A stretch of DNA of 35,564 bases. It comes from Cytophagaceae bacterium. Its GTDB lineage: Bacteria > Bacteroidota > Bacteroidia > Cytophagales > Spirosomataceae. A program made the position numbers and the translations under genes. A model generated the notes under the pieces. That model worked only from the letters and a program-made list of their open reading frames with translations. It was not told the origin of the DNA and did no database searches. The stretch spans positions 1 through 35,564 of the forward strand of contig CANFVE010000029.1 of NCBI GenBank assembly GCA_947450365.1. The letters are read 5' to 3'. Within the stretch, counting starts at the first letter, position 1. The number at the start of each line of letters is the position of its first letter. Positions 1-35,564 of the stretch are shown here, piece by piece.

Positions 1-215
1 CACCGGTCGATTCTCATCACGACGATTCGATTAATTAAACCTTTACGGCAATCATCCAATAATTTGGCACCGGCAGGTCTCAGTTTGAAATCCAATCTAC
101 CGGATACTCCTTCATCTTTATATATCTTCCACCCTGGTTCTATTTTGTCTTCCTGAGTGCCGATACTTTGAAGGTAATGTGAAGTTCTTAGGTAATATGC
201 TGTTTTCTTTTCCAT
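1..215 (-). CDS. Serine recombinase (resolvase family), N-terminal fragment cut by window edge
   Basis: Reading leftward from an ATG at 213-215, 71 codons are open to the window edge. The translation has the resolvase N-terminal hallmarks: YLRTS with the likely nucleophile Ser12, YKDEGVSGR around residues 32-40, RPAGAKLL, and a VVMRIDR strand just before the edge. The segment between the active-site loop and the GW-x-IYKDEG strand is about 8 residues shorter than in canonical resolvases, so the first helix is abbreviated; I believe this compact form also occurs in Bacteroidota recombinases. Length, C-terminal domain and therefore role (resolvase, invertase or integrase) cannot be seen. It points away from the rest of the element and differs from the large recombinase at 4642. 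Confidence 0.85.
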   Translation of the reverse strand, partial: MEKKTAYYLRTSHYLQSIGTQEDKIEPGWKIYKDEGVSGRLDFKLRPAGAKLLDDCRKGLINRIVVMRIDR

Positions 216-908
216 GTTTGTTATCTGTTAAGGGGTTGATAAATGAATACATCAAATATCCTAGACAGATATGGATTTCCGGAATAAAATCGTTTCTATT
301 TTATATTATGGCCTAAATCTTATTCATTTTAAAATTCATGGCTATAGAAATCATAAAAAGAACTATTTGATGCGAAAGAGAATACACTGATTGAATAATC
401 CCGGTAGTTTTTATACACAATGGGTTCACTGGACATCAAGTCATGAAACTGTTCCTGTTATAATTAGGAAGGTGAATTGATTACACCATCTGCCGGTATA
501 TATTCTTCTGATGAGATGTCTTATTCTGTCATTTTATAATAAATGGTCTGAGTTTCACGAATGGGTCAATTCCCACGATGCCGAATTACGGCGAAATCTG
601 TTCTATTTTAGACCCTAAATTGTTGCTGGTGATACAAATATCCCAAGTATTATATTTTTTATCTATAGGAAGTTACACCTACATCCTTTACGACAAAATA
701 CCTCTTTAAATTACAGGAAGTGGGATTTTTTTTCTTAGCAATTTCTTAACATTGACTAGGTTGACTATCCCAATTATTTTCCGTCTATTTTATAAATCAC
801 AGATTGGAAAGTAAAGGGTTCAATCTTTATAATATACAAAATCACTTTTTTATCCCCTCCTTGTTCGTTGTCCTTTACCAACGAGCCGGTGAGGGATTCT
901 TATTTATC
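216..908. other. Intergenic region without a recognisable gene, upstream of rep-like gene
   Basis: About 690 AT-rich bases lie between the leftward recombinase and the rep-like gene. I see no ORF with convincing coding character in any frame. Small structures are present: adjacent short inverted repeats TGGG/CCCA (562-565 and 572-575) and GCCG/CGGC (580-583 and 589-592), and a tandem TTGACTA pair at 752-758 and 761-767. It probably holds the promoters of the two divergent genes, but no clean TTTG/TAnnTTTG pair is visible. An E. coli-like TTGGAA...TATAAT arrangement starting at 804 is present but is not the usual Bacteroidota promoter type. Confidence 0.5.
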
Positions 909-1685
909 ATGAAAGAACAATATTTAAACATCACCCAAAGTATCAAGTATCACCCATCTCTCAATAGTGATGAAAAATTTATTCTTGCGGAAATAATAGC
1001 ACTTTCTGAACTTCCAAATGGATGTATTGCTAGTGATAAACATTTTGCAAGGATTATTAACAAAACAAGACAGACTGCAAACGGAATTGTCAAGAAGTTT
1101 GAGAAAATAGGATATATAACTATTACAGTTATTCTTGGAAAAGGAAAGATTACAAAGTTGGCGGATAATTTTTGGCAATTAATTAGGACACCTGTCAAAA
1201 TTGAGGACAGCTCTGAGCTCTTTCAAGAGTCGGGTGATGTCGAATTGTTAGACATCTCGTGTCGAGATACTTTACAGGTAGGTGTCGAGAATGAAGACAC
1301 CACGTGTCGGGAGACTGACACAATTATTACACCTATTATTACAGGTTTATTATTACAAGAAGAACTACAATATACTGGGACAACCGGTGATTCTTCTATT
1401 GAAAATATTGATAACCGGTACCAAGATGCTTGTTCAAGATTAATTGAATTAATTAATACGGACCCGGCCCAATTGATTAATACCTTTATTAAGGAATTTC
1501 AAGAATGCTTGGTAATTCTTGAACATAGATTTGGTGCCAGTATCTTTGATGAGTGTCATATTTTTAAAAGTAACAATGAACTATATAAAATATATGGATT
1601 CTCAAATTTTTCAGAAGTCCGCGAGGACTTAATGTTCGTTAAGGATAATATGGATAAATTTCTCCGGCAAAAGACTTTCATATAA
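909..1685 (+). CDS. Replication-initiator-like winged-helix protein of the element
   Basis: The protein is 258 aa. Residues about 8-75 form a predicted winged-helix domain (LNSDEKFILAEIIALS, then ASDKHFARIINKTRQTANGIVKKFEKIGYI), like the N-terminal DNA-binding domains of plasmid Rep proteins of the RepA_N/replisome-organiser type. The middle is low in hydrophobic residues, and the last 80 residues look helical with no family I recognise. I chose ATG at 909 over an in-frame TTG at 804 because the 35 residues between do not belong to the domain. The central coding region (1235-1357) carries four iteron-like repeats and three AT-rich 9-mers, the arrangement known from RepA_N plasmids, whose origins lie inside the rep gene. 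Replication initiation is therefore the best guess; a transcription factor is the alternative. Confidence 0.6.
   Translation: MKEQYLNITQSIKYHPSLNSDEKFILAEIIALSELPNGCIASDKHFARIINKTRQTANGIVKKFEKIGYITITVILGKGKITKLADNFWQLIRTPVKIEDSSELFQESGDVELLDISCRDTLQVGVENEDTTCRETDTIITPIITGLLLQEELQYTGTTGDSSIENIDNRYQDACSRLIELINTDPAQLINTFIKEFQECLVILEHRFGASIFDECHIFKSNNELYKIYGFSNFSEVREDLMFVKDNMDKFLRQKTFI
1235..1321 (+). repeat. Four ~22-bp iteron-like repeats inside the rep-like gene
   Basis: TGTCG recurs at 1238, 1260, 1283 and 1305, spacings of 22, 23 and 22 bases, about two helical turns. A second half, GACA or TACA, follows at an offset of 13 bases (1251, 1273, 1296) or 12 (1317). Three units are inverted repeats: GATGTC/GACATC with a 9-base spacer (1236-1256), GGTGTC/GACACC with a 9-base spacer (1281-1301), and GTGTC/GACAC with an 8-base spacer (1304-1321). 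A perfect ATCTCG-TGT-CGAGAT (1254-1268) overlaps the second. Successive copies fall in different reading phases, so this is a DNA repeat, not a protein repeat. Binding by the encoded protein is an inference. Confidence 0.7.
1323..1357 (+). repeat. Three copies of AT-rich 9-mer ATTATTACA (possible DNA unwinding element)
   Basis: Exact copies of ATTATTACA occur at 1323-1331, 1335-1343 and 1349-1357, directly after the iteron array. The third is out of phase with the first two, so amino-acid repetition does not explain all three. AT-rich direct repeats next to iterons are the typical layout of a replication origin with an unwinding region. Function is inferred from layout only. Confidence 0.55.
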
Positions 1686-1729
1686 TAACTCCTCAACGGA
1701 TGCCGGGAGTGTAACGACCGCTTTATTAT

Positions 1730-1744
1730 AAGTCCTTCGGACTT
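1730..1744 (+). terminator. Short hairpin downstream of the rep-like gene
   Basis: AAGTCC (1730-1735) pairs with GGACTT (1739-1744) around a TTC loop, 45 bases after the rep-like stop codon. There is no real T-run after it, so it is either a weak terminator or an unrelated structure. Confidence 0.35.
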
Positions 1745-1866
1745 TCAAGCCCCACCCCATTGCGCTCACCCCTCCCCAAATTATTTGTTTCAAATAAAAG
1801 TCTGGACATCTTTTTGATTAAAGAAAAAAATATTTTTAAAAATTTCGTAAATCAGTATATCAATTA

Positions 1867-1897
1867 TTTGGATATACAAATTATTGTATTACCTTTG
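1867..1897 (+). promoter_or_regulatory. Bacteroidota-type promoter for the 1918 gene
   Basis: TTTG at 1867-1870 and TACCTTTG at 1890-1897 are separated by 19 bases, a full match to the Bacteroidota TTTG-N19-21-TAnnTTTG consensus. Transcription would begin near 1903-1905. This excludes the in-frame GTG at 1897 as the start and gives a leader of roughly 14 bases before ATG 1918. Confidence 0.8.
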
Positions 1898-1917
1898 TGT
1901 CGTTGAGGAGACAAACA

Positions 1918-2643
1918 ATGAAAAAGAACCAACTTAAAGGGATATTCACTGAGTTAATTGAAACATCGACTCGTAAGAGCGCGTTTACTTCGTTCATCGA
2001 AACAGAAGATATTTCGAGTGATGTAACTTTGGAGAAATCAGAGATTGGTCTCAAACGTAAAAGAATATTTGAAGAACTTCAGAAACTTAAAGCTGACTAT
2101 GTCAATATTATTGAGGACTATAAGACCTTGCAAATTTTTGCAAGACTTGCAAGACTAGAGACAGCTATCGTCCAACATAGAAGCATGTTGGATACTGAGG
2201 TGAAGTTGACTTTGCTAAATCAAAAGCGAGGTGGAAGTGAAACAAGTTATGTTGTGGCACGTGCATCGTTCTACAACCCCAATAATGTAAAGGCGGAAAT
2301 TAGGGCATACTTGGGTAAATCAGAAGATTTGGGTAATGATTTAGTGGAATTATCTAACGACCCGGAGTTCATGAAGATGGCAGAGCTAGCGTTGGTATCA
2401 TCAATGGAGAAGGATATGATAATCATGGATACTTTACCGGTTAGAACGAAGGAAAAGGTAATGTCGGCCGTAAAGGTCCCGGTCAAGATACTTCAAGTCG
2501 AGAGTGAAGATATTCATATTCAACATGAAGATGAGCTAAATAAAAAAAAGGTGAAAAAGAAAACCCCATTTCGACCAGGACCAGCAGTCAATCCAAAGCC
2601 TAAAACTTTGGGACTATTTTTACCAAATACTAAAAAGGACTAA
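1918..2643 (+). CDS. Hypothetical element protein, coiled-coil and lysine-rich tail
   Basis: The protein is 241 aa with no family I recognise. Residues about 45-110 are strongly charged and heptad-like (KRKRIFEELQKLKADYVNII and what follows), suggesting a coiled coil or helical bundle. A mixed middle part has the pattern SYVVARASFYNPNNVKAEI. The C-terminus is basic and proline-containing (NKKKVKKKTPFRPGPAVNPK), compatible with nucleic-acid binding. ATG 1918 is chosen because the promoter places the transcript start just upstream, and GAGGAG lies about 10 bases before it. The gene is an isolated unit: its own consensus promoter in front and a strong terminator built around its stop codon. It could be a partition, regulatory or maintenance protein, but nothing in the sequence decides this. 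Confidence 0.65.
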   Translation: MKKNQLKGIFTELIETSTRKSAFTSFIETEDISSDVTLEKSEIGLKRKRIFEELQKLKADYVNIIEDYKTLQIFARLARLETAIVQHRSMLDTEVKLTLLNQKRGGSETSYVVARASFYNPNNVKAEIRAYLGKSEDLGNDLVELSNDPEFMKMAELALVSSMEKDMIIMDTLPVRTKEKVMSAVKVPVKILQVESEDIHIQHEDELNKKKVKKKTPFRPGPAVNPKPKTLGLFLPNTKKD

Positions 2644-2654
2644 GTCCTTTTTTT
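2632..2654 (+). terminator. Rho-independent terminator overlapping the stop codon
   Basis: AAAAAGGA (2632-2639) pairs with TCCTTTTT (2645-2652) around a five-base loop, and the T-run continues to 2654. The TAA stop of the preceding gene (2641-2643) lies in the loop, so the last codons form the 5' arm of the hairpin. Confidence 0.8.
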
Positions 2655-2689
2655 AAAGACCAAACAGTAAGAGAGAATATCAGATTTAC

Positions 2690-2784
2690 AGATATATAAT
2701 CCAAGTGGAGTCCAGAACCCACTCTAAAAAACGGGGCGTATCTGAAAAGCCTTAAGAGTAAGGAAATAATTAAATTATAATAGA
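2690..2784 (+). ncRNA. Structured leader, type A, copy 1
   Basis: This leader aligns with 3196-3296 over its whole length. Shared blocks are AGATATATAA, GTGGAG-CCAGAACCCACT, TAAAAAACGGG, GAAAAGCC, AGAGTA-GGAA and AATTAAAT, ending at the ATG of a small gene. Two possible stems are AGTGG (2704-2708) with CCACT (2719-2723), and ACTCT (2721-2725) with AGAGT (2755-2759). They share three bases, so they may be alternatives. In the second copy these stems are kept by wobble pairs. I could not match it to a known riboswitch or RNA family. Confidence 0.55.
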
Positions 2785-3075
2785 ATGGCAAATTTTAACA
2801 CAAAAGAGATTGTTGTGGAAGTAGTAATGGAAGTAATAGTTACCCAACGATTTGAGGTAGCAGCAGACTATCAATTTGATGATAGTGAACATCTTAAAGC
2901 ATACCACAAACTTATGGATGATTACGGTTCAGATAAGCTGAACCTTACAGGAAGTGTATATTTTGATGAAATTGATTCAGATGAGGTTCTTGATGTGTGC
3001 TTTGTAGGTATTGGGGATGTAAATGTTGAGGAATGTGTTGATAATCCTGTTGAGTTACTATCGTACCCCTTATAG
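2785..3075 (+). CDS. Small acidic hypothetical protein
   Basis: The protein is 96 aa, strongly acidic, with no signal peptide or membrane segment. A beta-strand-like start (KEIVVEVVMEVIVTQRFEVA) is followed by a helical AYHKLMDDYG and more acidic strands ending in VNVEECVDNPVELLSY. I do not recognise a family. It may be distantly related to the 99-aa protein at 3297: both begin with a short polar stretch, then a hydrophobic strand, then a Y-plus-AY pattern, and both follow the same type of leader. That kinship is weak by eye. It is probably a cytoplasmic accessory protein. Confidence 0.6.
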   Translation: MANFNTKEIVVEVVMEVIVTQRFEVAADYQFDDSEHLKAYHKLMDDYGSDKLNLTGSVYFDEIDSDEVLDVCFVGIGDVNVEECVDNPVELLSYPL

Positions 3076-3117
3076 TTCTTATAGTTCATATTATTTTTTA
3101 GTGTTAGTTTATTTAGA

Positions 3118-3136
3118 GGCGGGGCATTGCTCCGCC
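3118..3136 (+). terminator. Strong GC hairpin after the 2785 gene
   Basis: GGCGGGGC (3118-3125) pairs with GCTCCGCC (3129-3136) around an ATT loop, with one G-U pair. It is the only GC-rich patch in this AT-rich stretch and lies 43 bases after the stop codon. The following bases are T-rich but not a clean T-run, so termination is likely, not certain. Confidence 0.55.
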
Positions 3137-3195
3137 ATCTATCTTACTTCCAATTCAAAAACTACAAGAGTAACCCACATCGATTGGGGTCGTAA

Positions 3196-3296
3196 AGATA
3201 TATAAAATACGAGTGAGGTGGAGCCAGAACCCACTTTAAAAAACGGGAGCAACCGAAAAGCCACAAGAGTAGGGAATCAATTAAATAATTTATCCT
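3196..3296 (+). ncRNA. Structured leader, type A, copy 2
   Basis: This is the second copy of the leader seen at 2690-2784, again ending at an ATG. The candidate stems are GGTGG (3217-3221) with CCACT (3231-3235), and ACTTT (3233-3237) with AGAGT (3256-3260). Relative to copy 1, A-U became G-U in the first stem and C-G became U-G in the second, so pairing survives. The inner segment differs most but keeps CGGG and GAAAAGCC. Confidence 0.55.
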
Positions 3297-3596
3297 ATGG
3301 AAGCAACTTCCAAAACCAAAACGATTTCAGTAGACATCTTTTTGTCTGTTATGACGTATCAAAATTTCGTAGTCCCAATTGGTTATAAAATCAAAGGTTC
3401 AACTCCTGAAGAAGCCTATGAGAATTTAACTATAGACTTTGAAGACCAAAACCCTAATGCCATTGAAAGGCCCGAATATGTAGAATTAGGCGAATTTGGT
3501 ACTGACTTCCTTGGGTTACGAGATAAATTTTATGTTGACAACAATCTCACAGGTAAAAGAAGTATAAAACACTTCAAAAGCAAAAAAAGTAAGTAA
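3297..3596 (+). CDS. Small hypothetical protein with leader like the 2785 gene
   Basis: The protein is 99 aa and unrecognised. It has a predicted strand (TISVDIFLSVMTYQNFVVPI), a helix around PEEAYENLTIDFED, an acidic middle, and a basic C-terminus (RSIKHFKSKKSK). There is no signal peptide or membrane segment. The start ATG directly follows the repeated leader. The gene is followed after a few bases by the type B hairpin and then the ADP-ribosyltransferase-like gene, so these may be co-transcribed. It may be a distant relative of the 96-aa protein. Confidence 0.6.
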   Translation: MEATSKTKTISVDIFLSVMTYQNFVVPIGYKIKGSTPEEAYENLTIDFEDQNPNAIERPEYVELGEFGTDFLGLRDKFYVDNNLTGKRSIKHFKSKKSK

Positions 3597-3602
3597 CCAA
3601 TT

Positions 3603-3625
3603 GGGCCTGGTGTAATACTGGGCCC
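3603..3625 (+). ncRNA. Type B hairpin before the ADP-ribosyltransferase-like gene
   Basis: The 23 bases from GGGCC at 3603 to GGCCC at 3625 can form a 9-bp stem with a five-base GTAAT loop and two wobble pairs. It sits 6 bases after one stop codon and 26 bases before the next ATG. A second hairpin of the same length and outline is at 4441-4463. There is no T-run, so it is more likely a processing or translation-control element than a terminator. Confidence 0.5.
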
Positions 3626-3651
3626 ACCAATCAAATTAAACAAGAAACAAT

Positions 3652-4434
3652 ATGCACGATTTTAAATACAAAAAAGAAACGCTCTGCAAAGAGCTTGCAG
3701 GATGCATAGTTCAGTATCCGTGGGGACCAATAATTAAGCATCATTTTATTCACCAATCCTATAGGTCTGAACCTCATTTAAAGGATAAAGAAAATGGAAA
3801 GATGAATGAGATTTTGAAGATTAGGAAAGCTAATCAACGTAAGTTCATTTTAAAAAATGACTTTGACTCAGCCGCTTGGTCAATAGAAAAGCCATGGAGG
3901 ATTAAGTGGCTAAATGAAAATAAGGAGCTGATAGTTCGAAAAGTTGGAATGTCAATATACTATCAGATTGTCAGTGATGTATTTGTAGGATTTGATAATC
4001 CCCACCGTGACAAAAATGAAATTCTTGAACTTGCTTATTTCGGAGGTAATCCTCGACTGATGATGAATGAAGAGGAAGTAACTGAATTTGAAAAATTACC
4101 TCATAGTATAAAGGTTTGGAGGGGTGTTATGGCAGATAGGTCTCGTAATGAATTTGAGTTTTTAGGAAATTCTTGGACTTTGGATTATGAGCAAGCATTT
4201 TGGTTTACAAATAGAAGTGAATTTGGTGACAACGAATATCCATTAGTCTATGGTTTGACAATAAATAAGGAGGATGTACTGTCTTATTTTTCTCGGTGTA
4301 ACGAAAGTGAAATTTTGATTGACTACACAAAAATTGACTTAGATATGGTCGAATTTTTTTATCCCAAAGACACAGAAACTAATCAGACAAACGAAGTAGA
4401 TGTGTCACGATTCCAAATTGAAAAAGTGAGTTAA
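3652..4434 (+). CDS. Putative ADP-ribosyltransferase-fold protein
   Basis: The protein is 260 aa, cytoplasmic, with no signal peptide. The C-terminal half has an arrangement resembling the R-S-E class of ADP-ribosyltransferases: VWRG with Arg157, the SWTLD block (174-178) followed by AFWFTNR in the place of the S-T-S strand, and ESE at 218-220 followed by ILID, resembling the catalytic E-x-E. The N-terminal about 145 residues are unrecognised, with an aromatic- and charge-rich region. If active it would transfer ADP-ribose from NAD+ to an unknown target; similar uncharacterised proteins occur in phages and mobile elements. The assignment rests on motif order read by eye, so a non-enzymatic relative is possible. 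A hairpin of the same type lies on each side of the gene. Confidence 0.5.
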   Translation: MHDFKYKKETLCKELAGCIVQYPWGPIIKHHFIHQSYRSEPHLKDKENGKMNEILKIRKANQRKFILKNDFDSAAWSIEKPWRIKWLNENKELIVRKVGMSIYYQIVSDVFVGFDNPHRDKNEILELAYFGGNPRLMMNEEEVTEFEKLPHSIKVWRGVMADRSRNEFEFLGNSWTLDYEQAFWFTNRSEFGDNEYPLVYGLTINKEDVLSYFSRCNESEILIDYTKIDLDMVEFFYPKDTETNQTNEVDVSRFQIEKVS

Positions 4435-4440
4435 ATAATT

Positions 4441-4463
4441 GGGCTCAGTGTATAACTAGGCCC
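4441..4463 (+). ncRNA. Type B hairpin after the ADP-ribosyltransferase-like gene
   Basis: Same length and outline as 3603-3625: GGGC...AGT, loop GTATA, ACT...GGCCC. Compared with the other copy, one C-G pair became U-G and one G-U became A-U, keeping the stem, while one pair (position 6 with 18) is lost to C-A. It precedes the ATG at 4482 by 18 bases. Confidence 0.5.
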
Positions 4464-4481
4464 CTAAATTCTAAAGTTATT

Positions 4482-4595
4482 ATGTACAAAGAAAGAACAA
4501 TTTTACAAATGGATGCTTATCAACTAATGATATCATTTGAAGCGATTTTCAACAAAAAGGTTGATAAAATGATGAAAAAGAGGAAGAAACATTAG
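4482..4595 (+). CDS. Very small basic ORF (37 aa)
   Basis: The reading frame runs from ATG 4482 to TAG 4593-4595 and encodes 37 residues: a short helical part (ILQMDAYQLMISFEAIFNKK) and a very basic tail (KMMKKRKKH). It sits in the same position behind a type B hairpin as the ADP-ribosyltransferase-like gene does. It may be a real small protein, a translated leader for the recombinase that starts 46 bases later, or chance. No family is recognised. Confidence 0.35.
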   Translation: MYKERTILQMDAYQLMISFEAIFNKKVDKMMKKRKKH

Positions 4596-4641
4596 ATGAG
4601 AATGACTCACTATTCACTGAAATATATAATCCAATAAGTTC

Positions 4642-6462
4642 ATGATGGAAAATACAGGGTGTGCCGTTATTCTGGTTAGGGTAAGTACCGTTATTCAAGA
4701 TTACTTACCACAAGTTGGAGACTTGATAGATTACGCGAAAAAACTAGGATATACTAAATTTCACAAAATTGAAACCAAGGAGTCTGGTCTTGCAGATTTA
4801 AAAGACAAGGAGGGGCTAGAAAAACTGAAATCATTTATTCAGGATAACAAAGATTATAAGACAATTTTTGCCACAGAATTATCTCGAGTAGGAAGAAGAC
4901 AGTCAATCTTGCACCAAATTAAGGAATGGTTAGTTGCCAATAAAATTCAACTGTGCTTGAAGGATACTGGATATACTCTTTTTGATTCTTCAGGAAATAT
5001 TAGTGCGGCAGGAGAAATCATGTTCACATTATATGGATTTTTTGCAGAAAGTGAAGTTAAAGCCAAAAAAGACCGTTTTCAACGTGCTAAAAAACATCTA
5101 ATGAAAATGGGACTATCAATTTCTGGCAAGACATTATTTGGTTATAAAAAACAGACATTAGAAAAACAGAAGAGTACCTTGATATTAGATGAAAAAAACA
5201 GTGATATAGTTAAACAAATATTCAATTGGTATCTTAATGGATATGAAAATAAGGAGAGTCCGTCAATACGTGATATTTCCCTTAAATGTTTGAAAGAAAA
5301 TTTCCCAAGTTATACTCACAGTAAAAGGAATGTAAACAAACTACTAAAAGAAGAGGGTTATACTGGATTTAAAGTCACAAATAATAAAAGGAAAAATCCG
5401 AATTATGTAGAATTTACTAACGAAGAAAAATATATAATAACTCAAAACGAAATAAAATATCCTGAAATAATTGATAGAGAATTATATGATGCTGTACAGA
5501 CAAAACTTAAAACAAATAATACAACTGCAGATAAGGCTAACAAACACATAACATTGCTATCTCGTATGGTTGTCTGCCCTAATTGCGGGAACTATTATAC
5601 TGGTGACTATAGAACTGTAAAGAATATCGTAAAGAATAGTTTGAGGTGCGGAGGTAGAAGTAAAACAGTCCCATGTATGAACAAACAAGTAATTAGCATG
5701 AGCATGCTAGATTCTGCAATATGGTCGTTAATTAAAACCGATTTAAGTTTATTATCAGAAACCATAAATAAATTAAACCCGGACGAAAACATTGAAATAC
5801 TTAAAACAAACAAGTTAAGTATTGAAAACAAGCTTAAATCTATTGAATCGGAAAAAATACAGTTAGAGAACGGATTAATCACATCTATGGTACACAGAAA
5901 TATTAACTTGAGTAACCTTATTGTTACATTCGAATCAAGAATAAAAAAACTTAGTAAGGATAAGAGTATTTTACAAAAAGAGTTAGTAAAAGTTCAAAAT
6001 CAATTATTAATCTCAGAAAAAAAACTATTGAATATTGAGGACATAATTGTTAAGAATATTGACTCCATAGAAAATAATCCTACACTTCTAAGACGATACA
6101 TCTCTTACTTTATTAGTCGCATTGAAATACTTTCACACGATAAAAAATTCACTGTTTTAAAAATCACTTTTAAAGCCTACGGGAAAGAAAAAAGAATTGT
6201 TGACTTTAATGGTAGATTAGATTACGTTGACCCAGATTACAGTATTTTCACTCATATTATATTGGATAAAAGGAAAACTCTCAATATAAAAGCAGTTAAG
6301 GTAACTAAATCAAATTTGATAATTGAAAATAATGAAATCAAATTCAGTCAAATGATTCCGATTGAAAGATTATTTGATATACCACCTTTTGATATTGGGA
6401 ATAAACTTATATCGCAAGATGTGAAACGATTTAACCTTACAAAATTAAATCTAGTTCAATAG
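4642..6462 (+). CDS. Large serine recombinase (integrase of the element)
   Basis: The protein is 606 aa, the size of large serine integrases. The catalytic domain covers residues about 7-150: VRVST with nucleophile Ser15, ELSRVGRR near 79-86, and AAGEIMFTLYGFFAESE leading into helix E. A recombinase domain (about 165-300) follows. A zinc ribbon has Cys312, Cys315, Cys336 and Cys345, and a coiled-coil stretch (about 375-465) is the part that controls synapsis in this family. It carries out site-specific integration and excision between attP and attB. Its stop codon lies 100 bases from the comM junction, the usual position of such a gene beside its attachment site. Start ATG 4642 or ATG 4645 are equally possible. 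Confidence 0.93.
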   Translation: MMENTGCAVILVRVSTVIQDYLPQVGDLIDYAKKLGYTKFHKIETKESGLADLKDKEGLEKLKSFIQDNKDYKTIFATELSRVGRRQSILHQIKEWLVANKIQLCLKDTGYTLFDSSGNISAAGEIMFTLYGFFAESEVKAKKDRFQRAKKHLMKMGLSISGKTLFGYKKQTLEKQKSTLILDEKNSDIVKQIFNWYLNGYENKESPSIRDISLKCLKENFPSYTHSKRNVNKLLKEEGYTGFKVTNNKRKNPNYVEFTNEEKYIITQNEIKYPEIIDRELYDAVQTKLKTNNTTADKANKHITLLSRMVVCPNCGNYYTGDYRTVKNIVKNSLRCGGRSKTVPCMNKQVISMSMLDSAIWSLIKTDLSLLSETINKLNPDENIEILKTNKLSIENKLKSIESEKIQLENGLITSMVHRNINLSNLIVTFESRIKKLSKDKSILQKELVKVQNQLLISEKKLLNIEDIIVKNIDSIENNPTLLRRYISYFISRIEILSHDKKFTVLKITFKAYGKEKRIVDFNGRLDYVDPDYSIFTHIILDKRKTLNIKAVKVTKSNLIIENNEIKFSQMIPIERLFDIPPFDIGNKLISQDVKRFNLTKLNLVQ

Positions 6463-6562
6463 ATTAAACGGACTCATTTCATTTTCAAACATAGTATGAA
6501 TAATTCTTTCAATGTGATTAAACGGGCAAAAATATGATAGTGTATAATATATACCCATTTCT
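6462..6562. other. Right attachment-site region (attR candidate) at the element/comM junction
   Basis: The 100 bases between the recombinase stop and the comM remnant contain an exact 10-bp direct repeat, GATTAAACGG, at 6462-6471 and 6516-6525, and an imperfect palindrome GTATAATATATAC at 6542-6554. ComM-like sequence starts at 6563; the comM frame is closed upstream by TAA at 6545-6547. The crossover must lie near or just after this point. Without the left end or an empty site, the core cannot be defined. Confidence 0.55.
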
Positions 6563-7450
6563 ATGATGATAGGACCACCGGGGGCGGGCAAGACCATGAT
6601 GGCCAAACGCCTACCGAGTATTCTTCCGCCGATGAGCTTAAAGGAAGCACTGGAAACAACCAAAATTCATTCCGTGGCGGGAAAACTCATGGGAAAAGTG
6701 TCACTGATTTCCCAGAGACCCTTTCGGGCACCCCATCATTCGGTTTCTTCCGTGGCTTTGCTGGGTGGCGGGGCGGTTCCCCAACCGGGTGAAATTAGTT
6801 TAGCGCACAATGGGGTTTTGTTTTTGGATGAATTGCCTGAATTTCCCAGACATGTCGTGGAAGCGATGCGCCAACCCCTCGAAGATCGCCAAATCCATAT
6901 TGCACGTGCTAAATTTTCGGTCGAATTTCCGGCCAATTTTATGTTGGTCGCCAGCATGAACCCATGCCCCTGTGGATTTTATACCCATCCGGAAAAAGAT
7001 TGCACCTGTGGAACGGAATTGGTCGAAAAATACCTGAATAAAATTTCAGGCCCCTTATTAGATCGAATGGATTTACATGTGGAGGTGAGTCCGATGCGAT
7101 TTGAGCAAATGACTTCGAATCAAAGCCAAGAAGGGAGTTGGGCTATTCGTGAACGAGTTATTCGAGGTCGTAAAATGCAGGAAAAACGGTTTGAGAAATT
7201 TCCGCAATTTCATGCGAATGCCAGTATGCCTTCCCCGATGGTTAAACGCTTTTGCTCCTTGGATACCTCCTCACAGCACTTGTTGAAAAAAGCGATGGAT
7301 CATTTGAAGTTATCTGCGCGTGCCTATGACCGTATTTTAAAGGTAGCGCGGACGATTGCGGATTTGGATTCGGCTTCGGAAATTGCAAGCCAACATGTGG
7401 CTGAGGCGATTACCTATCGAAGTTTAGATAGGGAAAATTGGGCCGGATAA
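6563..7450 (+). pseudogene. comM: ComM/YifB Mg-chelatase-like AAA+ ATPase, 3' part only
   Basis: 295 codons remain of a protein normally about 500 aa. ComM is a hexameric helicase that promotes branch migration during natural transformation. The visible part has Walker A GPPGAGKT (residues 4-11), Walker B VLFLDE (85-90), the four-cysteine NPCPCGFY...CTCG segment (135-149), LLDRMD (165-170) and the C-terminal magnesium-chelatase-type domain. The N-terminal Lon-protease-like half is missing: the sequence upstream is the recombinase element and an in-frame stop lies 16 bases before the ATG. By chance codons ATG ATG precede the Walker A, so a truncated ATPase could still be translated. Excision of the element would restore the gene. 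Confidence 0.88.
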
Positions 7451-7477
7451 TGTATTTTTGAAAAAATTATCCATCGA

Positions 7478-8500
7478 ATGGTCAAAAAAATAGGTTTAGT
7501 CGGCTTTCTTTTCGTTGCCTGCTTGGGTCAATTAATGGCCCAGGAAAAAACAAATAATCCCTCGTTTCGGACTTTGATTCCGTTTGAGGAAATTTTCAAA
7601 CTTGCCGCCAAAGAGAAAAAGCCCATTTTATTTGAAGCCTATTTGCCCACCTGCTCTCATTGCATCGCCTATGACAAAACCTTGCGCGATCCGCGATTGA
7701 AAACGTATTTGCAGACGAATTATTTGGCCTATCAATTAGATCTTAGCAAAAAAGAAAACAACCTATTTCTACGCAATTCCCACATTTTTATTCCCTCAAC
7801 TCCCTCATTCATCGTTTTTTCTCCTACAGGAAAAATCATGGACATTGAACCCTTGGGGGATGAATCGAATTCTGCAGTAGGGATTCAACAAATATTAAAC
7901 CGGGCGAAAAATCCCTTGGCCTGTTCGGCCTTTTTGTTACAGAAATACCAGCAAGGAGAAAAAACCATGGATGTCATGCTTTCAGCAGGTTATTTTAGTC
8001 GGCTAATTATGGATACCACCCATACGATTGACATTGTCAATGAAATTGTTAGACAAATACCGAAGGAACAATATCAAGAGGATCGTTCGTTTTTAATCAT
8101 GCAGAAAATCATGCTGGATGATGAAAATCCATTGTTCCAACATTTCATTTCCAATTTAGGTGCTTATAAAACTAAATTCGATTCTTTGAATGTTCTTCAA
8201 ACAGCGGAAAATGTATTGATGTCAAGCCTATATTGCAGTCGGGCTCGAGCATACAGTCCAGAACGCATGGAAAGCATCAAAAATGGCTTACGAAAATTAG
8301 GTCTGCCAGAAGCGCAAATCACTTTAAGAACGATTGTATTGGAGGTTTTGATTGATTTGGATCACCGAGATGTAAGGAAAGCAACTTCTAAAATTCTTGG
8401 ATTTTATGCAGGCAAAGCTATTCCGGATCGTGAAAAAGAATTTTGGTGCAAGCAATTGACCCGAGGCCTGCCAAAAGATCAGGCTTGCCCTCTGCCATAA
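7478..8500 (+). CDS. Exported thioredoxin-fold protein with CxxC
   Basis: The protein is 340 aa. It starts with a signal peptide (hydrophobic to about residue 19, likely cleaved at MA-Q near residue 21). Residues about 33-125 form a thioredoxin-like domain: PTCSHC with Cys59 and Cys62, and STPS with the cis-proline at 109. This resembles the thioredoxin_7/DUF255-type proteins of Bacteroidota. The remaining 200 residues are helical and unrecognised, possibly a repeat or substrate-binding region. It probably works in the periplasm as a thiol-disulfide reductase or reacts with a specific partner. It lies 27 bases after the comM remnant. Confidence 0.75.
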   Translation: MVKKIGLVGFLFVACLGQLMAQEKTNNPSFRTLIPFEEIFKLAAKEKKPILFEAYLPTCSHCIAYDKTLRDPRLKTYLQTNYLAYQLDLSKKENNLFLRNSHIFIPSTPSFIVFSPTGKIMDIEPLGDESNSAVGIQQILNRAKNPLACSAFLLQKYQQGEKTMDVMLSAGYFSRLIMDTTHTIDIVNEIVRQIPKEQYQEDRSFLIMQKIMLDDENPLFQHFISNLGAYKTKFDSLNVLQTAENVLMSSLYCSRARAYSPERMESIKNGLRKLGLPEAQITLRTIVLEVLIDLDHRDVRKATSKILGFYAGKAIPDREKEFWCKQLTRGLPKDQACPLP

Positions 8501-8501
8501 A

Positions 8502-8533
8502 TTGTGACCGTAGGCTAAAATTTCTTGCCTTTG
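8502..8533 (+). promoter_or_regulatory. Promoter candidate for the M28 peptidase gene
   Basis: TTG at 8502-8504 and TGCCTTTG at 8526-8533, spaced by 21 bases, match the Bacteroidota pattern with one mismatch in the -7 box. Start codon is 53 bases downstream. Confidence 0.5.
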
Positions 8534-8586
8534 TGCTAAAAAAAAAGTAATTTTCAATGGATTTTTAGTCGTGTTAACCAAGCCAT

Positions 8587-10074
8587 ATGAAACGTACGTT
8601 TTCACTCGTATTCTTTGTTCTAGTTCTATTAGGAAGCAGCAGTTCGAAACCCATTTTGGGTGAAGAAAGTCTAGAGACTGTATTTAAGCGCATAAAAGAA
8701 GAGGTCGATGCCAACTCGAAGGCTTATACGAGTTTAGAAAAAGCCTGTGCGACAATCGGCCACCGATTAACAGGGAGCGCGCATGGGAAAAAAGCAGAAG
8801 AATTTGCCTTCAAATTATTTAAGGAATATGGATTTCGGGATGTTAAATATCAAGGATTTCAGGTAGAAGCATGGGCGCGTGATACGGTGACCCTTTCGGT
8901 GGCACCGCCAAAATCAGATGATTTTAGAGAGATACCGGTGGTTTCGTTAGCACTCACACCCGTGGAGGCCAATATTCAAGGCACCATTGTCGATGTGGGT
9001 AACGGTTTGGATGCTAATTTTGAAGAGAAAAAAGAGCTCGTAAAAGGCAAAGTCGTTTTAGCCAATATTGGATTATTGAATGCCCCTGAGGGAACTCGAA
9101 ATTTACATCGTTCTGAAAAAACAGCATTGGCCATTCAATATGGCGCGATTGGCGTGATTTTTGTGAATACGGTGAAAGGCCAGGTGTTATTGACCGGCAC
9201 TGCTTCGGTCACAGGCAATTTGATTTCGATTCCGGCAGTCTGTGTGTCTTTGGAAAGTGGAACTGAAATCAGGAAATGGTTGGGGGATCAACCGGGTTTA
9301 TTGGGCATGATCGAAATGCACAATGTGAGCCAACCGATTAAAGCCCGCAATGTAGTAGCCACTTTAAAAGGCGAAAATCGAAAATTCAAACATGAAAAAA
9401 TCATCATTGGGGGGCATTTAGATTCTTGGGATTTAGCCACAGGGGCCATCGATAATGGAATCGGATCTTTTTCGATCATCGATATCGCGAGAACCTTTAA
9501 GGCTTTGGGATTAAAAAGTAAGCGAACAATCGAATTTGTTGCCTTTATGGGTGAGGAAGAAGGCTTGTTGGGCTCTAAGGCTTACATTGAACGGGCTAAA
9601 CGGACTGGGGAATTAGATGATATCGTGTACATGATTAACCTGGACATGACGAACAATGTGAGTGGATTTAATGGAGGTGGTCGCCAAGAAATGATGGGAT
9701 TATTGAAGGAAATTGGGGACAAAATCAAATCGATTGACGGAGATTTCAAGAATCAATTAGCGAATTCAGCAGGCTTACATTCGGATCATCAATCGTTTTT
9801 ATTGGAAGGTATTCCGGCCAGCTCTCCAATGGGCGGTTTAAAAAGAGAGGTGTTGGATTGTTACCATGCGAATTGTGACGGATTTAATTTGGTCAACAAA
9901 AAAGAAATGGAAAATACCGTCAAATATACCTCCATGTTATTATACGGCTTAGCCAATGCGCCTAAGATTCCTGCCTTACGATTAGACTTTTATTCCACGC
10001 GAGATTTTTTCATCAAGCAAAATTTACGCCGGGAATTAGAATTAGGCAACGAATGGCGCTGGGGAAATGAGTAA
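8587..10074 (+). CDS. M28 family zinc aminopeptidase with PA domain
   Basis: The protein is 495 aa, exported by an N-terminal signal peptide (hydrophobic to about residue 16). A protease-associated domain occupies about 125-245 and the M28 catalytic domain about 255-460. Metal ligands are visible in the expected order: His277 in GGHLDSWD, Asp289 in AIDNG, Glu323/Glu324 in GEEEG, Asp353 in NLDMTN and His427 in CYHANCDGFN; HSDHQSF (398-404) is the usual helper motif. It should cleave N-terminal residues or dipeptides from extracytoplasmic peptides. A promoter candidate precedes it and the gene appears to be transcribed alone. Confidence 0.9.
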   Translation: MKRTFSLVFFVLVLLGSSSSKPILGEESLETVFKRIKEEVDANSKAYTSLEKACATIGHRLTGSAHGKKAEEFAFKLFKEYGFRDVKYQGFQVEAWARDTVTLSVAPPKSDDFREIPVVSLALTPVEANIQGTIVDVGNGLDANFEEKKELVKGKVVLANIGLLNAPEGTRNLHRSEKTALAIQYGAIGVIFVNTVKGQVLLTGTASVTGNLISIPAVCVSLESGTEIRKWLGDQPGLLGMIEMHNVSQPIKARNVVATLKGENRKFKHEKIIIGGHLDSWDLATGAIDNGIGSFSIIDIARTFKALGLKSKRTIEFVAFMGEEEGLLGSKAYIERAKRTGELDDIVYMINLDMTNNVSGFNGGGRQEMMGLLKEIGDKIKSIDGDFKNQLANSAGLHSDHQSFLLEGIPASSPMGGLKREVLDCYHANCDGFNLVNKKEMENTVKYTSMLLYGLANAPKIPALRLDFYSTRDFFIKQNLRRELELGNEWRWGNE

Positions 10075-10131
10075 ATATGACGCCAATTTATTAAATTTAC
10101 TTTTCAATTATCTACACGAGTTCGAGAAAGC

Positions 10132-11412
10132 ATGACAACCAACAATCCTTCCTTTTTTGACCATTCCATGGACATCGTTCCGGAGTCTTCATTTAAATCC
10201 ATTATCAAAGTAATCGGCATCGGAGGAGGTGGCTCAAATGCGGTCCGTCACATGGATAATTTAAAAATCAAAGGAGCGGATTTAATTATTTGCAATACCG
10301 ATTCACAAGCCCTTGCTTCTAACTCGGTGAAAACAAAAATCAAATTAGGCATTCAAGGCTTAGGTGCTGGAACAGATCCTGAAGTGGGTCGCCAAGCGGC
10401 CATTGAAAGCCAAGATGAATTGCGTAAAATATTAACGGATGAAACTGAAATGGTTTTCATCACCGCCGGAATGGGTGGAGGAACGGGGACAGGTGCGGCG
10501 CCGGTCGTTGCCGAATTGGCGCGCGAAAAAGGCCTATTGACCGTCGGGGTCGTCACAGCACCATACAAGTGGGAAGGCAAAGAAAAAATCAATTATGCCC
10601 TAAATGGCATCGAAGAACTAAAGACCTATTGCGACACCGTTTTGGTGGTCATGAATGATAAATTGGCGGAAATTCACCGCAATTTACCCTTGCGCGATGC
10701 TTTCTCCAAAGCGGATGACGTATTAGCGAAGGCCGTAAAAAGTGTTGTGGATGTCATCGCAAAACCTGGAGATGTCAATACCGACTTCATGGATGTGAAA
10801 AAAGTATTGAAAAACGCAGGTCAAGCCATGATGAGCTCCGCGCTGGGACAAGGCGAGGACAGAGCGCTTCAAGCCATCACCGAAGCCTTAGAATCCCCAT
10901 TATTGAATTCCCAAGAAATCAAAGGCGCTAAGCGAATCCTTGTCACAGTATCGACAAGTAGTCAGCGAGATTTGGTCATGAGCGAACAAGATGTCATCAT
11001 CGATTATTTACAAGCCCGCATCAGCGAACAAGCCGATATGATTAAGTTTGGTATTTCAACCGATGATGAATTAGTAGATGACCTATATCTCACCGTCATC
11101 GCAGCCGGATTCGAACATGAAAATGACGATTTAGATAAATTCCACCGAGGAAGTACAACGGGTTACCAACAAGGCGGCACCACCCTTCGTCCAGGCGAAA
11201 CCATCAGTTTTGAAGAACAAGATGGGGGCCTCCAAGTGGAACCCGAAAATGAAGTGATTCGATTCGCCAAAATGGTCGATCAATATAAAATAGGCCGCCC
11301 ATCCGAAAGTGACTTTGCGATTCCAACTTATCAACGGAATCACGTGCCTTTATACGACCTACGAACAGTTCCCCAAACCAAATGGGTTGAAACCGCTTTG
11401 TACGAAGATTAA
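10132..11412 (+). CDS. ftsZ: Cell division GTPase FtsZ
   Basis: The protein is 426 aa. It carries the FtsZ GTPase core: [10 protein letters not shown] near residue 30, the tubulin signature [10 protein letters not shown] near residue 117, NDKL, and the C-terminal GTPase-activating domain up to about residue 330. A variable linker follows, and then [10 protein letters not shown] near residue 395 resembles the conserved tail peptide that binds FtsA and other partners, with about 25 extra residues after it. FtsZ polymerises into the division ring. Oddities: the segment between NTDSQAL and GLGAG is about three residues shorter than the usual LTEGLGAG loop, and the gene stands between an M28 peptidase and cutC, not next to ftsA in a division/cell-wall cluster. 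It may therefore be a relocated ftsZ or a second paralog. Confidence 0.9.
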
Positions 11413-11461
11413 CGATGCGAGGCTTAGCTTAAAAAGCGCTTGGTATTCCAGCATGACGAAA

Positions 11462-12217
11462 CTAGAATTCTCGAACTTTCAGTACTGTTTCTCGAATTAA
11501 TTCCTCACTTGCATACGCGATGTCAAATTCAGAAATCGCCGCCACGCCTCCCATGGAAATACCCGGACGCCGATAATCCATCTCAGACTCACGAGTCGTC
11601 CGCGCACTTAGATGTACGGCATTAACGCCTATTTGTAGGAATTGTTGGCAATTTTGTGGATTCACCCCGCTGCCCGCCATGATTTCAATTCGGCCATCAG
11701 CCACCTGAACCATATCAGCAATCTGCTCCAAACCATCCAAGGCCCGATCTTTTTGACCCGACGTTAAAATCCGACAAAATCCCAAGGAGATCAAATCTTC
11801 CATCACCTGAATCGGATCCCGACTGACATCGATTGCCCGGTGACAAGTCAAAGGCAAATTGCCAACGAGCGCCTTAATTTCAGCTAAAAATAAGGAATCC
11901 AGACTCCCATCTGGCAATAAGGCACCCACCACCAGCCCATGGACACCCGCCTCGACTAAAGCTTTTGCCTCGGCCAGCATCGTCGTCTTTTCCCAAGCAT
12001 CATAACAAAAATCTCCTCCACGCGGTCGTAACATCGCATGAACTTCGATGTTGGTTTGACTCAAAACCGTATGAACCAGCCCTTGCGAAGGCGTCGTCCC
12101 TCCTTCCCAAGGCGATGCGCACAATTCCATTCGGGTCGCATCAGCCCGTTCAGCCGCTAGGCATGAAAATAGGGAATAGGCGCAAACTTCGACGGAAATA
12201 TCTTGTTTGATTCTCAT
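11462..12217 (-). CDS. cutC: CutC family protein
   Basis: The protein is 251 aa, the normal length for the family, a TIM-barrel protein of the cytoplasm. Recognisable blocks are VEVCAYS at the start, MLRPRGGDF, GLVVGALLPDGSLD, LTCHRAIDVS, ILTSG, IEIMAGSGVNPQN and VHLSART. CutC has been linked to copper homeostasis in E. coli, but its molecular activity is unsettled. It is convergent with ftsZ (49 bases apart) and divergent from the DUF2795 gene. Start ATG at 12215-12217 is the first in frame and fits the family N-terminus. Confidence 0.92.
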   Translation of the reverse strand: MRIKQDISVEVCAYSLFSCLAAERADATRMELCASPWEGGTTPSQGLVHTVLSQTNIEVHAMLRPRGGDFCYDAWEKTTMLAEAKALVEAGVHGLVVGALLPDGSLDSLFLAEIKALVGNLPLTCHRAIDVSRDPIQVMEDLISLGFCRILTSGQKDRALDGLEQIADMVQVADGRIEIMAGSGVNPQNCQQFLQIGVNAVHLSARTTRESEMDYRRPGISMGGVAAISEFDIAYASEELIRETVLKVREF

Positions 12218-12284
12218 AAAAAAGGCTTTTCAGAATTATAATGAAAATTTAAAAAATAAATCTTTTATAAATATTTTTTTATTT

Positions 12285-12292
12285 TACTTTTG
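12285..12292 (+). promoter_or_regulatory. -7 box TACTTTTG for the DUF2795 gene
   Basis: TACTTTTG matches TAnnTTTG exactly, 39 bases before the start codon. The -33 box is a poor T-rich match. Confidence 0.6.
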
Positions 12293-12331
12293 CAGACCGA
12301 TAAATATTTACAGCATTAATCAATATATCAT

Positions 12332-12553
12332 ATGTACTGGACACTAGAACTTGCCTCTTACTTAGAAGATGCCCCTTGGCCTGCTTCTAAAGACGAATTA
12401 ATTGACTTTGCCATCCGTACCGGATCTCCTTTGGAAGTCGTAGAAAACTTACAAGAATTAGAAGATGATGGTCAACCGTTCGAAAGCATCGAAGAAATTT
12501 GGCCAGATTATCCTACCAAAGACGACTTTTTCTTCAACGAAGACGAATATTAA
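12332..12553 (+). CDS. DUF2795 small acidic protein
   Basis: The protein is 73 aa and acidic. It belongs to the DUF2795 family as found, highly conserved, in Bacteroidota: it starts MYWTLELASYLEDAPWPA and ends DFFFNEDEY. Function is unknown; in other phyla the domain sits in small DNA- or stress-related proteins. It has its own -7 promoter box. A terminator follows at once, and the stop codon overlaps the stop codon of the convergent glpD. Confidence 0.88.
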   Translation: MYWTLELASYLEDAPWPASKDELIDFAIRTGSPLEVVENLQELEDDGQPFESIEEIWPDYPTKDDFFFNEDEY

Positions 12554-14115
12554 TCCAAAGAGGCGAAAGCCTCTTTTTTTATGCCTTCTAATCGACTTGC
12601 CATCGCCTCATCCCGCAATCCTAATCCCCAGCGCCGATGCAGCACATCCTCCCAACACGTCACCATCTCAAATTCCTTCAAATACCCAATTTCTCCTTGT
12701 AAATACGGTAATTCATCATCCAATAGTTGAATTCCATTCGATTCTCCTTGACAAAATTCCCATACATAACGAGCCTGTCCCCCATAGGTTTCCATCAGAT
12801 GCTGCTGCGTTTGCGAAGACATGATACCCTCAAGCACCTCTTGGCTAAAATCAACGGATGCTGAAATACCCAACGCATGATGTTGGGTTTGACAAACCGA
12901 CTTTTTCACATGAAAAACCTCCGTTTCTACCACATCCATCGTATCCGAAGCCATCACCCGGTAGGTCGTCCATTTCCCACCCATGATGCTAACCAATTTA
13001 CTCCGCTGATCTACTTCCACCTCATGATCCCGGACAAGCGATTTCGTATCCGTTTGCAGGGCATCGTTTAATTGCACTTGAAGCAATGGCCTTTGACCCA
13101 CAAAATGCGAGCTGATATCGGCTAAACTTGCTTTTTGTTTCGCGAAGCGATTAAAATATTCCAATAAATAGATTTTCTCTGTTTCCAAAATTTCAGGTCG
13201 GTCCGAAATCACATCAGGATCATCTGTGGTACCCACCAACACATAGCCACGCCACGGAATTAAAAATACGACGCGACCATCGTCTGTTTTGGGAATCAAC
13301 AAAGCCGTTTCACTAGGCCAAAACGATTTGGGCAAAACAATATGCGCACCTCTACTCACTTTCATTCGCGAACCTAATTTCGGATTCGCCATTTTCCGAA
13401 TCGCATCCGTGTAGGGTCCTGTCGCATTTACCACGGCGCGAACGGAAGCAGAATGTTCGAGATCGCCCAACAAATCCTTAAAATGCACATGTTTAATTTT
13501 CAAGGATTTTGGACTACAAAAAAAAGAGGTCAATTCACAATAATTTATCACCGTGGCACCCAAACGTTCCGCTTCTTGAAGAATACTAAGGGCATATCGG
13601 GCATCATTTAATTGGCCATCGTAATATAAAATACCCCCCTTCATTCGATTTGTTTCTAGGCCTGGAACTTCTTTTTTGATTTGATTAACACCTAATCCCC
13701 GGGAATCTTCCAAATTCGTCGAGCCCGCAATTTTATCATAAAGCCACATCCCGATTCGATAATACACGCGATCCCACCAGGAATAACAAGGGGTCAATAA
13801 GGCCAATGGATGAGCTAAATGCGGGGCATTTTGAAGAATGATTTTTCGTTCATGCAGGGCTTTGTAGACCATTTTAAACTGTTGCCAGTCTAAATTCCGT
13901 ACCGCTTGCTCCAAATATCGAACACCCCCATGGACTAATTTGGTAGATTTTGAAGATGTTTGACAAGCAAAATCTCCTTTTTCGATAAGTAAAACGGTAT
14001 ATCCTCGTAAGGTTGCATCTAAGGCCACGCCTGCACCCGTCGCTCCGCCGCCAATGATACAGAGATCATAGGAATCTTTTAATTTGGCAAATTGATCAGC
14101 TCGGCGAAAGGACAT
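12550..14115 (-). CDS. glpD: Glycerol-3-phosphate dehydrogenase (FAD-dependent)
   Basis: The protein is 521 aa. The N-terminal FAD-binding Rossmann motif is CIIGGGATGAG (residues 19-29), followed by TSSKSTKLVHGGVRYLE, typical of the GlpD/GlpA family, then RGAHIVLPK, LIPWRGYVLVGTTDD and the MGGKWTTYR block, plus the C-terminal helical domain. It oxidises glycerol 3-phosphate to dihydroxyacetone phosphate and passes electrons to quinones at the inner face of the membrane. It completes the pathway begun by glpF and glpK at 24979-27180 but is about 11 kb away in the opposite orientation. Its last codons are part of the DUF2795 terminator. Confidence 0.95.
   Translation of the reverse strand: MSFRRADQFAKLKDSYDLCIIGGGATGAGVALDATLRGYTVLLIEKGDFACQTSSKSTKLVHGGVRYLEQAVRNLDWQQFKMVYKALHERKIILQNAPHLAHPLALLTPCYSWWDRVYYRIGMWLYDKIAGSTNLEDSRGLGVNQIKKEVPGLETNRMKGGILYYDGQLNDARYALSILQEAERLGATVINYCELTSFFCSPKSLKIKHVHFKDLLGDLEHSASVRAVVNATGPYTDAIRKMANPKLGSRMKVSRGAHIVLPKSFWPSETALLIPKTDDGRVVFLIPWRGYVLVGTTDDPDVISDRPEILETEKIYLLEYFNRFAKQKASLADISSHFVGQRPLLQVQLNDALQTDTKSLVRDHEVEVDQRSKLVSIMGGKWTTYRVMASDTMDVVETEVFHVKKSVCQTQHHALGISASVDFSQEVLEGIMSSQTQQHLMETYGGQARYVWEFCQGESNGIQLLDDELPYLQGEIGYLKEFEMVTCWEDVLHRRWGLGLRDEAMASRLEGIKKEAFASLD
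12557..12580 (+). terminator. Terminator of the DUF2795 gene, embedded in the glpD 3' end
   Basis: AAAGAGGC (12557-12564) and GCCTCTTT (12569-12576) pair around a GAAA tetraloop and run into T's to 12580. The same bases encode the last residues of GlpD on the other strand. Confidence 0.88.
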
Positions 14116-14150
14116 GTAACTTTAATTACCCGATAAACACTCGGAAAAGT

Positions 14151-14184
14151 CTAAATTACTGATAACTATAAAATAAAACGCAAA
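14151..14184 (-). promoter_or_regulatory. Weak promoter candidate for glpD
   Basis: On the minus strand TTTG (14184-14181) and TAATTTAG (14158-14151) are 22 bases apart; the -7 box has one mismatch to TAnnTTTG and the spacer is one base long. Confidence 0.3.
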
Positions 14185-14198
14185 AGATTCCATTAATA

Positions 14199-14230
14199 TT
14201 GATATAAATGAAAGAGATTTTATAATTTTG
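14199..14230 (+). promoter_or_regulatory. Promoter of the TPR-ribH-lysC-serS group
   Basis: TTG at 14199-14201 and TAATTTTG at 14223-14230 are 21 bases apart, a good Bacteroidota match. The start codon is 72 bases downstream, leaving a leader of some 65 bases. Confidence 0.65.
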
Positions 14231-14302
14231 CAGTCCTTTGGCTCCTTAAGGTAGAGTTAAAGATCAAAAGCGTTTAAATTAGATTCCTGAAAAAGGATTA
14301 TT

Positions 14303-14980
14303 ATGGCAAAGAAAGAAATTAAAGAAAGCATTGAGCTTATTGAAAGTCCGGAGGCACTTCAACAAGAAGTATCGAAAGTAACTGGATACTTCGAACAAAA
14401 TAAATCAACCCTTTTAACCGTGATTGGTGCGGCGGTATTGGTGGTGGCTGGCTATTTTGGCTATACATGGTACTCGAACAATCAAGATATTGAAGGAGAA
14501 AAGAAATTATATAAAGCAGTTTATGCGTTTGAAGCAGATTCATTGTCTGCAGCGGCGAAAGAATTGGCGAAGGTTTCGGATGAATTTGGTGGTAATACGC
14601 AGAATTTAGCTGATTTGTATTTAGGTTCTACTTTGTTAAAGCAAGGAAAATATGACCAGGCGATTGAAAAATTAAAGAATTTCAATAGTTCTGATTTGTT
14701 GGTTCAGGCGCGTGCTTATGCCTTAATCGGGGATGCGTATTCGGAGAAAAAATCGTTCACTGAGGCCATTGAATATTATCAAAAGGCGGCAGATTACAAA
14801 TCGAATAAATTTTTCTCGCCAAGCTATTTGTTGAAATTAGCCATCGCATACGAAGCTAATAAGCAAGCGAAAGAAGCCTTAGATATTTATACGCAAATCA
14901 CGGAGAAATATGCGGAGTCGGCAGAAGCAACGCCAGCCAAAAAGTATAAAGCGCAATTAGAAAGCTCTATCTCTGAATAA
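14303..14980 (+). CDS. Membrane-anchored tetratricopeptide-repeat protein
   Basis: The protein is 225 aa. A charged cytoplasmic N-terminus (about 35 residues) precedes one membrane helix (about 36-57) and an outer part with TPR-like repeats, for example LADLYLGSTLLKQGKYDQAI, ARAYALIGDAYSEKKSFTEAIEYY and the final LAIAYEANKQAKEAL. The layout matches YfgM/Tol-Pal-type TPR proteins that sit on the outer face of the inner membrane and assist protein folding or complexes. The partner is unknown. It is the first gene after a good promoter; a strong hairpin separates it from ribH. Confidence 0.8.
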   Translation: MAKKEIKESIELIESPEALQQEVSKVTGYFEQNKSTLLTVIGAAVLVVAGYFGYTWYSNNQDIEGEKKLYKAVYAFEADSLSAAAKELAKVSDEFGGNTQNLADLYLGSTLLKQGKYDQAIEKLKNFNSSDLLVQARAYALIGDAYSEKKSFTEAIEYYQKAADYKSNKFFSPSYLLKLAIAYEANKQAKEALDIYTQITEKYAESAEATPAKKYKAQLESSISE

Positions 14981-14999
14981 ACATACAAGCATCATATGT

Positions 15000-15033
15000 A
15001 TAAGGGATAAGGGCAAACGCTTTTATCCCTTAT
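15000..15033 (+). terminator. Long hairpin between the TPR gene and ribH
   Basis: ATAAGGGATAA (15000-15010) pairs perfectly with TTATCCCTTAT (15023-15033) over 11 bp with a 12-base loop. Only a short T-rich stretch follows. It may be a partial terminator reducing read-through into ribH; the start codon of ribH is 18 bases downstream. Confidence 0.6.
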
Positions 15034-15051
15034 TCGTTTAACCCCATTGAA

Positions 15052-15531
15052 ATGTCTTCTGCTCATAAAAATTTAAGTGAATTTTCGATTGCCGACTTGC
15101 CTGCGATTCATGACAAGGTATTCGCGATCGTAGTCGCGGAATGGAATACTGAAGTGACGGGAGCGTTGTATGCCGGAGCGGTGAATACCTTGCTTGCGCA
15201 TGGAGCTGTTGAAGAAAATATTCGCACGGTTTCGGTACCGGGAAGTTTTGAACTAAGTTTAGGTGCGCAAAAAATGGCGCAAAAAGAGGCGGTTGATGCG
15301 GTTATTTGTCTAGGATGTGTGATCCAAGGGGAAACGAGGCATTTTGATTTTATATGCCAGGCGGTTGCGGATGGCATCACGAATGTGAGTTTAAAATATG
15401 ACAAACCGGTGATATTTGGGGTTTTAACACCTAATACCCAGGCCCAAGCGATGGATCGCGCGGGAGGAAAACATGGAAATAAAGGCGATGAGGCGGCCAT
15501 AACAGCCATCAAAATGTTAGCTATTAAATAA
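15052..15531 (+). CDS. ribH: 6,7-dimethyl-8-ribityllumazine synthase
   Basis: The protein is 159 aa, normal length. It condenses 5-amino-6-ribitylaminouracil with 3,4-dihydroxy-2-butanone 4-phosphate in riboflavin synthesis, forming a large hollow capsid in the cytoplasm. Motifs seen: AEWNTEVT near residue 30, VPGSFEL (62-68), LGCVIQGETRHFDFI with the catalytic His97, and FGVLTPNTQAQAMDRAGG. It lies 6 bases before lysC with no terminator between, suggesting co-transcription. Confidence 0.96.
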   Translation: MSSAHKNLSEFSIADLPAIHDKVFAIVVAEWNTEVTGALYAGAVNTLLAHGAVEENIRTVSVPGSFELSLGAQKMAQKEAVDAVICLGCVIQGETRHFDFICQAVADGITNVSLKYDKPVIFGVLTPNTQAQAMDRAGGKHGNKGDEAAITAIKMLAIK

Positions 15532-15537
15532 TTACGT

Positions 15538-16857
15538 ATGCAAGTTTGGAAATTTGGAGGCACCTCCGTTGGGAAACCCGAACGAATGAAATCCATTCGT
15601 CAGCTGATCACGGAAGATGGGATGCCTAAAATCGTTGTTTTATCAGCCCTTTCAGGAAGCACAAATACCCTCCTTTCGATTTCAGAATCAATCCTCGCTT
15701 TACATATCCAAGAAGCCAAGGAAAAAGCCGCCACCCTACGTGCGCATTACGACAACTTCATCCAGGAATTGTATGCGACCGAACAAGGATTGCAAAAAGC
15801 AACGGCGATTCTAAACAAAGAATTCGGATTAATCGATCAATTAATCGCCACCGCACCCTATACGACGAAACAAGAAAAGGAAATGGTAGCCTTGGGAGAA
15901 TTGTTATCTACCCAGATTTTTGAAGCCTATTTGCAAGAACAAGGCGTGGATTCCTATTTATTGCCCGCCTTGGATTTCATGGTGATTGATGAAGATAATG
16001 AACCAATTTTATCCCAAATCGAACTTAATTTAGCGAAGGTTATATCACCCGTAAAAAATAAACTGATTTTTATTACCCAGGGCTTCATTTGTCGGAATCC
16101 GGTTGGAGAAGTCGATAATTTAAAACGAGGTGGTTCGGATTATACGGCCTCTTTAATCGGCGGAGCCATCCAAGCCGAGGAAGTTCAAATCTGGACGGAC
16201 ATCGACGGGATGCACAACAATGATCCTCGAATCGTTAAAAATACCTTCCCGATTCGTGAATTGTCCTTTGCTGAAGCGGCTGAACTCGCATATTTTGGCG
16301 CTAAAATTTTGCATCCAAGTACGATTACGCCTGCCAAAATGAAAGGCGTGCCTGTTCGCTTAAAAAATACGATGGAACCCAGTGCATTTGGGACCTTGAT
16401 TTCTGAAAAATCGACAGACGTCGAAATCAAAGCCATCGCCGCCAAAGACAATATTACAGCCATTTACATTCATTCGACGCGCATGTTAAATGCCTACGGA
16501 TTTTTGAAGCGGGTGTTTGAGATTTTCGAAAAATACAAAACCCCAGTGGATATGATTACCACGTCGGAGGTATCTGTTTCTGTGACGATAGATCAAACGA
16601 CGCATTTAGATGCCATCATGACGGAATTGCGTGAATTTGCGGAATTAGAGGATCCCGATATGGACCAAGTGATCGTTTGTATTGTAGGTAATTTTTGGGC
16701 CGACAAAGCTGGAATTGCAATCAAAGTTTTAAACGCCATGAAAAACATTCCAATTCGCATGATTTCATATGGCGCTTCCGAACATAATATTTCCCTTTTG
16801 GTGGATGCCAAACATAAAAACGATGCATTAAACGCATTAAATGAAGGACTTTTTTAA
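15538..16857 (+). CDS. lysC: Aspartate kinase
   Basis: The protein is 439 aa, a monofunctional aspartokinase (no homoserine dehydrogenase domain). It phosphorylates aspartate at the entry to lysine, threonine, methionine and diaminopimelate synthesis. The kinase motif KFGGTSVG is at residues 5-12, GGSDYTASL and IWTDIDGM are in the middle, and two ACT-type regulatory repeats fill about 300-439 (AIYIHSTRMLNAYGF and CIVGNFWADKAG regions), so end-product feedback is expected. It is tightly placed between ribH and serS (9 bases to the latter). Confidence 0.94.
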   Translation: MQVWKFGGTSVGKPERMKSIRQLITEDGMPKIVVLSALSGSTNTLLSISESILALHIQEAKEKAATLRAHYDNFIQELYATEQGLQKATAILNKEFGLIDQLIATAPYTTKQEKEMVALGELLSTQIFEAYLQEQGVDSYLLPALDFMVIDEDNEPILSQIELNLAKVISPVKNKLIFITQGFICRNPVGEVDNLKRGGSDYTASLIGGAIQAEEVQIWTDIDGMHNNDPRIVKNTFPIRELSFAEAAELAYFGAKILHPSTITPAKMKGVPVRLKNTMEPSAFGTLISEKSTDVEIKAIAAKDNITAIYIHSTRMLNAYGFLKRVFEIFEKYKTPVDMITTSEVSVSVTIDQTTHLDAIMTELREFAELEDPDMDQVIVCIVGNFWADKAGIAIKVLNAMKNIPIRMISYGASEHNISLLVDAKHKNDALNALNEGLF

Positions 16858-16866
16858 ATTTAGGCT

Positions 16867-18138
16867 ATGTTAACGATTCCTTTTATCCGGGCTAATACCG
16901 AGTTGACCATCCAAGGATTAACGAAAAAACACGTGGCCAATGCTGCCGAAATCGTGAACCAATTACTAGCCATGGACGATGACCGCAAAGCTTTGTTGCA
17001 ACAAGCCGAGGCCTTATTAGAAAAATCAAACGCCGCGGCAAAGGAAATCGGTGCACTGATGCAATCCGGCCAAAAAGAATTAGCCGAAGGCAAACGCAGT
17101 GAAACCGCCGCGCTAAAAAGTACAATAAAAGAACGCGAGGAAGCGGCAAAATTAGCAGAAAAGGCCATGTTGGACCTTTTGGTCACGCTTCCCAACCTGC
17201 CTCATAGCTCCGTTCCACAAGGAAAAACGGCAGAAGATAACGAAATTACCTTTACCTGGGGTTCGCTGCCGACCTTGGCAGCAGATGCCCAGCCGCATTG
17301 GGATTTAATTAAAAAATACGATATCATCGATTTCGATTTAGGCAATAAAATTACCGGTGCTGGTTTTCCTGTATATAAGGGGAAAGGCGCGCGCTTGCAA
17401 CGTGCCTTGATTAATTTCTTCTTAGACGAGGCTATTCAGGCAGGTTATTATGAAATCCAACCGCCGATTTTAATCAACGAGGATTCGGGATTTGGCACAG
17501 GACAATTGCCCGATAAAGAAGGCCAAATGTACGTCACCAAAGAAGAAGGACTTTATTTAATCCCTACCGCTGAGGTACCTATCACAAATTTATACCGAGA
17601 TGTGATTGTGAATGAGAAAGAATTACCCATCAAAAACGTAGGCCATACGCCCTGTTTTCGTCGGGAAGCTGGCTCATGGGGTGCACATGTGAGGGGTCTT
17701 AATCGCCTGCACCAATTCGATAAAATCGAAATTGTACAAATTCACATGCCCGAGAATTCATACGCAGCGCTGGAGGAAATGTCTAAACATGTTCAGGGCA
17801 TCCTTCAAAAATTAGGCTTGCATTATCGCGTCCTACGTTTATGTGGAGGAGATATGGGATTCGCCTCGGCGTTAACCTATGACATGGAGGTATGGTCAGG
17901 GGCACAAAACCGATGGTTGGAAGTAAGTTCTGTCTCAAATTTTGAGACATTCCAAGCGAACCGATTAAAATTAAGGACGAAAGTCGACGGGAAATCAATC
18001 CTATGTCACACCTTGAATGGTTCCGCACTGGCTTTACCTCGCATCGTGGCCGCTATCTTAGAAAATAACCAAGGGCCCGATGGCATTAAAATGCCGGACG
18101 TTTTAGTTCCTTACACAGGGTTTACACATATTAACTGA
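16867..18138 (+). CDS. serS: Seryl-tRNA synthetase
   Basis: The protein is 423 aa, normal length. The N-terminal about 110 residues form the antiparallel coiled-coil arm that grips tRNA-Ser. The class II catalytic core follows with TAEVPITNLYRDVI, motif 2 FRREAGSWG...GLNRLHQF, and motif 3 near the C-terminus (LNGSALALPRIVAAILEN). It attaches serine to tRNA-Ser in the cytoplasm. It is last in a possible same-strand group with ribH and lysC and convergent with the response regulator gene. Confidence 0.97.
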   Translation: MLTIPFIRANTELTIQGLTKKHVANAAEIVNQLLAMDDDRKALLQQAEALLEKSNAAAKEIGALMQSGQKELAEGKRSETAALKSTIKEREEAAKLAEKAMLDLLVTLPNLPHSSVPQGKTAEDNEITFTWGSLPTLAADAQPHWDLIKKYDIIDFDLGNKITGAGFPVYKGKGARLQRALINFFLDEAIQAGYYEIQPPILINEDSGFGTGQLPDKEGQMYVTKEEGLYLIPTAEVPITNLYRDVIVNEKELPIKNVGHTPCFRREAGSWGAHVRGLNRLHQFDKIEIVQIHMPENSYAALEEMSKHVQGILQKLGLHYRVLRLCGGDMGFASALTYDMEVWSGAQNRWLEVSSVSNFETFQANRLKLRTKVDGKSILCHTLNGSALALPRIVAAILENNQGPDGIKMPDVLVPYTGFTHIN

Positions 18139-18166
18139 TAGCCCCAACATTCAATCGAAAACCCTC
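18131..18166 (-). pseudogene. Degenerate second copy of the response-regulator 3' end
   Basis: Read on the minus strand, these 36 bases match the last 36 bases of the response regulator gene (18190-18225) at 29 positions, including the stop codon. They would encode EGFRLNVGAIS against the regulator's EGFRLSIEGIS. The copy is 59 bases downstream and in another reading phase, so it is a fossil, not an extension. Its end overlaps the serS stop. Confidence 0.55.
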
Positions 18167-18189
18167 AGTTTTCGCTAAAACGCTCGATC

Positions 18190-18900
18190 TTAGCTGATAC
18201 CCTCTATACTCAATCGAAAGCCCTCGCCGTGCAAATTCATTAATTGGACGCGAGGGTCTTCTTTTACCATCTTCCGCAGTTTGGTCATATAGACATCCAT
18301 ACTGCGCGCGTTAAAATACGTATCATCTCCCCAAATTAATTTGAGCGCATAACTCCGGCTAACCGGTCGGCCCAAATTCTCACAGAGTAATTTCATCAAA
18401 TCATTCTCTTTCGGCGTGAATTTTTGTTCTTGGCCGGCCAACACCAAGCGCATTTTTTGAGGGAAATACATATAGTTGCCCAACGCAATTTCATCCGCAA
18501 GTGGGGGCAATGCCTTATCAGATTGACTGCGACGTAACACGGCTTCCATCCGGGCCACTAAAACCTCCATCGAAAAAGGCTTCGTCAAATAATCATCCGC
18601 CCCAACCTTAAACCCTTGCAAGGTATCCTCCTCCATGGCTTTGGCGGTTAAAAAAATAATGGGCACCTGGTGGTGGTTCGCACGAATGTCCTTGGCCAAG
18701 GTGAAGCCATCTTTTTTGGGCATCATGACATCCAAGACACATAAGTCAAAGGACCCTTGCACAAAAAAATCTAAGGCCTGATCCCCATTTTGCGCCCAAG
18801 TCACTTGAAAACCTTTTTTCTTTAGAAATTCGGCAAGCAAAAGACCTAAATTCTGATCATCCTCCGCTACTAAAATATGTGGCTGCTTATTCGTTTCCAT
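18190..18900 (-). CDS. OmpR-family response regulator
   Basis: The protein is 236 aa from the ATG at 18898-18900. The receiver domain (about 8-120) has the acidic pair EDD (13-15), phospho-acceptor Asp57 in LDVMMP, Thr85 in FLTAK and Lys107 in LTKPF. The winged-helix DNA-binding domain (about 140-230) ends with MDVYMTKLRKMV and HGEGFRL. It is the output partner of the kinase just upstream: its ATG overlaps the kinase's last 14 bases, implying coupled translation. A longer start at 18918 is possible but adds six residues outside the domain. Target genes are unknown; the divergent secreted protein is a candidate. Confidence 0.93.
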   Translation of the reverse strand: METNKQPHILVAEDDQNLGLLLAEFLKKKGFQVTWAQNGDQALDFFVQGSFDLCVLDVMMPKKDGFTLAKDIRANHHQVPIIFLTAKAMEEDTLQGFKVGADDYLTKPFSMEVLVARMEAVLRRSQSDKALPPLADEIALGNYMYFPQKMRLVLAGQEQKFTPKENDLMKLLCENLGRPVSRSYALKLIWGDDTYFNARSMDVYMTKLRKMVKEDPRVQLMNLHGEGFRLSIEGIS

Positions 18901-20695
18901 ATGGTAATGAGATTTCAAAGGTACTTCCCTCCCCTAATTTACTTTTCACGGATACTTGCCCGCCATGGGCCTCGACGATCTTTTTGACATAACTTAATCC
19001 CAAACCGAAGCCTTTGACATTATGGACATTCCCCGTAGGTACCCGATAAAAAGGTTCAAAAACAGATCCTAACACATCTTTTGCCATTCCGATCCCCTGA
19101 TCCGTTACTGAAATTAGAAGTTCTCCTTTTCGTGATTCCGTGGCAATCGTAATACTGGGCATAAACAACGAATATTTAATCGCATTGTCCAATAAGTTAT
19201 TCAAGACATTTGAAATATGAACCTCATCCAACGGGAGCAAAGATGGGTCTGCCTGTAAAAACAAGTTTATTTTTCCATGATTGGCCTGCAATAAAGGATC
19301 ATTAATCGCTACGATTTGTTGGATCAAATTATGCACATCTATCAATCTTTTCTTCAAAATCACCGTTTCCTTTTCCATCTGGGCGGTTTGCAACACGCGT
19401 TCCACCTGGCTGCCCAATCGAATATTCTCATCTTTAATGATGCCCAAATAGCGCAAAATATTTTCATTCTTGGCAATTAGTGGCTCATCTTGAATCAATT
19501 GGGTCGCTAATGAGATCGTCGAAATTGGCGTTTTAAATTCATGCGTCATGTTGTTGATGAAATCATTTTTCACCTCGGCCAATTTCTTTTGCCTCAAAAT
19601 CGTATTGACGGCCACATAAAAACAGGCTAACATGATGATCAATAACAATCCTGAAGCCATAAAACTCAAGCCCATGGTTTGCCAGATATATGCCTGTTGG
19701 GCAGGAAAAAACACTTCCAAGACATGTCCAGAATAATTTAAATCATTGGGAAACAAGGGGGAAATAAAGGCAGCTTGCTGGACTTCCGGACGCTTAAGGG
19801 AGGGAGAAGAGGCATAGACCCAAGGCTTTTGTTTCTGATTAGAACCTATGCCAAACACATAAGGCAAATCGATTTGCTTTTCTTTTAATTCCCGCTTGAT
19901 CAAACTATCAATGTAGGTGGGAGAAACCCGTTGTTCGATAGGTCGTTCTTTGAATAAAAAATTCGCAAAAACCTCTTTGGCCATTTCGGTTTTTTTCAAG
20001 ACTTTTTGAAGCTCTTGTTTTTCCGCTTTTTCTTTATCGACATTCCCCTGTAAATTCCGAATTCGTTCCTGACCGGCCTTTTTGATATTCGAAATGGCAT
20101 TTAATACCTTTTCTCGTTGACGAGCCAAAGGCTTATTTTTTCGGTTCTTTAAGCGATTTATCTCTTTTAGGATTTTAGTTTGGTTGCCGTTGAAGAGCTC
20201 ATTCAATTGTTGCTCTTCCCGTAAGCGGCGGTTATAATTTTCAACTTGATTATTCACCTCATATTGCTCCGTGATCTCGGCAATTTGGCCATTGGGCAAT
20301 AAAAACGATTTTCGAACTGTGACAATATCATTTGGGATTTCCTCTTGAAAAGGACGCTGAAAATCCAGATTTTCATTGGCAAAAGCGAGGGATAACTGGT
20401 CTGGAACAGGTTCTACTTGGGCCTTTACCGCTTTCGGTTTGGTGGCTAATTTTTGGGTAACGGAGGCTAATTTTTCTTGCTGGCTTTCTAAATTCTTTTG
20501 TTTCTGCGCGAGAATCACTAATTCTTGTTTTTCTAATTTACGCACCACCTGATCTAAACTCGAGCGGACATCTGCCGCGAATTGTTCTTTTTTGGTCTCC
20601 AACATGAATCCTAGCCAATAGGCTTGAAAGGCAATAAGGCCCATTAAAGCAATCGCCATGGCACCTATGATTAACCTTATTTTTCGTTGGGACAT
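18887..20695 (-). CDS. Membrane sensor histidine kinase
   Basis: The protein is 602 aa. The first membrane helix is at about 8-30 and the second at about 341-364. Between them is a roughly 310-residue periplasmic sensor rich in Gln, Lys and Glu with coiled-coil segments (about 35-90 and 150-245). No HAMP domain is obvious. The kinase core follows: H-box NNMTHEFKTPI with His385, N-box NLLDNAIKYS, DQGIGMAK and GFGLGLSYVKKIV. It should autophosphorylate on His385 and pass the phosphate to Asp57 of the adjacent regulator. The signal is unknown; the long charged periplasmic part suggests sensing of envelope state. Confidence 0.92.
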   Translation of the reverse strand: MSQRKIRLIIGAMAIALMGLIAFQAYWLGFMLETKKEQFAADVRSSLDQVVRKLEKQELVILAQKQKNLESQQEKLASVTQKLATKPKAVKAQVEPVPDQLSLAFANENLDFQRPFQEEIPNDIVTVRKSFLLPNGQIAEITEQYEVNNQVENYNRRLREEQQLNELFNGNQTKILKEINRLKNRKNKPLARQREKVLNAISNIKKAGQERIRNLQGNVDKEKAEKQELQKVLKKTEMAKEVFANFLFKERPIEQRVSPTYIDSLIKRELKEKQIDLPYVFGIGSNQKQKPWVYASSPSLKRPEVQQAAFISPLFPNDLNYSGHVLEVFFPAQQAYIWQTMGLSFMASGLLLIIMLACFYVAVNTILRQKKLAEVKNDFINNMTHEFKTPISTISLATQLIQDEPLIAKNENILRYLGIIKDENIRLGSQVERVLQTAQMEKETVILKKRLIDVHNLIQQIVAINDPLLQANHGKINLFLQADPSLLPLDEVHISNVLNNLLDNAIKYSLFMPSITIATESRKGELLISVTDQGIGMAKDVLGSVFEPFYRVPTGNVHNVKGFGLGLSYVKKIVEAHGGQVSVKSKLGEGSTFEISLPYGNE

Positions 20696-20718
20696 TGTCT
20701 ACTTAATTATTTAGCCCT

Positions 20719-20726
20719 CAAATTTA
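20719..20726 (-). promoter_or_regulatory. -7 box TAAATTTG for the kinase-regulator operon
   Basis: On the minus strand TAAATTTG matches TAnnTTTG, 23 bases before the kinase start codon. A TTTG lies upstream but only 15 bases away, shorter than the usual spacer. Confidence 0.4.
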
Positions 20727-20801
20727 CGGGATTATTTAAATCAAAAATCGCACTTTCGAAGTCTTAACATTCTTTAACAACGAAAATTATTTTGGATTCA
20801 G

Positions 20802-20809
20802 TAAGTTTG
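20802..20809 (+). promoter_or_regulatory. -7 box TAAGTTTG for the secreted protein gene
   Basis: TAAGTTTG matches TAnnTTTG exactly, 22 bases before the ATG. No good TTTG stands at the expected distance upstream, which would fit a promoter needing an activator. Confidence 0.5.
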
Positions 20810-20831
20810 CAACACTAAAAATCAAAAAATT

Positions 20832-21680
20832 ATGAAATATCTATTCATCAGCGCGCTTTTAAGCGTATGCACGGTTCAGGCCTGGGCCCAACAGGAAAAA
20901 AAGGAGGCTACCGTTAAAATTGTTATCAATGAAAACGGCAAAGAAAAAGTAATCGAACGCAAATTCTCCGACATTGATCAAGCAGATAAAGAAATCAAAA
21001 AATTATCTGATTCACTCGATATCAATATTTCGACATCAGGAGGCAAGAACAAAATCGTTCGTGTCGACGTAAACAAAAGTACAGGAAAAACAATCGTCGG
21101 ACCCGATGGTCCGCAAGGTCCGGTTCAACGCCGCATGCGAATTCTTCGCAATGGCAACGCCCCAAAAGACATTATGATTTTTAAAAGCGACGAAGGAAAA
21201 GATGGCGCCATCGTCCTTGAGGATATAAAAGGGGGATCCAATGAATCCTTCAACATCCAAATCGAAAAAGATGGTCCTGGTGGTCCTGGAAGATTTGGTG
21301 GTCCGATGCAATTTAGAGGACGCTTCGCACCTGGGATGGACGGCCGAATGGGCGCTCAAATGAATGAATTCCGTAAAAAAAGAAAAGACTTTATGGAAAA
21401 GCAAAAGCAACAAGCTTCCAAAACCGTAAAAGGCCTCTTTGCATATCCCAATAAACCATTTAATGGCAAATTAAACATTCGTTTCGATGCACCTGAAAAA
21501 GGGAATGTGAGCATCGCCGTGACGGATGTCAACGGAAAAGAAATCGCAACTGAACAAATAAAAGACTTCCAAGGCGTTTACTTAGGACAAATCGACCTAA
21601 AAAAATCTGGCCCGGGGGTATATTTCATCCGAGTTAGCCAAGGCAACGACGGTGCCGTTCGTCGAGTTAAAATCGATTAA
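20832..21680 (+). CDS. Secreted protein with Gly-Pro-rich middle and sorting-domain-like C-terminus
   Basis: The protein is 282 aa. The signal peptide ends at AWAQ (about residue 19). Next is a charged region with KIVINENGKEKVIERKF, then a Gly/Pro/Arg/Met-rich stretch (about 150-185) with GPGGPGRFGGPMQFRGRF. The last about 75 residues have the pattern of type IX secretion C-terminal domains: YPNKPF, a strand NGKLNIRFD, VSIAVTDVNGKEI, and PGVYFIRVSQG...RRVKI. If so, it is exported through the outer membrane by the type IX system and attached to or released from the surface. It is divergent from the two-component system and may be controlled by it. No enzymatic motif is visible. Confidence 0.7.
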   Translation: MKYLFISALLSVCTVQAWAQQEKKEATVKIVINENGKEKVIERKFSDIDQADKEIKKLSDSLDINISTSGGKNKIVRVDVNKSTGKTIVGPDGPQGPVQRRMRILRNGNAPKDIMIFKSDEGKDGAIVLEDIKGGSNESFNIQIEKDGPGGPGRFGGPMQFRGRFAPGMDGRMGAQMNEFRKKRKDFMEKQKQQASKTVKGLFAYPNKPFNGKLNIRFDAPEKGNVSIAVTDVNGKEIATEQIKDFQGVYLGQIDLKKSGPGVYFIRVSQGNDGAVRRVKID

Positions 21681-21713
21681 ATTTTATTCAATTCGCTTAA
21701 GGTTTGAAAACAG

Positions 21714-21748
21714 AAAAGGTCAGGATTTCCTGACCTTTTTCTTTTTTA
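21714..21748. terminator. Bidirectional terminator
   Basis: AAAAGGTCAGG (21714-21724) pairs with CCTGACCTTTT (21729-21739) around an ATTT loop, with a T-run on the + side and a T-rich stretch on the minus side. It serves the secreted-protein gene and the convergent S9 peptidase, whose stop codon lies at its edge (21746-21748). Confidence 0.88.
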
Positions 21749-23848
21749 TTTGATGCCCATGTGGTACAGCGTAAATCCATACATGTCTGCAGTAAGATCG
21801 ATTAATTTCGCGGTATTGCTAGAGCCATGCCCGCTATTCGTATCAATTCGAATCAAAATAGGTTTGTCAGATGTATTCAATTTCTGAAGGGTGGCTGCAT
21901 ATTTAAATGAATGCGCTGGCACCACGCGGTCGTCGTGATCAGCCGTATAAATTAAGGTAGCCGGATATTTTTTCGCCACGATATTATGCAATGGCGAATA
22001 AGAACGAAGCACCTTGAATTCATCAGGCTGGTCGCTGCTGCCATAATCGGCGATCCAGTTCCAACCAATCGTGAATTTCTGGAAGCGCAACATATCCATC
22101 ACCCCTACCCCCGGAAGTGCTACACCGAATAAATCTGGCCGTTGGTTTATCACCGCCCCTACCAACAATCCCCCATTCGAACGACCCGAGGCCGCTAGGT
22201 ACTTTGGCGATGTATATTTCTTCGCGATTAAAAATTCTGCCGCCGCGATAAAATCATCAAACACGTTTTGCTTTTTTAATTTCATTCCGGCCTCATGCCA
22301 TTTCTCCCCATATTCACTTCCGCCGCGTAAATTAGCCACGACATAGACCCCGCCTTTTTCTAACCAAGGAATGAGACTCGCACTGAAAGTCGGCATCGAA
22401 GAAATATTAAATCCCCCGTAGCCGTACAAAATCGTTGGATTTTTACCGTTCATCACCACCCCTTTTTTGCTCACGATGAACATTGGAATTTTGGTGCCGT
22501 CTTTGGATGAATAAAATTGTTGGCTTACCGTATAATCCGCCGGATTAAAGGCCAACGTAGGTTTTTGAAAGACTTTGGATTGATTTTTTAGGACATCGTA
22601 CTGGTAGATCGTGGGCGGAAAATTAAACGACGAATACGTAAAAAAGGCCATTTTATCTTCCTTTTCACCGCCAAAACCACTCGCATTTCCAAGTCCGGGC
22701 AGTCGTACACTTCCCAATGGATTCCCTTGATAATCGCAAATACTAATTTGCGTACTTACGTCCTTCAAATAATTCAAATATAGGCGTCCCCCCACGGTAC
22801 CCACGCCTTGCAAAGGCTCCTTCTTTTCAGCCACAATCGTTTTCCACATGGATTTTTCGGGATGATTTGGATTAATTTGAATGACTTTTTGATTCGGTGC
22901 GCCGTCATTCGTCTCGACTAAAATCAAATCACCGTCGTTATCCACGACCGAATAATGATATTGGCCTGGTTCGGGGATGAGCGGTTTAAAGGTCGCGTTG
23001 GGCGTGGCTGTTGGCAAATACCACAGCGCATTCCCATCCAAGCCTTTTCCTCGATCGCTAATGGTCAAAAAAGCAAATTTTTCATCGTCTGACGTAGAAA
23101 CCGTATGAAAGCGCTGTGGATTTTTTGTATCCTCATACACGAGCACATCTTGATTTTGAGAAGTACCAACGCGGTGAAACCACACTTGGTGATACTCGTT
23201 TTTCGTACTTAATTCCTTGCCTTTTTCGGGCGCTGGGTAACGGGAATAATAAAAGCCATCTCCTTTCCAGGCCACGCCACTAACTTTTACCCATAAAAGT
23301 TCATCGGCTAAGTCTTTCCCCGTCTCCATGTCTCGGACATAATAATTTTGCCAATCGCTCCCGCCTTTGCTCAAGCCCACACAGGCATATTTGCCATTTT
23401 TACTTAGGCTAAAAACGGTTAATCGGGTTGTCGCATCCGTCGATAATTTATTCGGATCCAGGACTTCTTCGGCTTTGCCTTGTAAACCTTTTTGTCTGTA
23501 TAAGACCGATTGATTCTGCAAACCGCTGTTTTTATAGAAATAATACCAATCGCCTTTCTTGAAAGGCGCAGTTAATTTCTCATAATCACTGACGGTTTTA
23601 ATGCGTTGTTTAAACCAATCCCGGGATTTGATTTGATCCAATTGACCAAAAGTCACCACATTTTGAGCCTTTACCCAAGCCTTGGTTTCTTCGCTGGTGT
23701 CGTCTTCGAGCCAACGAAACGGATCCGCCACCGATACCCCGTGATACACATCCACATGATTTACTTCCCGCGTTTGCGGATATTTAATTTGCGCCATGGC
23801 AGGTAAATGTAGCCCCAAAAGAAGCCATAGAATACGATTGTTTGACAT
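21746..23848 (-). CDS. Prolyl oligopeptidase, family S9A, exported
   Basis: The protein is 700 aa. A signal peptide (about 1-20, ending PAMAQ) precedes the N-terminal beta-propeller (about 80-430) and the alpha/beta-hydrolase domain. The catalytic triad is visible: Ser557 in GRSNGG, Asp639 in DHDDRVVPAHS and His674 in NSGHGSS. It cleaves short peptides after proline, here probably in the periplasm. It starts 11 bases after ruvB, so both may share the ruvB promoter. Confidence 0.95.
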   Translation of the reverse strand: MSNNRILWLLLGLHLPAMAQIKYPQTREVNHVDVYHGVSVADPFRWLEDDTSEETKAWVKAQNVVTFGQLDQIKSRDWFKQRIKTVSDYEKLTAPFKKGDWYYFYKNSGLQNQSVLYRQKGLQGKAEEVLDPNKLSTDATTRLTVFSLSKNGKYACVGLSKGGSDWQNYYVRDMETGKDLADELLWVKVSGVAWKGDGFYYSRYPAPEKGKELSTKNEYHQVWFHRVGTSQNQDVLVYEDTKNPQRFHTVSTSDDEKFAFLTISDRGKGLDGNALWYLPTATPNATFKPLIPEPGQYHYSVVDNDGDLILVETNDGAPNQKVIQINPNHPEKSMWKTIVAEKKEPLQGVGTVGGRLYLNYLKDVSTQISICDYQGNPLGSVRLPGLGNASGFGGEKEDKMAFFTYSSFNFPPTIYQYDVLKNQSKVFQKPTLAFNPADYTVSQQFYSSKDGTKIPMFIVSKKGVVMNGKNPTILYGYGGFNISSMPTFSASLIPWLEKGGVYVVANLRGGSEYGEKWHEAGMKLKKQNVFDDFIAAAEFLIAKKYTSPKYLAASGRSNGGLLVGAVINQRPDLFGVALPGVGVMDMLRFQKFTIGWNWIADYGSSDQPDEFKVLRSYSPLHNIVAKKYPATLIYTADHDDRVVPAHSFKYAATLQKLNTSDKPILIRIDTNSGHGSSNTAKLIDLTADMYGFTLYHMGIK

Positions 23849-23859
23849 ATTTTGATGAA

Positions 23860-24885
23860 TTAAAATAAACTTCCCGTTTGCGCCTTGGGTTCGATGCCGA
23901 CATGCCGATAGGCCTTTTCAGTCGCTTCTCGGCCCCTGGACGTCCGCTTCAAAAATCCTTCTTGAATCAAGAAAGGTTCATACACCTCTTCGATCGTCTC
24001 CGCCTCCTCCCCACAGGCGGTGGCAATGGTGCTTAAACCCACCGGGCCGCCTTTGAACTTCTCGATAATCGTCATCAAAATCCGATTATCCATCTCATCC
24101 AGGCCATTTTGATCGACATCCAAGGCATTTAAAGCAATTTGTGCGATGTCCATATCGATGGTGCCAGATCCTTTTACTTGAGCAAAATCCCGTGTGCGGC
24201 GCAATAAATTATTGGCAATCCGAGGAGTTCCGCGACTCCTCCGTGCTATTTCATAGGCTCCTTTCTCATCAATCGGCATTTTCAAAATAGCCGCCGAGCG
24301 ATTTACAATCTTCGTTAATAAGGCCGCATCATAATATTCCAAACGGGCATTAATCCCGAAACGAGCCCGCAATGGCGAAGTCAATAAACCCGCGCGCGTG
24401 GTGGCGCCGATCAACGTAAAAGGATTCAATCCGATTTGAATCGAACGGGCGTTTGGACCTGAATCCAACATAATATCGATCTTATAATCTTCCATCGCGG
24501 AATACAAATATTCTTCTACGATCGGATTTAAGCGATGAATTTCATCGATAAACAACACGTCAAAAGGCTGCAAATTCGTCAATAAACCCGCTAAATCCGA
24601 GGGTTTATCCAATACGGGTCCAGAAGAAATTCGCAAGGTGGAACCGAGTTCATTCGCAATAATATGCGACAAAGTGGTTTTCCCTAAGCCCGGAGGCCCA
24701 TGCAATAAGACATGATCCAAGGCCTCCTCGCGGGCCTTGGCAGCACCCACGAAAATTTTCAGATTGTCCACAATTTTTCCTTGACCCGAAAAATCGAAAA
24801 AACTCAAGGGCCTTAAGGCCTTATCGAACTCTTTTTCCTGCGGATTTAAGGATTCCGAATCACCGGTTAAATAATCTTCTCGCAT
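23860..24885 (-). CDS. ruvB: Holliday junction branch-migration helicase RuvB
   Basis: The protein is 341 aa, normal length. AAA+ motifs are [10 protein letters not shown] (Walker A, near residue 64), [10 protein letters not shown] (Walker B) and GATTRAGLL (sensor I, pore region), followed by the C-terminal winged helix with [11 protein letters not shown]. With RuvA it forms the motor that moves Holliday junctions in recombination repair. No ruvA or ruvC is in the window. A perfect -7 box lies just upstream, divergent from glpF. Confidence 0.97.
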
Positions 24886-24913
24886 ATCGTGCGTGATCTT
24901 TAAAAATTGAAAT

Positions 24914-24921
24914 CAAAGATA
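24914..24921 (-). promoter_or_regulatory. -7 box TATCTTTG for ruvB
   Basis: On the minus strand TATCTTTG matches TAnnTTTG exactly, 28 bases before the ruvB start codon. No clear -33 box is seen. Confidence 0.55.
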
Positions 24922-24944
24922 ATTTTTTTATTGCGAAGATTTCA

Positions 24945-24952
24945 TAGTTTTG
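24945..24952 (+). promoter_or_regulatory. -7 box TAGTTTTG for glpFK
   Basis: TAGTTTTG matches TAnnTTTG exactly, 26 bases before the glpF start codon, back to back with the ruvB promoter. Confidence 0.55.
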
Positions 24953-24978
24953 AAAAACCAAATTAAGAACCTAAAACT

Positions 24979-25680
24979 ATGTCATCCATTTTTATCGGCG
25001 AACTCGCCGGAACAGCTACCCTACTCTACTTAGGAAACGGCGTTGTTGCCAATGTCCTTTTAAAAAATACCAAAGGAAATAATACAGGATTGTTGGCCAT
25101 CGCCGCATGTTGGGCCTTCGCTGTTACGATGGGTATTTTTGTATCTACCTATTTCGGAAGTTCCGCAGCTCACCTAAATCCAATTGTCACCATTGCCGGT
25201 TGCGTAAAATCGGGTGATTGGGCTTTATTCCCAACCTTCATCGGGGGCCAATTAGTAGGTGCCATGGTAGGCCAATTATTGGTTTGGATCCATTACAAAC
25301 CCCATTATGATATCACCGAAGATGCAGGCGCAATAAAAGCCTCGTTTTGTACTGACCCAGCGATCCCAAATACCTTGTTTAATTTCATATCCGAGGCATT
25401 TGCCTCTGCTTTGGCGATTGTAGCCTTGGGTACATTTTCAAGTGTTGAGCATGGTTTAGGACCCTTTTTAGTCGGTATTTTAGTCTGGGCGGTAGGCCTC
25501 GGCTTAGGCGGCACCACAGGATATGCCATCAATCCAGCGCGGGATTTAGGTCCACGCATCATGCATGCCATTTTACCGATTCCAAACAAGGGAAGCTCAG
25601 ACTGGTCATATGCCTGGATTCCAGTCTTAGGACCCGCGGCAGGAGCCGTTTTGGGTGCCTTTATTTTGACTTTAAACTAG
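24979..25680 (+). CDS. glpF: Glycerol facilitator (aquaglyceroporin)
   Basis: The protein is 233 aa with six membrane helices of the MIP family. The first pore box is NPI (67-69, in HLNPIVT) in place of NPA. The second is NPARD, whose aspartate is the mark of glycerol-conducting members. It lets glycerol diffuse through the inner membrane. It is 6 bases upstream of glpK, so uptake and phosphorylation are co-expressed. The NPI substitution is tolerated in some members; its effect here is unknown. Confidence 0.92.
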   Translation: MSSIFIGELAGTATLLYLGNGVVANVLLKNTKGNNTGLLAIAACWAFAVTMGIFVSTYFGSSAAHLNPIVTIAGCVKSGDWALFPTFIGGQLVGAMVGQLLVWIHYKPHYDITEDAGAIKASFCTDPAIPNTLFNFISEAFASALAIVALGTFSSVEHGLGPFLVGILVWAVGLGLGGTTGYAINPARDLGPRIMHAILPIPNKGSSDWSYAWIPVLGPAAGAVLGAFILTLN

Positions 25681-25686
25681 ATTTCT

Positions 25687-27180
25687 ATGTACATCGGATC
25701 CATTGATCAAGGAACCACGAGTTCTCGATTCATCATTTTTAATAAAGGCGGGGAAATTATTTCCATGGGCCAAAAAGAGCATCAACAAATTTATCCGCAA
25801 GCGGGCTGGGTTGAACATGATTCGGATGAAATTTGGAGAAATACGCAAGAGGTCATCGGACTAGCCCTCGGAAAAGCGAATTTATCCGCAAAAGACTTAG
25901 CGGCGGTGGGCATTACAAACCAACGCGAAACGACCCTTGTTTGGAATAAAATCACAGGAAAACCCTATTACAATGCAATCGTTTGGCAGGATACCCGCGT
26001 CGGATCCGAATTAGCCGAACTCGCAAAAGACGGTGGCATGGATCGTTTTCGAGCCAAAACGGGTTTGCCATTAGCCACCTATTTCAGCGGATTAAAACTG
26101 CGCTGGTTACTCAATAACATCGAAGGCCTACGGGCTGATGCCGAAAAAGGGGAAGCGATTTTTGGAAATATGGATACGTTTATCGCCTGGAATTTAACTG
26201 GAGGAACGGATGGAGGGATTCACATCACAGATGTGACGAATGCCAGTAGAACCCAATTAATGGATTTGCAAACCTGCCAGTGGGATGATGATATATTATC
26301 GGTTTTAAGAATTCCCAAAGCCATGTTGCCCGAAATAACCTCCAGTTCAAAGGTCTATGCAAATGCAAAAGGCGTACTCGGCGGGGTTCCTTTGGCAGGA
26401 ATTTTAGGGGACCAACAAGCGGCGCTCGTCGGTCAAACCTGTTTCAACCCTGGCCAAGGCAAAAATACGTATGGAACCGGCTGTTTTTTGTTAATGAATA
26501 CAGGAACCAAAGCGATTCCTTCCGCATTCGGCTTATTAACCACGGTCGCGTACCAATTGGGTGACGAGCCCGTCCACTATGCATTGGAAGGTTCTGTGGC
26601 CATCACAGGGGCCTTGGTCCAATGGCTACGGGATAATTTGGGCATCATCAAACATAGTCCGGACATCGAAAAGCTGGCGAAAGAGGTAGAAGACAATGGC
26701 GGTTGCTATTTTGTGCCCGCATTTTCAGGTCTCTACGCGCCCTATTGGAAACAAGATGCGCGGGGTGTTTTAGTAGGTCTTACCCGATACATCAATAAAT
26801 CACACATTGCACGTGCTGCTTTGGAAGCGACAGCTTTCCAAACGTGGGAAGTGTTAGAAGCCATGGAAAAAGATGCCGGTATTCCGATTACTTCCTTGCG
26901 GGTGGATGGAGGCATGGTGGTGAACCAATTGCTCATGCAATTTCAGTCCGATATATTAGGAGAAGAAGTGATTTGTCCAAAAATCATCGAGACCACCGCC
27001 CTGGGTGCTGCCTATGCGGCAGGATTAGCCGTGGGCTATTGGGAAAACCTGGATGATCTGCGAAAAAACTGGGCGATTGCACATACGTGGAAACCCAATA
27101 TGGAATCAAGCAAGCGTGAAAAAATGCGCCAACAATGGAAAAAAGCCGTGACTAAAAGCTTCGACTGGGCCGAAGATTAA
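25687..27180 (+). CDS. glpK: Glycerol kinase
   Basis: The protein is 497 aa, normal length for the FGGY family. It begins [17 protein letters not shown] (phosphate-binding loop), has [10 protein letters not shown] and [10 protein letters not shown] in the sugar-binding half, [26 protein letters not shown], and [12 protein letters not shown] in the ATP half. It phosphorylates glycerol to glycerol 3-phosphate, the GlpD substrate. It is the second gene of glpFK, and its stop codon overlaps that of a convergent small lipoprotein gene. Confidence 0.97.
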
Positions 27181-27311
27181 ATGCGGTGATTTTCACGATC
27201 TACCGAAGTCGTCCCATAGGCAGGACAATTCGCAGAAGAAGAAGATTGGGAAGTCGGGCAGCCTTGAAGCAACAATAAGCTAAAGGCAAAAACAGCGAAG
27301 TATTTTTTCAT
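27177..27311 (-). CDS. Small lipoprotein (44 aa)
   Basis: The ATG at 27309-27311 opens 44 codons ending in TAA at 27177-27179. The sequence begins [18 protein letters not shown], a clean lipoprotein signal with lipobox LQGC and acylated Cys18. The mature part is only 27 residues: a serine run, then CPAYGTT, a motif I associate with short Bacteroidota lipoproteins. Function is unknown. The gene shares bases with the glpK stop and ends in convergence with it. It starts 3 bases downstream of the arginine decarboxylase stop, so it is probably the last gene of that transcript. Confidence 0.65.
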
Positions 27312-27313
27312 AA

Positions 27314-28768
27314 TTATACAGTTTCAAGTTTTTTAGTAACGACTTTTTGTTCAGGTTTATTGTTTTTAACCTCATTATAGCCTAAAATAGTCAACATAGG
27401 CCCGCTTAATTGTTCTTCTGAGAACAATCGCGTGGTCACAGTTCCGTCTTCCAATCGGTCGACAATCACGTGTTTAGGCGCAGGAATCAGACAATGTTGG
27501 ATTCCTCCATACCCACCCAAGGACTCTTGGTAAGCACCCGTGTGAAAAAATCCGACAAATTGACGCTCCGACTCCTCCTCAAAAATAGGTAAATATAAAT
27601 CGGAACTATGCGCTTCGGTATTATAAAAATCCATCGAGTCACAGGTTAATCCACCCAAATTCACTTTTTGATAGGGCATACCCCAGTTGTTCACCGGCAA
27701 CATAATATACTTTTGATTCATTCCCCAAGAATCGGGCAATTGGGTAATGAATGACCCATCAATCATATACCATAACTCCTTGTCATTCTGAAGCTTTTGG
27801 TCAATAATCTCATACAATACCGCGCCACTTTCCCCTACGGTATAAGAACCAAACTCGGTGAAGATATTCGGAACAGGCACATTATTCTTATTACAAATCC
27901 AGGAAATCGATTCCACGATTTCATCCACCATGGCTTGGTAATCGTAATTGAATTGCAAAGACGTTTGAATCGGCAAACCGCCACCCAAGTCGATCGAATC
28001 CAATTCTGGACAAATCTTCTTCATTTCACAGTATTTGTAAATGAAGCGACTTAATTCAGACCAATAATAGGCACTATCCTTAATCCCCGTATTGATGAAG
28101 AAATGTAACATCTTCAAATTAAAGCGTGGATTTGGCTTAATTTTTTCTTCAAATAATTTATTTACATCGGAATAGCGCAAGCCTAAGCGGGAGGTATAAA
28201 ACGCAAAATCAGGCTCTTCATCCGTGGCAATGCGAATGGCTAAATTGACCTTATCCGCGGTCACTGACTTTTCATAAAAATCGATTTCCTTTAAGTTATC
28301 GAGGATAGGAATGCAATTAAATCCATCGTTGATTAACTCCGAAATGTATTGGGTATACAAGGGTTGCTTGTATCCATTGCAAAGAATATAGGTGGATTTA
28401 GAGATTTTTCCTTGTTGGTACATATCCCGAATAATCGGAATATCAAACGCGCTACTTGTTTCCAAATGCACGTGTTGTTTCAACACCTCCTCTAAAATAA
28501 ATGAAAAATGGGATGATTTGGTACAATAGCAATAGGTGTAATTTCCCTTATAATTGTACTTTTTGATCGCATTACGGAACAATAATTTGGCATTATCGAT
28601 ATGCTCTGAGATCTTAGGCAAATAGGAAATTTTCAAAGGCGTTCCGTATTGCTTAATGATTTCCATCAAGGGCACATTATTAAACAACAATTCATTGTTC
28701 TCATTGATGTTAAACTCCCGAGTTGGGAATTCGATGGTTTGATCAATTAGATCGATGTAATTTTTCAT
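27314..28768 (-). CDS. speA: Biosynthetic arginine decarboxylase-like PLP enzyme
   Basis: The protein is 484 aa from ATG 28766-28768. An in-frame start at 28894 would add 42 residues outside the family and run through the divergent promoter region. It is a fold-III PLP decarboxylase: YCYCTKSSH with the likely PLP lysine Lys84, LDSIDLGGGLPI in the phosphate-binding turn, FTEFGSYTV, and CDSMDFY near the C-terminus carrying the partner-subunit cysteine and aspartate. Close Bacteroidota relatives are annotated as arginine decarboxylase, making agmatine for polyamine synthesis. A related diamino acid decarboxylase cannot be excluded. It is divergent from mpl. Confidence 0.85.
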   Translation of the reverse strand: MKNYIDLIDQTIEFPTREFNINENNELLFNNVPLMEIIKQYGTPLKISYLPKISEHIDNAKLLFRNAIKKYNYKGNYTYCYCTKSSHFSFILEEVLKQHVHLETSSAFDIPIIRDMYQQGKISKSTYILCNGYKQPLYTQYISELINDGFNCIPILDNLKEIDFYEKSVTADKVNLAIRIATDEEPDFAFYTSRLGLRYSDVNKLFEEKIKPNPRFNLKMLHFFINTGIKDSAYYWSELSRFIYKYCEMKKICPELDSIDLGGGLPIQTSLQFNYDYQAMVDEIVESISWICNKNNVPVPNIFTEFGSYTVGESGAVLYEIIDQKLQNDKELWYMIDGSFITQLPDSWGMNQKYIMLPVNNWGMPYQKVNLGGLTCDSMDFYNTEAHSSDLYLPIFEEESERQFVGFFHTGAYQESLGGYGGIQHCLIPAPKHVIVDRLEDGTVTTRLFSEEQLSGPMLTILGYNEVKNNKPEQKVVTKKLETV

Positions 28769-28849
28769 TTCTAAACCTTTGAGTTTGTGGAAAAACGTGC
28801 AAAACTGCAATAAAAGTATGTACTTTGCAAAAATTTGATCGAATATAAT

Positions 28850-30220
28850 ATGCCAAAAATTCATTTTATCGCAATAGGAGGCGCAGCGATGCATAATTTA
28901 GCCTTGGCGCTTTTAGCCAAAGGTTACCAAATCACCGGCTCAGACGATGAAATTTACGAACCTTCCAAAAGCCTATTGGCCCAACATGGAATTTTACCTG
29001 AACAATTTGGTTGGTTTCCAGAGAAAATAACAGCTGATTTAGATGCTGTGATTGTCGGGATGCATGCCCGAGCGGACAACCCTGAGTTGTTACAAGCCCA
29101 AGCCTTAGGCATCAAAATCGAATCCTATCCTTCCTTTTTATATGAGGAAAGTAAACATAAACAACGCATCGTCATCGCCGGAAGTCATGGGAAAACCAGC
29201 ATCACGTCGATGATTTTACATGTATTAAAACATGTAGGGCGAAAATTTGATTATCTGGTTGGCGCCCGCATCGAAGGCTTCGACCTTATGGCCTCGCTTT
29301 CCGATGCACCCATCATCATCATTGAAGGAGATGAATATTTGGCATCGCCCATCGACCGACAAGCGAAATTTTTATTATATCAACCCCACATTGCCCTCAT
29401 CTCCGGCATCGCTTGGGACCATATTAACGTATATCCTACCTTTGAGTCCTATACGGAATCCTTTTCGAAATTAATTCGTCAAATGCCGAAAGCCGGCCAT
29501 TTATTCTTCGACCAAACCGACGCAACCTTAGAGGCCTTGAGTGAAGCCTGCCCGGAACATTGCGATAAAGAGGGTTATGAGGCGCATCCTTCGTATATCC
29601 AACATGGAAAAACGTGGTTAAAGGGCATGGACGGAAAGGACTATGAAATTTTGGTTTTTGGAGAGCATACCTTGAAAAACTTAAATGGTGCGCGCTTGAT
29701 TTGTGAGCAAATCGGTCTTTCTTCGACTGAATTTTATGAGGCCATTCGCAGTTTTAAGGGAGCGGCGAAACGCCTTGAGTTAGTTGGGCAAAACGACCAT
29801 TCCTTACTTTACAAGGATTTTGCTCATGCCCCATCCAAAGTGGAAGCCACCACACAGGCCTTGAAAGCACAATTCCCAGAGCGTCAATTAATCGCCTGTT
29901 TAGAATTACACACATTTAGTAGTCTTAATCCGGCATTCTTGCCCCAATATGAAGGGACATTAGCCAAAGCGGATAAAGCCATTGTTTATTTAAGTGAACA
30001 CGCTCGGGCCATTAAGCGGATGGAACCCATGGAAGAATCCGTCGTTCAGGATTATTTCAAACACCCGAATTTGCTCGTTTTGCGAGACCCTGAGGCCTTG
30101 CGTGCTGAAATGCTGACGCATAAAAAAGAGGACACCAATTGGTTAATGATGTCCTCGGGTACTTTTGATGGCTTGGATTTGAAAGCGCTGGCTGTTGACC
30201 TAGGTCTATTAGCTGTTTAA
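28850..30220 (+). CDS. mpl: UDP-N-acetylmuramate:tripeptide ligase (peptidoglycan recycling)
   Basis: The protein is 456 aa from ATG 28850; the in-frame TTG at 28835 is not needed. It belongs to the Mur ligase family: N-terminal IAIGGAAMHNLALAL, ATP loop AGSHGKTSIT (110-119), EGDEYLASPID, SGIAWDHINVYP, and FAHAPSKVEATTQAL in the C-terminal domain. EYLASPID and the truncated N-terminal domain separate Mpl from MurC. It joins recycled L-Ala-gamma-D-Glu-meso-Dap to UDP-MurNAc. Its 3' end overlaps the convergent DUF349 gene by 12 bases. Confidence 0.92.
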   Translation: MPKIHFIAIGGAAMHNLALALLAKGYQITGSDDEIYEPSKSLLAQHGILPEQFGWFPEKITADLDAVIVGMHARADNPELLQAQALGIKIESYPSFLYEESKHKQRIVIAGSHGKTSITSMILHVLKHVGRKFDYLVGARIEGFDLMASLSDAPIIIIEGDEYLASPIDRQAKFLLYQPHIALISGIAWDHINVYPTFESYTESFSKLIRQMPKAGHLFFDQTDATLEALSEACPEHCDKEGYEAHPSYIQHGKTWLKGMDGKDYEILVFGEHTLKNLNGARLICEQIGLSSTEFYEAIRSFKGAAKRLELVGQNDHSLLYKDFAHAPSKVEATTQALKAQFPERQLIACLELHTFSSLNPAFLPQYEGTLAKADKAIVYLSEHARAIKRMEPMEESVVQDYFKHPNLLVLRDPEALRAEMLTHKKEDTNWLMMSSGTFDGLDLKALAVDLGLLAV

Positions 30221-31507
30221 AATCGTATCAAGTTCGGTTTTAAAACCTACCAAAAGCATTTCTTTCATACTGATTTTACGCTTTTGGGTATTGATTTTAC
30301 TTTGGATGAGTTTTTCTTCCATTTGGCCATCGCGTTCGGATTGTGCGATAAAATCTTCGAGTTCCCCGCGTTCTTTTTTGGTCATGTAATCCATTTGATT
30401 AATCATGATTTTCAATTGTTCGATCCGTGGTTTTTCGTTCAAATTCGCGTGGCGATAGGAAATCACGCGCAACAAATAATTCATTTCAAATATCTTATCG
30501 CAGGCATTTCGAAAACGTTCGGCCATCGACCGATCGATCGTTTTGACCTGCGCGCTCACTTCTTTCCATTTCACGAGATAGGCTTTGGCGAGGTCGGCGG
30601 TGGCAGGCATGTTGACTTGGTCGCTCAACTTCAATTCCAATTCCCCCGTCATCGCCGTTAATTCCTGAACACGAGGGTCGATCCTTGGCTTGTATTCAAT
30701 GCCTTTGACGCGATTATATTTTTCAAAAAACATGTCATTGGCCTTTTTGAAATTCTTCCAAAGCATGGATTGCTTTTTCGGAGGTAGGCCCAGGACGGTT
30801 TTCCATTCCTTTTGTAATTCTTTGACACGAATGACCGCGGCGTCCAAATCTTCCGTTTTGCGTAATTGGTGCACGGAATCGATGAAACCTTGAAGGGTGA
30901 GGATTTTCTCGTCGATTTGACGATTTTTTTCTTCGAAGAAGGAGCGTCGACGAAGGAAAAAGTCATCCAAAACCACTTGAAATTCTTGACTCAATTCCTC
31001 TTGAAACTGCTTGTCGACTGGACCCGTTTTCACCCATTTCGATTTGATTTCCATCAATTCGTCAGTGGCTTTGGCAATATCCTCTTCGGTAGAAATGTTT
31101 TTAGCGTCTTGAATGAGGGCGCGTTTGATTTCTAGATTCTTGATTTGATTATTCTGAATTAGATCCCGCAGGTATTTTTCCATGCGGTCTAATTCGTCGA
31201 ACAAGGGGACAAAATTTCCTAAGCCGTCAAATTCGGCCAAATAGGCTTTCATTTGAACAACTTTGGTCAGGAATGAGCCTTTGTTTTGAACAGTTTCGAC
31301 TTCGCTGGATAGCTGGTCGACTTTCCTTTGCGCTAATTCAAAGCGATTCACGAAATAGGCTAAAGCCTCTTCTTCGGTGTTTCGGACGAATCCAATTTCG
31401 CGTTGTGGGAAATTTAAATAGGCGTTGATGTAAACTTTGCCGTCCTGGCAAAATCCAAACTCATTGTGTGTGGCAGATTTCATTTTTCTTAAATCAAAGA
31501 GCTTCAA
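30209..31507 (-). CDS. DUF349 domain protein
   Basis: The protein is 432 aa, almost wholly helical and charged, with repeated DUF349 units: WKTVLGLPPKKQSMLWKNFK and similar blocks containing a conserved tryptophan followed by charged helices, starting near residue 140. The N-terminus (EFGFCQDGKVYINAYLNFPQ) is typical of Bacteroidota members. Function is unsettled. There is no signal peptide or membrane helix. A start at 31483 (MKSATHNEF) is an alternative to 31507. The gene overlaps the mpl tail and is divergent from ettA. Confidence 0.88.
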   Translation of the reverse strand: MKLFDLRKMKSATHNEFGFCQDGKVYINAYLNFPQREIGFVRNTEEEALAYFVNRFELAQRKVDQLSSEVETVQNKGSFLTKVVQMKAYLAEFDGLGNFVPLFDELDRMEKYLRDLIQNNQIKNLEIKRALIQDAKNISTEEDIAKATDELMEIKSKWVKTGPVDKQFQEELSQEFQVVLDDFFLRRRSFFEEKNRQIDEKILTLQGFIDSVHQLRKTEDLDAAVIRVKELQKEWKTVLGLPPKKQSMLWKNFKKANDMFFEKYNRVKGIEYKPRIDPRVQELTAMTGELELKLSDQVNMPATADLAKAYLVKWKEVSAQVKTIDRSMAERFRNACDKIFEMNYLLRVISYRHANLNEKPRIEQLKIMINQMDYMTKKERGELEDFIAQSERDGQMEEKLIQSKINTQKRKISMKEMLLVGFKTELDTILNS

Positions 31508-31650
31508 GCAAGGCTATGGCTCAAAAAGTAATAATTTTTAATTCCGTTTCATTCGGACAACTAATTTATTTAAAATTCTTTGAATTAATTAAGATTTTTA
31601 CACAAAATTCACATTCTTTGCAGGTTCTATCAAAAAAATACAGCTAAAAT

Positions 31651-33318
31651 ATGAGTAATGAGACGATTATCTTTTCGATGGAGCGAGTGTCCAAGGTCAT
31701 TCCGCCACAGAAAACGATTATAAAAAATATTTATTTATCCTTTTTTTACGGGGCGAAAATTGGGGTATTGGGTTTAAATGGTTCTGGTAAATCGACCCTT
31801 TTGCGCATTATCGCGGGCATGGACAAATCCTTTACGGGGGACGTAGTGTGGTCGCCGGGCTATACAGTGGGTATGTTGGAACAAGAACCTCAATTAGACC
31901 CGAACAAAACGGTCTTGGAGGTTGTAGAGGAAGCGGTGGTGGAGATCAAAAACTTGTTGAAGGAATTTGATGACATTAATGAGGCTTTTGCGGATCCGGA
32001 TGCGGATTTTGATAAGTTATTAAGCCGGCAGGGAGAGGTTCAGGAAAAATTAGATCATTTCAATGCTTGGGAATTGGATACGCGGTTGGAGAAAGCGATG
32101 GATGCCTTGCGTTGTCCGGATGCGGATGCGAAAATCAGTACTTTGTCTGGGGGAGAAAAGCGTCGGGTGGCTTTGTGCCGTTTGTTGTTGCAGGAGCCGG
32201 ATGTGTTGTTGTTGGATGAACCGACCAACCATTTGGATGCTGAATCTGTGGATTGGTTAGAGCAACATTTACGTCAATACAAAGGAACCGTCATTGCTGT
32301 GACGCACGATCGGTATTTCTTGGATAATGTGGCGGGTTGGATTTTGGAATTGGATCGGGGTGAGGGGATTCCTTGGAAGGGAAATTATTCGTCTTGGTTG
32401 GAACAAAAACAAAACCGATTAGCGCAGGAGGAGAAGACAGAATCACGCCGACAAAAAACCTTGCAGCGTGAATTAGAATGGGTACGCATGGCGCCAAAGG
32501 CTCGACAAGCGAAATCCAAGGCGAGGATTGGGGCTTACGAGAAATTGTTGTCCGAAGAAAATAAGCAAAAGGAGGATAAGCTGGAGCTTTATATCCCGGC
32601 GGGACCACGCTTGGGCAATAAAGTGATTGAGGTTCAAGGGGTTTCGAAATCCTTTGGCGATAAATTATTATATGAAAATGTAAGTTTTTCGTTGCCACCG
32701 GCGGGAATTGTGGGGATTATTGGGCCGAATGGGGCGGGAAAAACGACGATGTTTAAATTGATTACCGGGCAATTGAGCCCGGATTCTGGATCATTCGAGG
32801 TGGGCGAAACGGTGAAGCTGGCCTATGTGGATCAGGAGCATAATCAGCTGCAGGCTGAAAAATCGGTTTTTGAGACGATTTCGGATGGGAATGATTGGGT
32901 GATGTTGGGTGGCAAGCAATCGAATGCGCGGGCTTATGTGAGCAAGTTTAATTTTAATGGTGCGGATCAGGAGAAGAAGATTGGGAATTTGTCGGGGGGA
33001 GAGCGCAATCGGGTGCATTTGGCGATGATGCTGAAGGAAGGTGCGAATGTGCTTTTGTTGGATGAGCCGACGAATGATTTGGATGTGAATACCTTGCGGG
33101 CTTTGGAGGAGGGATTGGAGAGTTTTGCGGGATGTGCGGTGGTGATTTCTCACGACCGTTGGTTCCTAGATCGGATTGCTACGCATATTTTGGCTTTTGA
33201 GGGGGATTCGCAGGTGACTTATTTTGAGGGTAATTATTCAGAATATGAGGAAGCGCGGAAGAAGCGATTGGGAAATGATGTGACGCCGAAGCGGATACGT
33301 TACAAAAAACTACAATAA
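31651..33318 (+). CDS. ettA: ABC-F translation factor EttA
   Basis: The protein is 555 aa, the same length as E. coli EttA. It has two ABC ATPase domains and no membrane part. Domain 1: GLNGSGKS, LSGGEKRRVALCR, LLLDEPTNHLD. Domain 2: GPNGAGKT, LSGGERNRVHLA, LLLDEPTNDLD. The linker (about 245-325, with RELEWVRMAPKARQAKSKAR) is the P-site-tRNA-interaction motif. EttA binds the ribosomal E site and gates the first peptide bond according to the ADP/ATP ratio. Only one base separates it from the MoxR gene. Confidence 0.95.
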   Translation: MSNETIIFSMERVSKVIPPQKTIIKNIYLSFFYGAKIGVLGLNGSGKSTLLRIIAGMDKSFTGDVVWSPGYTVGMLEQEPQLDPNKTVLEVVEEAVVEIKNLLKEFDDINEAFADPDADFDKLLSRQGEVQEKLDHFNAWELDTRLEKAMDALRCPDADAKISTLSGGEKRRVALCRLLLQEPDVLLLDEPTNHLDAESVDWLEQHLRQYKGTVIAVTHDRYFLDNVAGWILELDRGEGIPWKGNYSSWLEQKQNRLAQEEKTESRRQKTLQRELEWVRMAPKARQAKSKARIGAYEKLLSEENKQKEDKLELYIPAGPRLGNKVIEVQGVSKSFGDKLLYENVSFSLPPAGIVGIIGPNGAGKTTMFKLITGQLSPDSGSFEVGETVKLAYVDQEHNQLQAEKSVFETISDGNDWVMLGGKQSNARAYVSKFNFNGADQEKKIGNLSGGERNRVHLAMMLKEGANVLLLDEPTNDLDVNTLRALEEGLESFAGCAVVISHDRWFLDRIATHILAFEGDSQVTYFEGNYSEYEEARKKRLGNDVTPKRIRYKKLQ

Positions 33319-33319
33319 A

Positions 33320-34288
33320 ATGGCTCAAATAGATGTAAGAGATAAGATTAAATTGGCCGTTGAGGAAATGGGCAAAGTGGTCGTTGGCCAAGAACGTTTG
33401 ATTAATCGTTTACTTGTGGGATTATTTACGGGGGGGCATGTGTTGTTGGAAGGAGTTCCTGGGCTAGCAAAGACGCTGACGATTAATACTTTGGCCAAAA
33501 TTTTGGATTTACATTTTCAGCGAATTCAGTTTACGCCGGATTTGTTGCCTGCGGATTTGGTGGGGACGATGATTTACAATCCTTTAAAGAATGAATTTGA
33601 GGTAAAGAAGGGTCCGATTTTTGCGCAGATTATTTTGGCAGATGAGATTAATCGGGCACCGGCGAAGGTACAGTCGGCCTTATTGGAGGCTATGGCGGAG
33701 AAGCAGGTGACAATTGGGGATACGACTTATCCCTTAGATAAGCCATTTTTGGTGTTGGCGACACAAAATCCGGTGGAACAGGAGGGTACGTTTCCGTTGC
33801 CAGAGGCGCAGGTAGACCGTTTTATGATGAAGGTTTTCTTGAATTATTTAGATAAGGAGCAGGAGTTAGAAGTCATGCGCAAGATGTCAAATATGGACTT
33901 TCAGTATGAGCCCAAGGCCATATTGACGCTGACGGACATCCAACAAATTCGGAAGGAAATTAATAAAATTACGATTTCGGAGACGTTGGAAAAGTACATC
34001 ATTGAATTGATTTTTGCGACGCGAAATCCGGCGGAATATGGCTTGACAAAGGAGGCTGATTACATTCAATTTGGAGCATCTCCTCGGGCAAGTATTCATT
34101 TAAATTTAGCGGCCAAGGTGATGGCTTATTTAGAGGGACGAGATTATGTACTTCCGGAGGATATCAAGGAAATGACGCCAGATGTACTGAATCATCGGAT
34201 ACTTTTAACCTATGAGGCCGAGGCGGATAATATCACGACCTTACAAATTATTCAAACGATTCTGGGAAGCGTGGCGATCAATAGGTAA
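33320..34288 (+). CDS. MoxR-family AAA+ ATPase
   Basis: The protein is 322 aa, the usual length. Walker A is GVPGLAKT (near residue 42), Walker B is ILADEINRAP, then LLEAMAEKQVTIG, ATQNPVEQEGTFPLPEAQ and DRFMMK, and the C-terminal lid domain with ASPRASIHL. MoxR proteins act as chaperone-like ATPases, usually beside genes for DUF58 and von Willebrand factor A proteins. None follows here: the next gene is a pectin enzyme, so this copy is detached from the normal cluster. It is probably co-transcribed with ettA. Confidence 0.93.
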   Translation: MAQIDVRDKIKLAVEEMGKVVVGQERLINRLLVGLFTGGHVLLEGVPGLAKTLTINTLAKILDLHFQRIQFTPDLLPADLVGTMIYNPLKNEFEVKKGPIFAQIILADEINRAPAKVQSALLEAMAEKQVTIGDTTYPLDKPFLVLATQNPVEQEGTFPLPEAQVDRFMMKVFLNYLDKEQELEVMRKMSNMDFQYEPKAILTLTDIQQIRKEINKITISETLEKYIIELIFATRNPAEYGLTKEADYIQFGASPRASIHLNLAAKVMAYLEGRDYVLPEDIKEMTPDVLNHRILLTYEAEADNITTLQIIQTILGSVAINR

Positions 34289-34326
34289 AAATCGATCGAC
34301 TGCGCCTTTAGGAATAAATGCATCTT

Positions 34327-35564
34327 ATGAAAAATCGTATATTCCTATTCGCTTGTTTAGCCTTTTTCCTGTTTAGTTTCAGTGCCAAAGAACCCTTGCG
34401 TGTCTTTTTGATTGGGGATTCGACGATGGCGGATAAATTGCCAGCTGATTTTCCGGAGACAGGATGGGGAATGCCCTTTTCGCATGTATTCAATGAAGCG
34501 GTGGAGGTGCAAAACCATGCGTATAATGGGCGGAGTACGAAAAGTTTTCGGACGGAGGGGCGATGGAAAAAGGTATTCCAACAAATTAAAAAGGGTGATT
34601 ATGTGCTCATCCAATTTGGTCATAATGATGCCAAAGCCTCCGATACATCTCGCTATGCGCCAGCACAAACAGATTTTCGTGAAAATTTAACGCGCTATGT
34701 GGCGGAAACTCGTTCGAAGGGCGGGATTCCTATTTTATTGACCCCGACCCAACGCCGAAAATTTGATTCGACGGGTGTTTTTGTGGACCAACATGCTGAT
34801 TATCCCGCGGTTGTTCGCGAGGTGGCGGCGAAGGAAAAGGTTTTGTTGATCGACATCGAAAAAGAAAGTAAAAAATACATTCGTACGGAGGGGCCGGAGG
34901 GCGCGAAGAAAATGTTTCTGCATTATCCGGTAGGTATATTTAAGAAATTTATGAAAGGGGTGGCGGATGATACGCATTTCTCACCGTTTGGAGCCATGAA
35001 AATTTCGGATATGGTGGCTTCGGCGATTTTTGCGTCGAATGAACATTTACGTAGTTTTCTTAAAAAGTCGATTTTTCCGCAAAAATATGAGTTTGAGTTA
35101 CCCAATGTAGCGGGTACGGCCTTCAAAAAAGATACGTTTAATATTGTTTCGTATGGTGCTGTTTCTTCGGCGAAGGCATTGAATACCCTGGCGATTCAGC
35201 AGGCGATAGACATTGCCGCCAAACAAGGGGGTGGCGTGGTGCGAATTCCGGCAGGATTTTTTGTGACGGGGGCGATCACCTTGCGATCGAATATTAATCT
35301 GCATTTAGATGCGGGGGCGGTATTACAGTTTAGTTCGGATGCGGCGCAATATCCATTGGTGAAAACGAGTTGGGAAGGTGTGGAAGCCATTCGGGCACAA
35401 TCGCCGATTTCGGCCAAAGGCGAACGGAACATTGCGATCACGGGTGCAGGAATTATTGATGGGGCGGGTGAGGCCTGGAGGCCGGTGAAAAAAGGAAAAT
35501 TAACGGCGGGAGAATGGGATAAATTGGTTCGTTCGGGTGGGGTGTTAGATGATAAAAAGGAGAC
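34327..35564 (+). CDS. Rhamnogalacturonan acetylesterase fused to GH28 polygalacturonase (3' end outside window)
   Basis: At least 412 codons, open to the right edge. A signal peptide (about 1-20) is followed by an SGNH-hydrolase domain (about 24-240): GDST with Ser32, YNGRST with Asn67, GHND (98-101) and DDTHFS with Asp214 and His217, the pattern of rhamnogalacturonan acetylesterases. From about residue 270 a right-handed beta-helix begins (FNIVSYGAVS, QGGGVVRIPAGFFVTGAI, ITGAGIIDGAGEAW), typical of GH28 polygalacturonases. The catalytic GH28 residues lie beyond the window. It should deacetylate and cut pectin in the periplasm or outside. ATG 34318 in frame is another possible start, adding three residues. 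Confidence 0.88.
   Translation, partial: MKNRIFLFACLAFFLFSFSAKEPLRVFLIGDSTMADKLPADFPETGWGMPFSHVFNEAVEVQNHAYNGRSTKSFRTEGRWKKVFQQIKKGDYVLIQFGHNDAKASDTSRYAPAQTDFRENLTRYVAETRSKGGIPILLTPTQRRKFDSTGVFVDQHADYPAVVREVAAKEKVLLIDIEKESKKYIRTEGPEGAKKMFLHYPVGIFKKFMKGVADDTHFSPFGAMKISDMVASAIFASNEHLRSFLKKSIFPQKYEFELPNVAGTAFKKDTFNIVSYGAVSSAKALNTLAIQQAIDIAAKQGGGVVRIPAGFFVTGAITLRSNINLHLDAGAVLQFSSDAAQYPLVKTSWEGVEAIRAQSPISAKGERNIAITGAGIIDGAGEAWRPVKKGKLTAGEWDKLVRSGGVLDDKKE

Follow-up and report, generated by a model that had tools for sequence, protein, structure and literature searches.

A probable lambda-type replication origin within the rep-like gene of a mobile element integrated in a Cytophagaceae bacterium

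Genes and features of the element

The window, that is the whole stretch of DNA analysed (35,564 nt), is the entire contig C29 of a 2.66 Mb assembly with 61 contigs. It carries the visible part of a mobile element inserted in comM/yifB (Table 1); the left end of the element lies beyond the contig. The comM frame was open, with 510–519 aa, in all seven same-genus genomes searched. A search of the assembly for its N-terminal part, having no positive control of its own, gave no match. An earlier search of the assembly had given two matches, on contigs 32 and 18, and the one on contig 32 we take to be RadA by its sequence.

Table 1 Coordinates of the features recognized in the element, its rep-like gene and its right flank.
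Feature	Position	Strand	Remarks
Serine recombinase, resolvase type	3–215	−	Pfam Resolvase, E 1.9e-7; head to head with rep; truncated by the contig end
Leader hairpin I	801–826	+	Predicted; loop with GTAAAGG (811–817)
Leader hairpin II	855–895	+	Predicted; immediately upstream of rep; loop TCCTTTAC (871–878)
rep-like gene, 258 aa	909–1685	+	N-terminal HTH, then central stretch coded by the repeat zone, then C-terminal part
Iteron 1	1236–1256	+	GATGTC-N9-GACATC, 6/6 arms; sequence, paired-arm test
Iteron 2	1258–1278	+	Left arm CGTGTC, imperfect right arm; sequence, paired-arm test
Iteron 3	1281–1301	+	GGTGTC-N9-GACACC, 6/6 arms; sequence, paired-arm test; homologous unit in L004
Iteron 4	1303–1321	+	GTGTC/GACAC half-sites nearer each other than in units 1 and 3; direct-repeat test only
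AT-rich zone, proposed opening region	1322–1372	+	Holds ATTATTACA at 1323, 1335 and 1349
Large serine recombinase, presumed element integrase	4642–6462	+	Pfam Resolvase, Recombinase, Zn_ribbon_recom
Right flank, C-terminal part of the interrupted comM/yifB	6567–7450	+	Pfam Mg_chelatase; insertion near the P-loop codons

Between the end of rep and the start of the next gene there was an imperfect inverted repeat (1676–1698/1901–1923, 74% complementary, with CTCCTCAACG/CGTTGAGGAG). The sequence CTCCTCAAC was conserved after rep in two homologous loci, L004 and L005. A piece of 52–54 bp from the 3′ end of rep (1612–1665 in the window) was found also at L002 5002–5055 and L003 684–735. It stands alone in two Saprospiraceae contigs, with 94–96% identity and an AAGTCC...GGACTT palindrome, and in L002 and L003 it adjoins what looks like one same gene. 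Two DUF805 RNAs (RF03081, cis-regulatory) scored above the gathering score at 2700–2769 and 3213–3279, upstream of small genes at 2785 and 3297. A 260-aa protein (3652–4434) matched the uncharacterised phage family phrog_4776 (E 1.8e-29).

Family and fold of the rep-like protein

The preliminary description of this DNA had called the gene rep-like, in agreement with its PHROG matches to phage replication initiators: the DnaD-like helicase loader phrog_186 (E 3.6e-8, residues 2–203) and the replication initiation family phrog_270 (E 4.4e-6), plus others. For phrog_678, with O-like initiators, the E-value was 0.36 for the 258-aa protein (P0001), 0.0074 for L004 and 3.9e-6 for L006. The whole protein had no Pfam match at E ≤ 1, RepA_N included, and its own 100-aa N-terminus matched no Pfam family at E ≤ 0.01. 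From the 25 members of the HTH alignment A2, 23 matched HTH_36 (PF13730), three DnaD_N and one Phage_rep_O (E 0.0076). RepA_N was absent from the 17 Pfam families matched by these members at E ≤ 0.01. With no such domain match in the protein or in the 25 members, membership in RepA_N was rejected.

The structure model of the whole protein was useless alone (pLDDT 37.5). For the HTH domain, a model built with viral homologs had a pLDDT of 68, and Foldseek found nothing for it at E ≤ 1e-3. The weak matches included 4pql, 4pt7 and 5kbj, which we take to be RepA_N initiator structures, within the first 15 (E 0.02–0.05), alongside MarR-type regulators and other winged helices; the DnaD N-terminal domain appeared, also weakly, at rank 30. 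When solved-structure sequences were searched with the HTH profile, the best 60 of 93 matches were to winged-helix regulators, those of the MarR type among them (best E 3.9e-6); NCBIfam gave weak winged-helix matches at most.

A repeat array inside the rep-like gene

TGTCG starts at 1238, 1260, 1283 and 1305, with spacings of 22, 23 and 22 bases, and has no further copy within 901–1700. Three exact copies of ATTATTACA follow (Table 1), the only ones on both strands of the window. Both patterns had been given in the preliminary description and were found there exactly. It had further described three of the units as inverted repeats with arms varying together, and units 1 and 3 indeed pair over six of six positions. 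Unit 4 has short arms, or a spacer shorter than in the other units.

As null model we used synonymous-codon shuffles of the gene, which keep the protein sequence. The direct-repeat score of the gene was reached in 11 (three units), 15 (four units) and 15 (five units) of 5000 shuffles, and three copies of ATTATTACA were present in 13 of 5000. A paired-arm model of the form 6-9-6, fixed from the preliminary description, was reached for three units (units 1–3) in none of 1000 shuffles, confirming the paired arms, and for four units in one of 1000. Unit 4 falls outside this strict model, since the best four-unit chain uses instead a stretch at ~1215, upstream of unit 1.

The same description had argued that the copies fall in different reading phases. 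This is a good argument for the iterons, because TGTCG lies in two phases, and a weak one for the 9-mers, two of which share a phase. The repeat array in the gene is confirmed as real.

Repeats in the closest relatives

The rep-like gene was present in four of 38 genomes of the genus. Its same-genus homologs are L004 (59% identity), L005 (49%) and L006 (34%). In L004, paired-arm units were found at the homologous place (three units in 0/1000 shuffles, four in 6/1000), and the cruder direct-repeat test was not passed (160/300). L006 had a different repeat, GTAGTTC, at 22–23 bp (direct 0/300; paired-arm 13/1000 and 4/1000). Units similar to GTAGTTC were seen by eye in L008 and L009, which did not pass the direct-repeat test (206/300 and 223/300) and failed the paired-arm model too. 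L010 passed the direct test (0/300) and failed the paired-arm model. No array was found in L005: the direct test gave 14/300 at another site, the paired-arm model 912/1000 and 786/1000, and the repeat zone is shorter than in the window.

We compared codons at residues identical to the window, excluding M and W. L004 had the same codon at 15/16 of these residues in the iterons, 13/13 in the AT zone and 80/119 elsewhere; the values for L005 were 7/10, 9/10 and 60/97.

The preliminary description had proposed to see in homologs whether the repeats persist while the protein drifts. The period did persist after the HTH domain, with both amino acids and iterons drifting. The case that it had named as refuting, a protein kept and its repeats lost, occurred once among the three closest relatives, in the half-conserved L005 with no detectable array. 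An element that is now a relic, with a former origin no longer functional, would be in line with the lack of an array in L005, with a left end beyond the contig and with a comM N-terminal part that a search lacking its own positive control did not find; the rep frame is, however, intact, two units have perfect 6/6 arms and L004 keeps codons in the repeat zone, so that we consider a relic unlikely.

Repeat arrays across the protein family

At E ≤ 1e-6 the HTH-domain profile had a patchy distribution: it matched 35 genomes out of 380 in the order, 10 out of 395 in the class and 13 out of 395 in the phylum. The cellular set comprised 54 distinct genes, 52 of them long enough for the repeat test, including the window's gene and L028, which we take by its look to be a DtxR-type false positive. 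The viral set comprised 42 distinct genes from viral contigs, of which 41 were tested; a direct search of the viral contigs with P0001, A1 or A5 gave no match. The plasmid stretch L137 also carries a distant homolog.

A gene passed if at most three of 300 shuffles reached its score. The controls for the cellular set comprised 24 window genes and, from the loci of the tested genes, further frames with a length of 200 aa or more. The test was passed by 25 of the 52 cellular genes (window included) versus 3/131 controls, and by 29 of the 41 viral genes versus 0/71 control frames. These counts are not independent, because the viral L134 and L135 share their arrays with the cellular L016 and L027, and because many of the viral genes differ little from one another. 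The three passing controls overlie homolog genes on the opposite strand. Among the relatives, 27/52 cellular and 12/41 viral genes failed, and L080, L048 and L049 passed on poor or differently spaced repeats.

Spacings were counted in the 52 of 54 passing genes with a run of at least three units (search range 18–26, run chosen within 20–24). From 144 spacings, 100 were of 22 bp, 19 of 23, 17 of 21, five of 24 and three of 20; those divisible by three numbered 16/67 in cellular and 6/77 in viral genes. In the middle half of the genes, the distance from the HTH-domain start to the array was 267–329 nt; outliers ranged between 16 and 516 nt. The iteron sequence itself varied between groups (e.g., CCTATTGCA, CCGCAAAAT, CGGAAATTC, AACCTAGAC and ACGGGCAGA).

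These results bear on the possibility that a repetitive linker peptide, or chance, makes the DNA appear repeated. Linkers of such proteins are of low complexity, and the 11–15 of 5000 shuffles that reach the score are those of the window taken alone. The 22/23 spacing is out of frame, though, synonymous shuffles preserve the peptide yet mostly lose the repeats, and the pattern recurs among relatives and hardly in controls. The shuffles and the relatives together lead us to reject this explanation, to which we assign a negligible probability.

The 70 bp 3′ of the array exceeded the gene in AT content in 45 of 48 distinct arrays. AWTAC words occurred 51 times after the arrays, the mean in 100 shuffles being 34.4 and the maximum 44. 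Palindromic sites of winged-HTH proteins are usually operators, and the best solved-structure matches of the HTH profile (best 60 of 93) are MarR-type regulators, as would be expected if the array were only an operator through which the protein autoregulates its gene, with the origin elsewhere. We find this very unlikely: the array sits mid-gene, with ~330 bp of coding sequence before it, and the AT-rich stretch behind the arrays is the layout of the lambda origin.

In a set of 31 proteins, de-duplicated from 52 by removing L123, L054, L080 and 90% near-duplicates, the similarity of the iterons followed that of the recognition helix (correlation 0.43) about as closely as that of the remaining HTH domain (0.41). 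The partial correlations were 0.27 and 0.25, respectively, each reached in 0/2000 permutations. These values do not single out the recognition helix as the main determinant of the iterons.

A predicted loop-loop pairing in the rep leader

The loops of the two hairpins predicted upstream of rep (Table 1) are complementary over seven bases. The leader fold was mildly unusual (6/200 shuffles fold as well), and Rfam gave no match over the leader at E ≤ 1. In L004 the loops pair over eight bases. Those of L005 show a compensatory change on both sides (GTAGTGGA/TCCACTAC), and those of L006 have an unrelated sequence that still pairs (TCCCTTCC/GGAAGGGA), at nearly unchanged distances. Dinucleotide shuffles reached the pairing in 36 (window), 6 (L004), 7 (L005) and 20 (L006) of 400, each value being weak singly. 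Among 96 homolog leaders, a pairing of eight bases was present in four (L004, L005, L006 and the viral L092) and one of seven bases in eight, window included.

The plasmid ColIb-P9 controls repZ via a loop-loop pseudoknot. By its predicted folding, the leader at 801–895 resembles such a translation-controlling pseudoknot.

Further upstream, the stretch 688–752 was conserved in L004, L005 and L008. It includes TTACGACAAAA, for which L004 has TTACGGCAAAA, together with a direct repeat resembling CTTAGCAATTCCTTAGCA, and is possibly a promoter or a recombination site.

Element modules and the exchangeable slot

Loci L145, L147, L148 and L159–L165 are small modules from one genus, having a resolvase (most of them), an exchangeable slot, a small protein and a protein of the ParB-methyltransferase type. 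In the genomes G025, G016 and G005, an initiator of the same kind as the window's is accompanied by a resolvase-type gene and two proteins, one of them small and the other with an N6/N4 methyltransferase domain. ParB_N in the latter was above the cut-off in G025, below it in G005 and unmatched in G016. G016 has a tyrosine integrase as well, and G005 a large serine recombinase. There was no methyltransferase gene in the visible part of the window's element; a search at E ≤ 0.001 found proteins of this type, partly by weak matches, in 13 of the genus's 38 genomes.

In the seven further stretches examined, other genes held the place of rep. G010 encoded a BT4734-like protein (E 4.1e-8; primase/helicase phrog, 9.7e-9), as did G007 with a match below the cut-off (0.0014), and on contig 41 of G018 there was a BT4734 look-alike, by resemblance only. 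G029 had another HTH initiator (phrog_4707, 5.2e-12), failing the repeat test (85/200). A protein of 603–605 aa occupied the slot in G018 contig 24 and G025 contig 5. In G017, a less clear case, the neighbouring genes are one resembling helicases and one for a methyltransferase, possibly forming a restriction system. The exchange of the slot gene for other replication-type proteins supports a role of the slot in replication.

In the gene of the G029 initiator (L161, 3402–4112, minus strand), TGTCG/CGACA inverted sites were seen by eye, with an AT-rich stretch after them, similar to the window.

No clear virion or conjugation genes were recognized among the module proteins scanned; the sole such label was phrog_218 “head closure” (5.7e-6), matching part of the G017 helicase-like protein. 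For G025:C3 as a circle, a terminal overlap was absent at the six lengths tried.

The resolvase gene stands head to head with rep in the window and also in L145, L147 and L148, and the repeats might be imagined to serve as crossover or accessory site of this neighbour. One would look for such a site in the space separating the genes, however, and comparable arrays exist in viral contigs and in lambda. An extremely small probability remains for a resolvase site.

A broader reading, which we offer as tentative and rather doubtful, is that the modules are small integrated replicons, probably of Bacteroidota, consisting of a resolvase, a slot swapping whole replication systems, a small protein, one of the ParB-methyltransferase type and an integrase. 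Where the slot gene is of the HTH type, it would carry the origin, with inverted iterons at a 22-bp pitch and turnover of their sequence, and a leader whose loop pairing would control translation of the initiator.

Proposed origin and mechanism

The preliminary description had interpreted the array as an origin inside rep, and the sequence comparisons made here support this interpretation. We consider it highly likely that the region 1236–1372 is the replication origin of the integrated mobile element, placed inside its own initiator gene and of the lambda type. The comparisons establish the repeats, their recurrence at matching position and pitch in many relatives, the protein's family and part of the element's context. 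Against this reading stand the missing array of L005, the direct-test failures of L004, L008 and L009, the paired-arm failures of L008, L009 and L010, the roughly two fifths of relatives without a pass, the failing G029 initiator and the lack of a recognized helicase-loader gene next to rep.

In the mechanism that we propose, the 258-aa protein, probably in dimeric form, would attach to the four inverted-repeat iterons through its winged-HTH N-terminal domain. The complex would then melt the adjoining AT-rich zone with its ATTATTACA repeats, and the protein would help to recruit the host helicase, comparable to lambda O with lambda P and DnaB. The element would replicate in this manner after excision. 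The protein stretch coded by the origin may be a loose linker, which would leave the iterons free to change.

Origins located within the gene of their initiator have been known since lambda. The mobile-element setting and the leader loop-loop pairing may be new. Among the matches listed, in a literature largely excluding subscription journals, none described an iteron origin within a gene for an element of Bacteroidota. With a pitch staying near 22 bp and repeats that turn over in sequence, the genes form a data set from which one could study what DNA specificity HTH_36 initiators have and which replicons are compatible. As candidate replicons of compact size, the elements may also be of use in bacteria for which genetic tools are scarce.

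Comparison with known systems

Rep proteins of the HTH_36 family with iterons have been described for Paracoccus plasmids, and pAES7 has a partial iteron overlapping with the start codon of rep (PMC3832669). They differ from the window in that a mid-gene array is unmentioned in the parts of that paper available to us. The hybrid initiators of the pPR9 type have an HTH_36 (PF13730) N-terminal domain, as found in 23/25 members here, and a phage-like N-terminal domain with its origin region has been swapped into them, as described in PMC5703833. They differ from the window protein by a RepA_N C-terminal domain and a Gram-positive host.

The RepA_N plasmids, with which the preliminary description had compared the window, are alike in layout. 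In pSK41 the Rep boxes lie in the middle of rep, in a stretch that encodes a deletable linker, and the N-terminal domain of this type is a winged-HTH with a DnaD-like fold (PMC5703833). The shared part of the comparison is the origin-in-rep layout, with repeats placed centrally in the gene. It does not extend to the family: the window protein has no RepA_N Pfam match, the hosts are others and the fold match is weak, and the lambda O gene with its origin is closer. As judged from these profiles, RepA_N is an analogue of the window's system, belonging to another family.

Counterparts exist also in phages. By tblastn, the 258-aa protein gave eight phage records at E ≤ 0.01, being distant HTH homologs. 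Four of them were examined, among initiators of Lactobacillus and Butyrivibrio phages, whose hosts are others than the window's, and repeats were found in three: LJ orf7, Ceridwen and AB1 ORF18 had 0, 0 and 3 of 300 shuffles in the repeat test, and CL1_46 failed with 46/300. Four genes neighbouring phage initiators gave 22–245 of 300.

The lambda O gene, used as positive control, had a score reached in 0/300 shuffles, with units exactly at the annotated iterons and spacings of 20, 24 and 23; lambda P gave 252/300. In lambda, dimers of O bind inverted iterons within the O gene, and the complex opens the adjoining AT-rich region, followed by helicase loading (PMC5043065). The window's array is different in iteron sequence, and its kinship to O is weak, as the phrog_678 match indicates. 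Lambda also has P beside O, whereas no P-like partner was recognized beside the window's rep; the adjacent gene (1918–2643) had no Pfam or PHROG match at E ≤ 1, and no helicase loader was recognized in it. The likeness is in the plan: four inverted iterons 20–24 bp apart, then an AT-rich stretch, all within the initiator gene. Although the anatomy of the window resembles lambda and pSK41 alike, the inverted form of its iterons points to the lambda type. The lambda plan would thereby reach many viral contigs as well as small integrated elements, probably of Bacteroidota.
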